64,000 bases of DNA from positions 2,286,490-2,350,489 of the forward strand of contig NZ_CM001437.1 in NCBI RefSeq assembly GCF_000243275.1, in the 5' to 3' direction. The translations under genes and the position numbers were made by a program. The notes beneath the pieces were generated by a model that was not told the DNA's origin, did no database searches, and worked only from the letters and a program-made list of their open reading frames with translations. The stretch comes from Myroides odoratus DSM 2801 (GTDB lineage: Bacteria; Bacteroidota; Bacteroidia; Flavobacteriales; Flavobacteriaceae). Below are positions 1 through 64,000 of the stretch, piece after piece; positions within the stretch are counted from its first letter, which is position 1; every line of letters starts with the position of its first letter.

Positions 1-1
1 C

Positions 2-736
2 TCTTCAACTGCGACGAATTTCATGGCGATCAACATTGGGTATCTCATGAATCTTACGGTGCCTCGTTCTGGAGAAGTTTCTCGCGCGTTAGTACTGCAA
101 AAATACCAACAAATTCCCTTTGACAAGAGTTTTGGAAGTATTGTTTCTGAACGCGTAGTTGATTTAATTTGCTTGTTACTTTGTGTGTTTACTGCGCTTA
201 TTTTGCAGTATGATGTACTCAAGGACTTCTTATTGCAATATGTTCCCGTGGATCAATTGATGTGGCTAGGACTGCTAGCTGTTGCAGGATTTGCACTTGT
301 GGTTGTTGTATTTATGTATGTAACCTGGAAGCCCATTACTTTTGTCAAACAAAAGCTTAAAGGGTTGGTTGAGGGAGTAAATAGCATTTTTAAAATGCCG
401 ACGAAAGTAGAATTCTTATTCTTTACGTTAGTTATCTGGTTTGGGTATATCGCTACGTTTTACTTTGGTACGTTGGCCTTAGCAGAAACGAGTGTATTGA
501 CCTTTCCGATGATTATGTCGGCCTTTGTGGCGGGAAGTTTTGCCGTATCCTTTACCAATGGCGGTTTTGGAGCTTTCCCCTTACTACTAGCAGAGTTATT
601 GGTCTTGTACCATATTTCTACTGTTGCAGGAACCGCCTTTGGTTGGATTCTGTGGACAACGCAAACGGCTATCGTCGTTGTTTTAGGTGCATTGTCTTTC
701 TTTTTATTACCTCTATATCACACAAGAAGAAGATAA
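2..736 (+). CDS. Lysylphosphatidylglycerol synthase TM-region (UPF0104/YbhN-like) membrane protein, 5' truncated by window edge
   Basis: The frame is open from base 2 through the first ATG at 23, so the true start is probably outside the window. About 244 residues are visible. The segment around the motif GEVSRALVLQKY, followed by SERVVDL, matches the conserved core of the LPG-synthase transmembrane family, where an ER-x-x-D follows a GE-x-x-R. At least five hydrophobic helices follow, including a Gly-rich one (TNGGFGAFPLLL). Full-length relatives have about 320 residues, so roughly the first quarter is missing. The family acts in the inner membrane, but its substrate outside true MprF proteins is usually unknown. 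The gene converges on the receptor gene with a gap of only 2 bases and no obvious terminator. Confidence 0.8.
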   Translation, partial: SSTATNFMAINIGYLMNLTVPRSGEVSRALVLQKYQQIPFDKSFGSIVSERVVDLICLLLCVFTALILQYDVLKDFLLQYVPVDQLMWLGLLAVAGFALVVVVFMYVTWKPITFVKQKLKGLVEGVNSIFKMPTKVEFLFFTLVIWFGYIATFYFGTLALAETSVLTFPMIMSAFVAGSFAVSFTNGGFGAFPLLLAELLVLYHISTVAGTAFGWILWTTQTAIVVVLGALSFFLLPLYHTRRR

Positions 737-738
737 GA

Positions 739-3090
739 TTACATTCTTCCTAGTTCTTCTTCGTATGCATTTGCTCTTTGCTTCACTTTCAAGGTGCTAT
801 GCCCTAGTTTATAACTCGCTGAAAAGCGAATCGCGCGATTGTCCCAATTATTTTGAAAGCGCTGCATGGCTTCTGTCGTTTCTTTATATGTGGAATACAC
901 GCTGTTTAACACATTGCTCAATTGAAGGGACAATTCTAGTTTTTTGTCAACTAAGAGATATTTTACATTCAGGTTTAAGTCGGCATACGCCTTGGAATGA
1001 AAATTATCGGATACGCCTTTAAAACTCTGGGTGTAATTAAATCCTGCAAATAACGTTTGGGCAGTATTCAAAATAAAATCATTGGAGGTTGAAAAATAAG
1101 CCGCTGTTCCTTTTACTCGTTCTTCATTTTCTAAAACTGGAACTGCAGAAGAGTAAGTCAAGGTGAATTCATTCGAGCTGTTCCACCACGATGTTGGCTT
1201 AAAGTAGATACTTTCTGATAAACCAATTTCTTTTACATCGACATAATTCATCCAAATGTAATTGTAGTTTTTAGTTTCGGCATCAATCTGAGAGACTTGT
1301 GAAATACCATCTTTCATTTGGCTGTAATACAACTTAGATTCTAATTTTTTATAGGTATAAATGAATTCTAAATTAGTGGTATAGGCCGGTTTTAAGAAGG
1401 GATTTCCCTCGTGATAGCTGTACGCATTATACGTAGAACGCGTAGGGTTTAAACTCTCAAAATTAGGTCGGTTAATTCGTCTCGCATAATTGAATCCCAA
1501 CGTTTGGTCTTCTTTCAATTGATATTGGATATAAAGCGTAGGGAAAAACTTGACATAGTTATTTCTATTGGTTTGATCTAATGCTGAGGCATATCCTTTC
1601 GTTTGGGTAGCCTCTACGCGTAAACCTGCTTGAAGTGTCAAGGCCTCTAACCAAGTTTTAGTCCCTGAAACATAAACAGCCTGATTGTTTTCGGTATAAT
1701 CAAATTGGTTGTTTTGTACGCCAGAAGGAAGAGTTGAATTGTAAATCAGCAATTTATTTTTTGTTTTTGAAGTAGCAAGCTTCGCCCCTACATTAAAAGT
1801 AAAATCTTGAAAGGGCAGATCTACATCTAATTTTCCGATATAATTGTCAATGGTATTTTGATTGTCATTTCCTCCTTGTAGCAAACTGTTGGGAATGCTT
1901 TGATGCAAAGGATTAAGGGTTTCGGATGTGAAATTTCTGAAACTCGGCTGATCACTGCTGATGTAATCTAGATCTAATGTCAATTTTTTTCCTAAAGTAT
2001 CTAGTTTAATTTCATTAAAGTAGGATAGAATAAAACGGTCTGATTTGGATTGTTCCTTAGAGTCTTCTGTAATATAAGAATGAATCCCATTTGGATTTAA
2101 ACGCGTGGTTTTACCTTCCATAATTCCTTTGAAATCATAGTTGTTTTTGGCCAATTTAATTCCCATTTCCCAGTTTTTACTCCATTGGTACGAGAGATCA
2201 AAATTGAGGTTGTGGTAGTTGTTTTTACCATCAGTTGTCGCTCTGCTTTCCCAAGTTTCATCTGTATAGAATAAATCATTACTCCAAGTTCGAAGAAAGC
2301 GTGCATCGCCAAAATTGGCCGTTGCTTTGGCTTTCCATCTTTTTTGGTTTAGATTAAAACCCGCATTGTAACGCAGCGTATTTCGCTTGCCACGTTGATA
2401 GGTGGAACCTACCGTTGCATTCCAGGTGTCTTTAGGTGTTTTTTTAGTTACAATATTGATGATACCACTATTTCCTTCCGCTTCATATTTAGCTGGAGGG
2501 GTAGTAATCACTTCAATACTTTTTAAATCAGCACTACTGATGCTTTCTAAATAACGCGTAAGTTCATCTCCTGATAAATAGGTTGGTCGATCGTCAATTA
2601 ATACCAAGACCTGATTTTTGCCAACAATGGAAATACCAGACGGAGAAACCTGAACGCCAGGGGTTACTTTTAAAGCTTCTAATGCATTGCCACCTGTACC
2701 GACTACCGCAGATTCTAGATTAAAAACCAAACGATCAATTTTGCGTTCTACTAAACGTTTCTGCGCAACAATTTGCACTTCTTCGAGAAGTTTATTTGTC
2801 TCAATGCTAATCTTACCTAAGTCAGTATCTTGGGTAAGTTCAAGATCCAGTTGATAGACTTCTTGGTTGTATTGGTGTAGCGACAATTGGTAGGAAGCTG
2901 GTGCTAGGGCGAGGGTAAAACGACCGAGGTCTTCCGTATAGGTTTGAATGAGTTCTTGTGATTGTTTATTGATGAACCGTACAGTTGTAAATTCAGTAGG
3001 TTGCTCTCCTTCATAAATCTGCCCTGTTACTTGAACAGTTTGACTAAATGAGAAAAAAGAAATCAAAAAAAAGAGGATGCTGTATTTCAT
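739..3090 (-). CDS. TonB-dependent receptor-like outer membrane beta-barrel protein
   Basis: The 783-residue protein has a signal peptide (about residues 1-16, ending FSFSQ). A carboxypeptidase-regulatory-like beta-sandwich follows (about 18-95), then a plug-like domain (about 110-215) with ALKVTPGVQV, IDDRPTYLSGDEL and GNSGIINIVTKK. The rest is a long aromatic-rich beta-barrel of the outer-membrane beta-barrel family. I see no clear TonB box. Such proteins take up bulky ligands or serve envelope roles; the ligand cannot be read from sequence. The gene stands alone and is divergent from the LytS/LytTR pair, which could be its regulator (inference from position only). Confidence 0.85.
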   Translation of the reverse strand: MKYSILFFLISFFSFSQTVQVTGQIYEGEQPTEFTTVRFINKQSQELIQTYTEDLGRFTLALAPASYQLSLHQYNQEVYQLDLELTQDTDLGKISIETNKLLEEVQIVAQKRLVERKIDRLVFNLESAVVGTGGNALEALKVTPGVQVSPSGISIVGKNQVLVLIDDRPTYLSGDELTRYLESISSADLKSIEVITTPPAKYEAEGNSGIINIVTKKTPKDTWNATVGSTYQRGKRNTLRYNAGFNLNQKRWKAKATANFGDARFLRTWSNDLFYTDETWESRATTDGKNNYHNLNFDLSYQWSKNWEMGIKLAKNNYDFKGIMEGKTTRLNPNGIHSYITEDSKEQSKSDRFILSYFNEIKLDTLGKKLTLDLDYISSDQPSFRNFTSETLNPLHQSIPNSLLQGGNDNQNTIDNYIGKLDVDLPFQDFTFNVGAKLATSKTKNKLLIYNSTLPSGVQNNQFDYTENNQAVYVSGTKTWLEALTLQAGLRVEATQTKGYASALDQTNRNNYVKFFPTLYIQYQLKEDQTLGFNYARRINRPNFESLNPTRSTYNAYSYHEGNPFLKPAYTTNLEFIYTYKKLESKLYYSQMKDGISQVSQIDAETKNYNYIWMNYVDVKEIGLSESIYFKPTSWWNSSNEFTLTYSSAVPVLENEERVKGTAAYFSTSNDFILNTAQTLFAGFNYTQSFKGVSDNFHSKAYADLNLNVKYLLVDKKLELSLQLSNVLNSVYSTYKETTEAMQRFQNNWDNRAIRFSASYKLGHSTLKVKQRANAYEEELGRM

Positions 3091-3264
3091 GTTTATTTGT
3101 TTGAGACAAATATGCGAAGGCGTTGTTACCTAGTGTTTTTTTTTATACCAACGAATCTTTTTTTCCGATGAGAAGTTGGTCGGATATTTTACGACATTGG
3201 TCGAAGAATAGCTTTTCGTTTTGTTTTTACTTGTACCTTTAATGCATGTTTTAGCAAATCAATT

Positions 3265-4311
3265 ATGACAAAGAAGCAAATTAGTGCCATTCATCTTGTG
3301 TTTTGGGTTATTTTTATTCTTCGCACTGCCACGCGTTTTGATTATGATACGTTGCAGTTTGAATTTGCTTTTTGGAGAGAAGAGAGTGAACAGGCTGTAT
3401 TTCGATTTTACCCTATCGTTTTTACGTTGCTAAGCGCCATTGTTTTTTATTTTAATTATTGGTATGTAATTCCCAAATTCATTGGATCCAAAAAATTTGG
3501 ACGTATTGTATTGGGAGTCGTTTTGATTTATAGTCTTTTTATTGGATTGCGTTATTTTGTGGAAGAATATCTCTTGAATCTCTTTTTTGGATTTACGAAT
3601 TACAGTCCCGTTTTACCCGCTTCGTTTTATATTGTTGACAATTTATACTTTGCGAGTCTTTGTATTATTCCCTCGATTACCATTTGGTTGATTGTGCAGT
3701 TTGTCCAATCCCAAAAGGAAAAAACAGAAGCGGTACAATTGAAAACAGAAGCGGAAATTAATTTTTTAAAGTCTCAAGTTAATCCACATTTTATCTTTAA
3801 TACCATGAATAATATTTATTATTTAGTGTATCAAAAATCGGATTTAGCGTTGAGTGCGATTGAAAAATTAAGTCATTTGATGCGTTATGTAACCTATGAA
3901 AGTCAGCAGCAAACAGTATCCTTAGAAGCGGAAATCGAGTATATTGAAAATTATATTGAGTTGGAGTGTATGCGAATACAAGGAGAGAAGTATATTAAAA
4001 TAAAAAAAGAAATTCAACAACCTCAATTGCAAATTCCGCCACTTTTATTGTTGCCTTTTGTTGAAAATGCTTTTAAACACGGGGAGGTAACGGATCCAAA
4101 TCATCCTTTTTTAATTACCATTACTCAAAACGAGTATACCCTAGTTTTTCAATCGAGTAATAAAGTGAATAGTTATCAAAAAGATAAGCAACAAGGAATT
4201 GGAATAGAGAATATAAAAAAGCGACTGGCTTTGCATTTTCCAGCACAACACACCTTGACGATTCAACAAACGGAAACGTCGTATTTTTGTAACCTAACAA
4301 TTGAATTATGA
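3265..4311 (+). CDS. LytS/YehU-type sensor histidine kinase
   Basis: The 348-residue inner-membrane protein has four predicted N-terminal helices (about 10-25, 48-69, 80-98, 126-147) and a short linker. The His_kinase domain (PF06580 type) follows: phospho-acceptor motif QVNPHFIFN with His175, N-box VENAFKHG at 266-273 and G-box GIGIENIKKRL from 311. There is no separate periplasmic sensor domain, so sensing is probably within the membrane part. The stop overlaps the response-regulator start by 4 bases (ATGA), a sign of translational coupling. Confidence 0.93.
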   Translation: MTKKQISAIHLVFWVIFILRTATRFDYDTLQFEFAFWREESEQAVFRFYPIVFTLLSAIVFYFNYWYVIPKFIGSKKFGRIVLGVVLIYSLFIGLRYFVEEYLLNLFFGFTNYSPVLPASFYIVDNLYFASLCIIPSITIWLIVQFVQSQKEKTEAVQLKTEAEINFLKSQVNPHFIFNTMNNIYYLVYQKSDLALSAIEKLSHLMRYVTYESQQQTVSLEAEIEYIENYIELECMRIQGEKYIKIKKEIQQPQLQIPPLLLLPFVENAFKHGEVTDPNHPFLITITQNEYTLVFQSSNKVNSYQKDKQQGIGIENIKKRLALHFPAQHTLTIQQTETSYFCNLTIEL

Positions 4312-5036
4312 ATCAAATCCGCTGTTTTATTTTAGATGATGAGCCCATGGCGATTTCACTTTTGATGGAATATGCTAAAAAGATTCCTCAATTGTTGTTG
4401 GTTGGTTCTAGTACTTCAGCCTTGGAAGCTCTGAAGTTTTTTGAAGAAGAAACCATTGATTTGTTGTTCATCGATATTCAAATGCCTGAATTGACAGGGT
4501 TGCAAATTATGGATATTTTAGGCAATCGAACCAAGTATATCGTCACGTCTGCTTATAGTGAATATGCCTTAAAAGGATATGAATATCAAGTGTTGGATTA
4601 TTTGTTGAAACCCATTTCGTTTGAGCGTTTTTACAAGAGCGTTCAAAAGGCGAAAGAATATTTTCAACCTGTTGTTCAACCAAGTACTCCTGCTAGCTCA
4701 GCGCCACCAATAAAAGGAGATGCCGATTTCTTATTTGTCAAAACGGATGGAAAGCTAATTAAAATATTTTTGAAGGATTTACTTTTTGTCGAAGGATTAA
4801 AAGACTATTTGTGCTTACATTTAAGATTGGAAAAAATCATTATCCTCGATACGTTTCTTGAATTAGGAAAGAAATTGCCGTCCGATGATTTTATGCGGGT
4901 TCATAAATCGTATGTTGTGCGTTTGGATCAGATTGATACCATTGAGCGCAATCGAATTTTTATCAACGATAAAATTATTCCCATCGGCAAAACCTATGTG
5001 GACCATTTTCAACAATGGGTGAAGGAACATCATTGA
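4308..5036 (+). CDS. LytTR-family response regulator
   Basis: The 242-residue cytoplasmic protein has a REC domain at about 4-118, with acidic pair D11/D12, phospho-acceptor Asp56 in FIDIQMPE and conserved Lys101 in LLKPISF. A short Ser/Pro/Ala linker follows at about 122-135, then a C-terminal LytTR DNA-binding domain (about 140-240) with FMRVHKSYVV. It is coupled to the upstream kinase by a 4-base overlap and is its cognate partner. Targets are unknown; the divergent beta-barrel gene is the obvious candidate. Confidence 0.94.
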   Translation: MNQIRCFILDDEPMAISLLMEYAKKIPQLLLVGSSTSALEALKFFEEETIDLLFIDIQMPELTGLQIMDILGNRTKYIVTSAYSEYALKGYEYQVLDYLLKPISFERFYKSVQKAKEYFQPVVQPSTPASSAPPIKGDADFLFVKTDGKLIKIFLKDLLFVEGLKDYLCLHLRLEKIIILDTFLELGKKLPSDDFMRVHKSYVVRLDQIDTIERNRIFINDKIIPIGKTYVDHFQQWVKEHH

Positions 5037-5056
5037 GAAGAGTAACCCCCAAACCA

Positions 5057-5629
5057 ATGAATACACTATTTAATTTTGACATTCACCCCAAAGGAGCGAT
5101 ATCGCAAGCATTTCTCGATAGTGGGATCTATACTTTTCAAGCAGCTACCGCCTATATTTGCGGTTTACCTTATGGTCGAAACGCCAATAAAGCTGACTTA
5201 CTTTCCTTTTTTGCTGATGGTAAAGGGACTTGCAGTACCAAACATGCGGTTTTAAAACAAGTGGCTGAAGAAAATGGCTATACCGACTTGCACTTAATTC
5301 TTGGGATATTTAAGATGAATGGACAAAATACGCCTTTGGTAGGCGATACTTTGGCTCAATACCAACTCGATTATATTCCTGAAGCACATACCTATTTAAA
5401 ATACAAGAATCAGCGTTTTGACTTTACGCGAACGGGGGCTTCTCCAGCAGATTTTCAATCGGATTTATTAGTCGAATATGAGATACAAGCTAATGAAATC
5501 GGAGCCTATAAAGTGCGAGTTCACCAAGAATTTATGGCTCAATGGCTTCAAGCAAATCAAGATATTCCCTATGCTACAACTGAAATTTGGGCGATACGAG
5601 AACAGTGTATTCAAGATTTATCTGTTTAG
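5057..5629 (+). CDS. Transglutaminase-like (cysteine-protease-fold) domain protein
   Basis: I place the start at ATG 5057, giving 190 residues. The longer frame begins at 5015 inside the response-regulator gene and adds 14 unconvincing residues. A putative catalytic Cys sits in GKGTCSTKHAVL at the head of a helix. A later His in PEAHTYLKY and Asp in RFDFTRTG give the C-H-D order of transglutaminase-like proteins. There is no signal peptide, so it is cytoplasmic. It lies just after the LytTR gene and may be co-transcribed, but has no evident functional link. The fold assignment is from motif order only. Confidence 0.6.
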   Translation: MNTLFNFDIHPKGAISQAFLDSGIYTFQAATAYICGLPYGRNANKADLLSFFADGKGTCSTKHAVLKQVAEENGYTDLHLILGIFKMNGQNTPLVGDTLAQYQLDYIPEAHTYLKYKNQRFDFTRTGASPADFQSDLLVEYEIQANEIGAYKVRVHQEFMAQWLQANQDIPYATTEIWAIREQCIQDLSV

Positions 5630-5715
5630 TTTTTTACATCAACACGCCTAATTTTTCTTTTTTATAGCTGTATTTATAGCTAAAAAGAGGGAATTCAAAT
5701 CTAAACTTTTAATTG

Positions 5716-5723
5716 TAAATTTG
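5716..5723 (+). promoter_or_regulatory. Candidate -7 promoter box of radA
   Basis: The sequence TAAATTTG matches the Bacteroidota -7 consensus TAnnTTTG and lies 29 bases before the radA ATG. No convincing -33 TTTG is seen at the usual spacing. Confidence 0.4.
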
Positions 5724-5752
5724 AGATTTAGAATTTAAAAGTAGAAGGTCGT

Positions 5753-7123
5753 ATGGCAAAAGTAAAAACCGCTTTTTTCTGTCAAAGTTGTGGTGCTCAA
5801 TCTCCCAAATGGATGGGGCAATGTCCTACTTGTAAGGAATGGAATACGCTGGTAGAGGAGGTGATTCAAAAAGAAGAGAAAACAGCATGGAAGGCCGTTA
5901 GTTCGAGTGCATCCTCTTCAAAACGTATAGCAAAACCTTTAAAAGTAAAGGAAATTGACAGCGCAGAGGAAATCCGCATGAATACCTTGGATGGGGAATT
6001 GAATCGCGTGTTAGGTGGTGGATTAGTCCCTGGATCGATGGTTTTACTAGGAGGGGAACCCGGAATTGGAAAAAGTACGTTGCTTTTGCAAATTTCTTTG
6101 CGTTTACCTTTTAAAGTACTTTATGTTTCTGGAGAAGAAAGTCAGAAGCAAATCAAAATGCGTGCAGAACGCATCAATCCCAATAATGAAAATTGTTATA
6201 TCTTAACAGAAACCAATACCCAAAATATCTTTCGTCAGATTGAAGAAATTCAGCCAGATGTGTTGATTATTGACTCTATTCAAACCTTGCATACGGATTA
6301 TATTGAATCCTCTGCAGGAACAGTTTCTCAAATTAAAGAATGTACAGCAGAACTGACGAAGTTTGCCAAAGAGACTGGTACTCCCGTGTTGATTATTGGG
6401 CATATTACCAAAGATGGAAGTATTGCTGGTCCGAAAATGTTGGAACATATGGTAGATACTGTGTTGCAATTTGAAGGAGATCGCAATCACGTGTACCGTA
6501 TTTTACGTGCCAATAAAAACCGCTTTGGATCTACGGCTGAATTGGGCATTTACGAAATGCAAGGCAGTGGATTGAGAGAAGTTTCCAATCCATCAGAAAT
6601 TTTAATTTCCCATAAAGACGAAGAATTATCGGGAACAGCGATTGCTGCAACTTTAGAGGGGATGCGTCCCTTGATGGTAGAGGTGCAATCGTTGGTCAGT
6701 ACAGCAGTCTATGGAACGCCACAACGCAGTGCTACAGGATATAATCTGAAGCGATTGAATATGTTGTTGGCGGTATTGGAAAAAAGAGCAGGATTCCGCT
6801 TAGGACAGAAAGACGTTTTCTTAAATATTACAGGAGGAATATCGGTTGATGACCCTGCCATTGATTTAGGAGTAGTCGCTGCAATTCTCTCTTCAGATCA
6901 AGATATATCCATTCAAAAAGGAGTGACTTTTGCTGGAGAAGTAGGGCTTTCAGGAGAGATCCGACCGATTAATCGCGTGGATCAACGCATTCAAGAAGCG
7001 GAGAAATTAGGTTTTTCGGAGATACTTGTTTCCAAATACAACAAGATTTCATACACGGGAACAGGAATAAAAGTTATTTTAGTAACGAAGATCGAGGATG
7101 TGGTAGAACATCTCTTTGGATAA
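5753..7123 (+). CDS. radA: DNA repair protein RadA (DnaB-like branch-migration helicase)
   Basis: The 456-residue length is typical. An N-terminal C4 zinc finger has Cys10, Cys13, Cys24 and Cys27. The RecA-like ATPase core has Walker A GEPGIGKST (about 102-110). The RadA-specific KNRFG motif is present in RANKNRFGSTAELG. The C-terminal Lon-protease-like domain (about 280-456) lacks the catalytic Ser, as usual for RadA. RadA drives branch migration during recombinational repair in the cytoplasm. It has its own candidate promoter and is followed after 20 bases by a DUF4139 gene. Confidence 0.97.
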   Translation: MAKVKTAFFCQSCGAQSPKWMGQCPTCKEWNTLVEEVIQKEEKTAWKAVSSSASSSKRIAKPLKVKEIDSAEEIRMNTLDGELNRVLGGGLVPGSMVLLGGEPGIGKSTLLLQISLRLPFKVLYVSGEESQKQIKMRAERINPNNENCYILTETNTQNIFRQIEEIQPDVLIIDSIQTLHTDYIESSAGTVSQIKECTAELTKFAKETGTPVLIIGHITKDGSIAGPKMLEHMVDTVLQFEGDRNHVYRILRANKNRFGSTAELGIYEMQGSGLREVSNPSEILISHKDEELSGTAIAATLEGMRPLMVEVQSLVSTAVYGTPQRSATGYNLKRLNMLLAVLEKRAGFRLGQKDVFLNITGGISVDDPAIDLGVVAAILSSDQDISIQKGVTFAGEVGLSGEIRPINRVDQRIQEAEKLGFSEILVSKYNKISYTGTGIKVILVTKIEDVVEHLFG

Positions 7124-7143
7124 AAATTGAAAAAAAAAGTAGC

Positions 7144-8811
7144 ATGAGAAAAGGAATAATTTTAGCGATGACGTTAAGTGCTATTAGTATGTGGGCGCAA
7201 AAACCCGTCTATACTAAGGCGAATTTAGAAAGTGCCCGGGTGTATTACGATGGGGCAGAATTAACTCAAAATGCAACCATTACATTACCCAAAGGGTTAT
7301 CTGAAGTAGTAATCACCAATGTTTCGGATCAATTGATGGAAAATACGATTAAAGTAGGTTCTATCAATGAGGTAACGGTGATGTCTGTACAATTTTCCAA
7401 TGCCTATATTGAAGAATATGACAATGTGAATAATTCCCCTTTAATGAAACCGTTACGCGATAGTATTGCAGCAGCAGAACTAAAATTGGAGAAAATAACT
7501 AATGCAATAAACGCGGATACTCAAACCATTAATTTATTGGATCGTACAAGTGCAAGCGAAACATTTACAAGTTTTGGGTTTACTGATGTGACTAAATGGG
7601 TAGAATACTACGGAAAGAAACGTCAAGAACTGCAAAATGCTGTATTCTTAAAGAAAAAGGAGAAAGTAGTGATTGAAGCCAAATGGAATGATTTGAAGGG
7701 ACAATTAACGCTTGGTGGGGATAAATCAGAGCGCATCAGTCGCGGAAAACTTATTGTACAAGTGATGAATGGGAGAGAAGGAAATGTTCCTTTCCGAATT
7801 AACTATGCCACCAATCAAGCGCAATGGGTTCCTTCGTATGATTTGCGTATTGATAAAATAAACGCGCCAATTAAGATGATGTATAAAGCCCAAGTGGTGC
7901 AAACTTCGGGTATTGATTGGCGTAATGTAAGATTGAGTTTGACTTCAGGTAAATTAAACCAAAATTATACCATTCCGACTTGGAATACTTGGTTTGTTCA
8001 ATATGAAAACGATAGGGGAGAAATACGTATCATGGAGAGAATGGCTCAAGGTGATGCAGGGGTGAGTGCAAGTTATGAAACAGCTTCTATGAGCCGCAAA
8101 GATGTAAGAAAAAACCAAGGCTATGTCGCTGCTTTAGATGAGGTGTCTTATGAAAATAGACAAACACTGGCAGAGTATACAACAGTAAATCAGAGTGAAT
8201 TGAATGTAACCTTTGACATTGCAATTCCGTATTCGATTTTAAGTAATGGCAAACGCCACAGTGTTGATTTGAACACGTTTGATATTAGCGGAGACTATAA
8301 GTTCTATACTGCACCAAAATTAGATGCTAATGCGTATTTAGTTGCGGAAATAAAGGATTATGGGAAACACAATTTATTATCAGGACAAGCCAATGTGATT
8401 TATGATGGTATGAATATCGGACAAACGTATTTATCTACTGAAAATACAGAAGAGAAATTGCGTCTGAACATTGGAAAAGATCCTAATATTTCAATTAGTC
8501 GTACGTTGATTTCAGATAAATCAGGAACGAAAACACTATCATCGAAAAAAGAGCAAACGTTCACGTATGAGATTACAATCAAAAACAATAAAAAAGAAGC
8601 AGTTGCTATTCAAGTAGAAGACCAATATCCAATCAGTACGGATAATTCGATTGAGATTACATTAAACGAATCGCCAAAAGGAAAAGTGGACGAGGAGAAA
8701 GGTTTAGTCACATGGGACGTTCAATTGCAACCTAACGAAGTTAAAAAAGTACGTATGAGTTACTTAATTAAATACAGTAAGGATAAAAACCTAGAAAATA
8801 TCAGCTATTAG
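7144..8811 (+). CDS. DUF4139 domain-containing (mucoidy-inhibitor MuiA-like) secreted protein
   Basis: The 555-residue protein has a signal peptide (1-18, ending SMWAQ). An N-terminal DUF4140-like region (about 25-130) is followed by a helical linker and a large DUF4139 beta-rich domain (about 200-550), with features such as NYATNQAQWVPSYDLRI and TYEITIKNNKKE. These proteins are exported and of unknown biochemical role; some homologues affect mucoidy. It lies close behind radA and is probably read through from it. A strong hairpin ends transcription just after the stop. Confidence 0.85.
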   Translation: MRKGIILAMTLSAISMWAQKPVYTKANLESARVYYDGAELTQNATITLPKGLSEVVITNVSDQLMENTIKVGSINEVTVMSVQFSNAYIEEYDNVNNSPLMKPLRDSIAAAELKLEKITNAINADTQTINLLDRTSASETFTSFGFTDVTKWVEYYGKKRQELQNAVFLKKKEKVVIEAKWNDLKGQLTLGGDKSERISRGKLIVQVMNGREGNVPFRINYATNQAQWVPSYDLRIDKINAPIKMMYKAQVVQTSGIDWRNVRLSLTSGKLNQNYTIPTWNTWFVQYENDRGEIRIMERMAQGDAGVSASYETASMSRKDVRKNQGYVAALDEVSYENRQTLAEYTTVNQSELNVTFDIAIPYSILSNGKRHSVDLNTFDISGDYKFYTAPKLDANAYLVAEIKDYGKHNLLSGQANVIYDGMNIGQTYLSTENTEEKLRLNIGKDPNISISRTLISDKSGTKTLSSKKEQTFTYEITIKNNKKEAVAIQVEDQYPISTDNSIEITLNESPKGKVDEEKGLVTWDVQLQPNEVKKVRMSYLIKYSKDKNLENISY

Positions 8812-8820
8812 TTTAAAAGT

Positions 8821-8849
8821 AAAAAGCCACGCTAAGCGTGGCTTTTTTT
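8821..8849 (+). terminator. Bidirectional intrinsic terminator
   Basis: The arms AGCCACGC (8825-8832) and GCGTGGCT (8836-8843) enclose a TAA loop. There is an A-run before and a T-run after. It serves the DUF4139 gene and the convergent flippase gene. Confidence 0.9.
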
Positions 8850-10305
8850 ATTTTTTAAGCATTCGTTTTAGGGTGTTTTTCTCTTGACTGAATACAACTA
8901 CACCGAAAAGGAGAATCGCAGCGAAACCTACGAAATAGTTTTCTCTAAAGTGGTAGAAGTAGATATACGACAAGAGCATAGATAACCCCATATATAAACC
9001 AATGGCTTTTTTATCATAAGGAATGGGGTAGTATTTTTGTCCTAATACATAAGATACTAACATCATCGATCCATAAGCCAATAAGGTAGCGATAGCGGAT
9101 CCCATATAACCCCATAAAGGAATTAATGCATAATTGAATATCAAAGTCAATACCGCTCCAAAAATGGAGATATAAGCCCCCATGCTGGTTTTATCGCGCA
9201 ACTTATACCAAACGGATAGGTTGGTGTAAATCCCCATACATAGATTGGCTAGTATAATAAGCGGCACCACAATCATAGCATCCCAATAACTCTCATTGCG
9301 AATAAACAGTACTTTTAATACATCTGCAAATACTACAACCCCAAGCATAATAGCACTTCCCATTAAAATGAAGTACTTGGTTACGGTGGCGTATTTGGTT
9401 GGTGCATCGTCATTTTTGGCGTAGTTAAAAAAGAAAGGCTCGATTCCTAAGGTATAGGCCTGTCTAAAGAGCACCATAAAAAGACCTAGTTTGTAACAAG
9501 CGGCATATTTACCAACTTCAGCAGAAGCAATATCCGCGGGCAATAAACGCTGTAATAAGATTTTGTCAAAACTTTCATTGATGGCAAAAGCCAATCCAGC
9601 AACCATCACAGGAAAACTATAACGCAACATTTGCTGTAATAATTCCTTGTTGATATTAAAATTAAGCTGCCAATAATTCTTAGTAAATACGAAGAACGTA
9701 GCGGCACTAGCCACTAAATTGGCGATAAAAATATATTCTACTTGAAAATTTTCAATATAGAGGGATGCAAAAATCGATGAAGGAGCTTGTTCTGCCCATT
9801 GTGGCAAGAAATATAAAAATAGCACATTCAATACCGAATAAATGCAGACATTTCCAATTCGAATGGCGCTGTAATATAATGGGCGTTGATCAGCTCTTAA
9901 CTTAGCGAAAGGTACAATCACCAAAGCATCCAAAATCAAAATCCATAACACATAGTGTAGAATATTGGTTGGAATATGGAGGAGTGTCGACCAAAAATCA
10001 AGGAAAGAGAACCCTAATACGGCAAAAAGAACGGTAGTTGCCCCTAAAAAGAGCATACTGTTGTTGATGACTTCTTGCTTATTGTCTCGAGTATTATAAA
10101 ATCGAAAGAAAGCGGTTTCCATACCAAAGGATAGAATCACATTCAGCAACATCATGATGGAAAAAATTACGCTATATTCTCCGTATGCGTCATTTTTCAT
10201 CAAATCCGTGTGAAACGGAACTAAAAAGAAACCAATTACTTTAGGAAAAACAGCAGCTAAACCATAGATAGCGGTCTGTTGAAAAATTTTTTTATAAATA
10301 CTCAC
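8848..10305 (-). CDS. Polysaccharide/oligosaccharide flippase (MOP superfamily, Wzx-like)
   Basis: The 485-residue inner-membrane protein has about 14 hydrophobic helices and a typical Polysacc_synt N-terminus with KVIGFFLVPFHTDLM and an amphipathic AYGEYSVIFS segment. Such proteins flip lipid-linked sugar units across the inner membrane for surface polysaccharide assembly. There are no glycosyltransferase neighbours, so the substrate is unknown. A lipoprotein gene lies 26 bases upstream on the same strand and may share its promoter. Confidence 0.88.
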   Translation of the reverse strand: MSIYKKIFQQTAIYGLAAVFPKVIGFFLVPFHTDLMKNDAYGEYSVIFSIMMLLNVILSFGMETAFFRFYNTRDNKQEVINNSMLFLGATTVLFAVLGFSFLDFWSTLLHIPTNILHYVLWILILDALVIVPFAKLRADQRPLYYSAIRIGNVCIYSVLNVLFLYFLPQWAEQAPSSIFASLYIENFQVEYIFIANLVASAATFFVFTKNYWQLNFNINKELLQQMLRYSFPVMVAGLAFAINESFDKILLQRLLPADIASAEVGKYAACYKLGLFMVLFRQAYTLGIEPFFFNYAKNDDAPTKYATVTKYFILMGSAIMLGVVVFADVLKVLFIRNESYWDAMIVVPLIILANLCMGIYTNLSVWYKLRDKTSMGAYISIFGAVLTLIFNYALIPLWGYMGSAIATLLAYGSMMLVSYVLGQKYYPIPYDKKAIGLYMGLSMLLSYIYFYHFRENYFVGFAAILLFGVVVFSQEKNTLKRMLKK

Positions 10306-10331
10306 AGTGTCGAGCGTTAAGGGTCAATGCT

Positions 10332-11087
10332 TTATTTTTCTGCTGTTACAGGATCCAAGTTTATCTTTAAAAAAGGAAGAACGCGGTCTTTCGGGAAATC
10401 AATTTTTGTTGGACCATTGTAATGCGCATCATCATCAACCGCATTGTAAATAAATCCTACCATATCTTCATAAAAGAAAATACTTTCGGGGTATTTCAGT
10501 TGGTTGTTTGCTGTCCAAATGTCCATTTTATCTTTCAGTTGAAGCGCCATCAGCTTTTGCAGCTCCTCCCAATTGCCTATTAAATCTTCAACTTGATACA
10601 AATCCCCCGTTTTAGGGTTGAAATTTAAGGCCTTTTCACTCTTAAATCCATAAGCTCCACCTGCAAAAGTGTAGTATTCTAAGGAAATAGAAAGTAAATC
10701 TGCATTGTAAAAAGTAATATCTCCTTCTACTTCTGCTTTCCAAGCAAGTGTTTCATCGGGATATTTAGCAACAAAAGCGTTGTAGTTTTGGATGTAGTTC
10801 TGCGTGAGTTCCGCTAGAGAAGCACTAGTTGCAGTGGTGTCATCAACGGCTACAATATTGTCAATTTCAGATACAAGATGTTGATTGATTTTTGCTGCAA
10901 TTTCGTGATCTTCATTGGTCATCACTGGAAGACTCAGCTTAATTGTTGTGCATTCATCTGCTATACAATTATCTGAGGATTGTACAAATTCTTTTTGCTC
11001 AAATTGGAGTGCCTCTGAAGATTTGTCTTTGGTATTACAACTCACCATAAAAACGAGTAGTAATGATAAATAAATAACTTTTTTCAT
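10332..11087 (-). CDS. DUF4163/DUF3298 (PdaC/RsiV-like) lipoprotein
   Basis: The 251-residue protein has a lipobox ending MVSC at about residue 17. The middle and C-terminal parts follow the PdaC/RsiV pattern: a strand-rich domain containing EYYTFAGGAYGFKSEKALNF (related proteins carry YxxGGAHG), followed by a DUF3298-like helical/strand tail. It is envelope-anchored. RsiV relatives bind lysozyme, but nothing here shows that function. It is probably co-transcribed with the downstream flippase. Confidence 0.75.
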   Translation of the reverse strand: MKKVIYLSLLLVFMVSCNTKDKSSEALQFEQKEFVQSSDNCIADECTTIKLSLPVMTNEDHEIAAKINQHLVSEIDNIVAVDDTTATSASLAELTQNYIQNYNAFVAKYPDETLAWKAEVEGDITFYNADLLSISLEYYTFAGGAYGFKSEKALNFNPKTGDLYQVEDLIGNWEELQKLMALQLKDKMDIWTANNQLKYPESIFFYEDMVGFIYNAVDDDAHYNGPTKIDFPKDRVLPFLKINLDPVTAEK

Positions 11088-11278
11088 AGACTTTCTTTTC
11101 TTACAAAACTAAGAATTAATGTGCTGAAAGTTAAGAGAATTTGTAAAATGCTTGTTTTTTATTTCAGTATCCTGTCAGCACGCATATTGTGATGGACTTT
11201 TTTATCGCATCAATAATGCATTGATTTCTTGCTGTTGCAAGGCGGGTATTGTGCTATTACACCGTTGTTTTTATCTTG

Positions 11279-11749
11279 TTACAGCAAGCTGATTTTAATG
11301 TTGTGATCATTTTTAATTTCACGCATCACAAACGAACTATGGGTGCTTCCGATACTGTCTACCATAGCCAACTTATTGAATACAAAGTCTTGATAATGAC
11401 GCATATCATTGGCATACACTTTTAATAAAAAGTCGTATTCACCTGAAATATTATAACATTCTACGACTTCTTCTATATTGAGAATATCTTCAATAAACTT
11501 ATTGTTGATGATGCGTTCATGTTGTTTGAGCTTGACATTACAAAAAACAACAAAACCGCGATTCAGTTTTTCTGCATCAATTAATGCAATGTACTTTTTG
11601 ATGAAGCCTTCTTGTTCCAATCGTTTTACACGCTCAAAAACAGGGGTAGAGGATAGATTTACCTGTTGAGCTAATTCCTTGGTTGTGACATTGGAATTTT
11701 CTGATAATAAGTTGAGTAGCTTTAAATCTATGTCGTCTAAGTTATGCAT
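11279..11749 (-). CDS. Lrp/AsnC-family transcriptional regulator
   Basis: The 156-residue protein has an N-terminal winged helix-turn-helix (about 5-60), with IDLKLLNLLSENSNVTTKELA and a recognition helix near STPVFERVKRLE. The C-terminal RAM effector/oligomerisation domain (about 65-150) includes EVVECYNISGEYDFLLKV. Such proteins sense amino acids or related metabolites. The gene is divergent from the Crp-family gene across about 145 bases. Its target is unknown. Confidence 0.95.
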   Translation of the reverse strand: MHNLDDIDLKLLNLLSENSNVTTKELAQQVNLSSTPVFERVKRLEQEGFIKKYIALIDAEKLNRGFVVFCNVKLKQHERIINNKFIEDILNIEEVVECYNISGEYDFLLKVYANDMRHYQDFVFNKLAMVDSIGSTHSSFVMREIKNDHNIKISLL

Positions 11750-11868
11750 GCTGTTTTGTTTTTAAGAGTGTCATGCAAAGGTAGGAGAAAACGAATAGGA
11801 TTGGTAAAAAGTGCCATAGGATTTATAACGAGAGTTTAAAAAAGATCGCATTTCAGTAGAAGGATTTG

Positions 11869-11876
11869 TATCTTTG
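11869..11876 (+). promoter_or_regulatory. Candidate -7 promoter box of the Crp/Fnr-family gene
   Basis: TATCTTTG is a perfect TAnnTTTG match 19 bases before the ATG at 11896. A clear -33 element is not seen. Confidence 0.45.
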
Positions 11877-11895
11877 AGTATCGATAGGACGAATC

Positions 11896-12474
11896 ATGAT
11901 ATATGAAAATCTATTTGCACATATTGAACAAAAAGTTCGATTAACCCCAACAGAAAAGGAACAGATCTCGTCTTTTTTCCGCGTAAAGAAATTGAGAAAA
12001 CGCCAGTTTTTATTGCAGGAAGAAGATGTTTGTAAGGATTTTGCCTTTGTGAGCCAAGGGCTTTTAAAATCGTATGTATTGGATGAAAAGGGCAATGAAA
12101 ACATCAATCTCTTTGGATGGGAGGGGTGGTGGATTGCTGATTTTCAGAGTTTTCTATTTCAATCACCTGCTACACTAGCTATCGAAGCGATAGAGGACTG
12201 CGAATTATTACTGTTGTCTCGTGAAAATTATGATCAGATGTTAGAAGAAGTTCCTGCAATGGAACGCTATTTTCGCTTGGTATATGAGAGGAGTTTGGCA
12301 ACGAAAGATCAACGCTTAGTCACGGCTCAAACTTATTCTGCTGAAGAAAAGTACAACCATTTAATCCAAACCTATCCCGAATTGATACAGCGAATTCCAC
12401 AGAGTTTACTCGCTTCTTTTTTAGGGCTTACCCCAGAAACATTTAGCCGGATTAAGCATAAAAAAAGAGCATAA
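11896..12474 (+). CDS. Crp/Fnr-family transcriptional regulator with Fnr-type recognition helix
   Basis: The 192-residue protein has a cyclic-nucleotide-binding-like beta-roll (about 20-110) and a dimerisation helix (about 112-140). The C-terminal helix-turn-helix is short, ending LGLTPETFSRIKHKKRA. The recognition helix carries Glu181, Ser184 and Arg185, the E-x2-S-R pattern that in Fnr reads TTGAT. There is no N-terminal Cys cluster, so it is not an oxygen-sensing Fe-S Fnr. One base after the stop codon comes a perfect palindrome containing TTGAT-N4-ATCAA, in front of the next gene. The pairing of protein and site is inferred. Confidence 0.92.
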   Translation: MIYENLFAHIEQKVRLTPTEKEQISSFFRVKKLRKRQFLLQEEDVCKDFAFVSQGLLKSYVLDEKGNENINLFGWEGWWIADFQSFLFQSPATLAIEAIEDCELLLLSRENYDQMLEEVPAMERYFRLVYERSLATKDQRLVTAQTYSAEEKYNHLIQTYPELIQRIPQSLLASFLGLTPETFSRIKHKKRA

Positions 12475-12492
12475 CCTTGATCTAGATCAAGG
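12475..12492. promoter_or_regulatory. Palindromic Fnr-type operator candidate
   Basis: CCTTGATCTAGATCAAGG is a perfect 18-bp palindrome with the core TTGAT-N4-ATCAA. No T-run follows, so it is not an intrinsic terminator. Its centre is about 60 bp upstream of the TAGCTTTG -7 box, a position used by class I Crp-type activators. Confidence 0.6.
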
Positions 12493-12535
12493 GGCGTTCT
12501 TATTGTAGATCAAAGGATAGCGCTAAAAGTCGAGC

Positions 12536-12543
12536 TAGCTTTG
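12536..12543 (+). promoter_or_regulatory. Candidate -7 promoter box of the reductase gene
   Basis: TAGCTTTG fits TAnnTTTG and lies 10 bases before the ATG at 12554, which would leave a very short leader. A second half-site-like AGATCAAAGG lies upstream at about 12507. Confidence 0.4.
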
Positions 12544-12553
12544 TTCTATAAAT

Positions 12554-13633
12554 ATGGAACAGATGAAAAAAAGTGCTTTAGTAATAGGAGTAAGCGGAAT
12601 TGCGGGAAGTAATTTGGCTGAAGAATTAGTTACTCAAGGGTGGGTAACGTATGGATTGGCACGCAATCCAAATGTGGGGATTTCGGGAGTGATTCCCGTG
12701 GTCGCAGATCTTTTAGATCCAACACAAGTGCAGGAAGCATTAGCTAATTTCGCACCAACACATGTCTTTTTTACCTCTTGGGTACGCGGTGCTTCAGAAG
12801 AGGAAAATATTCAGAGGAATAGTGCATTAGTTCGCCATGTTCTAACTGCCTTAGCACCTAAAAAATCCGTACAACATGTTGCCTTGGTTACTGGACTGAA
12901 ACATTATTTAGGCCCTTTTGACGCTTATGCAAAAAGTGGGTTGCTGCCTTTAACTCCAGTGAAAGAAGAACATCCTCGTTTGGATTTACCTAATTTTTAC
13001 TATGCTCAAGAGGATGAGGTGTATGAAGCTGCTAGCCGTGATGGTTTCACTTGGAGTATTCACAGACCGCATACAGTCGTAGGAAGTGCGAAAGGAACTA
13101 ATTTAATGAATATCGGAACAACCTTAGCAGTATATGCGAGTTTGTGTAAAGCAGAAGGAAAACCTATGGTTTGGCCTGGTTCAGAAGCACAGTGGAAGGG
13201 GTTGTCTGATGTGACTGATGCGAAAATTTTGGCTAAGCAACTCGTTTGGGCGAGCGAAACGCCTCAAGCAGCTAATCAGGCATTTAATGTGGTTAATGGC
13301 GATGTATTCCGATGGAATCAATTGTGGTTTGAACTCGCGTCTTGGTTTGGGGTAGAAGCCGTAGGTTATGAAGAGAAACCACAACCTCTTGAAGAACAAG
13401 TGCAAGGAAAGGAAGCGTTATGGGAAACCATAGTAACTACTCATCAATTGAAGAGACAACCCTTGCATCAAGTCATCTCGCCTTGGCATACAGATTTAGA
13501 TTTAGGTCGCCCGTTGGAAGTGGTAACTGATATGTCTAAAAGTAGAAAATTGGGATTTACAGCCTATCAATCTACCAGAGATTCTTTTTATACGTTGTTT
13601 CAAAAGTTGAGAGACGAACAAATCATCCCGTAA
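12554..13633 (+). CDS. SDR-family NAD(P)-dependent reductase, PRISE / progesterone 5-beta-reductase-like
   Basis: The 359-residue cytoplasmic protein has an N-terminal Rossmann motif in IGVSGIAGSNLAEEL (about 11-25). An extended-SDR layout follows, with LVTGLKHYLGPFDAY, FYYAQEDEVYEA and WSIHRPHTVVGSAKG. This matches the PRISE group (iridoid synthase and 5-beta-reductase relatives), where the usual active-site YxxxK is replaced by a displaced Tyr/Lys pair. These enzymes reduce enones. The natural bacterial substrate is unknown. The gene follows the Crp-family regulator and an Fnr-type palindrome and is probably its target. Confidence 0.82.
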   Translation: MEQMKKSALVIGVSGIAGSNLAEELVTQGWVTYGLARNPNVGISGVIPVVADLLDPTQVQEALANFAPTHVFFTSWVRGASEEENIQRNSALVRHVLTALAPKKSVQHVALVTGLKHYLGPFDAYAKSGLLPLTPVKEEHPRLDLPNFYYAQEDEVYEAASRDGFTWSIHRPHTVVGSAKGTNLMNIGTTLAVYASLCKAEGKPMVWPGSEAQWKGLSDVTDAKILAKQLVWASETPQAANQAFNVVNGDVFRWNQLWFELASWFGVEAVGYEEKPQPLEEQVQGKEALWETIVTTHQLKRQPLHQVISPWHTDLDLGRPLEVVTDMSKSRKLGFTAYQSTRDSFYTLFQKLRDEQIIP

Positions 13634-13637
13634 ATAA

Positions 13638-13666
13638 AAAAAGGAGAGCTAGAGCTCTCCTTTTTT
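13638..13666 (+). terminator. Bidirectional intrinsic terminator
   Basis: A ten-base stem (AAGGAGAGCT at 13641-13650 with AGCTCTCCTT at 13653-13662) is flanked by an A-run and a T-run. It sits between the convergent reductase and GNAT genes. Confidence 0.9.
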
Positions 13667-14576
13667 AGGTATGTGATAGTAGTGGAATCATGGTTTGTTG
13701 TTCCGTAAAATAAGGAACAAGGGATGGTGTAACAAAGAGTGTTAAGTCTTCCTCTTTATATGGGATAAAGTCATATCCACTCGTTGTGGGGGTATAACCC
13801 AACGCAATGCACGTTGTTTGTGCTGTTGCTAGGGCATTTATTGCTTCTTCTATGTGATTCTGCTGTAAATAATAGGCTTGATATACCAGTAAAGTATTCT
13901 CCTCTTGTTGAGCAACAACCAACGTTTCTAATTCAGGTAGTACGAATATAGCATCTGCAAATCCGAATTCGGGATTGGCGTAGCAATAAAAATGTGCTAA
14001 TCCGAAACTTTGGGTGTCAAAACGGCAAGCTGTGTGCCCATTTTTTAAGTAATGCTGAAATAAGGTTAAATCCTCTTTGTGTGTGAGATTGAGTTGTTTT
14101 ACCTCATAAGCATTCGCTTGTTTTTGAAATGATCTTGTGGCCTGAAATTCAGGAACAGCGATAAAACCAAATTTGGGATAAAACTCCAAGACGGTGTCAT
14201 TGGCAAATAAGAAATAACCATCCAGTGTATTGCGATACGCCTCAATGATATACTCCATTAAGAAACGCGATAATCCTTGCATGGCATGTGTCGGCTGGGT
14301 CATAACAGTTCCCAATTGACCAAGACAAAGCGATTGATTTTGTATTTGTGTTTGAAATAGGCTCAAAGTTGTATGGGCAACGATTGTTTCCCCGTCAAAT
14401 AAAGAAAAAATAATACAGGTATCATCCCAATATCCAGATTGATAATAGGATTCAAATGTAAATTCCCAAAAATCAAACGTCATCGCATTGAACGCTGTTC
14501 GCAGCGTTTCATTCCCTTGATAAGCGATGTGCAAAGTGTATGTTTTGTCGTTTACTGTAATTTGTTTGGTCTGCAT
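13665..14576 (-). CDS. GNAT-family N-acetyltransferase
   Basis: I start at the ATG at 14576 (303 residues); the longer frame would need a TTG at 14597. The N-terminal half has a GNAT core with CLGQLGTVMTQPTHAMQGLSR, in which the AMQGLSR segment corresponds to the acetyl-CoA pyrophosphate loop, followed by FYPKFGF typical of motif B. The C-terminal half is less conserved and may form a second GNAT-like lobe. The substrate is unknown. The gene is divergent from an AraC-type regulator that may control it. Confidence 0.8.
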   Translation of the reverse strand: MQTKQITVNDKTYTLHIAYQGNETLRTAFNAMTFDFWEFTFESYYQSGYWDDTCIIFSLFDGETIVAHTTLSLFQTQIQNQSLCLGQLGTVMTQPTHAMQGLSRFLMEYIIEAYRNTLDGYFLFANDTVLEFYPKFGFIAVPEFQATRSFQKQANAYEVKQLNLTHKEDLTLFQHYLKNGHTACRFDTQSFGLAHFYCYANPEFGFADAIFVLPELETLVVAQQEENTLLVYQAYYLQQNHIEEAINALATAQTTCIALGYTPTTSGYDFIPYKEEDLTLFVTPSLVPYFTEQQTMIPLLSHT

Positions 14577-14657
14577 AAATAGTAATGTAAAGTGCAAAGT
14601 ACTCTATTTCAGTTTGAATAGGTGTCGATGATTTACCTTAATTAATGTGCAAAAGGT

Positions 14658-14665
14658 TATATTTG
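14658..14665 (+). promoter_or_regulatory. Candidate -7 promoter box of the AraC-family gene
   Basis: TATATTTG is a perfect TAnnTTTG match 21 bases before the ATG at 14687. The -33 element is unclear. Confidence 0.45.
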
Positions 14666-14686
14666 TAAGTGAAATACGATAGAAAG

Positions 14687-15496
14687 ATGAAGAATATTCA
14701 AGTGCTAACTTCTCAAGAACTCTTTAATTTGTGGAATCCTACTGCAATACAGCAAGAAGGACAAATTATTCTTTCGTACTGTATTTCGGGAACGGCACGT
14801 GTAACTATCAATACACAGGCGTATAATGTAGTTCAGGGAACACTAATCACTTTATTGCCTCAAAGTTTCGTTTTTACGCAACAGCACAGTACCGATTTTG
14901 AGTGTATTCATTTGGTGTTTAATTTTCAAACCATAGATGAGATGATTTTACCCACCAATTACAATTTTTTGAGTGTATTGGCTCAGCAACCTCTTCTTGT
15001 TTTACAACAAAAAGATCAAGTTGTTTTTGAATCATACCTCGCTCTTTTTCAGGAACACCTGTCTATTGAATCTGTTTTTAAACCCGATGCGTTGCGCTAT
15101 CTTTTGTATTCCTTGATTGCCCATATCAATCGAGTATATCAACAAGAAGAACAAGCCATGCAACCGAGTTCGCGAAAGGATCGTATTGTGTTTCAGTTCT
15201 ATAACTTACTGCATCAGCATTATCTTGTGGAGAAGTCTGTGCGTTTTTATGCGGATCAATTGAAGTTGACGCCGAAGTATTTGACGACTTTGATACGACA
15301 ACGTACTGGGAAATCGATTTCTAAAGTTATTACGGAATTAGTTATCATCAAGGCTAAAACGTACCTTACCGCAACGGAATTGCCGATTTATCAAATTGCC
15401 GAACAGTTGCATTTTGCTGATTCGACTACATTTTGCCGTTATTTTAAAACCTATGTAGGGCAGAGCCCTATGCAACATCGCTTAGCGTATAGATAA
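14687..15496 (+). CDS. AraC-family transcriptional regulator
   Basis: I use ATG 14687 (269 residues); the longer frame starts with GTG at 14669, too close to the likely transcription start. The N-terminal cupin-like effector domain (about 10-130) includes QIILSYCISGTARV. The C-terminal AraC double helix-turn-helix (about 165-265) includes RFYADQLKLTPKYLTTLIRQ and IAEQLHFADSTTFCRYFKTY. It lies divergent from the GNAT gene and 17 bases upstream of a DNA glycosylase gene, with which it may form an operon. The effector is unknown. Confidence 0.93.
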   Translation: MKNIQVLTSQELFNLWNPTAIQQEGQIILSYCISGTARVTINTQAYNVVQGTLITLLPQSFVFTQQHSTDFECIHLVFNFQTIDEMILPTNYNFLSVLAQQPLLVLQQKDQVVFESYLALFQEHLSIESVFKPDALRYLLYSLIAHINRVYQQEEQAMQPSSRKDRIVFQFYNLLHQHYLVEKSVRFYADQLKLTPKYLTTLIRQRTGKSISKVITELVIIKAKTYLTATELPIYQIAEQLHFADSTTFCRYFKTYVGQSPMQHRLAYR

Positions 15497-15513
15497 AACA
15501 AGAAGATCAACAA

Positions 15514-16011
15514 ATGGAAACAGGGCGTATTCAATCTTTTCAACCTTTGCTCAGTGCTACTCCTAAAGTTTTAATTTTAGGTACGATGCCTAGTGTGAAA
15601 TCTTTAGAACAGCAGGAATATTATGGTAACAAGCAGAATGTATTTTGGAAGCTTTTGTTTGCTGTTTTTGATGTACCCCTATCAACTGCGTATACAGATA
15701 AAGTGAAGTTGATTCAAAATCATCACCTAGCGCTTTGGGATGTTTTACAATCGTGTGAAAGAGAAGGGAGTTTAGATAGTGCAATTAAAGCGGAATACCC
15801 CAATAACATCCAGCAATTACTTCAGGATTACCCAAGTATTCAGCTGATCGTGTTCTCTAGCCAAAACGCAGCAAAATACTTTAAAAAACACATCAGAACA
15901 GCAGTTGGGATATCAATGGTAACCTTACCTTCTCCTAGTGGAGCAAATGCAAGAATGACTTTTGATGAAAAATTAAAAGCTTGGTGTAGTTTGAAGGCTT
16001 GGTGCGAATAA
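15514..16011 (+). CDS. DNA-deoxyinosine glycosylase (UDG superfamily family 6, HDG)
   Basis: The 165-residue length is typical. The N-terminus holds the family motif GTMPSVKSLEQQEYYGNKQN, in which MPS replaces the water-activating loop of other uracil-DNA glycosylases and Asn in GNKQNVFW is the conserved catalytic residue. The C-terminal LPSPSGANA matches the DNA-intercalating motif II (HPSxxNA-like). It is predicted to remove hypoxanthine from deaminated adenine. It is probably co-transcribed with the AraC gene 17 bases upstream. Confidence 0.88.
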   Translation: METGRIQSFQPLLSATPKVLILGTMPSVKSLEQQEYYGNKQNVFWKLLFAVFDVPLSTAYTDKVKLIQNHHLALWDVLQSCEREGSLDSAIKAEYPNNIQQLLQDYPSIQLIVFSSQNAAKYFKKHIRTAVGISMVTLPSPSGANARMTFDEKLKAWCSLKAWCE

Positions 16012-16038
16012 AAAAACCGATTAGGTTACTAATCGGTT
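16011..16038 (-). terminator. Intrinsic terminator of the lipoprotein gene
   Basis: The arms AACCGATTA (16015-16023) and TAATCGGTT (16030-16038) give, on the minus strand, a stem followed by a run of T. Confidence 0.8.
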
Positions 16039-16054
16039 GTAAGGTATGTTGAGT

Positions 16055-16927
16055 TTATTTTTTTGCTTTTGCTTCGACTTCTCTAACGATATAAGAATAG
16101 GTAATGTCGGAGGTTACTAGATTATCTGCTTTGGGTCCATCATAGTAGATGGCTTTCGTAGGTAAATTAGCCTCATTATAAGTAAATTCAACCTCATTAA
16201 CTTTTTTGCCTTCTGTTAATGAAGTTATATTGTTGGGAAATTTATAGCTGTAAGGAAATGTGTGATTAAAATTGAGTAGTAAACTAGTCAAGTCATACGG
16301 AAGATTATAGAAGGGCGATAATTTATCGTCATATGTTAATTGAACAGTTTGACTATTATTCGCTTTACGGTTAACCTTAAATTGATTCACTTGATTTTTT
16401 TCATTGTAGGTATAATCTATACGTATATTATCTCCTGGTGAATCTGCTTCTTGTGAGTCATTGTTAACCATTTGTTTGTTTTCATTATGACTAAACGTTG
16501 CTGTAACGGATTTACCTTGTTGTATGAAATTAAAGGTTGTTGATTGGATTAAATCATCTACATACGTATAGGTATACTCATCTAAAAGGGTAGGAAGCTT
16601 TTTAATCATAAAAGTTTGTAACCTTCCTTTTTCATCTAAGATGTGTTGCATTTCAAAGGATTGTTCTCTAACTACCTTCTTATTGATATAGCCTGTATCT
16701 TCATATAAGATTTTTTTCAATTTAAAATCAGCATCGTATTTTAATTGATAGGTCACATGAAGTAAATGCTTTTCATCAGTGGTCTCGTTTTCATCATAAT
16801 AGTTTTGTTCTATGGAAGTAAGCTGGTACATTTTTTCCATTTTTATTGGGGTACTATCATCCGAATTACAGCTGAATAGGAATAATCCAAGACTGGCGAA
16901 TAATGTTGTCTTTACTAGTTTTTTCAT
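16055..16927 (-). CDS. Hypothetical lipoprotein with YD-repeat-like strands
   Basis: The 290-residue protein has a lipobox ending LFSC at about residue 20, followed by a polar linker. The rest consists of repeated short strand units of the type Y-D-x-x-x-K-L/V-x-x-I (for example YQLKYDADFKLKKILYED, YTYNEKNQVNQFKVNR, FTYNEANLPTKAIYYD). Such units resemble DUF4595-like or YD-like repeats in Bacteroidota lipoproteins. The function is unknown. It stands alone, with its own terminator. Confidence 0.65.
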   Translation of the reverse strand: MKKLVKTTLFASLGLFLFSCNSDDSTPIKMEKMYQLTSIEQNYYDENETTDEKHLLHVTYQLKYDADFKLKKILYEDTGYINKKVVREQSFEMQHILDEKGRLQTFMIKKLPTLLDEYTYTYVDDLIQSTTFNFIQQGKSVTATFSHNENKQMVNNDSQEADSPGDNIRIDYTYNEKNQVNQFKVNRKANNSQTVQLTYDDKLSPFYNLPYDLTSLLLNFNHTFPYSYKFPNNITSLTEGKKVNEVEFTYNEANLPTKAIYYDGPKADNLVTSDITYSYIVREVEAKAKK

Positions 16928-17185
16928 TTAGTTGTGTTATATATTTTTATTTTTTGATTAAAAATAGGATATTTTATTTAAATGTTAAATTAATTTCGTT
17001 ATAATTAACTTAAAATAATATATCGTTTTTGAATCAATGGTAGAATATTGTCTGTGTGTTAATTGTAAGGTATTGGATGTTAATGCTTTAATTGGGTTGC
17101 GCTTAAATTAAGAGAAGAAAAATAATGGCTCTATTTTTTTTCTGTGTGCTTTTCTAGAATACAGCTATATTTAGGTAAAAATTCT

Positions 17186-17860
17186 ATGCGTTTAATAAGT
17201 ATACTTATGGGGTTGATTTCGTTTACGTTATCTGCACAACCCCAAGCTGTTTTAGATCAAACCTCATATCAATTTTGGGTCAATGAACCCAGTGCAGTAC
17301 AAGAGAAAAATCCATTGGTTATCTTTTTACATGGGCGAAGTTTATCAGGAACGAATATTGATCGAGTGAAGCGTTATGGCCCACTAAGAGGTATTGAGAA
17401 AGGACTAAAATTACCGGCTTATTTGGTTGCTCCTCAATTACCTTCTGGACCGTGGAATCCCGATAAAGTAGATGAGGTGGTACAGTACATGATTGAACAT
17501 TATGCCATCGATGAAAGTCGAATTTACATTACAGGGATGAGTTTGGGTGCCTATGGCACATTGAAGTATGCTAGTAAGTATGCTAATCGCCTTGCTGCTG
17601 CTATCGCCATTTGTGGGGGAGGAGAAACACAAGATGCTTGTAACTTAACCAATTTGCCGATTAAATTAATCCACGGAGATAAAGATTTTATTGTACCGCT
17701 GAAGGAGTCGAAAAAAATCATGACGGCTATACAACAATGCAACGCAAAAGCGCCTGTTGAATTACAAGTAGTCAAAGGGGGAAATCACGGTAGTGTAGAG
17801 GACTTATATCGCCATTTAGATTTATATAACTGGTTGTTTCAGTATACCAAAAAAGAATAA
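17186..17860 (+). CDS. Secreted alpha/beta-hydrolase (PHB-depolymerase-like esterase)
   Basis: I start at ATG 17186 (224 residues) because this gives a clean signal peptide ending LSAQ; the longer frame begins with GTG at 17144. The nucleophile elbow is GMSLGAYG, the oxyanion strand is VIFLHGRSLSG, the acid lies in LIHGDKDFIVP and the catalytic His in GGNHGSVEDL. This layout fits esterase/PHB-depolymerase-family enzymes. It is probably periplasmic. The substrate is unknown. Confidence 0.83.
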   Translation: MRLISILMGLISFTLSAQPQAVLDQTSYQFWVNEPSAVQEKNPLVIFLHGRSLSGTNIDRVKRYGPLRGIEKGLKLPAYLVAPQLPSGPWNPDKVDEVVQYMIEHYAIDESRIYITGMSLGAYGTLKYASKYANRLAAAIAICGGGETQDACNLTNLPIKLIHGDKDFIVPLKESKKIMTAIQQCNAKAPVELQVVKGGNHGSVEDLYRHLDLYNWLFQYTKKE

Positions 17861-17882
17861 CGCAACAACGTTATTCTTTTTT
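17851..17882 (+). terminator. Bidirectional intrinsic terminator overlapping the esterase stop
   Basis: The arms AAAAGAATAACG (17851-17862) and CGTTATTCTTTT (17869-17880) enclose a CAACAA loop and are followed by T. The esterase stop codon is inside the first arm. It also serves the convergent gene. Confidence 0.85.
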
Positions 17883-18741
17883 ATGTTTTAGGTGTAATGC
17901 AATACGAAATAGTTAAGACAGTTAGCCCCCAAAGTTTTAGTTGTTGATTGGCGGTTAATCCATCAGAATGGGTTTGTACGACAAGTTTATCTTTAAATGA
18001 AGGGATAAAGTGAGACCAATAATTTTTGTGAGTATCTTGTAATAAAAAATAGAAACCCGCATCACCCCATTTTTTTCCACTAGAATGCAAGATAAATTCT
18101 CCTTGTGCACCCACTTGTGGTTCCATTAGTACGGTAGCATTGCCATTTGGTAATGGAAACACAGCTTTTACAGCCTGTTTACCTGAGGGTAATTGACAGG
18201 ACCCATAAACGCCAGAAAATATAATTATACCTGTTGATGGAAGGGTTCTCAGCCAAAAAGTATAACGCACTTCTTTTGTATCTGGTGCGATTAATTGAAT
18301 AATTTCACTCGTTATAGGTGCGTTCCTTAATTGGTTGTTTATGGGGATATGTAATTGGTTGAGTCGATTGCTAAACAGGAGGTTCACAAGGTAACCAAAT
18401 CCTTTAAAAAAGGGATTCCAACGCAAAGTAAGTGTTAGGTTGTAGGCTGATGTTTGTTCATAAAAATCAATAATAGCTGGAGCTATTTTTGATTCTTCTT
18501 CTTGAGATAATCCCAATATTTTAAAGGAGGATAATAAACCTGCATCGGTGCAATTGCGTTTCAGTAGTAATTGTTCTTGTTGTGCTAATTGATGAATAAA
18601 ATCTTCTCCAGTATCGCCCACTTGCCCAAAGGGACCGATTAACCAAGGAGAGGCTGAAGGATCAAATTTGTTTCCACATGTGATGACCCATTGTTGGGTA
18701 AACCAATCTTGAATATTTTGTTTAACTGATACGCGTTGCAT
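17881..18741 (-). CDS. Hypothetical protein coupled to the CrtA-like gene
   Basis: I place the start at ATG 18741 (286 residues), since the upstream stop and this ATG form TAATATG, a coupling arrangement; the longer frame runs into the previous gene. I recognise no domain. The N-terminal third is helical and polar; the middle contains RYTFWLRTLPSTGIIIFSG. The C-terminal part has strand-rich segments such as GDAGFYFLLQDTHKNYWSHF. There is no signal peptide. Its tight coupling to the CrtA-like gene suggests a shared pathway, but I cannot name a function. Confidence 0.6.
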   Translation of the reverse strand: MQRVSVKQNIQDWFTQQWVITCGNKFDPSASPWLIGPFGQVGDTGEDFIHQLAQQEQLLLKRNCTDAGLLSSFKILGLSQEEESKIAPAIIDFYEQTSAYNLTLTLRWNPFFKGFGYLVNLLFSNRLNQLHIPINNQLRNAPITSEIIQLIAPDTKEVRYTFWLRTLPSTGIIIFSGVYGSCQLPSGKQAVKAVFPLPNGNATVLMEPQVGAQGEFILHSSGKKWGDAGFYFLLQDTHKNYWSHFIPSFKDKLVVQTHSDGLTANQQLKLWGLTVLTISYCITPKT

Positions 18742-18742
18742 A

Positions 18743-19456
18743 TTAATTTTTTTGGTTTGCTCGAAGAATATAGTCTTGTTGACCTTGCCAAGTACCATAC
18801 TCCGCAATGGGCTTAAAGCGCAAGGTGCTAAATTCGATGTGAAAATCTTTTCGATTTCTTTCCTTCATGGCTTCTTTGTGTCGTTGTGGTTGAGTAACTT
18901 GGCTATGCCCCTGAACCATGTCGGTCATACTTTTTACAGAAGGCCAAATCGAAAAGGTAGAAATAGTGGTCGGAAATTTAAACGACGCCAAGGCTAATGT
19001 CGGAGCAGGATGATCGCGGACTAGTTTTTCGGTTGGACGACCCCAGCGAATAAATCGAGGAATTTGAAAGTATTGCATCCGAGCTAAGGTCACAGCAATG
19101 ACGGCTTCATTTTCGCTGTTTAACGCGACACCTTCGTGGGGGATTTTATAGTTAGAAAGTGTTCCCCATTGTCTGACAAATAGTAAACGCGTATGCCAAC
19201 CTTGAGCCAGTTTTTTTCCTAAGGTATTCGTCTTAAGATAGCGTTCTAAAGCTTCTTCATCTTCCCATTGAGCAAATACAACAAGTTGACGTATTAGAAA
19301 TCGTGCAGGTGAAACAACAGGCGATCCCAATATCATGCTATGCATGGTATCGGCATGAACTAAACCTGGAATGTTTTTTGCTTTAGGGGGAAAGAATAAG
19401 AGACGTAAACTAGTAATGAAAGATACGCGTACTAAATGATAAGAAAAAAATGTCAT
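18743..19456 (-). CDS. Spheroidene monooxygenase (CrtA)-like protein
   Basis: The 237-residue length is typical. The C-terminal half carries the CrtA-family signature: FKFPTTISTFSIWPS, then MVQGHS, a His in PQRHKEAMKERNRKDFHIEF, and LRFKPIAEYGTW. CrtA enzymes are heme-containing carotenoid ketolases, but many Bacteroidota homologues lie outside carotenoid clusters and have unknown substrates, as here. The next gene starts 1 base after its stop. A broken paralogue of its first 65 residues lies at 20548-20748, about 77% identical at protein level by eye. Confidence 0.75.
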   Translation of the reverse strand: MTFFSYHLVRVSFITSLRLLFFPPKAKNIPGLVHADTMHSMILGSPVVSPARFLIRQLVVFAQWEDEEALERYLKTNTLGKKLAQGWHTRLLFVRQWGTLSNYKIPHEGVALNSENEAVIAVTLARMQYFQIPRFIRWGRPTEKLVRDHPAPTLALASFKFPTTISTFSIWPSVKSMTDMVQGHSQVTQPQRHKEAMKERNRKDFHIEFSTLRFKPIAEYGTWQGQQDYILRANQKN

Positions 19457-19471
19457 ATAGTGCCCTTATTT

Positions 19472-20230
19472 TTATTTCCACATTTTAAGTTGCCAAATCC
19501 AATAGAGTCCTCCAAGTGGAATACCAATAGTCCAAGCAGATTCTATAATACCATTGCCACTAAAACCAACGCCTAAAAGAAGTTGAAAACTCAAGAAGTT
19601 AACAGTTAGACCTCCAATAGCTGCATAGGTGAATGAAGGAACATTCAATAGAATTACAGCTAAGTATTTGATCCATTTTTTTGATAATTTACTTCGTTTA
19701 ATTTCTCGTATAACGTAAAGGTTAAATAGCAGTACTATTATTGGTATGATAGCAGACAACCAAAACAAGTAAATATCAGGCTTTGCTACTTTAATGTCTA
19801 AAGTACGAATATCTAGGATTTTATTTGTGGAGTCATCAAATAAAAGTTGGAAGACACCTAATTCATTCCCATTATTAAATTCTATAAAAACTCTGGTCGT
19901 GTTGGGAGGTGTGTTATCTTTATAATCCTGATTGGAGTAGATGTTTTTTTGCCATTTGACAAAGTTGTATTCGTAAGGCTTTTCACCAAAACTATGATGT
20001 AAAAGCTTTTTAAAGTGATCAAATTCTACTCGTAAGGTATCAGCATGTAAACGTTGTCCTTGTGTGTTTTCCAATTGCATCAAGGAGATGCACGTATCAA
20101 AATCATCTTGTTTTAAGGCTTCAACAAAGGTTGAGGTTGTGGTTTCATAGCTTGATGAATCTACTAGAAGATTACAGCTTGTGAAGAATGAAAGTACAAA
20201 AAGAATGAAACTTAGTTTGAGATATTTCAT
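19472..20230 (-). CDS. Hypothetical lipoprotein with C-terminal membrane helices
   Basis: The 252-residue protein has a lipobox ending FTSC at residue 19. A soluble domain of about 130 residues starts TFVEALKQDDFDTCISLM, which looks like the helical start of an NTF2-like or DUF4878-type fold. Four hydrophobic segments follow from about residue 152 to the end. I do not recognise the family. It lies between the CrtA-like gene and the broken CrtA paralogue, as if inserted there. Confidence 0.6.
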   Translation of the reverse strand: MKYLKLSFILFVLSFFTSCNLLVDSSSYETTTSTFVEALKQDDFDTCISLMQLENTQGQRLHADTLRVEFDHFKKLLHHSFGEKPYEYNFVKWQKNIYSNQDYKDNTPPNTTRVFIEFNNGNELGVFQLLFDDSTNKILDIRTLDIKVAKPDIYLFWLSAIIPIIVLLFNLYVIREIKRSKLSKKWIKYLAVILLNVPSFTYAAIGGLTVNFLSFQLLLGVGFSGNGIIESAWTIGIPLGGLYWIWQLKMWK

Positions 20231-20547
20231 TAGCTATTTTAGGTTGTTTAGATGTCAAAAGTACCGAATAAGAATACCGAAACCAACATAAAATGAAAGA
20301 TAATGATGTTGGAGATAAATTGTCTTTTTGGTGCTATTGATGCTTTCTTGTTGGAGATTAGAGAAAATTGGTTTAGAGTGGTAAATAAGGTTATCAATTC
20401 CAATCACTTGATTTTTGGTAAATGATGTTAAATCAAAACGCTAAAAATGAGCTAAAAGATTGTTCGTGTAGACATGTTTATACGCAAAATAGCTAATTGC
20501 TGTGTTGTACCTGTGCAGTCCCGATTAGCAAAGTAAGTCTTGCTTCT
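20231..20547. other. Intergenic stretch of 317 bases without a gene
   Basis: I find no open frame, RNA or hairpin with a T-run here. It separates the hypothetical lipoprotein gene from the crtA-like fragment and may be decayed coding DNA, but no homology is visible to me. Confidence 0.5.
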
Positions 20548-20748
20548 TTATTTTTCCCATTGAGCAAATACAACAAGTTGACGTACTAGAAATCGTGCGG
20601 GTGAAATAACAGGCGATCCCAATATCATGCTATGTAGGGTATCGGCATGAACTAAACCCGGAACATTTTGTGTCTTGAGAGGACAAAGTAATAATCGAAG
20701 AGCAGTCAGAAAAAAAACTTTTGTTAGATGATAGGAGAATATGGTCAT
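20548..20748 (-). pseudogene. Truncated CrtA-like paralogue (N-terminal 65 residues only)
   Basis: The 66-codon frame matches the start of the intact CrtA-like protein residue by residue, including PGLVHADTLHSMILGSP and SPARFLVRQLVVFAQWE, with about 15 differences over 65 positions. Homology stops abruptly after QWE, where a Lys and a stop codon follow. The heme-binding C-terminal half is absent, so it cannot encode an active enzyme. It ends 8 bases before the next minus-strand gene's stop. It could be the remnant of a tandem duplication or of a replaced second gene. Confidence 0.8.
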
Positions 20749-20756
20749 AGTGAGGT

Positions 20757-21158
20757 TTATTTTGAGGATAGCATTTGATCAATAGCCTCTTGATCTACTC
20801 CTAATTCTCTCAGTATATAGGCAGCAAATTTTTTATTTGACAAGCGATAAATATCAAAATCATCCATAAGATTTGTTAGATAGAGCCTTTCATTAACTGT
20901 CATACCAGGCAATGAATCTCGAAATTCTTTTATATTTCGATTTACTTTTTGTTGTAGATCAAACCAAATAAGTCGGTCTTGCATACGCTTTTGAATAGCT
21001 TCATCACTATCATTATAAATATCGCGAAGAATAAAGTCAGTTCCTTCTTTGAATTCATTAATTCTTAAATTGAAGAGAATCTGCGCAAATCGTTGCTCTG
21101 GATGTCGTTCCATATACTCACTTACTAGATCTATTATTTTTTGATGGGATGGATTCAT
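20757..21158 (-). CDS. Small helical hypothetical protein
   Basis: The 133-residue cytoplasmic protein is rich in predicted helix. Its N-terminus (NPSHQKIIDLVSEYMERH followed by PEQRFAQILFNL) resembles a pattern common in Bacteroidota orphan proteins that often sit among immunity-like genes. I assign no named domain. It belongs to the minus-strand series of unrelated orphan genes between 19.4 and 25.1 kb. Function unknown. Confidence 0.6.
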   Translation of the reverse strand: MNPSHQKIIDLVSEYMERHPEQRFAQILFNLRINEFKEGTDFILRDIYNDSDEAIQKRMQDRLIWFDLQQKVNRNIKEFRDSLPGMTVNERLYLTNLMDDFDIYRLSNKKFAAYILRELGVDQEAIDQMLSSK

Positions 21159-21199
21159 TCTTTTTACTATAAAGCTTAATTAAATTTAAAAATAGAATT

Positions 21200-21643
21200 T
21201 CATTTCTCAGGTAAAGTCTGAACTTTTTCAATTACTTCTTTTGTGTAGTCAAAATGAACCGCTTTACTTTGATAAATGGGGCTATCAAGACCTATGATGC
21301 AGCTATCATCAAAATGAGAAAGTTGTAATACGCGAAATGGTTGTCGGTAAATAGTTAAGGTAGAATTAATTAAATCTAATATTCCGATTTGTTGTTTTCT
21401 TTCAGAAGTCCACAAGGGAAGAGCTAGCCGTGTACTAGTTTCATCCCAAATGATGGGGCCTCCTGCCCAATTACTTATTTTTATCTTTTTATTTTTCTGA
21501 TATAGATAACAACTACCCCCTATAGGCGCGCCCATGGCGATTTCGTATAAATCGCCATATTCAATTTTATATTGCTGATTAGGCGAAATGAGATTTAGAT
21601 CGGTATTGGAAAAATTCCAAGGATTAGGATAGGTGTTAATCAT
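21200..21643 (-). CDS. Hypothetical protein, beta-rich
   Basis: The 147-residue protein has no signal peptide. It is strand-rich, with conserved-looking pieces ISPNQQYKIEYGDLYEI, MGAPIGGSCYLY and WAGGPIIWDETSTRLALP, which read like WD/beta-propeller or lipocalin-type blades. I do not recognise a named family. Its position among orphan cytoplasmic proteins suggests an accessory role such as immunity, but no toxin gene is seen. Confidence 0.55.
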   Translation of the reverse strand: MINTYPNPWNFSNTDLNLISPNQQYKIEYGDLYEIAMGAPIGGSCYLYQKNKKIKISNWAGGPIIWDETSTRLALPLWTSERKQQIGILDLINSTLTIYRQPFRVLQLSHFDDSCIIGLDSPIYQSKAVHFDYTKEVIEKVQTLPEK

Positions 21644-21667
21644 TTTTTACACAACTAGAGAGCTAAT

Positions 21668-21766
21668 TTAAAGTTTGTCTTTATTTAGTTTTTGTGCCAA
21701 AACGAGATGCAACCAACTACTTGTGATAAAGAATAAAAAAATGAAATATGTTTTTTGTATTGACAT
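21668..21766 (-). CDS. Micro-ORF of 32 codons with signal-peptide-like sequence and strong Shine-Dalgarno
   Basis: The peptide has Lys5, a hydrophobic core FIFLFFITSSWLHLVLA, then QKLNKDKL and a stop. Five bases upstream of the ATG lies GGAGGTG (21771-21777), a near-perfect Shine-Dalgarno, which is rare in this group. It begins 15 bases after the DUF4240 stop, so it would be translated from the same mRNA. Either it encodes a tiny secreted or membrane peptide, or it is the 5' stub of a deleted secreted protein. Confidence 0.5.
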   Translation of the reverse strand: MSIQKTYFIFLFFITSSWLHLVLAQKLNKDKL

Positions 21767-21781
21767 GATTCACCTCCGATA

Positions 21782-22342
21782 TTAATTCCAAAAATGCTCG
21801 TATAATTTAGGACAAAGTTTTTGCATACTTGCAGGTTCTTCATCACTCCAATCAAATTCAAAAGAAGGATAGTTGCCCTCATTGGTATCAAAATTATCTT
21901 CATCGATATAATCGTATAATTCTTCTCCCGTTTGATTTTCAAAGGCTTCTAAGGCTACATACCAAAAGCTTTCAAAGTCGAATAAATCATCTTCCGCTTT
22001 GTCCTTTTGACTAATAAGCGTATCGGGATTGACTTTTGCCTGTTCATACACTTCTTTTCCTCTAGAAATTAACCAATTTCTAAAGTATTCAAAACCATCA
22101 TCTGAACAACCGCCATTCATCAAATATCCTGCACACCACATAGCAGAATTATAGGTGTCATATAAAAGTTTGTCCGTTCTCAGACGAAAACCAATAATCT
22201 CTTTTGGCGTTAATTTCTCTAAGGCTTGAATCAAATAAGCTTCTTGTGTGTCTTGGGAATCGCTGTGTTGTAAAGAAGCTTCAACGATAGTCCAAAATTG
22301 AGCTTCATCGAGCATTTCTGCTGTTTTTTCTATTGTTTGCAT
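21782..22342 (-). CDS. DUF4240 domain-containing protein
   Basis: The 186-residue protein matches DUF4240: an N-terminal EAQFWTIVEASL helix, then LLYDTYNSAMWCAGYLMNGG and the signature FEYFRNWLISRGKEVYEQAK plus NPDTL. The C-terminal tail is very acidic. DUF4240 proteins are cytoplasmic, of unknown biochemical function, and frequent near polymorphic-toxin immunity genes. It is followed at 15 bases by the micro-ORF. Confidence 0.8.
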   Translation of the reverse strand: MQTIEKTAEMLDEAQFWTIVEASLQHSDSQDTQEAYLIQALEKLTPKEIIGFRLRTDKLLYDTYNSAMWCAGYLMNGGCSDDGFEYFRNWLISRGKEVYEQAKVNPDTLISQKDKAEDDLFDFESFWYVALEAFENQTGEELYDYIDEDNFDTNEGNYPSFEFDWSDEEPASMQKLCPKLYEHFWN

Positions 22343-22383
22343 AGGGCTTGTTTTTTGGGAGGTACTGGATTAAAAAGGGATTT

Positions 22384-23070
22384 CTATTTGTTGGATTTTA
22401 GTATTGCTGGATTCTTTTTCTGCAACTGACTCACATTAAAATAAATTCCAGGTAAGGTATAATATTCTGGATCAAGAGCTAAGAAGTCACACGTACCATC
22501 AAAACTTTGACTGATATGCTGTAAGTCAAAAAGTTGAAGCATGTGATGTTCATGCTCAACCGCAATAACGTGTAGTCCTGTTTCACAAGTTAACCCATCA
22601 CCAGAAGCCATAATTGCTTTTGCAAACCCTTCAAAGTGTTTAGATAGTAATTCCGATTTTTCTTCTTCCCCGTTGAGGTGATAAATATAAGAGAGAAACA
22701 TCATAGCAGTAAAATCAAAAGGAAATTCATCCAATGCTTCTCGCAATAGAATTTGTAGACGAGGAATATCCTCCATGTCTGGTTCTTTTTTATAATACGT
22801 ATCAAGTTCTTCATCTTTTGAGAATACGGCATAGGGATTGTAGGCTGTTTGAAAAACATAACCATAATACAAATGCTCATATTGACTTGCAGTGAGGACA
22901 GTAGTTCCTGTTTTCAGTTGTTGCATCAATTGAGGATAGTAATAGTCCGATTGCGTATCTTGTATATCCTTTTCAATGGATGAATAATCAGGAGCTTTAA
23001 AGTCCGTAATTTGACTAAAGCCTACAATAGATAGGAGTAATAAACAAATGGTAATTGTCTTTTGTAGCAT
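22384..23070 (-). CDS. DUF4919 domain-containing secreted protein
   Basis: I start at ATG 23070 (228 residues); the longer frame would begin with GTG at 23103. A signal peptide ends VGFSQ. The DUF4919 pattern follows: DYSSIEKDIQDTQSDYYYPQ, LYYGYVFQTAYNPYA and a helical region of TPR-like character (FDFTAMMFLSYIYHLNGEEE). The C-terminal segment has CDFLALDPEYYTLPGIYFNVS. It is predicted periplasmic. Function unknown; it sits in the run of orphan genes. Confidence 0.75.
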   Translation of the reverse strand: MLQKTITICLLLLSIVGFSQITDFKAPDYSSIEKDIQDTQSDYYYPQLMQQLKTGTTVLTASQYEHLYYGYVFQTAYNPYAVFSKDEELDTYYKKEPDMEDIPRLQILLREALDEFPFDFTAMMFLSYIYHLNGEEEKSELLSKHFEGFAKAIMASGDGLTCETGLHVIAVEHEHHMLQLFDLQHISQSFDGTCDFLALDPEYYTLPGIYFNVSQLQKKNPAILKSNK

Positions 23071-23124
23071 GTCTTTTTTGTTTAAAGATAAAACAATGTG
23101 CACCGAAACAATAGAAAAAAGAAA

Positions 23125-23760
23125 TTAATCGTTTAATGAATCTGTATCGTACTTAGTTTTAAAGGCTTGAATTGCTTTTCTTTTTTCCTCTTGGGTGAAG
23201 TTTAAGTTACTGGGCGTAAAGAATTGTTTTTTCAATTCTTGTAGCGCTTTTGTTTTCTCATATTCAAATTCTTTATCGTAGATTTTATTGCTTCCAAAAT
23301 ACAGCTGATCTTCGTGAAAATAGAACAAGCCCCAAGTAAGAGAAGCATCAAAAATCAGTAGATCATCGGCAAAGAAAAGACCTTCCCAATAATGAAGTAC
23401 CATTTTCCAGGTGAGTAATACGGCTTGCCCACTGCGATCAGCATCAACAAGAACAAAGTGATCAAAAGGAATAGGCTTTTCATACAACCATTTTTTGACG
23501 TGCTGTTGTGTATCCGTTGTAATCTCAAAGGTTTCAATAGTCTTAAAATAGCGCTCATTAAAGGGTTTCCACAATGGACCTGTCACCATTTTAGCACTCG
23601 CTATATACTGTTGCACAAAAGTTGTCGCTGCTGCATCGAGGAAGAAAATCTGGTCTTTATGGGTCTGCGGAATATCCGCAGCTTCTTTAGGGGACCATAG
23701 AAAAGTCCAAGTCTCGGGAAAATCAGTAGCATGAGTTTTTAGATTGTCAAAATGAACCAT
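23125..23760 (-). CDS. Hypothetical cytoplasmic protein
   Basis: The 211-residue protein has no signal peptide or membrane helix. Recognisable landmarks are TWTFLWSPKEAADIPQTHK, FDHFVLVDADRSGQAVLL and LLIFDASLTWGLFYFHEDQL. The mix of aromatic strands and a C-terminal basic helix resembles immunity-type proteins, but no family can be named. It ends 54 bases before the DUF4919 start and is 11 bases downstream of a lipoprotein gene, so it is probably in one operon with it. Confidence 0.55.
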   Translation of the reverse strand: MVHFDNLKTHATDFPETWTFLWSPKEAADIPQTHKDQIFFLDAAATTFVQQYIASAKMVTGPLWKPFNERYFKTIETFEITTDTQQHVKKWLYEKPIPFDHFVLVDADRSGQAVLLTWKMVLHYWEGLFFADDLLIFDASLTWGLFYFHEDQLYFGSNKIYDKEFEYEKTKALQELKKQFFTPSNLNFTQEEKRKAIQAFKTKYDTDSLND

Positions 23761-23771
23761 TAGCGTACGCT

Positions 23772-24347
23772 TTATTTTTTAATCTCAATACTTGCAAGGA
23801 TTTGCTCAAAGATTTGCATTTCATCCTCGTAATATTTTAGTTGTGATGGAGCTAAAACAATATTCCATAAGTCATTATCTACGAAAACAACCATGCGTTT
23901 GACTCTTTTTTGAATCATTCGATCGGTGCTTTTTATATATTCCTCGACTTCAAATACGCCTTCTGCTGCAGGTAATCCTTTAAAGGTTGTAGCTTTGGGT
24001 TCTTCGATAACACTAAATTTTTTCCAACTAAAGGTGGAGTCATTGTCTACCGAATCTTTGATTGAACGGAAACGACGGGATAAAACTTCTACAGGTGTAT
24101 CTTCTAAAATCGTTTGACTATTGGGTTGAATAGTTAAATCAACGATATTGTCAATCGAGACGATACTTTGCAATCCATCTTTTTTGTTACAATCCAAATA
24201 CAGGACATCCATTTCATTATAATCTGTCAAATTTCGGTATTCCATCGGTATAGTAACCGTTAGGTATTTATTGTCAATGGTAACTTTATGTGTACACCCT
24301 AGAAATAGAAAGAGCAAAGGAAGAATGGTAAAGGCAATTTTTTTCAT
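23772..24347 (-). CDS. Hypothetical lipoprotein (PsbP/DcrB-like layout)
   Basis: The 191-residue protein has a lipobox ending FLGC at residue 18. The rest is one strand-rich domain: KYLTVTIPMEY, several strands, EGVFEVEEYIKSTDRMIQKR, and a C-terminal helix KYYEDEMQIFEQILASIEI after VVFVDNDLWNIVLAPS. This order resembles the PsbP/DcrB (DUF1795) fold, a tentative match. Function unknown. It lies 11 bases upstream of the next gene on the same strand. Confidence 0.6.
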   Translation of the reverse strand: MKKIAFTILPLLFLFLGCTHKVTIDNKYLTVTIPMEYRNLTDYNEMDVLYLDCNKKDGLQSIVSIDNIVDLTIQPNSQTILEDTPVEVLSRRFRSIKDSVDNDSTFSWKKFSVIEEPKATTFKGLPAAEGVFEVEEYIKSTDRMIQKRVKRMVVFVDNDLWNIVLAPSQLKYYEDEMQIFEQILASIEIKK

Positions 24348-24461
24348 AAGCGTAAAGAAGAACTCTATTTTTAATGCTAAAGATACGGCATATAAATGGA
24401 AGCAAGTAAGTGAATAATTCAGGGAAAATAAGATTGTAGTGATTTTGCATAGGGAACCCTA

Positions 24462-25091
24462 TTAACGTAATTCCATAATTTCATCGATTGTATTTCCTGC
24501 AGTTTCTATTACTATTTCTTCAGGGAAATCACGGGAATGTATGATTCCTACCCCGCCTTGTGGATGCAAAACAAAAGTGTCCTCCAAGATAATTTGATAA
24601 TTGAAATCCATAAGCGCGGAAATCCCTTTTTGATCGAATTGAGTAAAAATAGCAGATTGGAACTTTTTGTACTGTTCATTAGGAACTAGATAACCCGATA
24701 AAACACCCATCGTTTCATCACAAATAGAAAGGATTGATGAACCAATAAGCATATCGTCAATGTATAGCTGCGATTTGAAGCTCGGGATACTAATTAAATC
24801 GAGAGCCCATTGGAGTTCATCTTGTGCAGCCCCATAGTAATCTATAATTCCTTTTTGTACAAAGGTTGAACAATTGAAACCTTCTTCAATATCATTATAG
24901 TATAAAACCTTGTGATTATATTGGGCTATTACCCAAAAGCCCCCACCTTCTTTTCCCAGGGTATGTTCAACCCATTTTTCTGGAACGATGCGAATTTCTT
25001 GCCAAAACAGCAATTGTTCAGCAGTCATTTTGTTTTCTCCTTTTTGAATCTCGAGATGTAATTCTTCGAGTGTTATGGGTTGCCAGTTCAT
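24462..25091 (-). CDS. Hypothetical cytoplasmic protein, immunity-like
   Basis: The 209-residue protein begins WQPITLEELHLEIQKGE and contains GKEGGGFWVIAQYNHK followed by VLYYNDIEEGFNCS. This segment is typical of small Bacteroidota proteins found with SUKH-like immunity genes. There is no signal peptide. I cannot name a domain. It is the first gene of the minus-strand orphan run, and a relic gene tail and terminator lie upstream at 25147-25290. Confidence 0.55.
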   Translation of the reverse strand: MNWQPITLEELHLEIQKGENKMTAEQLLFWQEIRIVPEKWVEHTLGKEGGGFWVIAQYNHKVLYYNDIEEGFNCSTFVQKGIIDYYGAAQDELQWALDLISIPSFKSQLYIDDMLIGSSILSICDETMGVLSGYLVPNEQYKKFQSAIFTQFDQKGISALMDFNYQIILEDTFVLHPQGGVGIIHSRDFPEEIVIETAGNTIDEIMELR

Positions 25092-25146
25092 AAAGCAGTT
25101 TAAATTAAAAAGTAAGATATGAAATATTTTGGTGTAAGGAAAAAAG

Positions 25147-25175
25147 AAAAGCGCAGTAACTTACTGCGCTTTTTG
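25147..25175 (-). terminator. Orphan intrinsic terminator between two divergent genes
   Basis: GCGCAGTA (25151-25158) pairs with TACTGCGC (25162-25169), with A-runs and T-runs on both sides. No intact gene ends here. It follows the relic frame at 25204-25290 on the minus strand, which probably explains it. Confidence 0.65.
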
Positions 25176-25203
25176 TCTTACTACCCAGTGTACGGAACAG
25201 GTT

Positions 25204-25290
25204 TCATTTCAAATCCAAAATATTTAGTTGATCAGTTCTAAAAGCCATGGATAGAAACATCTCCTCAGGAATTGAGTCCAATGTTTTTTT
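25204..25290 (-). pseudogene. Relic C-terminal tail of a lost gene
   Basis: A minus-strand frame reads LDSIPEEMFLSMAF, then RTDQLNILDLK and TGA at 25204. It is closed upstream by a TAG and is interrupted in an A7 tract where a neighbouring frame continues as EALVEKN. A terminator hairpin follows 29 bases later. This looks like the 3' end of a decayed gene together with its terminator. The family is not recognised; confidence is low. Confidence 0.35.
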
Positions 25291-25343
25291 CAACTAAAGC
25301 CTCTTTTTTCTTACTTTTAGCTTTTAGACTAGAATGACTATTT

Positions 25344-25892
25344 ATGTTAGATTTTAATTTTACTACCTCTCCTATATTAGAAACAGAACGTTTAATCCTA
25401 CGTCAAACCAATTTAGGAGATGCTCAAGGCATGTTTGCGATGCGTTCCAGTGCAGAAGTGATGCAATATATTCCCGTTCCATTAGCAACGGAGCTCAAAG
25501 AAGCAGAAGATTATATCAATTCCCTACAAGAACGAATGGAAAATAAGGAATGTGTCAATTGGACCATCACCTTAAAAGAGAATGGTGAAATGATTGGAAC
25601 GATCGGGTTTTATCGCATGAAATTACAACATTATCGCACGGAAACGGGGTATATGTTACTCCCTCAATACTATGGCAAGGGCTATGCTTCGGAAGCAGTA
25701 CAACGATTAGTTGAGTATGGATTTGATGATTTTGGATTCCATTCCATTGAAGCAATCATTTACCCAGATAATGTAGGTTCACAACGCGTGTTGGAAAAAT
25801 GTGGATTCGTCCGAGAAGCTTATTTTAAAGAAAATGAATTCCATAACGATAAGTTTGTGGATACAGCTGTTTATTCGATAGTGGCTGGATAA
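25344..25892 (+). CDS. GNAT-family N-acetyltransferase (RimJ/RimL type)
   Basis: The 182-residue protein has the ribosomal-protein acetyltransferase layout: ILETERLILRQTNLGDAQG at the N-terminus, WTITLKENGEMIGTIGFYR, then the acetyl-CoA loop in LLPQYYGKGYASEAVQRL and the C-terminal NVGSQRVLEKCGFVREA. It is cytoplasmic. The substrate (protein N-terminus or small amine) cannot be told. It stands alone on the plus strand. Confidence 0.9.
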   Translation: MLDFNFTTSPILETERLILRQTNLGDAQGMFAMRSSAEVMQYIPVPLATELKEAEDYINSLQERMENKECVNWTITLKENGEMIGTIGFYRMKLQHYRTETGYMLLPQYYGKGYASEAVQRLVEYGFDDFGFHSIEAIIYPDNVGSQRVLEKCGFVREAYFKENEFHNDKFVDTAVYSIVAG

Positions 25893-26058
25893 ATTACCAA
25901 CTTTAATCAAGTGCACCAAAAGATAAAAGATCGTTATCTAGGTCATCAGTTTCAGTATAGAAATAGAAATAAGTCATTCCAAATGAAATGCAAATGTTTT
26001 TACATTTTGGACTGTTTTTTGTGACTGAGTAAGAATAGTAATTCTAATTAGTTAAGTC

Positions 26059-26172
26059 ATGAAAAAGTTAATTTTAATTTTATTTGGTATGGGATTTCTT
26101 TTTTCCAATGCAAGTAAGGCTACACCAGTTTTAATGAATTTTTGTTTTGATGGTATACTTGCGATTAATTAA
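26059..26172 (+). CDS. Micro-ORF of 37 codons with signal-peptide-like N-terminus
   Basis: The peptide starts MKKLILILFGMGFLFSNA, a convincing export signal, with a likely cut near SKA. It continues TPVLMNFCFDGILAIN to a TAA. It contains a single Cys. The next gene starts 10 bases after the stop. It could be a small secreted peptide or the stub of a truncated secreted protein. It is short, but the composition is not random. Confidence 0.45.
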   Translation: MKKLILILFGMGFLFSNASKATPVLMNFCFDGILAIN

Positions 26173-26182
26173 AATATTGGGT

Positions 26183-26389
26183 ATGATGAAGTTTTTTTTA
26201 CTATTCTTTATCGTATTATGCTGTTCGTGTCAGGCTACAATGAAGCATGATAGTATAGTACAGAAAAGCGATTCCATTGTCCATTCATCGGTTTCTTTAG
26301 ACCAGGAACATGTATTGAAACAGTTTGATAGCCTTAGAGTTAATTTAGATGCCAATGAAACAAAAAATGCACCAATTCTACTAAAATAA
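26183..26389 (+). CDS. Small lipoprotein
   Basis: I choose the tandem ATG at 26183 (68 residues) because it gives a proper lipoprotein signal, MMKFFLLFFIVLCCSC; the longer frame adds 12 residues overlapping the micro-ORF. The mature part is polar, with a repeated Ser-Asp-Ser-Ile-Val (QKSDSIVHSSVS) and a short amphipathic helix. No family is recognised. It is probably co-transcribed with the micro-ORF just upstream. Confidence 0.5.
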   Translation: MMKFFLLFFIVLCCSCQATMKHDSIVQKSDSIVHSSVSLDQEHVLKQFDSLRVNLDANETKNAPILLK

Positions 26390-26405
26390 TTCAGCAAGAA
26401 TATGA

Positions 26406-26954
26406 TTATTCGATAGTAAGGTTCGGAAAACGCTCTTTAAACTTGGGTAAATCCCGTTCTTTTTGATCTGAAAATGAAACAGTTCTTTTTTTACTATTAA
26501 AATATATTTCACCTAGATATTTTACTTTTCCTTTTTCAATCGTAAAGTCTAAATTTTCTAAAGGAACTTCATGCGATACTGAAATATAGCCTTTATTACT
26601 ATGTAGCCTTAGAAGCGTAAGCGCATATTTTCCACCTACATCTTTAATAGAAAAAAGATAAACAGCTTTTGTGTTATCCGTGAAATCAGGTTCATATTTC
26701 ATCTTCCATATTTGATGAGGACGTATTGTCAGCATTCTGTGTTGTCTTAACTTTCTGTCTCCTTCTGCTTTGTAATGATAGAAATATCCATTGTATATTG
26801 GTTTTTTATTTTCAAAAGCAAATGTCCCGACAACCATCCCTTCATTGAAACTTTCAGTAAAGCTTTCCAAATGTTGAGGGATTTTCGTCGCTGTTGTCGT
26901 CGCACAAGAGGTAAATAACAGCAAAATCAAAAATAATGGTAAGAGTTTTTTCAT
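26406..26954 (-). CDS. Hypothetical lipoprotein
   Basis: The start is ATG 26954 (182 residues), giving a lipoprotein signal ending LFTSC; the longer frame needs a TTG. The mature protein has strands around EGMVVGTFAFENKKPIYNG, YLFSIKDVGGKYALTLLRL and VKYLGEIYFNSKKRTVSFS. The pattern resembles small Bacteroidota outer-membrane lipoproteins that measure nothing obvious. Function unknown. It stands alone. Confidence 0.6.
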   Translation of the reverse strand: MKKLLPLFLILLLFTSCATTTATKIPQHLESFTESFNEGMVVGTFAFENKKPIYNGYFYHYKAEGDRKLRQHRMLTIRPHQIWKMKYEPDFTDNTKAVYLFSIKDVGGKYALTLLRLHSNKGYISVSHEVPLENLDFTIEKGKVKYLGEIYFNSKKRTVSFSDQKERDLPKFKERFPNLTIE

Positions 26955-27063
26955 TGTAGTAAAGTTTGTTTTAATATTATGCAATATTAACTTATTTTAA
27001 TTTATTTACTGTGATGAAAACAAGAAGTCTAATGTTATTGTTCTTTTGTTAGATATTTAACAG

Positions 27064-27333
27064 TTAAATTTTATTTCGAATTTTACTACTGTAGAAAGTA
27101 AACAGAGCTTTCTGTATCAGGCTTACTTGTGTATTGATAAAATTGTTTTCCTCATTGGGAGGATGGGCTCTTTGTTCAGAGTTTTGCCAGTGTATAGGTT
27201 TTATGAATAGCCCTGTAGCAAATTGTTTTCTTTGCTCTTTATAGGTTAGCCTACAGTTAATAGGAGCTAAGCCTTGTTTATTTGTTCTACTCCTAGAAAT
27301 AATAAACAACAAATTTAATTTATGTATTTCCAT
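27064..27333 (-). pseudogene. Truncated tyrosine recombinase (integrase) N-terminus
   Basis: The 89-codon frame reads like the arm-DNA-binding domain of Bacteroidota tyrosine recombinases: FIISRSRTNKQGLAPINCRL, then TYKEQRKQFATGLFIKP and HWQN, followed by the helix FINTQVSLIQKALFTFY. It stops there, whereas full integrases continue for about 300 more residues with the R..HxxR..Y catalytic domain. None of that is in the downstream DNA. It is a relic of a lost mobile element, about 1.5 kb from tRNA-Ser. Confidence 0.75.
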
Positions 27334-27490
27334 AGGTCATGAGCATTTGACAGTGTTTTTTCAGGCTTTTAATTCGGATAGTTGTGGTTGATTTTTTGTC
27401 TGCCACTTGTTATTTTGGATAAAAAACATTGTTTATTATGTTTATTTAAGTTAAGTTTATATTTAGTTTAACATTAAAATTTATAAAAGT

Positions 27491-27835
27491 ATGAAGAAAA
27501 CAATGTTAGTATTAGCCATGGGCGGATTACTCATGTTTACCAGTTGTAGTAGTGATGAATCTACAAAGAGCAGTAGCTTGGATGGAAATTCAAAGGTTGA
27601 AATGAATACAAATCCGATTATGGATACGACTGAATTTAAAGATTTTGAAAATTTGTACAACCAATTTACAAGTGGAGAAATAGAGATGGGAGAGTATTTA
27701 AAAGGAACTGAAAGCGTAGATATAGCAATGAAATTTCTTGAAAAATTAGGAGAGACCACCTATGGAGGATATACCTATGGTCCTGATATCGTTAGTTTTG
27801 CTTTGGTGCAATATTTTATAGTTATTAGTAATTAA
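27491..27835 (+). CDS. Small lipoprotein
   Basis: The 114-residue protein has a lipobox ending FTSC at residue 19 and a Ser-rich linker SSDESTKSSS. A short helical region includes EFKDFENLYNQFTSGEIEMG. The C-terminus is hydrophobic (DIVSFALVQYFIVISN), which may mean the frame is shortened relative to relatives. No family is recognised. It ends 3 bases before the next gene's ATG, indicating an operon of two. Confidence 0.55.
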   Translation: MKKTMLVLAMGGLLMFTSCSSDESTKSSSLDGNSKVEMNTNPIMDTTEFKDFENLYNQFTSGEIEMGEYLKGTESVDIAMKFLEKLGETTYGGYTYGPDIVSFALVQYFIVISN

Positions 27836-27838
27836 GAG

Positions 27839-28384
27839 ATGAGAAATATTATTATTTTATTATTACTTGTTGTTAGTACAACGAGTTTTAGTCAAGGTGC
27901 TCGTTCACTTACGTTCAAAAATGATACGGCTTATACTATAGAGGTGTTGAGCCTTGAAACGAATTACTATTTTATGAATAGTATACTATTACCTTATTAT
28001 AGTTATTATAATGGAATTGCTATACCTCCAGGTAAACAAGTAATATTTATGCAGACTAATGATGCAACAGCATTTCCATTCTGTTGCTTTTATGGTTGTG
28101 ATTATTTAACTAATAAAACATGGCAGTATGATGGAGGATTTTTTAAAGAATGTTATGAGGTTTCTCAACCAAATGGAGGAGAGTTTTTACATTATGTTTT
28201 TTCTAAAATTCAGTATAAAACTGAAGTTTCAACCTATGCGGGTGAAATTAGACTGGGTGCAAATCGAGGAAATATAAGTAACACTTTTTCTATGGACTCT
28301 GCGAATCCTGGACCAGTTACAATTTTACACCAAGTGATTGATTCGCCGTATTTGGTTTACAATCAAGTAGTTACTTTTAGATAA
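27839..28384 (+). CDS. Hypothetical secreted protein
   Basis: The 181-residue protein has a signal peptide ending TTSFSQ. The mature part is strand-rich and aromatic, with a Cys cluster (FPFCCFYGCDY, later KECYEV) that could form disulfides. I do not recognise a domain. It is the second gene of a two-gene operon with the small lipoprotein and ends in a UUCG-loop terminator. Confidence 0.6.
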   Translation: MRNIIILLLLVVSTTSFSQGARSLTFKNDTAYTIEVLSLETNYYFMNSILLPYYSYYNGIAIPPGKQVIFMQTNDATAFPFCCFYGCDYLTNKTWQYDGGFFKECYEVSQPNGGEFLHYVFSKIQYKTEVSTYAGEIRLGANRGNISNTFSMDSANPGPVTILHQVIDSPYLVYNQVVTFR

Positions 28385-28402
28385 AAGTAAGATAGTGTAA
28401 TC

Positions 28403-28432
28403 AAAAAGCTGTTCTTCGGAATGGCTTTTTTT
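28403..28432 (+). terminator. Intrinsic terminator with TTCG loop
   Basis: AGCTGTTC (28407-28414), TTCG, GAATGGCT (28419-28426) then a T-run. Two pairs are G-U wobbles. Confidence 0.8.
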
Positions 28433-28494
28433 ATAATAGCGTTTTTGTACATATCATTCCTTTTAGTGAATGGGACTTCTAGCGAAGAATACCA

Positions 28495-28771
28495 AAAGGG
28501 ATTACCTACGCTGCGCTACGGTTTTCTCTAATAAGGGTATTTTTCACAAGAAAAACCACGCATTCGTTGCATTCCCGCTTGTTTTTTTATTTGTACGCCT
28601 CTTAGGTGAGTAAAACTCCCCACGATTTATCAGCAAAGGGATTACCTCCGCTGCGCTACGGTTTTCCCTAATGAGGGTATTTTTCTCAAGAAAAACCACG
28701 GCACCGCTGCGCTTTGCCTTGTTTTTTTATTTGTAACGCCTCTTCGGTGAGCGAGCTCCCCACGAGACTTA
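28495..28771. repeat. Two imperfect tandem copies of a ~137-bp non-coding unit
   Basis: Copy 1 (about 28495-28630) and copy 2 (about 28634-28771) both run from AAAGGGATTACCT through GCTGCGCTACGGTTTTC, GGGTATTTTTC, AAGAAAAACCACG, CTTGTTTTTTTATTTGT and GCCTCTT to CTCCCCACGA. They differ mainly in the middle and by small indels. No frame is conserved. The region of 430 bases between the secreted-protein gene and tRNA-Ser holds only this repeat and terminators. Confidence 0.75.
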
Positions 28772-28781
28772 TACAAATAAA

Positions 28782-28809
28782 AAAACCACCAACATCCGTT
28801 GGTGGTTTT
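28782..28809 (-). terminator. Intrinsic terminator after tRNA-Ser
   Basis: AAAACCACCAAC pairs with GTTGGTGGTTTT around a four-base loop. On the minus strand a T-run follows. It ends the ansA-tRNA-Ser transcript. Confidence 0.9.
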
Positions 28810-28814
28810 CCTTG

Positions 28815-28899
28815 CAGAGAGGAAGGGATTCGAACCCTCGATACGTTGCCGTATACACACTTTCCAGGCGTGCGCCTTCGACCACTCGGCCACCTCTCT
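28815..28899 (-). tRNA. tRNA-Ser(GGA)
   Basis: The cloverleaf folds fully: acceptor AGAGAGG/CCTCTCT, U8-G9, D-arm GCCGAG...GGC, and anticodon stem CACGC/GTGTG with loop CTGGAAA (anticodon GGA). The long variable arm typical of tRNA-Ser and a T-arm with GGTTCGAAT are present. The length is 85 bases and CCA is not encoded. The 5' end lies only 4 bases after the ansA stop codon, so it is probably cut from the same transcript. Confidence 0.95.
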
Positions 28900-28903
28900 C
28901 TAT

Positions 28904-29932
28904 TTATACTTCCATTTCGCCACAAATCGGCGTTTCGAAAGCTAATTTAAAATCTACAATATCGGGTTGAGCCAATAAGAACATCAATTTGGTAATCGCT
29001 GCTTCTGTTGTAATATCTTTCCCAGAAATAACACCAATCTCTTTCAATTCTGTACTCGTTTCATATTTCCCCATCATAACGCTACCACTAGAACACTGGG
29101 TCACATTGATCACCTTAAGTCCTTTCTGTGTGGCACAGCGCAATGTTTCTAAGAACCACGGTTCTGTAGGTGCATTCCCTGAACCATAAGTCTCTAGGAT
29201 AATTCCCTCTAAATTTGGGATGGCCAATATAGCCTCCAAAACCTGTTGTTGAATACCTGGAAACAAACGCAAAATCATCACATTGCGTGACATTTTTTTA
29301 TGAACGGTCAGCGGCAAAGATAGCGATTTTTGTATCAATAACGAATGATTGATACGCAAATTCACCCCTGATTCTGCTAAATGCGGAACATTGGGAGAGG
29401 TAAAGGCATTAAATAACTCCGCACTTACTTTAGATGTGCGGTTTCCGCGGTATAATTTATATTCAAAGTACAAACAAACCTCTTGAATGACAGGGGTATT
29501 GTTTTCTTGTAAAGCTGCAATTTGGATAGCCGTAATTAGATTTTCTTTTGCATCCGTGCGCAAATCTCCAATAGGCAATTGAGAACCCGTTAAAATAACA
29601 GGTTTGTGAACATTCTCCAACATAAAACTCAAAGCTGAAGCCGAATACGACATCGTATCTGAACCGTGTAAAATCACAAATCCATCAAAACGGTCGTAAT
29701 TATCTTCTACAATGCTCGCCATTTGTACCCATAAATCCGGTTGCATATCCGATGAGTCAATCGGTACATCAAACGAATAGGTTTCTATAGCACAATCCAA
29801 CAAATGCAATTCGGGAATGCGTTCAACCAATTGATTAAAGTTAAACGCACGCAAAGCACCCGTTTTAAAATCTTTAACCATACCGATTGTCCCACCCGTA
29901 TAGATTAGTAAGATAGCTGGCTTATTGTTCAT
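28904..29932 (-). CDS. ansA: Type I (cytoplasmic) L-asparaginase
   Basis: The 342-residue protein has the two catalytic Thr motifs: IYTGGTIGM (Thr12) and LHGSDTMSYSASAL (Thr93). The Lys in LRTDAKENL is present too. There is no signal peptide, as expected for the cytoplasmic type I enzyme, which hydrolyses asparagine to aspartate and ammonia. It overlaps the upstream acyltransferase gene by 11 bases, and tRNA-Ser follows 4 bases after its stop. Confidence 0.94.
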   Translation of the reverse strand: MNNKPAILLIYTGGTIGMVKDFKTGALRAFNFNQLVERIPELHLLDCAIETYSFDVPIDSSDMQPDLWVQMASIVEDNYDRFDGFVILHGSDTMSYSASALSFMLENVHKPVILTGSQLPIGDLRTDAKENLITAIQIAALQENNTPVIQEVCLYFEYKLYRGNRTSKVSAELFNAFTSPNVPHLAESGVNLRINHSLLIQKSLSLPLTVHKKMSRNVMILRLFPGIQQQVLEAILAIPNLEGIILETYGSGNAPTEPWFLETLRCATQKGLKVINVTQCSSGSVMMGKYETSTELKEIGVISGKDITTEAAITKLMFLLAQPDIVDFKLAFETPICGEMEV

Positions 29933-31058
29933 CTTGTAACTTTAATTTATTCACTACAGGATTTGCATACATCGCTAAGAAGTTATCGACCACTTTTTGC
30001 TCCTGTTTGTTTACGCGTAGTTCTAAACGACGTTCAAACAACTGTTTTTCCTTCTCGCTATAGCGATCCGCAAATTTGTTCGTATTATTTAGAATATCGT
30101 ACGCGATATAATTAGTCGGCCATAGGTGGTAATTGGTGATGATTGAATGGTCAATCACTTGAGCTAAGGCCTGTAATTGTTTATTGGGTTTATCCGCAAT
30201 GGCCTTGATTTGGTCTAATTCCGTATCAATCACATCCCCAACGTGAATGTGAATCCCTTTCTTTTGACCAATAATTCCACTGTATAAATTGACAAAATCC
30301 TCATTTTTTTCCTTGATGTACGCTTCATTATTCGCAATAGCTAATAATTGAGGCATCTTCAAGGCATCTGTAGGGTCATATTCATAAGAAATAGAAACAG
30401 GTACGATTTTCAACTGTTTGAAATAATCCATTAAGTTTTCATCACCTGCATCCATACCAAGCATTTTTAAAACACCTGTGTGTGTGGCATCATTGCCATC
30501 TTTCGTTCTTCCTTCGCGCTGTGCAATCCACACCGAACGATTCTCTTCTACAATAAGGCTGTGAATGTATTCTGACATCAAACGAGAACTTTCTAATAAT
30601 TCTCTTGGTGTTAGTTTACGACGAACTAAAAAGTTTCGGTTCACTTTGGCTAAAGCCAATAAAAAAGACTTCTGTACCAAGTTGTCTCCAACGGCAGAAG
30701 CAGTCATTGTTAAGCCGTGATCTTTTAAGGTTACATTCAGTAAAGACGTATCCATGATGATATCACGGTGATTGGATATATATAAATAAGCCGTATCTTT
30801 TTCTAACTTCTCAAAACCAGAAGTTGAAAGTCCATTCGAACTTTTTTCTAAGATGCGCAGAATAGAATAATAGGCAAATTCCTCTTGAAATTGCTGTATT
30901 GAGGTTACTTTGCTCAAATCTTCCATCCATTGCTGTTCGGTTTTATTTGGAAAAGTAAAACCCATTAACGCTTTGACCATAGGGTGCTTAGAGATTCTTT
31001 GTAGGACCTCATTGACCTCGTGATCATGGTAATGGCGTATTGAATCAAACTTAGACAT
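29922..31058 (-). CDS. 1-acyl-glycerol-3-phosphate acyltransferase family protein (PlsC-like)
   Basis: The 378-residue protein contains the acyltransferase block I NHRDIIMD (His and Asp catalytic) in YLYISNHRDIIMDTSLL, and block III-like IAQREGRTKDGND. The enzyme is larger than typical PlsC (about 240), with an N-terminal helical extension and a C-terminal helical domain. The long form is usual in Bacteroidota. It acts at the inner membrane in phospholipid or related acyl-lipid synthesis. Its 3' end overlaps ansA. Confidence 0.85.
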   Translation of the reverse strand: MSKFDSIRHYHDHEVNEVLQRISKHPMVKALMGFTFPNKTEQQWMEDLSKVTSIQQFQEEFAYYSILRILEKSSNGLSTSGFEKLEKDTAYLYISNHRDIIMDTSLLNVTLKDHGLTMTASAVGDNLVQKSFLLALAKVNRNFLVRRKLTPRELLESSRLMSEYIHSLIVEENRSVWIAQREGRTKDGNDATHTGVLKMLGMDAGDENLMDYFKQLKIVPVSISYEYDPTDALKMPQLLAIANNEAYIKEKNEDFVNLYSGIIGQKKGIHIHVGDVIDTELDQIKAIADKPNKQLQALAQVIDHSIITNYHLWPTNYIAYDILNNTNKFADRYSEKEKQLFERRLELRVNKQEQKVVDNFLAMYANPVVNKLKLQDEQ

Positions 31059-31111
31059 TAGTGTTTTAAATATTTATGTAAACTTAAATGTTATGTTTCT
31101 ATGTTGTACAA

Positions 31112-31882
31112 TTAGATTCCAAAAACTGCTTTTGAATTGGCAGTCGTTTGGTTTGCAATTGTTTCCAATGGAAGCTCGTATAGTTCGGATAGCCTTTCTG
31201 CTATGTTGAGAATATAAGCGCTTTCATTTCTTTTGCCTCGAAAAGGCACTGGTGCAAGATACGGAGAATCAGTTTCTAATACGATATGCTCTAACGGTAT
31301 TTTGTTTAAAAATTGATCAATTTTTCCGTTCTTAAAAGTAGCTACACCACCAATTCCCAGTTTGAGGTTGTAACTCATGGCTTGCTGGGCTTGCTCTTCC
31401 GTTCCCGTAAAGCAGTGAAAAATACCCCGAAGTGCCTTGTCTTTTTCTAGTTCTAAGACTTCAAAAACTTCGTCAAAAGCATCTCTACAGTGAATATTAA
31501 TCGGTAATTGATGCTTTTTCGCTAGCTGAATCTGCTGCTGAAAAGCTTCTTGCTGGATGGATAATGTGGTCTTGTCCCAATATAAATCCACGCCAATTTC
31601 CCCAACAGCATAGTATTTCCGACGAGCCAACTCTTGTTCTACAAAGGCAAGCTCTTGTTTATACGTCTCTGGTTTTACATCCGTAGGGTGTAAGCCCATC
31701 ATCAAAAAGATGCAATCAGGAAACGCCGCTTCCAAATCAAACATCGCTTGAGCGTAGCTTGAATCGATAGCAGGTATAAAAAAACGCGTAACTCCATTTG
31801 ATATTGCGCGATTTATTGTTTCTTTGCGATCTTCCGCAAATGCATCTGAATAGAGATGTGTATGAGTATCGGTAAAAATCAT
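31112..31882 (-). CDS. tatD: TatD-family metal-dependent hydrolase (DNase)
   Basis: The 256-residue protein has all family metal ligands: DTHTHLYSDAF, GEIGVDLYWD, INIHCRDAFDEV, the FHCFTGTEEQ His and ETDSPYLAPVPFRGKRNE. TatD proteins are cytoplasmic nucleases or deacylases. It is the first gene of the tatD-acyltransferase-ansA-tRNA unit on the minus strand. Confidence 0.94.
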   Translation of the reverse strand: MIFTDTHTHLYSDAFAEDRKETINRAISNGVTRFFIPAIDSSYAQAMFDLEAAFPDCIFLMMGLHPTDVKPETYKQELAFVEQELARRKYYAVGEIGVDLYWDKTTLSIQQEAFQQQIQLAKKHQLPINIHCRDAFDEVFEVLELEKDKALRGIFHCFTGTEEQAQQAMSYNLKLGIGGVATFKNGKIDQFLNKIPLEHIVLETDSPYLAPVPFRGKRNESAYILNIAERLSELYELPLETIANQTTANSKAVFGI

Positions 31883-31921
31883 GCTTTGGTAATATTCTAC
31901 AAAGTAGTATCTTTCAAACTA

Positions 31922-31929
31922 CAAAAGTA
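31922..31929 (-). promoter_or_regulatory. Candidate -7 promoter box of the tatD unit
   Basis: On the minus strand the bases read TACTTTTG, a TAnnTTTG match about 40 bases upstream of the tatD ATG. Confidence 0.4.
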
Positions 31930-31962
31930 CCTTATAAAAAGTATTAAAACTAAACTTAATTG

Positions 31963-32400
31963 ATGGAAAACTATAAAGATTGGTTAAAAAAAGAACGCTA
32001 TAAACAAATCCGCTTCAAAATAGCGCGAACAAACCACCTTTTTGTACGTGTAAAAGTAAATGGAGTATGGGGAGATTTTATCTTAGATACGGGCGCATCT
32101 AATAGCTGTATCGATTTTCAAAGCATCGACCATTTTAATTTAACTACTTCAGAATCAGAAACAAGAGCGTCTGGTGCTGGAGCAAATGGCATGTTGACTC
32201 AAGTGAGCTACCATAATGAAATTCAAATGGGACGATGGAAAAAAGATAATTTCAATTTTGTCTTGTTGGATTTGAGTCATGTGAATACCGCACTCACAGA
32301 GTATAAAACCAAAAATGTCCACGGAATTATAGGGTCTGATGTGTTCGCATTAGGTCAAGCAATTCTCGACTACGGACAACAGACCCTATACGTGAAGTAA
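31963..32400 (+). CDS. Retropepsin-like aspartic protease (clan AA)
   Basis: I use ATG 31963 (145 residues); the longer frame begins with a TTG. It has one aspartic-protease half: VKVNGVWGDFILDTGASNS, with the D-T-G catalytic triplet, and a downstream hydrophobic-hydrophobic-Gly (NVHGIIGSDVF). Such single-domain proteins must dimerise to form an active site, as retropepsins do. There is no signal peptide. The gene is divergent from tatD. Confidence 0.85.
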   Translation: MENYKDWLKKERYKQIRFKIARTNHLFVRVKVNGVWGDFILDTGASNSCIDFQSIDHFNLTTSESETRASGAGANGMLTQVSYHNEIQMGRWKKDNFNFVLLDLSHVNTALTEYKTKNVHGIIGSDVFALGQAILDYGQQTLYVK

Positions 32401-32402
32401 GT

Positions 32403-32972
32403 CTATTTCTTATAGTATTCTTTGGCTACTAATTCCAGTTCTTCGTACCACTCAGAACCGTATTTTCGCGTCAAAGGATCTTTTAAAAATTTGTATACTG
32501 GAACTTCTAGTTCTTTTCCTAAAGCACAAGCATCGCTACAAATATGCCATTTGTGGTAATTCACTGCAGAAAAAGAAGAATATTCCTTGATTCGAATAGG
32601 GTATAGGTGACAAGAAATCGGTTTTTTCCAATCGATTTTCTTTTCCAAATACGCCTTTTCAATCCCGCATAAAGCCATGCCATTATCATAAATAACATAG
32701 GCACATTCACCACCGTGAATTAAAGGAGTTTCAAATTCCCCGTCTTCACCTAGGATATAGGTTCCTTGTTGTTCAATAGCCGCAATACCTTCAGGACGTA
32801 AATAAGGTTTTACCGTTTCAAATATTTCATCCAAAATAGCCGTTTCTTCCTTCTCTACGGGCGCTCCCGCATCTCCATCAATACAACACTGACCTTTACA
32901 AGCCGTTAGATTGCACACAAATTCTTTTTCTAAAATATCTTCCGATACTAAGGCTGAACCAATTTGAAACAT
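32403..32972 (-). CDS. DUF3109 family protein (Cys-rich, possible metal cluster)
   Basis: The 189-residue protein has the conserved clusters CNLTACKGQCC near the N-terminus, ECAYVIYDNGMALCGIE, ISCHLYPIR and HICSDAC. Eight or more Cys residues match the DUF3109 family, related to YkgJ-type zinc/iron-chelating proteins. It is cytoplasmic and its function is unknown. It converges on the aspartic protease gene with a gap of 2 bases. Confidence 0.88.
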   Translation of the reverse strand: MFQIGSALVSEDILEKEFVCNLTACKGQCCIDGDAGAPVEKEETAILDEIFETVKPYLRPEGIAAIEQQGTYILGEDGEFETPLIHGGECAYVIYDNGMALCGIEKAYLEKKIDWKKPISCHLYPIRIKEYSSFSAVNYHKWHICSDACALGKELEVPVYKFLKDPLTRKYGSEWYEELELVAKEYYKK

Positions 32973-33280
32973 GTTTATTTATTTTTTGAGGCTACAAAAT
33001 TACGAATCTTTCATGGATGTTGATCGCTTCTGCTCGTTCAACCGCTATTTTATAATGATACTAAATTAACTGCTTGATTTTGAGCTGCTATTTTGAGCGG
33101 TTTTGAAAGAAATAAAAGTCAAGCAAAAAGAAAAAGAGCAGAATAAAAACCGTAAGACGACTGACTTTCATAAGAAGAGGAGACAAAGAAATTAAAAAAA
33201 ATGATTTCTTAAACCAGAATATATTGCATGTTTCAAAATTTAAATCGACTTTTAATGGATAAACTAAAGACTATAAAAAC
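32973..33280. other. Intergenic stretch of 308 bases upstream of the OmpA-family gene
   Basis: Apart from a 27-codon hydrophobic minus-strand frame at 33088-33171, I see no gene or RNA. It should contain the promoters for DUF3109 (minus) and OmpA (plus), but no clean TAnnTTTG box stands out. Confidence 0.5.
33088..33171 (-). pseudogene. 27-codon hydrophobic frame, possible N-terminal stub of a membrane metallophosphoesterase
   Basis: The frame reads MKVSRLTVFILLFFFLLDFY, then FFQNRSK and a stop. The pattern L-L-D-x-Y-x-F-Q after a membrane helix is typical of the N-terminus of Bacteroidota YkuE-like metallophosphoesterases, but nothing of the catalytic domain follows. It may be a relic or chance. 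Confidence 0.25.
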
Positions 33281-34285
33281 ATGAAAAAAATAGCGTTATT
33301 GTTTGTTGCAGGAGTAGCTTTTATCTCGTGTAAACAAACGCCAAAAGAAGAGAATACTCCTGTGGTGGAACAACAAGAAGAGGTTCCTACAACAGCAACT
33401 GAGACAACAACAGCGGTAGAGACCACTCTTGATTTAACTAAAATTCCTTACACCACAGCAGATATTGGTGATTTCCCATATTTAGCTTTGCCAAAAGGAA
33501 TAAAAGAACTAAATAAACCTTTATTGCGTGCGTTTGACGTTTGTTTGTTTCCTGTAAATGGTGTGATGACTGAAGTAGAAGGAAGATTGTATAAAGCCAA
33601 CTTAACAGCTGAAAGTGGGGAGCAATTTTCGGAACGCTTTTTTAGACGCAGCATGGACGATTATTTGAAATCAATTGGAGCAGTAGAAATCTTTGATGGA
33701 AGTATTACACAAGAAGAATATGACCGATACAATAAGTTAGATCCACATAAAGGAGATGAAGGAGATATCGGATATGCAGGTGAACCCATTAAGTTTTATA
33801 TCATTCGCCATAAAGAACAAGGAGATATTTACATTCAGTATACGGCAAATAATGCTGCAGCTAAATTGAATGTACTTCAGACAAAAGCGTTTGAACAAAC
33901 CATGACCAAGATTACAGCAGATGAAATTGCTAAATCACTAGCAGAAACTGGAAAATCGATTTTGTATATCAACTTTGACCACGATCAATCGACGATTACT
34001 CCAGAAGGCAAAGAGGTAGTCAATGAAATTACTGCGGCCCTACAAAAAAATGGTCAATTGACGATTGCTATTGAAGGGCATACGGATAATGTTGGGGATG
34101 CTGCCCACAATAAAAAGTTATCCACTGCTCGTGCACAAGCGGTAAAAGCAGCTTTAATCGAGCAAAAGATCGCTGCTACTCGCTTAACTGCTGAAGGATT
34201 TGGCGCTGAACGTCCACTAGTAGCAAATGATTCAGAGGCTAACAAAGCTAAAAACAGAAGGGTTGAATTAAGAAAGACTAATTAA
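33281..34285 (+). CDS. OmpA-family lipoprotein
   Basis: The 334-residue protein has a lipobox ending AFISC at residue 17 and a Thr/Glu-rich linker to about residue 55. The central domain (about 60-215) has no named fold. The C-terminal OmpA peptidoglycan-binding domain (about 220-334) has ILYINFDHDQSTITPEG, IAIEGHTDNVGDAAHNKKLS and ANKAKNRRVELR. It is anchored in the outer membrane and binds peptidoglycan. It stands alone, with its own terminator. Confidence 0.92.
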   Translation: MKKIALLFVAGVAFISCKQTPKEENTPVVEQQEEVPTTATETTTAVETTLDLTKIPYTTADIGDFPYLALPKGIKELNKPLLRAFDVCLFPVNGVMTEVEGRLYKANLTAESGEQFSERFFRRSMDDYLKSIGAVEIFDGSITQEEYDRYNKLDPHKGDEGDIGYAGEPIKFYIIRHKEQGDIYIQYTANNAAAKLNVLQTKAFEQTMTKITADEIAKSLAETGKSILYINFDHDQSTITPEGKEVVNEITAALQKNGQLTIAIEGHTDNVGDAAHNKKLSTARAQAVKAALIEQKIAATRLTAEGFGAERPLVANDSEANKAKNRRVELRKTN

Positions 34286-34326
34286 TAGCGAAGGCTCCTC
34301 CAAAGGGAGCCTTTGTTCGCTAAAAA
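34286..34326 (+). terminator. Hairpin terminator after the OmpA-family gene
   Basis: GGCTCC (34293-34298) and GGAGCC (34306-34311) form the core stem, extended by outer pairs TAGCG/CGCTA. Only a short T-run is present inside the arm. Confidence 0.6.
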
Positions 34327-34562
34327 AGGGAAGGAATAGCTTCGGTTTATGTTAAAACCTCCTTTTTTACAGACGTTAATTTTTAGGTAAGACAAAATAA
34401 CGAGTAGATTAAACGAGAAAGAAAAGCAATCAGTTATAACATAACAGGATATAAAGGTCAGGAAAACGAGGAAGAGAAACTTCTCTAAAAGGGAGGAAAC
34501 AAAACGGAAAGTTCTCTTTTTGTGTGTTTTGCAAACAAGAAGGAGAGGGAAAGTTGCAAACG

Positions 34563-34856
34563 ATGGCGTTGTTAAATTATATAGTAGGAATGTTAAAGAG
34601 GCTTCTACGTGGTTTTTATTTTGTACTTTCGGACAATAGAATTAAAATCTTTTTAGAAATAATGAAAATATTCAGTTACATTATTATTGCATTTGTTGTT
34701 GCCTTAATTGTATTAAATATCACAATGCTTGATTTTAATAACTTATTTCAAGGGGACAGTTTGATTGCTATAATTGGTATTGTAGCACTTTTATGCGCAG
34801 TTTGTATTCTGTTGATTTACAGAACTTCAAAGTTAATTGACGAGAAAACAAAATAG
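34563..34856 (+). CDS. Hypothetical small membrane protein
   Basis: I choose ATG 34563 (97 residues), preceded by AAGGAGAGGGA about 14 bases upstream, a good Shine-Dalgarno; the longer frame begins with GTG at 34524. Two long hydrophobic helices follow an amphipathic start (FSYIIIAFVVALIVLNI and SLIAIIGIVALLCAVCILLI). No family is recognised. It ends 8 bases before the FAD-protein ATG, so the two are probably one operon. Confidence 0.55.
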   Translation: MALLNYIVGMLKRLLRGFYFVLSDNRIKIFLEIMKIFSYIIIAFVVALIVLNITMLDFNNLFQGDSLIAIIGIVALLCAVCILLIYRTSKLIDEKTK

Positions 34857-34864
34857 ATCAAAAG

Positions 34865-35479
34865 ATGTTGGTTTATGATGTTTTAATTATTGGAGGAGGC
34901 GTTTCTGGCGTTTCTTGTGCTCAAGTGTTAGGTAGCGCTGCCAAAAAAGCTTTCATGGAAGGAAAGACAATTGGTATCGTGATGCACCAAAAGGCAAGTA
35001 TGCTTCAAGATGCCGTTTTTAATAATGCTTTTGGTATTCAACCAGGCACTTTAGGAAGTGATTTACTTACACAAGCCAAAGAGAATTTGAAAATCTATGC
35101 TAACGTGACTCAAATTGAAGGTGAGAAGGTAAGCCGTGTAGGGAGAAATTCAGCACAGCTGTTTGTTGTAGAGACGAATAAAGCCGAATATGTAGCACGT
35201 ATGGTAGTCGTAGCTGTTAATTCAAGTAATACGTTTGCCATTGAGGGACTGATGGACTATGTGGAACCCCACAAAAAGTCTATCCCCACAAAGAATAGAA
35301 TTCAATTGAAAAATATAGATCACCTTGTAGCCGAGGGGATTTATGTAGCAGGTACATTAGCGGGACACCGCAGTCAACTTGCTATTGCAGCTGGAAGTGG
35401 CGCTGCTGTTGCAACAGATATCCTGACCCTGTGGAATGATGGTGTTGAAACGCATAGCCATGACAGTATTAGAAAATAA
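34865..35479 (+). CDS. Short FAD-dependent oxidoreductase (thioredoxin-reductase-like, no CxxC)
   Basis: The 204-residue protein starts with a dinucleotide-binding motif GGGVSGVSCA (about 10-19). The FAD-domain C-terminal motif GIYVAGTLAGHRSQLAIAAG, the counterpart of the T-x-x-G-x-(F/Y)-A-x-GD strand, is also present. The NADPH domain and redox-active CxxC of thioredoxin reductase (about 310 residues) are missing. It therefore has only the FAD-binding half and may act with a partner. It follows a small membrane-protein gene by 8 bases. Confidence 0.7.
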   Translation: MLVYDVLIIGGGVSGVSCAQVLGSAAKKAFMEGKTIGIVMHQKASMLQDAVFNNAFGIQPGTLGSDLLTQAKENLKIYANVTQIEGEKVSRVGRNSAQLFVVETNKAEYVARMVVVAVNSSNTFAIEGLMDYVEPHKKSIPTKNRIQLKNIDHLVAEGIYVAGTLAGHRSQLAIAAGSGAAVATDILTLWNDGVETHSHDSIRK

Positions 35480-35503
35480 TAATATTAGATCATTTTAGTA
35501 CCT

Positions 35504-35536
35504 AAAAGGATATTCTTCGGAATGTCCTTTTTTTGT
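35504..35536 (+). terminator. Intrinsic terminator with TTCG loop
   Basis: AAAAGGATATTC (35504-35515) pairs with GAATGTCCTTTT (35520-35531) around TTCG, then a T-run. Confidence 0.88.
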
Positions 35537-35656
35537 TTACAGTTTATGGTTTACAGTAAACCAGAACTCCCCATTTATAGTGAACTTTTCTTCTTTTTTA
35601 CACTAGTTTCAAGAAAGAATTTTACATTCGTTCTCATAAAACATAAAAAAAGAAAG

Positions 35657-36040
35657 ATGGAACTGAATTTTACTACATTAAAAGAAAACTTTATCAATAT
35701 TTTAAAAAATCACTATACAGATTTTAATGGACGTGTTAGACGAAGAGAATATTGGTCATTTACATTGGTTAGTGTGATCATTTCAATTGCTTTCGGAATC
35801 GTTGATTTACTCTTAGGAACGATTGGAATAGGATTTACAGGCTATATTTATAGTTTAGCAGTTTTACTCCCTTCATTAGGACTTTTAGCTCGTCGTTTAC
35901 ACGATACTGGAAAAAGTGGCTGGTGGATGTTGTTAGGGTTGACAGGAATCGGTGCTCTTGTCGTACTTTATTTTGCTTGTATTGATGGTACGGTAGGACA
36001 AAATGAATATGGTGCTGATCCTAAAGCAGGAGAGAGATAG
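35657..36040 (+). CDS. DUF805 domain-containing inner membrane protein
   Basis: I use ATG 35657 (127 residues); the upstream ATG at 35522 lies inside the previous terminator hairpin and adds an implausible 45 residues. The DUF805 signature is clear: FNGRVRRREYWSFTLV at the N-terminus, then helices, then LLARRLHDTGKSGWWMLLG and a third helix. The C-terminus is NEYGADPKAGE, as is usual. DUF805 proteins are inner-membrane proteins of unknown role. Confidence 0.93.
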   Translation: MELNFTTLKENFINILKNHYTDFNGRVRRREYWSFTLVSVIISIAFGIVDLLLGTIGIGFTGYIYSLAVLLPSLGLLARRLHDTGKSGWWMLLGLTGIGALVVLYFACIDGTVGQNEYGADPKAGER

Positions 36041-36084
36041 AATCATAGGGTGTGAGGGAAGGTGAGTAATACGTAATTTTTCTA

Positions 36085-36128
36085 TAAAAAAAGGAAGGAG
36101 TTTTGATTAAAACTCCTTCCTTTTTTTT
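36085..36128. terminator. Bidirectional intrinsic terminator
   Basis: GGAAGGAGTTT (36093-36103) pairs with AAACTCCTTCC (36110-36120), flanked by A- and T-runs. It serves the DUF805 gene and the convergent PCMD-like gene. Confidence 0.92.
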
Positions 36129-36154
36129 ATGTTCTATGTAGATCTTTTTAATCG

Positions 36155-37120
36155 TTACTCATAAACCAATCCTACATTGTCAATCCACAATCTGCTATTT
36201 TCGTTTCCGATATAAGCGCCTCCGTTACTCGAAGAGAATTGAACAATAAGGTGGGTAACCGGATCATCAGCATTTCCCCAGCCTTCCTCAATAATCGGTG
36301 TCATTTTTCCCTTGCTATTGCGGGTGTAATCTGTGAATTCACCGGTGCGAAGAGCCATTTCCTTTTTATAGATGGCTTGATTTCGGATATCGCCATAGTT
36401 GATTTGAAGCTGGAAATTGTTTTTCCATTCTTTTTCCGTTGTTGTCAAGTTCAACCAAGCTGTTCCTACGCGTTTTGCATGTACTTTACCATCCTTGTCT
36501 TCCCATCTATTTTGCAATAAGATGCGAATCTCAGCCTTGTCTTTTTGATTTAAAACCGTTCCTTTTCCCATGCCATTTACGCGACTAGAAGTCCCGCCTG
36601 TCGTTACTTTATAGTCAAATTGTAAAGCCTTAGGCTTTTTGGTAAAGGGAATTCCCGTTACGAGTTTGCTCTGTGGATTCTTCGTGTCAGTAATGGGTTC
36701 GATCATTTCACCTAAGAAAATCGTTCCACTAGCTAAAACATTAATGTTGATTACGCCTAATACTTTAACGCGTTCTATTTTTGTCTCTAAACGAGCCGCA
36801 TAGCCACTGCCTCTTTTTTCTGGGAAGACGGTAACACTACCTTTGGTAATTCCACTTACAACAGCCAATACAGAAGACGTAGCCCAAGGGGAACGCGTGT
36901 TCTTATACGGGGTGTTATCTTTAAGGGTGTCTTTAGTATCATTAATGGAATAGAGGTAACGCGTATTTCCCCCAATCAATAGGGATTCTTTAATCTCTCG
37001 TACTTGCCATTGGTTCATATTTCCAAAAGGAAGTAATTCGAAACGCTCTTTCTGTGCCCAAAGACTTGTGGATAACAAAAGGCCAACTAGAATAGGGATC
37101 AGTCGTAAATAAGTCTTCAT
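36155..37120 (-). CDS. PCMD-like (putative carbohydrate-metabolism domain) secreted protein
   Basis: The 321-residue protein has a signal peptide ending TSLWAQ. The mature part reads like the PCMD family: NTRSPWATSSVLAVVSGITK, GYAARLETKI, a GTIFLGEM segment and a C-terminal LIVQFSSSNGGAYIGNENS followed by LWIDNVGLVYE. PCMD proteins are beta-sandwich, carbohydrate-associated envelope proteins of unknown activity. It is the last gene of an operon with the EptA-like gene (4-base gap). Confidence 0.7.
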   Translation of the reverse strand: MKTYLRLIPILVGLLLSTSLWAQKERFELLPFGNMNQWQVREIKESLLIGGNTRYLYSINDTKDTLKDNTPYKNTRSPWATSSVLAVVSGITKGSVTVFPEKRGSGYAARLETKIERVKVLGVININVLASGTIFLGEMIEPITDTKNPQSKLVTGIPFTKKPKALQFDYKVTTGGTSSRVNGMGKGTVLNQKDKAEIRILLQNRWEDKDGKVHAKRVGTAWLNLTTTEKEWKNNFQLQINYGDIRNQAIYKKEMALRTGEFTDYTRNSKGKMTPIIEEGWGNADDPVTHLIVQFSSSNGGAYIGNENSRLWIDNVGLVYE

Positions 37121-37124
37121 ATTT

Positions 37125-38846
37125 TTATTTTTTTAAATTCAATTTTTTTATTTGTTCAAAATCCTCTTCTTTCAGATTCATCTGTTGATAAGGAACGGCC
37201 TGGTCGTGATCATTGAGATACTGTCGAGGTATTGCCTTAAATTGTGGATGAACAAGAGAAAATTCTCGTTTTAAGTAAGGCGTTTGTATTTCAGCTGCAT
37301 CCAATAAGGTATGAAAAATAACATGGGTACTGATGGGCTCTTTTTTGCGTTGTTGTGCAAGGTGATATTGCTCAGGATGTTCTTCAATAAAGGAATCCGA
37401 AAACCACAAGAAAAAGGGAATATGCAATTGATAGTACGATGGTGTCGGAGAGGAATGCAGAAACAAACCGCGATCATCATCAAACAAATCTTCCCCATGG
37501 TCGGAGGTGTACAAAACCAAACTAGGAATATTAACTTCCTGTAAAGCCTGTAAAGTCGAGGAGAGAAAATAATCCGTATACGAAATACTGTTGTCATACG
37601 TATTGACTAACTGTTCTTTTTGTCTGCGACTCACGGCTGTTAAATTATCAGGAGTGAATTTTTGATATGCTAAAGGATAACGCTCTTTGTAATTGAAGTG
37701 AGAGCCATAGCTATGTAAAACAATAAACAAATTGCCTGTTGTTTTTTCAATTAAATTCATCATAATCGGAATCAAATCCTCATCAGGACGATTCACCGTT
37801 AATCGTGTTTTGGGATCTGTCGTGCGAATCGTTTGATAGATATCTGCCTCTTTGGTGAAATATTCAATAAAGGAATGATTCTCCGATTGGTTGGATAGAC
37901 AGATTGTAGTAAATCCAGCTTCTTTAAACGCTTGTGCGATTCCTTTTCTCTGATAAATCTCTGCGTAATTGGTTGCATTGACATCAGATAAAATCATTGA
38001 CACACTTTTGTGTGTGGTATTGGACTGCGTCAACGCATCTTGATAGAATATCGTATTTTGTTGTTGCGATAAATGAGGGGTCGTTGGACGGTCATAGCCA
38101 TAGACTTGCCAGTTATGCGCTCGACTTGTTTCGCCTACAATGAGCACGAAAATTTCGCGCTGATCTTTAGTTGAAGCTGAGGTACTGTTGAAGGTGAAAT
38201 CCTTGGATGTTTCAGGATATGCCTGAACTTTTTTCCATTTGTTGATAGCAAAATTTAAATTGTAATACGCATTGATGGGATAGACATCAACAGTAAAAGC
38301 AAAAGCATTGCGATTGGTGTTTTTTGCTCCTAAGGATAACAATAGTGAACCAAATAAAATTGCTACACCAGCAATCAACGCTTTGTGTCTAAATAACTTT
38401 GGAGCATATATTTTTCGCTTCCATTGAAGGATGGCCCAAACAATAGTTGGAATATATAAGATGCAAACAAAAGCAATGGAAGGAAGTAAACTTCCCAATA
38501 GTTCTGTAATCTCAGAAGTATTGGTTGTAGCGACATTTAAGTACATATCAACCGCAATGACATCTTCTCCAAACAAATAGAATAAAACAATTTGAAAGGC
38601 GTGAATAAACAAGACAGGAAACAAGAGAATCTGTGTACGCCCCATATTTTTAAACAGAGAAAAAACAAGAAGATATAAACTCAAAGGAAATAAGAATACC
38701 GTTGCTTTACCCAAGAGATTGAGGGGTTGGAATAAAGCAAAATAAAGGGAGGGCACCATATTGACAACTAAGTAAATATAGAATAGCGCCACCGGATTTG
38801 TACTCAGTCTACCTAATAGACTTCTTCTTTGTATTTTTTCTTGCAT
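37125..38846 (-). CDS. Phosphoethanolamine transferase (EptA-like, sulfatase fold)
   Basis: The 573-residue protein has about five N-terminal helices and a periplasmic sulfatase-fold domain from about 230. The metal/nucleophile motifs are GETSRAHNW (Glu239), SNTTHKSVSM (Thr277 or 278 as nucleophile), and a C-terminal YTSDHGEDLFDD plus an earlier HSYGSHFNYKERYP. This matches enzymes that add phosphoethanolamine to lipid A or other envelope glycans. It lies between a BamA-type barrel gene (10-base gap) and the PCMD-like gene (4-base gap). Confidence 0.9.
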   Translation of the reverse strand: MQEKIQRRSLLGRLSTNPVALFYIYLVVNMVPSLYFALFQPLNLLGKATVFLFPLSLYLLVFSLFKNMGRTQILLFPVLFIHAFQIVLFYLFGEDVIAVDMYLNVATTNTSEITELLGSLLPSIAFVCILYIPTIVWAILQWKRKIYAPKLFRHKALIAGVAILFGSLLLSLGAKNTNRNAFAFTVDVYPINAYYNLNFAINKWKKVQAYPETSKDFTFNSTSASTKDQREIFVLIVGETSRAHNWQVYGYDRPTTPHLSQQQNTIFYQDALTQSNTTHKSVSMILSDVNATNYAEIYQRKGIAQAFKEAGFTTICLSNQSENHSFIEYFTKEADIYQTIRTTDPKTRLTVNRPDEDLIPIMMNLIEKTTGNLFIVLHSYGSHFNYKERYPLAYQKFTPDNLTAVSRRQKEQLVNTYDNSISYTDYFLSSTLQALQEVNIPSLVLYTSDHGEDLFDDDRGLFLHSSPTPSYYQLHIPFFLWFSDSFIEEHPEQYHLAQQRKKEPISTHVIFHTLLDAAEIQTPYLKREFSLVHPQFKAIPRQYLNDHDQAVPYQQMNLKEEDFEQIKKLNLKK

Positions 38847-38856
38847 AAATAGTGTC

Positions 38857-40005
38857 TTAGAAAGCTTCGTTTATATTAAAGTAGAAGCCACTTTGTCCTT
38901 TGGCAATTCCGTAATCGAAGCGAATGTTCACTCGATTTTTGAATTCCCAGCGATAACCAATTCCATAGGTAGGCAAAGCCTCTGCCCAGTTCATGTCTTT
39001 GAATTTATCGAAAATAGTACCAACTCCACCCCATACAACTAATCCATGGCGGTTGTACACCTTTTGACGAAGTTCCACTTGTGTGTTTAGTTCCTTTCGA
39101 TCGCGGTATTGTCCAGAAAGATAACCGCGCATTTGTCTAGCCCCTCCCAGTTGAGCCATCATATTCCAAGGAATATCTCCATTGTTGAATATTCCATTCG
39201 CATCAAATGCTAAAATGGTCTTGGGCGCTAGTTGTTGAAAATAACGTGCACTTGTTTCGATGCGACTGAAGTGAATATTACTTCCTAAAGTACGCGAATA
39301 AAACGTTTGTTGATATTGTAGAAAAACTCCTTTACTCGGATTCGGAATAAAATCTCGGGTATCATACGACAAGATAAAACCTCCTCCAACAAGCGTAGTT
39401 GTCAAATTCTCTTGCGGTTCAAACGCTGCTTTTTCAAAATCACTTCCTTTTACATTCTGTGCCGCAAAAGTGAACCCTACATATCCGTTGTTTATCACTT
39501 CGGCTAAGAAATCCGCTTTAAGGGATAAACGATACTCATTGTATTTTGAATATTCTCCTGATGCCCCTGCATCATAACCAATGCCATAGTATTTACTCGG
39601 CATATAGGTAAAGGACATATCTGAATTGATGCGGAATTTATCCTCTGGAAAAATAGTGCTATTTTCAATTCCAATGGCAAAGAAACCACTGGTCGTAATA
39701 TTAGAATAAATAGAAACGTTAGAAGGAGATAGCTCCATGTTTTCTTGATCCAGGCGATATAAACCAGAAGCTACAAGTCCTAAGCCCAATTTGGTATCGA
39801 CAGAATAACTTGGACCACCAATAAAGGAGATGTCAAATTTATTTTGGGATTTATCTTTTTTGGCCTCTTCAAAATAGTGAACAATCCGCTCAAAAAACTT
39901 TTTCTTTTCTAGCGTATCTTTTGCTTTATCTAGCTCCGTTTGTGCAAAGACACCTAGGCTGCTAAATAAAATCAGTAAGAAAACGATATAGTTTATGTTT
40001 CTCAT
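38857..40005 (-). CDS. BamA/TamA-family outer membrane beta-barrel protein
   Basis: The 382-residue protein has a signal peptide ending GVFAQ and a short polar stretch of about 35 residues, with no room for POTRA repeats. A 16-strand surface-antigen barrel follows. The L6-loop signature MRGYLSGQYRD corresponds to the (V/I)RGF motif, and FILSYDTRDFIPNPSKG is typical of the family. The last residue is Phe, as needed for barrel insertion. It is the first gene of an operon with the EptA-like and PCMD-like genes. Confidence 0.9.
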   Translation of the reverse strand: MRNINYIVFLLILFSSLGVFAQTELDKAKDTLEKKKFFERIVHYFEEAKKDKSQNKFDISFIGGPSYSVDTKLGLGLVASGLYRLDQENMELSPSNVSIYSNITTSGFFAIGIENSTIFPEDKFRINSDMSFTYMPSKYYGIGYDAGASGEYSKYNEYRLSLKADFLAEVINNGYVGFTFAAQNVKGSDFEKAAFEPQENLTTTLVGGGFILSYDTRDFIPNPSKGVFLQYQQTFYSRTLGSNIHFSRIETSARYFQQLAPKTILAFDANGIFNNGDIPWNMMAQLGGARQMRGYLSGQYRDRKELNTQVELRQKVYNRHGLVVWGGVGTIFDKFKDMNWAEALPTYGIGYRWEFKNRVNIRFDYGIAKGQSGFYFNINEAF

Positions 40006-40041
40006 GATCTGTGTAAAGTGTTTGTAATATGTTTGTTTTAT

Positions 40042-41235
40042 TTAGTGCTGTAAGGCAATTTTTATCTGTGCATAAATAATGATAGCTGCCAGGATAAAAA
40101 TGAGGGTAATCAAGATAATTTGTGCAATCGGTATGCGTTGTTTGTGGTAGTTCATAGCCTTTAGATATAAATACTGAGGAATGAACAAAGCTAAGATTAC
40201 CCCTGCAATTGCAGCATAACCTAGAGCAAGAATGAACCCTTCTGGGTAAAATAAAGCAAATAGTAAAGGCGGAATAAAGGTTAATAACCCCGCGGTACTA
40301 GTTGTTACAAAACCTGTTGTCTTAGGTTTTAATACATCTTTATAATAATCAAAAAGACCGATACTCACCCCTAAGAATGAAGTACCCAATGCAGTAGCTG
40401 CAAATAAGCTAAACAGTGTTTCGATATGTGCAGAATGTGTCATTTCACGGACACTTAAAATGAGCCCTCTTAATTCTGAGTTTTCATTTAAAATTTGCAT
40501 GAATCGAGTTTGATCAATACTCCCCAGAACAACAACCTGCCAAATCAAATAGATAATTAAGGGAAGTAAACTCCCCCAAATAAAGGCGCGATGCAGTTGT
40601 TTTTTATTTCCACCAAGATAATTGACAATGCTAGGAATACTACCGTGAAATCCGAAGGAAGTAAAAATAGCAGGAAGTGCTGTTACCGTGATACCAATAG
40701 ATAGAGGGGCATGTAACAAATTAGCCTGTTGAATAAAAGGAAACAACAAGGCAACCAGTAAAACTAAGAAAATAAGTTTGGCGATAAATAAGCCTCGTGT
40801 TAACCAATCGACCCAATGCGTTCCAATGACGACAATCCCTCCAAATAGCAGGGAGAAGAGCAAAATAGCTGTACGCGTATCAAAATTGGTGTCCAGCAAC
40901 AAATCAATATTTGTTTTGAGGATGGTTCCACCTCCAGACATATAAGCCGCTGTAAGGCCATAAATCAAAAACATTAGGCTAAATCCTGCAAGTTTGTTGA
41001 TAAAGGAACCTGTATATTTCTTCGTTAAGGTATTAAATCCATCTGTTGGTTCGTTGTAGTCGTAGATGCGAACCATAAGCAAGGCAGTATAACACATGGC
41101 GAACCAAATAATAAACAGCAATAAGGTGGTTCCCCAAAACCCAACACCTGCTGATGTTATGGGCATAGCAAGCATTCCTCCTCCGATACAAGAGCCTGCA
41201 ATAATTAAGATGCTACCAAGCAATTTACTGTTCAT
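40042..41235 (-). CDS. Aromatic amino acid permease (HAAAP family, TyrP-like)
   Basis: The start is ATG 41235 (397 residues); the longer frame needs a GTG at 41259, upstream of the probable transcription start. The N-terminus GSILIIAGSCIGGGMLAMPI matches the conserved first helix of HAAAP proton symporters. About eleven hydrophobic helices follow, plus GFHGSIPSIVNYLGG, a family hallmark. It probably takes up tyrosine, tryptophan or serine/threonine; which one is not clear. It stands alone, behind a good promoter box. Confidence 0.9.
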   Translation of the reverse strand: MNSKLLGSILIIAGSCIGGGMLAMPITSAGVGFWGTTLLLFIIWFAMCYTALLMVRIYDYNEPTDGFNTLTKKYTGSFINKLAGFSLMFLIYGLTAAYMSGGGTILKTNIDLLLDTNFDTRTAILLFSLLFGGIVVIGTHWVDWLTRGLFIAKLIFLVLLVALLFPFIQQANLLHAPLSIGITVTALPAIFTSFGFHGSIPSIVNYLGGNKKQLHRAFIWGSLLPLIIYLIWQVVVLGSIDQTRFMQILNENSELRGLILSVREMTHSAHIETLFSLFAATALGTSFLGVSIGLFDYYKDVLKPKTTGFVTTSTAGLLTFIPPLLFALFYPEGFILALGYAAIAGVILALFIPQYLYLKAMNYHKQRIPIAQIILITLIFILAAIIIYAQIKIALQH

Positions 41236-41258
41236 TACGTTGAAATTTATACGAAACA

Positions 41259-41266
41259 CAAAGATA
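41259..41266 (-). promoter_or_regulatory. Candidate -7 promoter box of the permease gene
   Basis: On the minus strand TATCTTTG fits TAnnTTTG, 23 bases upstream of the ATG at 41235. Confidence 0.5.
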
Positions 41267-41751
41267 AAAAAGCTTTTTGGCTTATTATTTTAATGTTAAG
41301 ATAATTTTGTTTTATAAAAATGCGTTAATTGTTAAAAATACAACATTTGATTGATTGAAATGCGTTCTCTTTAAAAAAGAGTATCTTGTATTGTGTTTTG
41401 GAATCTGTTATTTATTTGAAGAATAAGGTGAGGTTTTCTCTTTCTTGTGTAGAATATACTATTCTTATTGTGGCCTGAAGCTTGAATTTTTGGTAAAATT
41501 ATTGAGACTACTCAAAAAGTCATCTTTTACTAGTGTTGGCGCAAAATCAACGAATCATTATCAAATCATCAACGTGTAGTGAATTGAAAAAGTAGAAGTG
41601 TTGCATTTAATGAAATAAACTGCAGGAAACCCAATCAATAAAGGCTTGTTTGGGGTGAAGCATAGTAAAATCCATTCAAAAGAATAGAAGCATAGGGGGG
41701 TAAAAAGCAATAAAAAAAACATAAAAAAAGCGTTAACTAAATATTCTGTAC
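41267..41751. other. Intergenic stretch of about 485 bases without a clear gene
   Basis: No frame with convincing composition is visible on either strand; the longest (minus, 41561-41824) overlaps the His-rich gene and has no motif. I see no riboswitch fold or tRNA. The base run GAGACTACTCAAAAAGTC near 41502-41521 resembles ends of old insertion sequences, but no partner is found. Confidence 0.45.
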
Positions 41752-41759
41752 TATATTTG
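41752..41759 (+). promoter_or_regulatory. -7 promoter box of the metal locus, very close to the ATG
   Basis: TATATTTG is a perfect TAnnTTTG and ends 6 bases before the ATG at 41766, so the transcript may be leaderless. GTTAAC at about 41732 is a weak -33 candidate. Confidence 0.45.
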
Positions 41760-41765
41760 TCGCTT

Positions 41766-42137
41766 ATGAGTAGAAAAAAAATGATAGCGAGAGTATTGTT
41801 AGTGGTAGCTTTTTTGTTTACCACCGTATTCCAATTGGTACATAGCTATCAACATATTTCTACTGCAGTTGCTTATGAACAAGAGCATCACACACATGCA
41901 CATTACACAGAAGGACGAAGTGATCATGGGGGCGTTCAGCTTACCGAAGATCACAGTCACATGGATCATTGTTTTGCTTGTGATTTTATTCCTACTTCAG
42001 GATTAGAGCCTGTTCAAATGGAATGGCACACAGTTGCCTACCAAACCATTCAAGAAGTACAAGAAGAGGTAACGTTGTTGTTTACCCCTTTATCTCACGT
42101 TTACTATTCCCTTCGCGCCCCTCCAGTATGGGTTTAA
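41766..42137 (+). CDS. Small His-rich exported protein of the metal locus (DUF2946-like layout)
   Basis: The start is ATG 41766 (123 residues), since the longer frame needs a TTG inside the promoter box. An N-terminal hydrophobic helix acts as signal anchor. Many His residues follow (EQEHHTHAHYTEGRSDHGG, DHSHMDHCFACDF) with a CxxC, then the tail YYSLRAPPVWV. The ending R-x-PP and CxxC recall DUF2946-type proteins near copper or zinc genes. It probably binds a divalent metal in the periplasm and lies directly upstream of the TonB receptor. Confidence 0.65.
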   Translation: MSRKKMIARVLLVVAFLFTTVFQLVHSYQHISTAVAYEQEHHTHAHYTEGRSDHGGVQLTEDHSHMDHCFACDFIPTSGLEPVQMEWHTVAYQTIQEVQEEVTLLFTPLSHVYYSLRAPPVWV

Positions 42138-42206
42138 TTATTTAGATTTTTGTTGGACAATGTATTGTCTGACTGCTATTTTATTAATTAAAACATACAA
42201 GATACA

Positions 42207-44573
42207 ATGAGAATTCTATGTACATGGATGGTTCTATTGTGCTCTTTTAGTATGCTTGCACAAGCGTTTACCTTAAAAGGAAGAGTGTCGGACTATCATG
42301 GAGAAGCCTTAATTGGCGCAACAATTACTTTTGAAAATCAAGCTTTTATGACAGATGTAAAAGGGAGATTTCAAGCAAAACCTATTGAAAAAGGAACCTA
42401 TCAACTAGTCGTGTCTTACCTCGGGTATGAAACGTTAACAATGAGCGTAAAAGTAGAAGCAGATCAAGATTTGGATCTGCATTTAAAAGAAAGTTCAACG
42501 CTATTGGATCAAGTGGTGGTTTCTAGTCATGCAAAACACAGCGTACAACACGTAGATAAAGTATCCAATCAGCAATTAGTAGAGAAGTTTGCAGGTTCTT
42601 TGGCGAAAACACTAGAATCTGTAGCTGGAGTTAATTCTATGGATATTGGAGCTGGAGCTTCTAAACCTGTAATTCGCGGTTTGGGTTTTAATCGAGTAGC
42701 CGTGGCAGAAAACGGAGCCAAACAAGAAGGACAACAATGGGGCGCTGATCACGGATTGGAAATCGATGCGTTTAGTACAGAAGAGGTTGAAGTAATCAAA
42801 GGAGTTGGAGCCATTGAATATGGGAGTGATGCAATTGGTGGTGTGATTAAGATTAACAATGAAAAAGTCCCGCAAGTACATTCCTTTGATGGAAAAGCGA
42901 TTGTGTATGGAAAATCAGTTAATGATGCACTAGGGGCTTCAGTTCAAATCAAGCAAAGAGGAGAACGCTTCTTTTATAAATTAAAAGTAACAGGACAGGA
43001 TTACGCCGATTATCGCGTGCCTATCAAACAAATTGATTACCTCAATACGATTATCCCTATTGAAGGGGGACGTATGAAAAATACTGCCGGAAATAACTTG
43101 GCACTTTATGGTCAAATTGGGTATGTAGGTACGCAATTTAAAAATATCTTGAGCATTAGCAACGTATACGATAAAAGTGGTTTCTTTCCAGGAGCACACG
43201 GTATTCCAAATATTGCAGCGGTTCAAGATGATGGAAATCACAGAAATGTAGAATTGCCAAACCAATCAGTCAATCACTTTAAAGTAACGAATACAGCTAC
43301 TTGGGAGTTCGATGCTAATCGAAAGTTGAGTGTTTTATTGGCTTTTCAAAATAATAAGAGACAAGAAAACAGCTTGTTTCACTCGCATTTTTCCAATCAA
43401 ACGCCCCCAGCAAATAATCCAAATCTAGAGCTAGAGTTTGTGTTGAATACGTTTGACGCAGCGGTAAAATACGAGCACCTTTTTAGTAATGAACATAAAT
43501 TGACCGTTGGGATTCAACAGAATTACCAAAATAATACCATTGGTGGATATGGATTCTTATTGCCAAAGTTCAATAAGTCTGGAGTTGGTGCATTTGGTAT
43601 GTATGAGTACTTTGTCAATGATCGCTTAACTTGGGAAGCTGGAATTCGCGCTGATTATGCAAGTGTACACGTAAAACCGTTTTACGATGAAATTCTATAT
43701 GATTATTTAATCGATCGAGGACAATCTGTTGAAACCGCTGAGAATTACGCCCAACGCAGTCAAAAGCAAGACCGTAATTTTAGTAGTTTCAATGGAATGA
43801 TTGGAGCTAAATTTGATTGGACAGAACATTTTAATATTGCAGCTACCGTAGGTACAAACTTCCGTTTTCCGACAGCGATTGAGCTAGCGTCAAACGGAGT
43901 GCATCACGGTGCTTTTCGCCATGAAAAGGGAAATCCCGATTTAGATCCTGAAAAGGGAATTGCCCTTGATTTTAGAGCAACCTATGAAACGTCAACGTTT
44001 AGTACGACGATAAGTCCTTATGCTTACTATTTTACCAATTATATCTTCTTAAAGCCAAGCGGAACGTTTTCAATCTTACCCGATAGTGGACAGATTTACG
44101 AGTATACGCAATCAAAAGCCTTAATTACAGGGTTTGAATGGAAAGCAGAGCAACGCTTATGGGATCGCTTGACAGTAGAAGGGGTGTTTGAATTTATCTA
44201 TAACAAACAAGTAGATAACGGTAAAAAAGGAAATTATCCTTTGCCCTTTTCAACACCTGCTAATTTCTTTGGGCAGTTAAGTTATACCTTGAACGATTGG
44301 AAAGTATTCCAACAACCTGAAGTATTTGTCAACGGAAAATGGTACGCAGAGCAAAAGCGAATTGCACAAGGAGAAGATGTCACACCGAGTTCACAAAGCT
44401 ATGGTTTGGGACTTTCCTCAACGATTCGATTGGGTAGTGTAGCAGCCAAAGCAAGTTTAACTGCAACCAATATTTTTGATGCAAAAATATTGAATCACAT
44501 GAGTTTTTATCGACCACTGGGGATACCCGAATTAGGTAGATCTATTCAATTAATGATTCAAATACCATTTTAA
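42207..44573 (+). CDS. TonB-dependent receptor, probable metal (zinc) receptor
   Basis: The 788-residue protein has a signal peptide (1-19, ending SMLAQ). A CarboxypepD_reg-like domain (about 22-95) contains LKGRVSDYHGEALIGATITF. The plug domain (about 108-225) has KPVIRGLGFNRVAVAENGAK and VIKGVGAIEYGSDAIGGVI, followed by a 22-strand barrel ending in QIPF. His-rich loops such as LFHSHFSNQTPP and NGVHHGAFRHEKGNPD suit metal binding, as in ZnuD-type receptors. The His-rich neighbours strengthen the zinc (or copper) reading, which is inferred from context. Confidence 0.88.
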   Translation: MRILCTWMVLLCSFSMLAQAFTLKGRVSDYHGEALIGATITFENQAFMTDVKGRFQAKPIEKGTYQLVVSYLGYETLTMSVKVEADQDLDLHLKESSTLLDQVVVSSHAKHSVQHVDKVSNQQLVEKFAGSLAKTLESVAGVNSMDIGAGASKPVIRGLGFNRVAVAENGAKQEGQQWGADHGLEIDAFSTEEVEVIKGVGAIEYGSDAIGGVIKINNEKVPQVHSFDGKAIVYGKSVNDALGASVQIKQRGERFFYKLKVTGQDYADYRVPIKQIDYLNTIIPIEGGRMKNTAGNNLALYGQIGYVGTQFKNILSISNVYDKSGFFPGAHGIPNIAAVQDDGNHRNVELPNQSVNHFKVTNTATWEFDANRKLSVLLAFQNNKRQENSLFHSHFSNQTPPANNPNLELEFVLNTFDAAVKYEHLFSNEHKLTVGIQQNYQNNTIGGYGFLLPKFNKSGVGAFGMYEYFVNDRLTWEAGIRADYASVHVKPFYDEILYDYLIDRGQSVETAENYAQRSQKQDRNFSSFNGMIGAKFDWTEHFNIAATVGTNFRFPTAIELASNGVHHGAFRHEKGNPDLDPEKGIALDFRATYETSTFSTTISPYAYYFTNYIFLKPSGTFSILPDSGQIYEYTQSKALITGFEWKAEQRLWDRLTVEGVFEFIYNKQVDNGKKGNYPLPFSTPANFFGQLSYTLNDWKVFQQPEVFVNGKWYAEQKRIAQGEDVTPSSQSYGLGLSSTIRLGSVAAKASLTATNIFDAKILNHMSFYRPLGIPELGRSIQLMIQIPF

Positions 44574-44896
44574 TGAAGAACGCTAACATCAATGGTAGTA
44601 AATATGCTTTTTTAGTTGTTGTATTTTTTATTCCTCTAATTAGTAATTTACTGCATTATGTTATCATTGAACATGAGTTTGGACAGCGAAATCACGAGGT
44701 AGAATGGATCGACGGTAGTAAAGTACACTACTGCGATCAATACTTATTCAAGATTCATCCAGCCATTGAAGTACCACAACTTTCTATTGATATTGTCCCC
44801 CTAGTTCTATACGAAACAACTGTTTTATTAATTTGTCAACTTATAGAACAACGAGTAAGTTGTTTTTATTTTAATCGTGGACCGCCACTTGTATAA
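44573..44896 (+). CDS. Small membrane protein of the metal locus
   Basis: The 107-residue protein starts in the receptor stop (TAATG, 1-base overlap), so it is translationally coupled. It has one N-terminal helix (AFLVVVFFIPLISNLLHYV), a polar segment with His and one Cys (KVHYCDQYLFKIH), a second hydrophobic stretch and the tail CFYFNRGPPLV. The tail resembles that of the His-rich protein at the other side of the receptor gene (SLRAPPVWV). I cannot name a family. Confidence 0.65.
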   Translation: MKNANINGSKYAFLVVVFFIPLISNLLHYVIIEHEFGQRNHEVEWIDGSKVHYCDQYLFKIHPAIEVPQLSIDIVPLVLYETTVLLICQLIEQRVSCFYFNRGPPLV

Positions 44897-44955
44897 AGAA
44901 GAAAAGAAGGAAACAACAACATATACATATACGTAAACGATTAAAATTTAAAACA

Positions 44956-45498
44956 ATGAGAAAATTACAATATTTAGCAATAGCATCAATAGCAAGTGTA
45001 TTTACTTTTACTTCATGTTCAAGTGATGACAGCACAGACACAGAAAAACCAGTTGTAGACTTAGTAGCACCTGCAGAAGGAGCTAAGTTAGAAGTGGGAA
45101 AGGATATTCACTTTGATATGGTGGTATCCGATAATGACGGATTGGCTTCATATAACGTAGACATCCACAATAATTTTGATGGGCATAACCATTCAGGAGG
45201 AGACAACCATACGCATGCCTTGGCTGTAAAAGAAGTTGCAGCTGACGGTAAACCTTTTGCCTTTAACAAAACATGGGATTTAGGAGGGGTGAAAAATGAT
45301 AAAATTCACCACCATGAAATCATCATCGACGCGAATGCTAAACCAGGAAACTATCACTTTGTGGTAAAAGTATTGGATAAATCAGGAAATCAAACCATGG
45401 AATTTAGAAATATCGAAATTGTAGCTGCAGGAGAAGGTGATGGTGGACATGACCATGACCACGATCACGACCATGATGATCACGACCACGCACATTAA
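44956..45498 (+). CDS. DUF4625 lipoprotein with His/Asp metal-binding tail
   Basis: The 180-residue protein has a lipobox ending FTSC at about residue 22. The DUF4625 domain (about 32-155) is a beta-sandwich with PVVDLVAPAEGAKLEVGKDI, VVSDNDGLASYNVDIHNN and KPGNYHFVVKVLDKSGN, plus inserted His pairs (GHNHSGGDNHTH, KIHHHEI). The tail is a run of alternating His and Asp (HDHDHDHDHDDHDHAH). Such tails bind Zn or Ni. It probably works as a surface metal scavenger with the TonB receptor two genes upstream. Confidence 0.88.
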   Translation: MRKLQYLAIASIASVFTFTSCSSDDSTDTEKPVVDLVAPAEGAKLEVGKDIHFDMVVSDNDGLASYNVDIHNNFDGHNHSGGDNHTHALAVKEVAADGKPFAFNKTWDLGGVKNDKIHHHEIIIDANAKPGNYHFVVKVLDKSGNQTMEFRNIEIVAAGEGDGGHDHDHDHDHDDHDHAH

Positions 45499-45517
45499 GT
45501 AGCCGCCTTAATTGGTT

Positions 45518-45525
45518 TATATTTG
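45518..45525 (+). promoter_or_regulatory. Candidate -7 promoter box of the prolyl oligopeptidase gene
   Basis: TATATTTG lies 20 bases after the DUF4625 stop and 86 bases before the peptidase ATG. The hairpin at 45529-45555 would then lie in the 5' leader. Confidence 0.35.
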
Positions 45526-45528
45526 TAG

Positions 45529-45556
45529 AAAAGCAAGGTGTAATGCCTTGCTTTTG
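45529..45556 (+). terminator. Hairpin after the DUF4625 gene
   Basis: AAAAGCAAGG pairs with CCTTGCTTTT around a seven-base loop. The T-run is inside the arm only, so termination may be partial. It overlaps the leader expected from the promoter box at 45518. Confidence 0.55.
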
Positions 45557-45610
45557 CATTTATTATTAATATATTTACTTTCACAGAAATTTAAAACAGA
45601 ACTATTTATT

Positions 45611-47731
45611 ATGAGAAAATCGTTTATGACACTTCTTGTAGCAACTTTGATTATTTCATGTAAGAATGAAGGAGCAAAGGAACAGGTGGCGGATATTCAA
45701 TATCCTGAAACGAAAAAAGGAGATGTAGTTGATACATACTTCGAGGTTGAAGTAGCTGACCCTTACCGTTGGTTAGAAGATGACCGTTCCGAAGAAACTG
45801 CAGCTTGGGTAAAAGCACAGAATGAAGTAACCAATGGTTACTTAGCTCAAATTCCATTTAGAGATCAGTTGAAAAAACAAATGGAAGAAGCATGGAATTA
45901 TGAAAAAATTGGAGCTCCATTCAAGGAAGGAAAATACACGTATTTTTTCAAAAATGATGGATTACAAAATCAATCTATTTTATACCGTAAAGATGAAGCT
46001 GGAAAAGAAGAAGTATTCTTAGATCCAAATAAATTCTCTACAGATGGAACAACTTCTTTAGGAAGCATTGATTTCTCAGAAGACGGAAGCAAAGCAGCTT
46101 ACGCTATTTCTGAAGGAGGAAGTGACTGGAGAAAAGTAATCGTAATTGATACAGAAACGAAAGAAGTTATCGGTGATACGTTAGTGGATGTAAAATTCAG
46201 TGGTGTTTCTTGGTTTAAAAATGAAGGATTCTATTATTCAAGTTACGATAAACCAGAAGGAAGTGAGTTGTCTGCTAAAACAGATCAACACAAACTATAT
46301 TACCACAAGTTAGGCACTGCTCAAAAAGAAGATGCATTAATCTTTGGTAAAGACCAAAAAAGAAGATACGTAGGTGGATATGTAACAGGAGATAATCAAT
46401 ATTTAGTGATTACTGCTGCGAATTCTACATACGGAAATGAATTGTACATCAAAGACTTGACGAAAGCGAATAGTCCTATTGTAACGTTGGTAAATAACTT
46501 CGATAGCAGCAGTAGTGTTTTAGACAGCAAAGACGGTAAATTGTATATTGAAACTGATTTCAATGCGCCGAATTCACGCGTAGTAACGGTGGATGCAACT
46601 AAACCACAACAAGCAAACTGGGCTGATTTTATCGCAGAAACAGAAAATGTATTGTCACCAACTAAAGGAGGAGGCTATATTTTTGCTAGCTATTTAAAAG
46701 ATGCGGTTTCTATGGTGAAACAATACGATTACACAGGGAAAGAAATCAGAACAATCGAATTACCTGGAATCGGAACAGCAAGTGGATTTGGAGGTAAAAA
46801 AGAAGATACAACGTTGTATTATTCCTTTACAAACTACATTACACCTGGAACAATCTATGCATTCGATGTAAAAGATGGAGCTTCTAAAGTGTATGAACAA
46901 CCAAAAGTGAAATTCGACTCTTCTCAATATGAATCAAAACAAGTGTTCTATACTTCAAAAGATGGAACAAAAGTACCGATGATTATCACGTATAAGAAAG
47001 GAATTGAATTGAACGGTAAAAACCCAACGATGTTATATGCGTATGGAGGATTCAATATCAGCTTAACACCGTCATTTAGCATTGCAAATGCAATCTGGTT
47101 AGAAAATGGCGGAGTATATGCAGTACCAAACTTAAGAGGAGGTGGTGAGTATGGAAAAGCTTGGCACGTAGCAGGAACAAAAATGCAAAAGCAAAATGTA
47201 TTTGACGATTTCATTGCTGCTGCTCAGTATTTGATTGACAATAAATATACATCCTCTGATTTCTTAGCGATTAAAGGAGGATCAAATGGAGGTTTATTAG
47301 TTGGAGCAACGATGACACAACGTCCTGACTTAATGAAGGTAGCTTTACCAGCAGTAGGAGTATTGGATATGTTGCGTTACCATACCTTTACAGCAGGTGC
47401 TGGATGGGCGTATGATTACGGAACTGCGGAAGACAGCAAAGAAATGTTTGAGTATTTGAAAGGATATTCGCCATTACACAATGTAAAAGCAGAAGCTTAT
47501 CCTGCAACAATGGTTACAACAGGTGATCATGATGACCGCGTAGTACCAGCACACAGTTTTAAATTTGCTGCTGAGTTACAAGCGAAAAACAACGGACATA
47601 ATCCAATGTTAATTCGCATTGAAACAAATGCTGGACATGGAGCTGGAAAATCAATTGCTCAACAAATTCAAGAGCATGTTGACTTACAAGCATTCACATT
47701 ATACAGTATGGGAGTAAAGAAGTTGAAATAA
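45611..47731 (+). CDS. Prolyl oligopeptidase family serine peptidase (S9A), lipoprotein
   Basis: I start at ATG 45611 (706 residues), giving a lipoprotein signal ending IISC; the longer frame from 45512 starts before it with poor composition. A seven-bladed propeller (about 70-430) begins near [16 protein letters not shown]. The alpha/beta-hydrolase domain holds catalytic Ser in [11 protein letters not shown], Asp in [10 protein letters not shown] and His in NAGHGAGKS. It cleaves short Pro-containing peptides in the periplasm. It stands alone with a strong terminator. Confidence 0.95.
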
Positions 47732-47747
47732 ACAGACTAGAATAAAT

Positions 47748-47783
47748 AAAAAGGCTATCTCTTTGTGGAGATAGCCTTTTTTT
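47748..47783 (+). terminator. Intrinsic terminator after the peptidase gene
   Basis: AAAGGCTATCTC (47750-47761) pairs with GAGATAGCCTTT (47768-47779), then a T-run. Confidence 0.9.
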
Positions 47784-47813
47784 ATGCTATAAAGCGACAT
47801 CGTGTCGATGGAA

Positions 47814-48569
47814 TTAACTTGTTTTTATTTTCGGAAAACCACCATCTACGCTGATTTCTGTTCCTACAATAAAGGAAGAATCATCTGAAGCGAGGAAAAG
47901 AACGGCTTGAGCAACCTCATGGGCCTGTCCAAAGCGCTTAATCGGAACCTGTGGAGCAAAGGAAGTCGTAAACGCTTTCACTTGCTCTTCGGATAGATTC
48001 GAACGGTCAAAGTAGTTGGTTTCTATTGGACCAGGTGAAACGGCATTTACTCGGATGTTTTTGCTGATGAGTTCCGCAGCAAAGGTCTTCGTAAAGGATT
48101 GTACTGCTGCTTTTGCAGCAGAGTAAACACTAGAATTGGCCATGCCAATTTCCGTAACAATAGACGTGTTTAGTACAATGGAACTATTCGGACGTAAAAG
48201 AGGGAGTACCTGTTGTACCGTGAATAGGGTTCCTTTTACTAACACATCAAACATCTCATTGTAATGCGCTTCATCAATGTGTTCCAATGGAGCATATTTT
48301 CCAAACCCCGCATTGACAAATACAAGATCTAAATGAGAGACCTGTTGACTAATCAAATGCTGTAATTGGAGTAAATCTGTCATAGACCCTGCATCAGAAA
48401 CAATCCCAAGGGCGTTGTTACCAATTTCAGCGACTGTGCGTTCCACTGTTTCTTTCGTTCGACCTGTGAGGATAACTTGAGCTCCTTGATCACTGAATAA
48501 TTGAGCTGTTGCTTTGCCTATACCACTTGTACCACCCGTAACAAGGGCAATCTTTCCTTTTAATTTCAT
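47814..48569 (-). CDS. SDR-family oxidoreductase
   Basis: The start is ATG 48569 (251 residues); the longer frame needs a TTG. Classical SDR features are TGGTSGIG (about 10-17), VNAGFGKYA, catalytic Ser in LNTSIVTEIG, YSAAK (Tyr and Lys) and the PGPIET segment. The C-terminal SVDGGF is usual. The enzyme is cytoplasmic and NAD(P)-dependent. The substrate is unknown. It has no operon partner; the next minus-strand gene starts elsewhere. Confidence 0.92.
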   Translation of the reverse strand: MKLKGKIALVTGGTSGIGKATAQLFSDQGAQVILTGRTKETVERTVAEIGNNALGIVSDAGSMTDLLQLQHLISQQVSHLDLVFVNAGFGKYAPLEHIDEAHYNEMFDVLVKGTLFTVQQVLPLLRPNSSIVLNTSIVTEIGMANSSVYSAAKAAVQSFTKTFAAELISKNIRVNAVSPGPIETNYFDRSNLSEEQVKAFTTSFAPQVPIKRFGQAHEVAQAVLFLASDDSSFIVGTEISVDGGFPKIKTS

Positions 48570-48642
48570 CTTTCTGTCTTTTAAAAGACCAAAAGTAGGT
48601 GGATGATACAAGCGCTACAATCCGTTTCTTGCTATTTTGATT

Positions 48643-49248
48643 TTAGTATTTATAATCTTTGATCCCTGCATTAATCTCCGCATTAATATCATTTTGTGGT
48701 GGTGGAATAGGGCATGAGAATTTCGGATTATACACACAGTATGGATTATACGCTAAATTGAAATTCAAAATAATAGTTTCTCCTTCGGGAATCTCTAAAT
48801 CGATATATCGACCTCCACCATAGGTGCTAACACCGGAAGTTAAATCAGTGAAAGGCAGAAATAAATGCTTTTCATATTCTTTCTGGTTGCGCAAGTTCAC
48901 ATCCTGAAATAAATCTAATTTTTGAGGTTTGCCATTAAAGGTAAAAGAAGCCTCACCGTATTTGACATAAATGGGTTTGCGTTCAGTTGTTGTTGGCATC
49001 TCAAAAGGCACTTCACCTGGAGTGCGGGTGAATTGAGCTTCAATAATAAAGCGCTCATTAACGGGGAAAAATTCGAGGCTAACAAATTTCTTTAATGCAT
49101 CAGGCACTAAAGGAGAAGTTTCTTTATTTCCGAATTCTTTATTTAAGCTTTTTTGAAATAAAAGGGCTTTTTCTGTCTCAGTTTGGGGCGAAGACGTACA
49201 AGCGTACTGTAATAGAATGACAGCACCAAGCATAATCAATCGTTTCAT
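48643..49248 (-). CDS. DUF1684 domain-containing lipoprotein
   Basis: The start is ATG 49248 (201 residues), giving a lipoprotein signal ending LQYAC. The DUF1684 signature is clear: LFLPFTDLTSGVSTYGGGRY, then IDLEIPEGETIILNFNLAYNP and YCVYNPKFSCPIPPPQNDI. The family is widespread and of unknown function, envelope-located here. It precedes the SDR gene, with 73 bases between. Confidence 0.88.
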   Translation of the reverse strand: MKRLIMLGAVILLQYACTSSPQTETEKALLFQKSLNKEFGNKETSPLVPDALKKFVSLEFFPVNERFIIEAQFTRTPGEVPFEMPTTTERKPIYVKYGEASFTFNGKPQKLDLFQDVNLRNQKEYEKHLFLPFTDLTSGVSTYGGGRYIDLEIPEGETIILNFNLAYNPYCVYNPKFSCPIPPPQNDINAEINAGIKDYKY

Positions 49249-49282
49249 TGTTTTGTTGTTCTGGGTTGGCTGTAAAAATAGC

Positions 49283-49315
49283 AAAAAAGGTTTGCCTTTA
49301 AAAGACAAACCTTTA
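49283..49315 (-). terminator. Intrinsic terminator of the dps gene
   Basis: AAAGGTTTG (49286-49294) pairs with CAAACCTTT (49306-49314). On the minus strand a T-run follows. Confidence 0.8.
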
Positions 49316-49336
49316 TAATAAATCAGAACAGCAAGA

Positions 49337-49810
49337 TTACTTGATGTGCGCGCGTAACATCCAAGCTGCTTCTTCGTGTTTTTCTAATAATCCCGTTAAG
49401 AAATCAGCTGTACCTTGATCGTGCATATCGTCAATGGCATCGATGTTCTCTCTTAAGTAGATGATAATCGCTTCGTGATCTTTGCACAAGTCTTTAATCC
49501 ATGAAGCACTGTCGTTTCCTTGATTATCTCTTGATTCAGATAGTTGAGTCAAAGCAAGATATTCTTTTAAGCTACTAGGCGCATAATGTCCTAAGTGACG
49601 GATTCGCTCTGCAATAGCATCCACGTCTACAATAATAGCTTCATATTGTGATTGAAAGAATAAGTGCATGGAATGAAAGTCAATTCCTTCCACATTGTAA
49701 TGTGCATTTCTCGTTTTAGTATAAAGCACGAATTCATCTGCTAATAGTTTAGCAAGCTTGTCTGTGATTTGTTGTCTTACGTCGTCTTTTAAACCAATGT
49801 TTGTTTTCAT
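49337..49810 (-). CDS. dps: Dps-family ferritin-like DNA-protection protein
   Basis: The 157-residue length is typical. A four-helix ferritin core has the intersubunit ferroxidase ligands: His in RNAHYNVEG, His in IDFHSMHLFF, Asp/Glu in YEAIIVDVDAIAERI. The C-terminal EKHEEAAWMLRAHI is standard. The protein stores iron with peroxide and shields DNA. A perfect 16-bp palindrome about 39 bases upstream of the ATG may be its operator. Confidence 0.93.
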   Translation of the reverse strand: MKTNIGLKDDVRQQITDKLAKLLADEFVLYTKTRNAHYNVEGIDFHSMHLFFQSQYEAIIVDVDAIAERIRHLGHYAPSSLKEYLALTQLSESRDNQGNDSASWIKDLCKDHEAIIIYLRENIDAIDDMHDQGTADFLTGLLEKHEEAAWMLRAHIK

Positions 49811-49848
49811 AGTATTTGATTTTAGTTGCTTACAAATTACAAAAAAAG

Positions 49849-49864
49849 TAGGGATTAATCCCTA
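49849..49864. promoter_or_regulatory. Palindromic operator candidate upstream of dps
   Basis: TAGGGATTAATCCCTA is a perfect 16-bp palindrome. On the minus strand a -7-like TAATTTG (plus 49833-49839) lies just downstream of it, so the palindrome occupies the promoter spacer or -33 zone. Confidence 0.45.
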
Positions 49865-49934
49865 TTTTGTATGATAAATAAAAGATAAAATAACCTTTTT
49901 TAGATAAAAGGATAGTGTTTCTGTAGGATGTAAA

Positions 49935-49966
49935 TAAAAAAAGGACCTGTTTCCAGATCCTTTTCG
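49935..49966 (-). terminator. Intrinsic terminator of the Ala/Lys-rich lipoprotein gene
   Basis: AAGGACCTG and CAGATCCTT pair with one wobble; on the minus strand a T-run follows. Confidence 0.75.
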
Positions 49967-49971
49967 CATGA

Positions 49972-50439
49972 TTATTTTTTCAATTTATCAGCAGCATTTT
50001 CTAACCCTTTTTGAGCCTCTTTTGCTGCATCATTTACATTTTCTTTGGCTTTATCTGCTTTCTCTTTCGCCTCATCTTTCATTTCATTCACTTTGCCTTT
50101 CGCTTCATCTAGTGATTTTGCAGCGTCATTTTTCAACTCTTCCGCTTTATCACCAACCTGGTTCACTACTTCTTCTGTTTTATTTTTAGTAGCTTCCCAT
50201 GCTTTTTGTGCCTCGTCTAGTGTTTTTCTAGCCGCTTCTTCAGCTGCCTTGTCTCCACTTTTTACTGCGTCCTCTACTGCTTTTTTCGCTTCATCAAATT
50301 TAAGCTCAGCTTCGGATTTCGCTTCTGTTAATTCTGTTGCTGGAGTAGTCTCTGATTCTACAGCTCCTGACTTCGTGTCTTTACAAGATGTAGCGAACAG
50401 TAAACCACCAATAGCTAACGATAATACAATTTTTTTCAT
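49972..50439 (-). CDS. Ala/Lys/Glu-rich coiled-coil lipoprotein
   Basis: The 155-residue protein has a lipobox ending FATSC at residue 19. The rest is almost purely helical, with 11-residue-like repeats rich in Ala, Lys, Asp and Glu (DEAKKAVEDAVKSGDKAAEE, NDAAKSLDEAKGKVNEMKDE). The pattern resembles LEA-like or apolipoprotein-like amphipathic helices. It may be a stress or periplasmic stabilising protein (inference). No catalytic motif is present. Confidence 0.75.
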   Translation of the reverse strand: MKKIVLSLAIGGLLFATSCKDTKSGAVESETTPATELTEAKSEAELKFDEAKKAVEDAVKSGDKAAEEAARKTLDEAQKAWEATKNKTEEVVNQVGDKAEELKNDAAKSLDEAKGKVNEMKDEAKEKADKAKENVNDAAKEAQKGLENAADKLKK

Positions 50440-50520
50440 AACAAAAATAATTTAAGTTTGACTACAAGTTAGGAAAAATCTAGTTTAAATGAAAATTTTT
50501 AACTAAAAACGTATTATTTT

Positions 50521-51219
50521 TTACTTCTGTTTCTTTTTCTTCAAATCCAATGGACCGTACCCCTTGATATAACGAGAGATGGTTTGTTTTCGCTTGCTAA
50601 CATAAGGACCAGACTTTACGGGATTATAACGCCTCGGACTCGGTAAGATTACCGCTAGTCCAGCTGCTTCATTAACCGTCAGTTTTGCTGCACTTTTCTT
50701 ATACCAATGCTGTGCCGCTGCTTCAGCGCCATAAATACCGTCACCCATTTCAATGCTGTTGAGGTAGACTTCTAAAATGCGCTCCTTTGACCATAGTAGT
50801 TCAATCAAGGCTGTAAAATAAGCCTCAAACCCCTTTCGAATATAACTTCGACCCGGCCATAAAAATACATTCTTAGCAGTTTGTTGTGAAATGGTACTAC
50901 CGCCTTTGATGCGTTTTCCCTTCTCATTGTTTTTCATCGCCTTCTCAATCGCCTTGAAATCAAAACCATTATGGCTTAAGAAATGCCCATCTTCACTTAC
51001 AATAACAGCTTTCTGTAAATTAGGACTAATCTTATCCAAAGACACCCAATCGTGTTTCAATGTAAAAGATTTGCCTTCTTTCTTTTGATCATATAACCGA
51101 ATAAACATCAAGGGTGTATAAGGTACAGGAACAAAACGAAAAAAGATGACAGAAAAGATGCTTAATGCAAAGAACCACAACACAAGCTTTAGAATAAAGC
51201 GTAAAAGTTTGCGAACCAT
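50521..51219 (-). CDS. mtgA: Monofunctional peptidoglycan transglycosylase MtgA
   Basis: I choose ATG 51219 (232 residues); an ATG at 51279 would add 20 residues of low quality. An N-terminal membrane helix is followed by the GT51 domain: catalytic Glu in IVSEDGHFLSHNGFD, then KGGSTISQQTAKNVFLWPGR, and the second Glu in EVYLNSIEMGDGIYGAEAAA. There is no transpeptidase domain. It polymerises lipid II at the inner membrane. It stands alone. Confidence 0.94.
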   Translation of the reverse strand: MVRKLLRFILKLVLWFFALSIFSVIFFRFVPVPYTPLMFIRLYDQKKEGKSFTLKHDWVSLDKISPNLQKAVIVSEDGHFLSHNGFDFKAIEKAMKNNEKGKRIKGGSTISQQTAKNVFLWPGRSYIRKGFEAYFTALIELLWSKERILEVYLNSIEMGDGIYGAEAAAQHWYKKSAAKLTVNEAAGLAVILPSPRRYNPVKSGPYVSKRKQTISRYIKGYGPLDLKKKKQK

Positions 51220-51300
51220 AGATTTATAACGTATAAAAACTGGTACAAATGTACTAACATATTGCGAAATGCAATTCATGGAAGTAAAAAAAATGTAAGA

Positions 51301-51330
51301 AAAAAAGCTACCTCAATAAGGTAGCTTTTT
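51301..51330 (-). terminator. Intrinsic terminator of the SDR gene
   Basis: AAAAAGCTACCT and AGGTAGCTTTTT flank a five-base loop. T-runs are present on both strands. Confidence 0.9.
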
Positions 51331-51338
51331 TAGTGATA

Positions 51339-52058
51339 TTATACGGGATTTGTTGTCCACAAAGAAGCGGTTTTCAACATCGCTCTTCTCGGTAATTTTA
51401 AAGTTGCTACTAGTAGCTCCGCAAAATCCTCCGGTTGTAAGATATGATCCGGGTTACCATCTGTTAAACCTAGTTCAATAGACATATCCGAAGCAATGGT
51501 ACTTGGTGTTAAGGTACACACGCGGATATTGTTTTTGCGAACTTCTTTCATTAGGGATTCGGATAGACCGATAACCGCAAACTTAGAAGCTGAATAAGCA
51601 GAAGTCGTTGGATTTCCATTTAGCCCTGCTGTAGAAGCCACATTGAAGATATCTCCTTCATTTTGTTGAATCAGATGTGGTAATACTTCACGGGTTACAT
51701 TGTAAACCCCCATCACATTTGTCAATAAGATTTCTTCCCAACGATCAGCGGGCATATCTACAAATTTTCCAAATTCAGAGATACCTGCATTGTTGACTAA
51801 AATATCGATTCCACCTAAGAAATCAATAACTTTTGCAATTTCCGTGTGAACGGCTGGTTTATCTACGACATCAAATACAGCATACGTCGCTTTTACGCCC
51901 AATGCTGTTAATTCTTCAACCGTCTGTTTCAGACGTTCTTCGTTTCTACCTGTAATTGCCACGTTAATTCCTTCTTTTGCAAAGGCAAGTGCTGTAGCCT
52001 TTCCTAATCCTCTACCACCACCTGTGATAATTGCATTTTTTCCTTTTAATGGACTCAT
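51339..52058 (-). CDS. SDR-family oxidoreductase (FabG-like)
   Basis: The 239-residue protein has [10 protein letters not shown] (about 11-20), NNAGISEFG, Ser in [16 protein letters not shown] and the TPSTIASDM segment. The fold is that of 3-oxoacyl-ACP reductases, but the Pro-Ser in place of PG at that loop and the lack of fatty-acid neighbours leave the substrate open. It lies 28 bases downstream of the DUF3050 gene and is probably in one operon with it. Confidence 0.9.
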
Positions 52059-52086
52059 AGCCTTGTGTTTTTATAAATAGAATTAA

Positions 52087-52857
52087 TTAATTTGCTTCAA
52101 TCGCGCGTTCGATTGCATTCCATAAGCCATATCGTTTGACTAAAGCTTCTTTGGATACGCGGATTACCTCTTGCCATTTTTGTTCATCTGAACCACATAG
52201 TTCCGTAATCATTTGCATTGCCATTGGTCCATGCTCATCGCCATCTAATTCAATGTGTCGCTCAAAGTAATAAATTAATTTGGATAAGTCTGTTTCCGGA
52301 AAGTTAAGTTGAAACCCTTTTAGGATAGCAGTAAACATTTCAGGAATCAAATCTTCACGACCAAAAGTAAATGCCGCAGCAATTTCATGCGGTTTTCCTT
52401 GCGCAATGATGTCAAAAGTAAAAGTCAAGAAGTCTTTAATATCTTGGTCCACAGCTAATGCTGTAATCGCTTGTTCAGTGCTTTTTCCCTCTTGTAGTTG
52501 AGCTAAAAAAGCATCTATAATTTGCACGTCTGCTTGTGCGTCGCGCATCGCATCGATATACATTTCAAAATGACTCAAACGCTGTCCATCCATAGCTAAA
52601 TCGGATTCCTCCGCTAAGACAATCTCGTTAATTAAATAACGCGTTTGTGGATAAGGAGAAGCAAACCAAGGCGTAGTTGTACACGTAAGCTTTTGTTGTA
52701 AGGCTTTTAATAGGGACATAAAATCCCATACTGCGTATACATGGCCTTCCATGAATTTCTGTAAATGGGCAACAGTCGTAATTTTTTGATATAATGGATG
52801 CTCTAATAAAGCTTGACGTTCTGGAGTAATCAGTTGATTAACGGTTTGAATATTCAT
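52087..52857 (-). CDS. DUF3050 domain-containing protein (heme-oxygenase-like fold)
   Basis: The 256-residue protein matches DUF3050: LLEHPLYQKITTVAHLQKFM then EGHVYAVWDFMSLLKALQQ, and later FERHIELDGDEHGPMAM. The conserved His and Glu (HVYAVWD, DEHGP) resemble the metal ligands of heme-oxygenase-like diiron enzymes. Function unknown; it may be a non-heme oxidase. It is the first gene of a unit with the SDR gene. Confidence 0.88.
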   Translation of the reverse strand: MNIQTVNQLITPERQALLEHPLYQKITTVAHLQKFMEGHVYAVWDFMSLLKALQQKLTCTTTPWFASPYPQTRYLINEIVLAEESDLAMDGQRLSHFEMYIDAMRDAQADVQIIDAFLAQLQEGKSTEQAITALAVDQDIKDFLTFTFDIIAQGKPHEIAAAFTFGREDLIPEMFTAILKGFQLNFPETDLSKLIYYFERHIELDGDEHGPMAMQMITELCGSDEQKWQEVIRVSKEALVKRYGLWNAIERAIEAN

Positions 52858-52884
52858 AATGATTAAAAGATTTATACAAAAATA

Positions 52885-52914
52885 AAAAAGCTTCTCGGTA
52901 AGGAGAAGCTCTTT
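52885..52914 (-). terminator. Intrinsic terminator of the acyl-CoA dehydrogenase gene
   Basis: AGCTTCTC (52889-52896) pairs with GAGAAGCT (52903-52910); on the minus strand a T-run follows. Confidence 0.85.
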
Positions 52915-52947
52915 ATATAAAGTTTATCTATTTTGTTATAAGCTAGA

Positions 52948-54126
52948 CTACTTGAATGCTGGGAATCCCGTTACATCCATACCTGTAATTAACAAGTGGA
53001 TATCGTGTGTTCCTTCATACGTTACAACTGATTCAAGGTTCATCATGTGGCGCATAATAGAATACTCCCCTGTGATACCCATTCCTCCTAACATTTGACG
53101 TGCATCACGAGCAATTTCTAATGCCATATTTACGTTGTTGCGTTTTGCCATAGAAATCTGAGCTGAAGTTGCTCTTCCTTCGTTTCTCAAAACACCTAAA
53201 CGCCAAGTTAACATTTGTGCTTTAGTGATCTCAGTGATCATCTCAGCTAATTTCTTTTGCTGTAATTGTGTAGCTCCAATTGGTTTGTCAAATTGGATAC
53301 GCTCTTTTGAGTAACGCAAAGCTGTATCATAACAGTCCATCGCTGCTCCAATAGCTCCCCAAGCAATTCCATAACGTGCAGAATCTAAACATCCTAGTGG
53401 TGCTCCTAATCCTGATTTGTTTGGCAATAAGTTTTCTTTTGGAACTTTTACGTTGTCAAAAATAAGCTCTCCAGTTGCAGAAGCTCTTAATGACCATTTG
53501 TTGTGCGTTTCTGGAGTTGTGAAACCTTCCATTCCTCTTTCAACGATTAAACCGTGAATTCTACCTTCTTCGTTTTTCGCCCAAACTACAGCGATATCAG
53601 CGAAAGGTGCATTTGAAATCCACATTTTTGCTCCATTTAATAGATAATGATCACCCATATCTTTGAAGTTGGTAATCATTCCAGATGGATTTGAACCATG
53701 GTCTGGCTCAGTTAAACCAAAACAACCGATCATTTCTCCAGTTGCTAATTTTGGTAAGTATTTATTGCGTTGTTCTTCGTTTCCGTATTTCCAAATCGGA
53801 TACATGACTAATGAAGATTGAACAGATGATGTTGAACGTACACCTGAATCACCTCTTTCAATTTCTTGCATAATTAAACCATACGAAATTTGGTCTAATC
53901 CTGCTCCTCCGTATTCTGTTGGAATATAAGGACCAAATCCTCCAATTTCAGCTAATCCACTGATAATTTGTTTTGGGAATTCTGCTTTTTGAGCATATTC
54001 TTCAATAATTGGAGATACTTCTCTTTTAACCCATGCTCTCGCTGCATCGCGAATCAATTTGTGCTCTTCTGTAAGCAAATCATCTAAAAGATAGTAATCT
54101 GGCGCCTGAAATAAATCTGGTTTCAT
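52948..54126 (-). CDS. Acyl-CoA dehydrogenase, glutaryl-CoA dehydrogenase-like
   Basis: The 392-residue protein has the three-part acyl-CoA dehydrogenase fold. GVRSTSSVQSSLVMYPI and FGLTEPDHGSNPSGMIT are typical of glutaryl-CoA dehydrogenase, including the Arg that binds the distal carboxylate. The catalytic Glu is in VVTYEGTHDIHLLITG. It oxidises and decarboxylates glutaryl-CoA to crotonyl-CoA in lysine/tryptophan breakdown (assignment by motif). It stands alone. Confidence 0.88.
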   Translation of the reverse strand: MKPDLFQAPDYYLLDDLLTEEHKLIRDAARAWVKREVSPIIEEYAQKAEFPKQIISGLAEIGGFGPYIPTEYGGAGLDQISYGLIMQEIERGDSGVRSTSSVQSSLVMYPIWKYGNEEQRNKYLPKLATGEMIGCFGLTEPDHGSNPSGMITNFKDMGDHYLLNGAKMWISNAPFADIAVVWAKNEEGRIHGLIVERGMEGFTTPETHNKWSLRASATGELIFDNVKVPKENLLPNKSGLGAPLGCLDSARYGIAWGAIGAAMDCYDTALRYSKERIQFDKPIGATQLQQKKLAEMITEITKAQMLTWRLGVLRNEGRATSAQISMAKRNNVNMALEIARDARQMLGGMGITGEYSIMRHMMNLESVVTYEGTHDIHLLITGMDVTGFPAFK

Positions 54127-54344
54127 AATATTCTTAAGTTTATCAGTTGTGACAACAAAAATAAGTAATATTTATAGATGTGCAATTTTTGCATGTGAAA
54201 GTATAGCTAAATTGCCTTTATTTTGTTCGATAAGGGAGGTTGCAAGTATTTTCTTTTTTGGTTTAAGGCGTATTTTTAGGTCTAGGTTATTTGTTTTAAA
54301 TAGAGTAAATTGCTTGTTAACTTTTAACCACCAACTTAAAAATT

Positions 54345-55454
54345 ATGATTAAAAAACTAGTATTGGGTTCCGCTATACTCTTAGTAACAAATGCCTTTGC
54401 ACAGGATGAACTTCATTTTAAAGGAAATATAAAAGGAATACCGAATGATGCACAAGTTTGGCTTAGTGTAGGAAAAGAACAAAAGGAGATGGAAGTCAAA
54501 GACGGCAAGTTTGATGTACGTCTACCTCTTGAAGGACCCGAAAGTGTGTTTCTTTATTTGAAACAGGACAATGAGTTTAAACATGCGGTATTTTACTTAG
54601 GGAATGAAGAGGTTTGGATAGAAGGATCAGTGGAGGATTTTCCATCGAATCTTCAAGCACAAAACTCTAAACACGATGCGTTGCGCTACCAAGAATATTT
54701 GTTAACGAAGGATTTACAAGCGCAAATGGACGAATTGGAGGATGAAGCATATGAATTAATAGAAGGAGGGGCAGATAAAGATAGTTTATATGAAGTGTAT
54801 ATGGGGATTCCTTCCGGTAAGGTTACTAAAGTGAGGCAACAGCTGAAAGTAAAAGAATTTGATTTTATTCGAGAGCATATCAATACAGATTATGGGCGAT
54901 TTTTGCTAAAGTTCAATACCACCGATTTTACAACAGCTCAATTCAAAACCTTAGTTGAGGAAGTAGATCCTGTATATAAGAGTACAAAGGAAATACAATT
55001 TATTCAAGCGTTAGTGGATTACCCTACTTTGCAGCAGGGAGATCAATTTTATGATTTTAAAGCATTAGACAACAACCAACAACAAGTGAATTTTAAGTCT
55101 TTCTTTGATGGAAGATATGTTTTATTAGATTTTTCAACTTGGTTTTGTGGATATTGTCATCGTGCAGCACCGCTTACTGCTGAAATGGCAGAGCAATTGG
55201 AAGATAAACTCAACTACGTAACGTATTATGTGGATAATGATGAAGACAGTTTAGCCTTATATTTTGGATTAAAAGAGAATAAGGGAACTTTACTTTGGAA
55301 TAAAGAGGGGGAATTTAATTCAACCCTTGCGAAATATAGACAAACTGGAACACCACATTATGTTTTGTTTGACCCTAAAGGCAAGGTAGTTGAAGTATTT
55401 GAGGGAATTAAAGATGATTTTCCAGAACAAATAAAAAAATACATACAAGGTTAA
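54345..55454 (+). CDS. TlpA/thioredoxin-like periplasmic protein with DUF4369-type N-domain
   Basis: The 369-residue protein has a signal peptide ending NAFAQ. The N-terminal DUF4369-like domain (about 22-105) has FKGNIKGIPNDAQVWLSVGK. A helical linker follows, then a C-terminal thioredoxin fold (about 230-369) with active site FCGYCHRAAPL and cis-Pro in RQTGTPHYVLF. Such proteins reduce or exchange disulfides at the periplasm. The unusual Phe before CGYC replaces Trp. It stands alone. Confidence 0.88.
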   Translation: MIKKLVLGSAILLVTNAFAQDELHFKGNIKGIPNDAQVWLSVGKEQKEMEVKDGKFDVRLPLEGPESVFLYLKQDNEFKHAVFYLGNEEVWIEGSVEDFPSNLQAQNSKHDALRYQEYLLTKDLQAQMDELEDEAYELIEGGADKDSLYEVYMGIPSGKVTKVRQQLKVKEFDFIREHINTDYGRFLLKFNTTDFTTAQFKTLVEEVDPVYKSTKEIQFIQALVDYPTLQQGDQFYDFKALDNNQQQVNFKSFFDGRYVLLDFSTWFCGYCHRAAPLTAEMAEQLEDKLNYVTYYVDNDEDSLALYFGLKENKGTLLWNKEGEFNSTLAKYRQTGTPHYVLFDPKGKVVEVFEGIKDDFPEQIKKYIQG

Positions 55455-55457
55455 AAC

Positions 55458-55492
55458 GGAAGGCGGTCTTTTTAGATCGCCTTTTATTTTTT
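55458..55492 (+). terminator. Intrinsic terminator after the TlpA-like gene
   Basis: AAGGCGGTCT and AGATCGCCTT pair with one G-U wobble, followed by a T-rich run. Confidence 0.8.
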
Positions 55493-55631
55493 AGGGTAAA
55501 TTCAAGTGGTAACGAACGGAACGACCTGCTCCTGTTACAGCAAAAATACCTTTCTCTACTAAATCTTGTAAATCACGGGTTGCTGTAGCTTTAGACGTTT
55601 TTGTAAGGGACATGTACTTCTTGGCTGACAT
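55491..55631 (-). pseudogene. Relic of a Fic-family gene (C-terminal winged helix only)
   Basis: A 46-codon frame from ATG 55631 reads MSAKKYMSLTKTSKATATRD, then LQDLVEKGIFAVTGAG and RSVRYHLNLP. This is the wHTH tail found at the end of Bacteroidota Fic-domain adenylyltransferases (consensus TATRDLxxLVEKGI...GAGRSxxY.L). The catalytic HPFxxGNGR domain is missing, and upstream DNA holds only operator-like palindromes. The deletion joined promoter region to tail. It may still be translated as a small DNA-binding protein. Confidence 0.65.
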
Positions 55632-55676
55632 ACCGACTCGTACAAGACATAGACCTAATTTGAATAATGTAAGTTA

Positions 55677-55749
55677 TGAGCCGATTATTAATCTTAATTG
55701 GCTCAAATATACGCAAAAAATGAGCCGATTAAAAATACTAATCGGCTCA
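55677..55749. repeat. Two tandem 29-bp palindromes upstream of the Fic relic
   Basis: The half-site TGAGCCGATTA occurs at 55677-55687 and 55721-55731. Its inverse TAATYGGCTCA lies at 55695-55705 and 55739-55749. Each pair encloses 7 bases and the period is 44 bp, about four helical turns. On the minus strand TATATTTG, a -7 box (plus 55704-55711), overlaps the edge of the first palindrome. The second also has T-runs on both sides (55714-55720 and 55751-55758), so it could double as a terminator. Confidence 0.75.
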
Positions 55750-55810
55750 TTTTTTTTATAATGTATTGATTTATATGGTTTTAATATAAATGCTAATGAA
55801 AGGAGAAATC

Positions 55811-56626
55811 TTACTTATTTTGAAGTTTTCTGCGTTTTATTTTTCGTCTCACAAAGAAGAGAATGGCTAGTAGGATTAGAATAAACGGCCAGATATAGAA
55901 AAGACCCAAGGTAAAGGAAACAAGGTTGTCCCATCCTTCTCCAATAGCGGTAGAAAATTCTGAACCAAATGTTGTGGTTGTGGTCTGTTTCTCATAAAAT
56001 ACAGCCGTTAAGGTGCTATAGGCAATACTGCTTTTTAAGTAGTTCAATCGTCCTTCATAGGATTCAATATCTGAACGCAGTGCTTCAATTTCTTTTTCAA
56101 TTGCTAAGATTTCTTCTACTTTATTGGCTTTACTCAATAAAGCTTTGTAGCGATTTTCTAGCTCTTTTTTTGTTTGAATACGCGATTCTACATCAATAAA
56201 TTCTTCCGTAACATCTAAGGCTTTGATATCTTGGTTGTCTACTTTTTGTGCTGCAGTGGTAATCTCTGTTAGTAGTTTCTCAAAGTTTTCAGCAGGAATG
56301 CGCAACGTGAGGGTATAAACGGATTGACTAGCATACGTTTCGGATTGGTCTTGTGCAAGATATCCTTTGTAAGTGGCCAAGGCTGCTGTAATTTGTTTGC
56401 GCGTTGCTGCAGCATTAGCTGTTTCAAAGCGAATACTTCCTTCTTTGATGATTTTGCGCTCAACCGTTTGCCCAGCTTCTAAATTTTTAGCAGGAGATGA
56501 ATCGGTATCAGCAAGACTGAGATAATCTGCCGTTTCAGCCGCTACACTGTCGTATTTCTTATTACAAGAAGCGAATGTTAGTAGGAAGATTACTCCTATA
56601 ACGGTGTGGAATACTATTTTTTTCAT
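55811..56626 (-). CDS. DUF4349 domain-containing lipoprotein
   Basis: The start is ATG 56626 (271 residues), giving a lipoprotein signal ending TFASC; the longer frame from 56671 has poor composition. The DUF4349 domain (about 55-265) has KIIKEGSIRFETANAAATR, YTLTLRIPAENFEKLL, a coiled-coil stretch of Glu and Lys (about 145-195) and RLNYLKSSIAYSTL. A C-terminal membrane helix (YIWPFILILLAILFFV) follows. Envelope protein of unknown function. Confidence 0.88.
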   Translation of the reverse strand: MKKIVFHTVIGVIFLLTFASCNKKYDSVAAETADYLSLADTDSSPAKNLEAGQTVERKIIKEGSIRFETANAAATRKQITAALATYKGYLAQDQSETYASQSVYTLTLRIPAENFEKLLTEITTAAQKVDNQDIKALDVTEEFIDVESRIQTKKELENRYKALLSKANKVEEILAIEKEIEALRSDIESYEGRLNYLKSSIAYSTLTAVFYEKQTTTTTFGSEFSTAIGEGWDNLVSFTLGLFYIWPFILILLAILFFVRRKIKRRKLQNK

Positions 56627-56773
56627 AGCGTTTTTATTTAAGTTATAGGAGGTTGCTTGCCTAGCATACATCCAACTTACTTGGATTAAAGGTATAAAAA
56701 AGATAGCTACAGTTGTGAAAGGAACTACGGATTTTGAGGTAAATCACTAGTTTTAGGGAGGAAAGAGAAAGAA

Positions 56774-56804
56774 AAAATGTCCTTCATACCGAAGGACATT
56801 TTCA
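56774..56804 (-). terminator. Intrinsic terminator of the metY-metX-thrA operon
   Basis: AAAATGTCCTTC pairs with GAAGGACATTTT around a five-base loop; on the minus strand T-runs follow. It lies 93 bases after the thrA stop. Confidence 0.85.
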
Positions 56805-56896
56805 TTTGAAATTTAGAATAAACAACCACCAGGAAAGCGGAATGAATCAAATACTTTCCATGGTTAACTATAAAATAAGAATAAATAGATTTCGTT

Positions 56897-59299
56897 TTAC
56901 TTATCTGCTAAGCGAAGAATATCTCCAAATACCCCTCTTGCTGTGACAGATGCACCTGCACCTGCACCTTGAATAATGATGGGGTTTTCACCATAACTTT
57001 CGGTATAGATTTCAAATAAACTGTCCGATCCTTGTAATTGCCCCAAAGCAGAATGAAGGGGAACTGCGATTAGTTTGGTTTCTAAAATACCTTTGTCTTG
57101 TTGTAAATCACCAGATAATTCCCCCACATAGCGCAATACCGTATCAGGTTGTAATGCCTGTTTTATTTTTTCAAAATAAGGATTTAATTGTTCCAATTGA
57201 GCAAGAAAAGTTGGCGTATCAATAGATTGTAATTCCAATGGAATGAGATTCTCAATTTGAATTTCTTCTAATTCATTTTGTAAATCTAGTTCTCGTGCTA
57301 AGATTAATAATTTGCGTCCAACATCATTGCCTGATAAGTCTTCTCGTGGATCGGGTTCTGTGTAGCCTTTGGCAATCGCCTCTTGTAAAACCGTACTGAA
57401 AGGTTGGTCCTGAACGGAATATTGATTGAAGATATAGCTTAGACTACCTGAAAATATCCCTTTGATTTTGGTGATATTTTCCCCAGATAGATGCAAGAGT
57501 TTAATGGTGTCAATTAACGGCAATCCCGCTCCAACATTGGTTTCGTATAAATACTCTTTGTGATTGGCTTTTAATTCCTTTCGCAAGGTCTTGTAAAAGT
57601 CATAGGAAACGGTATTGGCGATTTTGTTGGATGATATTAAATCAAAACCATGTTGAACCAAGGGAATATAGTGTTCAATAAATGCCTGAGAAGCTGTATT
57701 GTCTATAGCGATGAGGTTTTCTAAATGATGGTCTTTGGCAAAGGAAATCACTTCTTCGATTGTATAAGGAACCCCTTCTTGTGCTAATTCTTGACGCCAA
57801 TTGGCCGTGATTCCCGTTTCAGTGAACCATACCTTTTTGGAGTTTCCAATCGCAAAAATATGGAGGGCTATATTTTTCTTAGCAGTAATAGCTGTGGCAG
57901 AAGCCAAGACTTGATCAATCAATGTACCTCCCACAAGTCCGTGACCGAAAATAGCCAAATTGATTTTCTTGCTTATACCAAAAATCTGACCGTGAATAAC
58001 ATGCAAAGCTTTCTTTGCATCTTCTTGACGAACAACTAAACTAATATTTTTACCAGTCACCGTATTGTGAAAGAGTAGGGGCGTAATTTTATTTTTGACC
58101 AAGGCTGTATAGGGCTTGTCAAACGTCGTGAGATCCTGTCCAATGATAGACAGAATAGCAACGTCAGGTAAGAGGTGAATGGTGTCAACATCTTTGGATT
58201 GAAATTCCGCTTGAAATTCTTTCTGTAGTACCTCGACAGCACGGCTGGCTTTTTTCTGTTCTACCGTAAAACCCAGTCCGCGTTCTGAAGATCCTTGCGA
58301 AATTATACCCACACTGATACCCGCTTGAGCCAAGGCAGTAAAAATACGCGCATCAATACCAACAATTCCCAATAAACCACGTCCTTCCAGCTGAATCAAC
58401 GCAATATCAGATTGAACGGAAATCGATTTGATTCCTGCCGCAGTGGGGCGTGAAGAAATAAGGGTTCCTGTATTTTTTGGGTTTAAGGTATTTAAAATAC
58501 GCAGTGGAATATTGCTTTCTACCAACGGAAGAATCGTTTTGGCATGGAGGATGGAAGCACCAAAGTGTGCTAATTCATTGGCATCATCAAAATGTAACTC
58601 ATCAATCTTTTGTGCATTTTTAACCCAATCCGGATTTGCAGTATAGATACCATCAACATGGGTATAGTTTTGCAATTCGTCTGCTTGAAGAAAATTAGCG
58701 AGAAGGGCAGCAGAATAATTGCTGCCATTGCGGCCCAAGGTTGTCGTTTCTCCCTTTTCTGTGGCTCCAATAAAACCAGTCACTACAGCAAGTGTTTGAG
58801 TAGGGAGCCCTTTGAAGTAGATGGAAGTCTTTGCTTTCGATAAGTCTTCTTGCACTTGAGCCTGACCAAAAGTTGAGTCTGTCACAAAGAAATGACGACT
58901 ATCAACAGCCACAGCCTGAATGCCATGTTGAAGTAAGTGATGGGTTAGTACTTTACTTGAAATGACTTCCCCTTGAGCTAAGATTAAATCTTTGATTTTT
59001 AGACTGTAATCTTCAAGTAAAGAAACACCTTCATATAATTTTTGCAACAGCGTAAACTCCTCTTTTAAATCAATAGTTTGATGATAGGACTTTCCTTGAA
59101 AAGCAAGGAAAGGGGTGTGGTAATCAGCTTGATTTTTAGCTAAATCTAAGATGGCTTCTAAAACATCTGTGGTATCGCCAATCGCAGAAACGACGACAGC
59201 AATGGTGTCTTGTTCCGTTTTATCTTTTATAATTTGAATGACTTGGTCGAAAGCTTGTCCTGATGCAAGTGATTTTCCTCCAAACTTTAGAATTTTCAT
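56897..59299 (-). CDS. thrA: Bifunctional aspartate kinase / homoserine dehydrogenase I
   Basis: The 800-residue protein has an N-terminal aspartokinase with KFGGKSLASGQAF and TTTLGRNGSNYSAALLA. A regulatory ACT pair (about 290-440) contains GLLGIVGIDARIFTALAQAG. The homoserine dehydrogenase (about 455-800) has an NAD(P) motif FGHGLVGGTLIDQ, LISSNKIANTVSYDFY and YLYETNVGAGLPLI. It supplies homoserine from aspartate. It is the last gene of the methionine operon, 12 bases behind metX, under the Met-leader attenuator. Confidence 0.96.
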   Translation of the reverse strand: MKILKFGGKSLASGQAFDQVIQIIKDKTEQDTIAVVVSAIGDTTDVLEAILDLAKNQADYHTPFLAFQGKSYHQTIDLKEEFTLLQKLYEGVSLLEDYSLKIKDLILAQGEVISSKVLTHHLLQHGIQAVAVDSRHFFVTDSTFGQAQVQEDLSKAKTSIYFKGLPTQTLAVVTGFIGATEKGETTTLGRNGSNYSAALLANFLQADELQNYTHVDGIYTANPDWVKNAQKIDELHFDDANELAHFGASILHAKTILPLVESNIPLRILNTLNPKNTGTLISSRPTAAGIKSISVQSDIALIQLEGRGLLGIVGIDARIFTALAQAGISVGIISQGSSERGLGFTVEQKKASRAVEVLQKEFQAEFQSKDVDTIHLLPDVAILSIIGQDLTTFDKPYTALVKNKITPLLFHNTVTGKNISLVVRQEDAKKALHVIHGQIFGISKKINLAIFGHGLVGGTLIDQVLASATAITAKKNIALHIFAIGNSKKVWFTETGITANWRQELAQEGVPYTIEEVISFAKDHHLENLIAIDNTASQAFIEHYIPLVQHGFDLISSNKIANTVSYDFYKTLRKELKANHKEYLYETNVGAGLPLIDTIKLLHLSGENITKIKGIFSGSLSYIFNQYSVQDQPFSTVLQEAIAKGYTEPDPREDLSGNDVGRKLLILARELDLQNELEEIQIENLIPLELQSIDTPTFLAQLEQLNPYFEKIKQALQPDTVLRYVGELSGDLQQDKGILETKLIAVPLHSALGQLQGSDSLFEIYTESYGENPIIIQGAGAGASVTARGVFGDILRLADK

Positions 59300-59311
59300 G
59301 ATTGTATGGAT

Positions 59312-60277
59312 TTAAAAAAGAGGTTGTAATAAGGTTTGTAACTGTTGGTATTCTATGAGAAAAGCATCGTGACCGTGTATGGACTGTATCTCTTTGTATT
59401 GGATATCAGCGCCATAAGCGTATAATTTACAATAGGTTTCTCGTTGTTCTTTTTGTGTAAACATCCCATCACTGTCCACCGTTATCATGGTAATCTGGGT
59501 GGTGGTAGTTAGGGCGAATTGCTTGACTTGTTCTTCTGTTAACGCTTTACCGATGGTTTGGAGCAAGTGATTCATCAGTTGATAAGCTGCCAATTGAAAG
59601 CGCTTTTGTAAGGCATGACCGTGATAGGTCAGCCATTGTTCAACGGGGTGAATTTGATCCATGCTTTGCTGCTCTCGAGTAAATTTCTGATTGATCGATT
59701 CAGGCGTTCGATAGAGCAGCATGGCGTGTTTGCGCGCGTCTTCTAACGGATGTTTGGAGTGATTGAGAATGGCTTCTTGTACAACAACCTGACCAATCAA
59801 CCAATCTGAGGCTTGTATATTGGTCGCAATGGGAATCAAGTGGTGAATCGCTTCTGGTCGTTGTAAAGCCATTTCCCAAGCTATACTGCCACCTAAACTC
59901 CCACCGATGACTGCATAGAGTTGGGGAACTTGAAGGAAATCCAATCCCTTCCAAAATACATCCGCAATCACAGCCGTGGTAAATGCAGTATAGTTGGGGA
60001 GTAATTGCTCCGGTTTATTTCCATAACCATTGCCTGGAATATTAAAGGCCAAAACAGTATATCGATTTAAATCAATCACTTGATCATAACCAATCACTTG
60101 ATTCCACCATCCTTGCTCTCCCGTGACAGTACTATTTCCCGTTAAAGCGTGATTAACCAAGATAACGGGAGCTTGATGCAAGGGTTGACCAAAAACCTCA
60201 TAGTTCAAATACAAGGTTTGCGCAGTTTGATCGGGTAAGCGATAAGCTGTAAGTTGGATGGTGTGTAAGTGATGCAT
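59312..60277 (-). CDS. metX: Homoserine O-acetyltransferase (MetX-like alpha/beta hydrolase)
   Basis: The 321-residue protein is shorter than typical MetX (350-380), mainly in the lid. The oxyanion region is ILVNHALTGNSTVTGE, then FNIPGNGYGNKPE. The nucleophile Ser is in VIGGSLGGSIAWEMA, and Asp (TVDSDGMFT) and His (SIHGHDAFL) complete the triad. It acetylates homoserine from ThrA for MetY. It lies between metY (32-base gap) and thrA (12-base gap). Confidence 0.92.
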   Translation of the reverse strand: MHHLHTIQLTAYRLPDQTAQTLYLNYEVFGQPLHQAPVILVNHALTGNSTVTGEQGWWNQVIGYDQVIDLNRYTVLAFNIPGNGYGNKPEQLLPNYTAFTTAVIADVFWKGLDFLQVPQLYAVIGGSLGGSIAWEMALQRPEAIHHLIPIATNIQASDWLIGQVVVQEAILNHSKHPLEDARKHAMLLYRTPESINQKFTREQQSMDQIHPVEQWLTYHGHALQKRFQLAAYQLMNHLLQTIGKALTEEQVKQFALTTTTQITMITVDSDGMFTQKEQRETYCKLYAYGADIQYKEIQSIHGHDAFLIEYQQLQTLLQPLF

Positions 60278-60309
60278 GATGAAATGAAACTGTAAAGGCG
60301 AGACAATAA

Positions 60310-61587
60310 TTATACTAAGTTTTTGAAAACACGAGCCAAGTCTTGCTGTAAATCTTCTACAGATTCAATGCCGACAGAAAGGCGAACTAAATCAGGCGTT
60401 ACTCCCGTTGCCTTTTGCTCCTGTACAGTTAGTTGTTGATGTGTTGTAGAAGCAGGGTGAATGATAAGTGATTTTGTATCTCCTATATTTGCCACTAAAG
60501 AAAAAAGCTGCGTGTCATTGGCTACCGTTTTAGCGGCTTCAAATCCTTTTTTCAATCCAAATGTAATAACCCCACTTTGTCCTTCAGGTAAATAAATTTG
60601 AGCGAGTTTGTGATACGGACTTGAGGATAACCCAGGGTAATTTACCCAAGCTACTGCATCTTGTTTATTTAGCCATTCCGCTAGGGCTAATGCATTTTCG
60701 CTGTGTTTTTTTAAGCGTATAGCTAAGGTTTCTAAGCCTTGGATAATTTGAAAAGCATTAAAAGGACTCAAAGCTGCTCCTAAATCGCGTAAACCCTCTA
60801 AGCGTATCTTGCCAATAAAGGCCGCTTTTCCAAGCGCTTCATGGTAAACTAATCCATGGTAACCGGCTGCAGGCTCAGTGAATTCCGGAAATTTCCCATT
60901 GCTCCAATCGAAAGTACCGGCATCAATGATAGCACCACCTAAGGCCGTACCATTGCCTGAAATATATTTAGTTAGGGAGTGAATTACAATATCTGCTCCG
61001 TGTTCAATGGGTCTGAGTAAAGCAGGAGAAGGGACAGTATTGTCCACAATAAAAGGAATATGATGGGCTTGCGCAATTTGAGCAACACCTTTTAGATCAA
61101 TTACATCTAACTTGGGATTACCGAGACTCTCAACAAAAATAGCTTTGGTATTTTGTTGGATATTCTGACTGAAATTCGCCAAGTCAGTTGGATCGACAAA
61201 CGTCGTGTGAATGCCCAATCGAGGTAATGTAACATTGAGTAAATTATACGTCCCTCCATATAAGCTATTTGATGCAACAAGGTGATCTCCTGCTTTTAAT
61301 AAGGTTAATAGGGTTGTGCTAATTGCCGAAGCACCTGAAGCGGTTACAACTGCGCCGATTCCACCCTCAAGTGCAGCTAAGCGCTGCTCTAAGATATCAT
61401 TGGTTGGATTGTTTAATCGGGTATAGATAAACGCAGGAATGGATAGATTAAAAGCTCCTGCTGCATGATCTGCATTGTCAAATACATACGAAGAAGTTTG
61501 ATAAATAGGAACGGCTCTCGATCCTGCGGTTTGATTTACTTGATGTCCAGCGTGTAAAGCTTGGGTTGAAAAATGAAAATTGCTCAT
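60310..61587 (-). CDS. metY: O-acetylhomoserine sulfhydrylase (PLP-dependent, MetY)
   Basis: The start is ATG 61587 (425 residues); the longer frame runs into the leader terminator. Typical Cys/Met-metabolism PLP features are TRLNNPTNDILEQRLAALEG, ASGASAISTTLL, the PLP lysine in IVIHSLTKYISGNGTALGG and the C-terminal VRLSVGIESVEDLQQDL. It forms homocysteine from O-acetylhomoserine and sulfide. It is the first structural gene after the Met-rich leader and terminator at 61621-61653. Confidence 0.96.
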   Translation of the reverse strand: MSNFHFSTQALHAGHQVNQTAGSRAVPIYQTSSYVFDNADHAAGAFNLSIPAFIYTRLNNPTNDILEQRLAALEGGIGAVVTASGASAISTTLLTLLKAGDHLVASNSLYGGTYNLLNVTLPRLGIHTTFVDPTDLANFSQNIQQNTKAIFVESLGNPKLDVIDLKGVAQIAQAHHIPFIVDNTVPSPALLRPIEHGADIVIHSLTKYISGNGTALGGAIIDAGTFDWSNGKFPEFTEPAAGYHGLVYHEALGKAAFIGKIRLEGLRDLGAALSPFNAFQIIQGLETLAIRLKKHSENALALAEWLNKQDAVAWVNYPGLSSSPYHKLAQIYLPEGQSGVITFGLKKGFEAAKTVANDTQLFSLVANIGDTKSLIIHPASTTHQQLTVQEQKATGVTPDLVRLSVGIESVEDLQQDLARVFKNLV

Positions 61588-61620
61588 AAGATTAGTATTA
61601 AAGAATGGAAAAAATGAAAT

Positions 61621-61653
61621 AAAAAAAAGCCCCACCGGCAGACCGATGAGACT
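61621..61653 (-). terminator. Attenuator: intrinsic terminator in the metY leader
   Basis: On the minus strand the stem AGTCTCATCGG pairs with CCGGTGGGGCT (11 pairs, some G-U) around a TCTG loop, then eight T. It lies 29 bases after the leader stop and 33 bases before the metY ATG. A terminator in front of the first gene of an operon is the hallmark of attenuation. Confidence 0.85.
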
Positions 61654-61703
61654 TCAACTAATTTATCCTATTACAAAAGAGGTTAACTTGCTGACTTTCG
61701 GCC
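61641..61703 (-). promoter_or_regulatory. Possible antiterminator pairing in the metY leader
   Basis: GGCCGA in leader codons 23-25 (plus 61698-61703) can pair, with one G-U, to TCGGTC in the left side of the terminator stem and its loop (plus 61641-61646). A ribosome stalled in the Met run would leave GGCCGA free. A ribosome at the stop codon would cover it. This is a manual pairing, not a computed fold. Confidence 0.4.
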
Positions 61704-61772
61704 ATGACGGGATATGAACATCATCATGTTCATATTCATAGGCATCATCATTTGGTTAACTTTTAAAATCAT
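61683..61772 (-). CDS. Met-rich leader peptide of the metY-metX-thrA operon
   Basis: A 29-codon frame on the minus strand starts at ATG 61772 and stops at 61683. Codons 8-18 read MMMPMNMNMMM, eight Met in eleven; nine of 29 residues are Met in all. The rest is MILKVNQ before and FISRHGRKSAS after. A terminator follows 29 bases later and then metY, the homocysteine-forming enzyme. Translation should be sensitive to charged elongator Met-tRNA. There is no Shine-Dalgarno, as usual in the group. The role is inferred; the coding run is seen directly. Confidence 0.75.
   Translation of the reverse strand: MILKVNQMMMPMNMNMMMFISRHGRKSAS
61712..61735 (-). promoter_or_regulatory. Perfect 10-bp hairpin inside the Met-codon run
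   Basis: ATATGAACAT and ATGTTCATAT flank a GATG loop within leader codons 13-20. It may be the pause (1:2-like) hairpin that couples polymerase to the first ribosome, or a translation-slowing element. Confidence 0.55.
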
Positions 61773-61894
61773 GGTTTGGTTTTTTTACTGAATCAATGTA
61801 AAAAAGATTATTTTTTCAGCTTCCTTTTTTTGGATTGATTGTAGAGCAAATTTCTGTAAAATATTTTGAATAGTAGTTATAAAAACTTGAAATA

Positions 61895-62602
61895 CTATAA
61901 TTTTAGATAAAAATTCTGAACAAGGGTAGTGAACTCAGGGGTGTAACAGTGTCTTTTTTCTTCAATTACCAGTTCATTTAGTGGAATTTTCTCTATGCGT
62001 GTTCTGGAAAAGGCAAGTAAACTGCGTTTAATCTCACTTGTAGGCGTTCCTTTTACACGTGTAACCTGTAGCGGGTAGATGTCAAACTCAGCAGCGAGGT
62101 ACATGATGCGTTCTTCTTCTTTAGCAGGAACGATGATACTAAATACTCCCTTTTCGGATAAAAAGTATTCGACAGCCTCCATGAGTAAATCAAAGGGAAG
62201 CGAGTCTTGAAAACGCGCTTGGTCTCTTTTCTCGTCTTGGGTACGGTAATCTTCACTATAAAAAGGAGGATTGGAAACAATTAAATCATATTCCTCATCC
62301 ATGCCATTGGCAAAATCTTCTAAACCCGCATGGTAACAGAATAAACGATCACCCCAAGGGCTATTTTCAAAATTTTCAATGGCTTGTTCATGGGCATCCG
62401 CATCAATTTCAACCGCATCAATTTGTTCTGCATCGGTGCGTTGTGCAAGCATTAAGGCGATTAATCCTGTACCTGTACCAATGTCCAAGATCTTGGTAGG
62501 ATAATGGTCAACGGGAGTCCAAGCACCTAAAAGTACACCATCTGTACCTACTTTCATGGCACATTTATCTTGTTCTATCGTGAATTGTTTGAATTGAAAC
62601 AT
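61895..62602 (-). CDS. trmN6: tRNA1(Val) (adenine(37)-N6)-methyltransferase (TrmN6/YfiC)
   Basis: The 235-residue protein has a SAM-binding motif ILDIGTGTGLIALMLAQR (about 37-54), then DAVEIDADAHEQA and the adenine-N6 methyltransferase motif DLIVSNPPFY. The N-terminal FKQFTIEQDKCAMKVGTDG is the TrmN6 pattern. It modifies A37 of tRNA-Val. It stands alone, upstream of the met leader on the same strand. Confidence 0.93.
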   Translation of the reverse strand: MFQFKQFTIEQDKCAMKVGTDGVLLGAWTPVDHYPTKILDIGTGTGLIALMLAQRTDAEQIDAVEIDADAHEQAIENFENSPWGDRLFCYHAGLEDFANGMDEEYDLIVSNPPFYSEDYRTQDEKRDQARFQDSLPFDLLMEAVEYFLSEKGVFSIIVPAKEEERIMYLAAEFDIYPLQVTRVKGTPTSEIKRSLLAFSRTRIEKIPLNELVIEEKRHCYTPEFTTLVQNFYLKL

Positions 62603-62759
62603 AAGTATGAATGTAATTTTGACGCTTCAAAAGTACGAAAAAAGTAAAGGCAAGTCCTTGTTGAATGTATCTGATCTCGCTTACTATTAGATGGTGTTCT
62701 GCAGCGATAAGAAAGAGACTGAAATGAAAAGTGAATAGTACTTACTGTCAAAAAATATT

Positions 62760-62767
62760 TACATTTG
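62760..62767 (+). promoter_or_regulatory. Candidate -7 promoter box of the small membrane-protein gene
   Basis: TACATTTG is a perfect TAnnTTTG, 24 bases before the ATG at 62792. Confidence 0.45.
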
Positions 62768-62791
62768 GACTAACCTTATAATAGAACAACC

Positions 62792-63271
62792 ATGGAAACA
62801 AAACTTTTATTACCTCATTCATATAAAAAGATTGGATGGATTTTTATAGGTATTAGCGTATTGATTTGGATTTACGCTCTTATTTTAGGGCAAGGAGGCA
62901 TTCTTTTTGGAGATCTTCCTTTTCTGAATCTACATGCTTTTGCAATAGTAGGCACCCAGTTATTTAAAGGAGAAACTAGTTATTTTAGCATTATAGAGGT
63001 AAACCTTACTACTACATTGATGGGAAGTTTATTTTTGGTCGGTGGACTACTTATCGCTTTTTCAAAAGAAAAAATAGAGAATGAAGTTATTGCAAAATTG
63101 CGTTCGCAAGCTTTTCAGTGGTCTTTTCTTGTTAACTATGTCTTATTGCTTTTTTTGTTTCTATTTATTTATGGTGCAGAATTCTATTATGTCATGGTTT
63201 ACAATATGTTTGCAATGTTAATTTTGTTTATTTGTCGCTTTAACTATTTATTGTATTTAAACAAGAAGTAA
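62792..63271 (+). CDS. Hypothetical membrane protein (four helices)
   Basis: The 159-residue protein has four hydrophobic helices (about 14-33, 65-88, 107-130, 135-153), a short cytoplasmic tail and no catalytic motif. It is placed just upstream of a decayed XRE regulator, an arrangement common for DUF2178-like and other small membrane proteins that pair with an XRE regulator. The family cannot be named. Confidence 0.6.
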   Translation: METKLLLPHSYKKIGWIFIGISVLIWIYALILGQGGILFGDLPFLNLHAFAIVGTQLFKGETSYFSIIEVNLTTTLMGSLFLVGGLLIAFSKEKIENEVIAKLRSQAFQWSFLVNYVLLLFLFLFIYGAEFYYVMVYNMFAMLILFICRFNYLLYLNKK

Positions 63272-63299
63272 AAAAGCAAAACAATGTGCTAAAAGTACG

Positions 63300-63476
63300 A
63301 TGAGCTATTAAAAATAATACAAAAGGGAAATTAGCGAAGATCACGGCTGTCAGCAAGCAAACGATTTGTGCTATAGAAAAAATAAATGCTTTCCCTCAAC
63401 GGTGTTGGCATTAAAATTAGCGCGTTATTTTGAGGTAACTGTTGAAGATTTATTTATGTTGGAGGAAACGGATTAG
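63300..63476 (+). pseudogene. Frameshifted XRE-family transcriptional regulator
   Basis: Two frames together give a small XRE helix-turn-helix protein. One frame reads KLAKITAVSKQTICAIEK; the other, after an A6 tract at 63377-63382, reads NKCFPSTVLALKLARYFEVT and VEDLFMLEETD. An A7 tract would restore one frame (AIEKNKCFPS). The usual first helix (RELREEKGLSQEEL) is also missing or shortened. It is either a real pseudogene or a homopolymer sequencing error plus a 5' deletion. It follows the membrane-protein gene. Confidence 0.7.
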
Positions 63477-63531
63477 GACGTATGCAAATGCTACTGCATC
63501 TTACAGTAGCATTTCGACCAATAGTGTGAAA

Positions 63532-64000
63532 TTAGCCTTTAATTTTAACGGCTGGCGTGATACTTGGACCTTTTTTTACTAAACCTACCAAAAATAATGT
63601 GGCTACGATACAAAAGATGGTGGATAGAAATAAAGGCAAACGCGTATATTCTACGAAGAGTTCTTTTGATAATAAGGCATGAAATGATTCACTTAAGGAG
63701 TAACCTGCGGAATTTAGTTCCATTAAAAAGACAATGAGATTTGCAAGGATAACCGTTGCAAAATTTGTTATAGATAGGACAAGTAATGTTTTTGAACCTT
63801 TTTTTCCGTTGAATTTAATATAGCCTAAATAGCCTAATACAGCTAGTACTAAAGCTAAAGCTGAATAGATTGTATTAAAGTAATAAGCAACAATAATCCA
63901 CATTATAATTCCTGGAATAGAAAATAGTAATGCTCCAATAACTCCTTTGCTATACGTTGAATTTATTCTTCTTTCATCACTTTCATGGCGATAGAATCGC
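63532..64000 (-). CDS. Hypothetical membrane protein, 5' part beyond window
   Basis: The annotated-looking ATG at 63903 is internal: the frame stays open to the window edge, reading RFYRHESDERRINSTYSKG then VIGALLFSIPGIIMW before it. About 155 residues are visible, with four hydrophobic helices; the first (IGALLFSIPGIIMWIIVAYY) is typical of small Bacteroidota integral membrane proteins whose N-terminus is a soluble stretch. No family can be named. The C-terminus is SITPAVKIKG. Confidence 0.65.
   Translation of the reverse strand, partial: RFYRHESDERRINSTYSKGVIGALLFSIPGIIMWIIVAYYFNTIYSALALVLAVLGYLGYIKFNGKKGSKTLLVLSITNFATVILANLIVFLMELNSAGYSLSESFHALLSKELFVEYTRLPLFLSTIFCIVATLFLVGLVKKGPSITPAVKIKG

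Follow-up and report, generated by a model that had tools for sequence, protein, structure and literature searches.

A methionine-rich leader ORF and predicted terminator before metY in Myroides odoratus, read as a candidate ribosome-mediated attenuator

The DNA in front of the metY gene of Myroides odoratus DSM 2801 raises the question of how this operon senses its end product. Familiar regulators of methionine genes are SAM riboswitches, MetJ, and T-boxes, and leader-peptide transcription attenuators are known for the trp, his, leu, thr, pheA, and ilv operons. Shine–Dalgarno use is weak in Bacteroidota. The window, the whole stretch of 64,000 nucleotides that was analyzed, carries the following genes of the operon:

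60310..61587, minus strand: metY, O-acetylhomoserine sulfhydrylase, 425 aa (TIGR01326, 625.8 bits against a cut-off of 495.1)
59312..60277, minus strand: metX-like homoserine O-acetyltransferase, 321 aa (164.1 bits, below the cut-off of 331)
56897..59299, minus strand: thrA, bifunctional aspartate kinase/homoserine dehydrogenase, 800 aa (NF006959, 758.9 against 726)

The original prediction had named a metY-metX-thrA operon, which stands for metY and thrA, both above their cut-offs. The middle gene is only MetX-like, and because it scores below the curated cut-off, the name metX rests on homology and context. Among the best matches of 568 relatives, the closest named MetY is 97% identical and belongs to Myroides odoratus strain XSfan, followed by two more Myroides at 91 and 89% and by Flavobacterium species at 74-78%. 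Upstream of metY lie these elements:

61621..61628, minus strand: run of eight T
61626..61655, minus strand: predicted intrinsic terminator hairpin, 13 pairs, 6 of them G-C, loop of 4, -17.6 kcal/mol
61641..61646, minus strand: segment 3, TCGGTC, 3' half of the antiterminator, in the terminator 5' arm and loop, identified by pairing and covariation
61698..61703, minus strand: segment 2, GGCCGA, 5' half of the antiterminator, inside the ORF, with a covarying pairing with segment 3 in 34 type B leaders
61712..61735, minus strand: hairpin 1 (ATATGAACAT GATG ATGTTCATAT) over the Met codons, -9.7 kcal/mol
61719..61751, minus strand: putative regulatory codons 8-18, MMMPMNMNMMM, 8 Met in 11 codons
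61683..61772, minus strand: Met-rich leader ORF of 29 codons, type B, peptide MILKVNQMMMPMNMNMMMFISRHGRKSAS
61847..61854, minus strand: candidate promoter -7 element GAAATTTG, of the TAnnTTTG type with the first T missing
61895-62602: trmN-like gene, upstream neighbor of the leader, which lies between it and metY

The ORF of 29 codons with eight Met in eleven that had been predicted on the minus strand before metY is indeed present at 61772-61683, and metY does begin 33 bases past the T run, with its ATG at 61587. The terminator with eight T after the ORF also holds, the distance from stop codon to stem being 27 bases and not the 29 first given.

The leader is most probably, with a likelihood of roughly 85%, a ribosome-mediated transcription attenuator responding to the availability of charged Met-tRNA. 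This reading is built from sequence comparison, on the ORF, the predicted terminator, a mutually exclusive pairing, conservation, covariation, and the absence of such leaders from metY loci that have a SAM-I riboswitch. From these, we infer a promoter, leader translation, stalling, termination, tRNA sensing, and a response with its direction. As RNA polymerase transcribes the leader, a ribosome would translate the 29-codon ORF. If Met-tRNA is ample, the ribosome would reach the stop codon and cover segment 2 (61703-61698), the terminator (61655-61626, U8) would form, and transcription would end before metY. When Met-tRNA is short, the ribosome would halt at codons 8-18 and disrupt the hairpin over the Met codons. 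Segment 2, thus freed, would pair with segment 3 in the terminator 5' arm, and metY-metX-thrA would be transcribed.

Three features of trp/his-type attenuators are found here: a short leader ORF in which codons for the pathway product cluster, an antiterminator that excludes the terminator and starts just past the regulatory codons (segment 2 follows the last Met codon by 15 nt), and an intrinsic terminator between leader ORF and first gene, which is present by sequence and covaries in relatives. Among the window's ORFs of 15-60 codons, this is the only one with five or more ATG in 11 codons (start excluded), and the maximum in 60 first-order Markov windows of 64 kb each was four, against eight in the leader. 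Met shortage would also cut fMet initiation on the leader, which is a problem for any Met-sensing leader peptide.

The distribution of the leader was followed across metY loci. A MetY-like protein is encoded in 199 of 199 genomes of the family, and a close one (E 1e-135 or lower) in 137; the remaining 62 have only a distant paralogue as their best match. One scanning procedure, reaching up to 900 nt upstream, was applied to 158 loci, consisting of 130 of the 137 family loci (the 30 best-scoring and 100 more; G037, G051, G064, G151, G153, G170, and G174 were left out) and 28 from the genus, where a close MetY is present in 37 of 61 genomes. Seven further genus loci with a close MetY (L169-L175) stand outside the counts, and loci with short upstream sequence, such as L007 with 386 nt, were retained as having no element. 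SAM-I, detected by a profile made from 17 Rfam hits, precedes metY at 94 of the 158 loci, and a Met/Cys leader ORF with terminator is found at none of these 94. Leader and terminator are present at 43 of the 64 loci without SAM-I (27 with one leader, 16 with two), four have the ORF only, and 17 have neither ORF nor terminator-linked leader. The automatic scan includes L103 and overlooks L156, the hand list does the opposite, and both come to 43 loci.

Within the family, SAM-I takes the leader's place at 94 of 130 loci, an exchange that the original prediction did not contain; the hand list places leaders at 15 and leaves 21 with neither. Rfam searches of 20 of these 21 loci found SAM-II upstream on the metY strand in 11, at about 1.3 kb in ten and at 54 nt in L082. 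In L103, SAM-II lies on the opposite strand, and in L080 and L103 SAM-I occurs only downstream of the metY start. Among the closest named loci (80 kept of 568), the automatic scan finds leader and terminator at 75, 31 of them with two leaders, SAM-I at four, neither at one, and both at none; the named and unnamed sets may overlap, so their counts are not additive. By parsimony on a quick MetY tree, the state changes between SAM and leader at least 10 times, of which the well-supported branches (25 of 155) force two. SAM-I was present in 49 of 61 genomes of the genus sample under strict filters; with the same filters, none was found in the window's clade (G000, G256, G218, G216, and G239) or in seven others of the sample, and a genome-wide search of the window genome likewise found no SAM-I. 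The family offers, at this one gene, a natural exchange series among SAM-I, SAM-II, and leader peptide.

The leaders fall into two types, A and B, assigned by eye in a hand list (32 leaders of type A, 34 of type B), and 23 of the 43 hand-listed loci carry both in series, a feature also absent from the original prediction. Type A stands first and often has a core like NMCMMMWKxSAEDSIV; type B stands second, is richer in Met and Cys, and frequently has YCQK or a similar sequence at its end. Only type B is present in the window and in L131, its nearest kin; three other members of this clade, L132, L133, and L140, carry both types. The 122 bases separating trmN from the ORF were inspected for a type A leader, and none was seen; the type A model, R1, run on the window genome under strict filters, also gave no hit at E 0.01. 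The type B model, R2, matches the leader at G000:C1:2348111-2348225 (E 4.8e-10), the window being a row of its training alignment. Tandem A and B leaders before metY also occur beyond Flavobacteriaceae, in L184 (G445, another family of the class) and in L216 (a Saprospiraceae MAG), for which transfer, a misassigned bin, or an older origin are the options.

In the window's clade, the Met columns of the leader ORF are kept. When the window is compared with seven related leaders over codons 2-18 (L213 omitted, as its peptide equals the window's; L131 and L214 read from an inner ATG), identity is found in 46 of 56 cells of the Met columns and in 18 of 63 cells of the remaining ones. The fraction of Met plus Cys is 0.25 in the ORF frame of type A against 0.10 and 0.05 in the other two frames, and 0.35 in type B against 0.10 and 0.02. 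Cys is also encoded in 59 of the 66 listed leaders (27 of 32 A, 32 of 34 B), by both TGT and TGC, which had not been part of the original prediction. The alignment that had been proposed as a check supports the prediction: Met codons, terminator, and pairings are kept in relatives, at the 75 named loci and in the covariation described below, and other bases vary.

A Met-rich nascent peptide could instead act as an arrest peptide that responds to free methionine or SAM inside the ribosome tunnel and works the same RNA switch. Many type A leaders across genera do share the recurring core NMCxMMW, and SAM or Met would be a logical signal, given that SAM-I holds the same site at most family loci. 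Arrest peptides usually keep a fixed motif, however, and in these leaders Met positions shift, and Met and Cys interchange. The conserved C-terminal residues sit in covarying base pairs and so need no peptide function, and an arrest peptide is accordingly judged improbable.

The attenuator reading depends on alternative RNA structures, and these covary. The alignments were built without structure, the tested pairs were named after the alignments had been inspected, and the controls do not take out the effect of relatedness. In the type A antiterminator, 86.8% of cells are paired and five of six pairs changed on both sides; in type B, with the window included, the values are 80.7% and nine of 13. 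The terminators are paired in 96.9% of cells in type A (six of seven pairs changed on both sides) and 96.7% in type B (six of nine). Each antiterminator measure was reached by at most one of 500 shuffles. For the terminators, 6 of 500 shuffles in type A and 31 in type B attained the measure "further pair types", and no more than two attained any other measure. Sliding the pair partners by 1-3 columns lowers all measures. Counting against the antiterminators, the sixth type A pair is paired in 15 of 30 leaders and one type B pair in 14 of 32.

Close relatives keep the pairings through changes of their own. L215 reads GGCCGG in segment 2 and CCGGTC in segment 3, where the window has GGCCGA and TCGGTC, and in L213 the terminator 3' arm differs by one base; pairing is preserved in both. 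The arms of hairpin 1, which in the predicted fold is part of a longer stem that also absorbs part of segment 2, vary together by eye as GAAC/GTTC, GAGC/GCTC (L133), and GGAC/GTCC (L140). Type A leaders have a short hairpin right after the last Met codon (TGTGGA..TCCGCA and changed forms), more stable than 95% of shuffles in 14 of 32, which in the fold would hide segment 2.

In both types, the ORF 3' end resembles the terminator 3' arm and can therefore pair with the terminator 5' arm. The mean duplex energy of the ORF tail in type A is -12.4 with its own terminator, compared with -9.4 for other terminators of the set and -7.4 for shuffles; in type B, the three means are -12.1, -9.7, and -8.6. 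Swapping in another terminator weakens the duplex in 748 of 986 (A) and 782 of 1090 (B) cases; in the remaining 238 and 308, which count against specificity, another species' terminator pairs equally or more strongly. For individual leaders, the antiterminator duplex is stronger than 95% of shuffles in just 20 of 32 A and 10 of 34 B, which is also counted against it.

The effect of ribosome position was modeled by removing the RNA up to 14 nt past the A-site codon and cutting it before the terminator 3' arm. The predicted probability of the window's antiterminator is 0.51 averaged over stalls at the Met codons, 0.25 in naked RNA, and 0.00 at the stop codon. Because the masking rule itself removes segment 2, the last value shows geometry and not energy, namely, within this model, that segment 2 lies between the regulatory codons and the stop. 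Stalling raises the predicted antiterminator probability by more than 0.2 over the stop-codon value in 62 of 66 leaders (all 32 of type A and 30 of the 34 of type B), the zero at the stop again following from the masking rule; over the naked-RNA value, a gain of more than 0.2 is predicted in only 19 of 32 A and 10 of 34 B. Four of the 34 type B leaders form no antiterminator under the rule used, which is counted against the reading. In naked RNA, the predicted antiterminator probability is 0.00-0.01 in L131, L132, L133, and L140 and 0.5-0.8 in many other type B leaders. A default-off state is thus not general, because many untranslated type B RNAs are predicted to antiterminate about as well as stalled ones.

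This last result favors an element made of RNA only, a riboswitch of a new type or a protein-binding site, in which the ORF would be incidental and the ATG repeats structural. The span of hairpin 1 over the Met codons, with arms that change together, points the same way, as does the occurrence of A/B-like elements with few Met/Cys codons before osmC-like and metX genes. Such an element would not explain why Met and Cys codons are enriched in the ORF frame and far less in the other two, nor why Met columns are kept while neighboring columns change. Met (ATG) and Cys (TGT/TGC) codons differ at all three positions, yet they interchange, and no Rfam family matches the leader at gathering score. 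An RNA-only element is therefore considered highly unlikely. A known riboswitch in the window's leader was rejected, as neither SAM-I nor SAM-II appeared at gathering score or among the weak Rfam matches; the weak cmscan matches on the leader strand that were inspected (ctRNA_pGA1 and PyrR) merely trace the terminator hairpin.

The hairpin scan by itself is not significant (two terminators in 60500-62800 against 1.8 expected) and the folding z of the 204-nt leader is -2.61, with five of 200 shuffles equally low. Upstream of the first leader ORF, NAnnTTTG occurs within 10-100 nt at 32 of 43 loci (shuffled mean 12.0, maximum 20), and the strict TAnnTTTG, which we take to be the Bacteroidota-type promoter -7 element, at 15 of 43 (shuffled mean 3.8, maximum 9). 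The notion that the hairpin, located as it is between trmN and metY, merely ends the trmN-like gene and that metY has its own downstream promoter is hardly credible, given a terminator after the leader at 75 of the 80 named loci, its covariation with the ORF end in 66 aligned leaders, the promoter-like element enriched upstream of the leader ORF (the side that the motif scan covered), and just 33 bases between T run and metY.

The same elements are also found before other genes. In relatives, the A and B models match before cysH, metX, and osmC-like genes, some of the gene names being given by resemblance only. A search of the class at E 1e-4 with strict filters found R1 in 6 and R2 in 16 of 295 genomes, several of the weak R2 matches probably being chance. 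Met/Cys leaders stand before cysH, a gene of sulfate assimilation, in L163 (4787-5093), L165 (1606-1728), and L186 (1501-1604, the gene named by resemblance). Four cysH leaders, a small sample, encode 12 Met (starts excluded) and 15 Cys, so that Cys is relatively commoner.

In some Flavobacterium-like genomes, metX is preceded by an A-like leader, a B-like leader, and SAM-I in series, with few Met/Cys codons in the leaders:

L159 (4494-6445), L166, L172, L175, L178, and L205: stack of A-like leader, B-like leader, and SAM-I before metX

The window genome itself contains a second A and B pair, at 4389-4658 on the minus strand of L160 (G000:C1:1564000-1570500). It precedes an OsmC-family gene (PF02566, 28.7 bits against 27.5) and then an ABC transporter ATPase, and its peptides have only one or two Met and one Cys each, start excluded. 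A weak R1 match, of 30.7 bits, lies at the osmC-like locus. That A/B-like elements precede genes with Met/Cys-poor leaders, and stand together with SAM-I before metX, is counted against the attenuator reading.

It can be tentatively proposed, at a little below even odds, that flavobacteria have a sulfur amino acid circuit of serial attenuators, A then B, in which the Met/Cys mix follows the gene (wholly or almost wholly Met at metY in the clade of the window, more Cys before cysH) and a third sensor, SAM-I, is added at metX in some Flavobacterium. One transcript might then integrate Met-tRNA, Cys-tRNA, and SAM, and the lineage might swap tRNA sensing for SAM sensing at metY.

Compared with the trp, his, leu, thr, pheA, and ilv attenuators, the metY leaders share a short ORF of cognate codons, an alternative antiterminator, a terminator, and a biosynthetic operon; they differ in the amino acid, Met (with Cys in relatives), in belonging to Bacteroidota, and in having two complete attenuators serially in many relatives. 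SAM-I (RF00162) occupies the same position before metY in other Flavobacteriaceae, and in 11 of 20 further loci SAM-II (RF01726) is found on the metY strand ahead of the gene, but both bind SAM, involve no ORF, and were not detected in the window's metY leader. The mechanism proposed from sequence is a known one; the amino acid and the lineage are what is new. Canestrari and colleagues reportedly described cysteine-rich leader ORFs of cys operons in Actinobacteria in 2020. Cys-rich leader ORFs before cys operons of Actinobacteria were predicted earlier, and resemble the metY leaders in carrying sulfur amino acid codons; in the available part of that paper, they have no conserved terminator hairpin, and no conserved RNA structures are reported upstream of methionine operons (PMC1262725). 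Leader-peptide attenuation of ilv is described in the accessible text of PMC13236596. The Salmonella mgtCBR leader, which has tandem attenuators, is, in the available sections, a "singular example" with two short ORFs, one of which senses charged tRNA (Pro) by its codons (PMC3641672). Two short ORFs per leader are likewise seen in relatives of the window, which itself has one leader; mgtCBR differs in that its signals are ATP and proline and its operon serves transport and virulence (PMC3641672, same sections). For F. psychrophilum, clues for leader-peptide attenuation before amino acid operons have been given, and the main text as available names conserved 5' elements before pheA, hisG, and others, not metY, which its supplement may list (PMC9723704). 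The term "leader peptide" does not occur in the available portion of a paper on proteobacterial methionine regulation (PMC4239095). In the open literature searched, parts of which were available as excerpts, no Met-codon leader peptide for a methionine operon was found, and an earlier prediction is possible.

The comparison of relatives strongly supports, at the level of sequence, the leader-peptide attenuation first proposed for this operon. An attenuator of this kind would imply a coupling of transcription and translation in Bacteroidota tight enough for attenuation. A natural and widespread leader that counts Met would also allow the fMet-initiation paradox to be tested.

A few minor observations concern the neighboring genes of the pathway. 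A split or frameshifted metX in Flavobacterium, suspected from ORF lists restricted to ATG starts, was rejected, as the frame is open. In L172 (3640-4760) and L159 (5360-6480), metX has an apparent non-ATG start, and ATG-only ORF calling shortens the gene. The window genome has a SAM-II before metK, in L293 (G000:C1:437992-438051), the only SAM-II found there.
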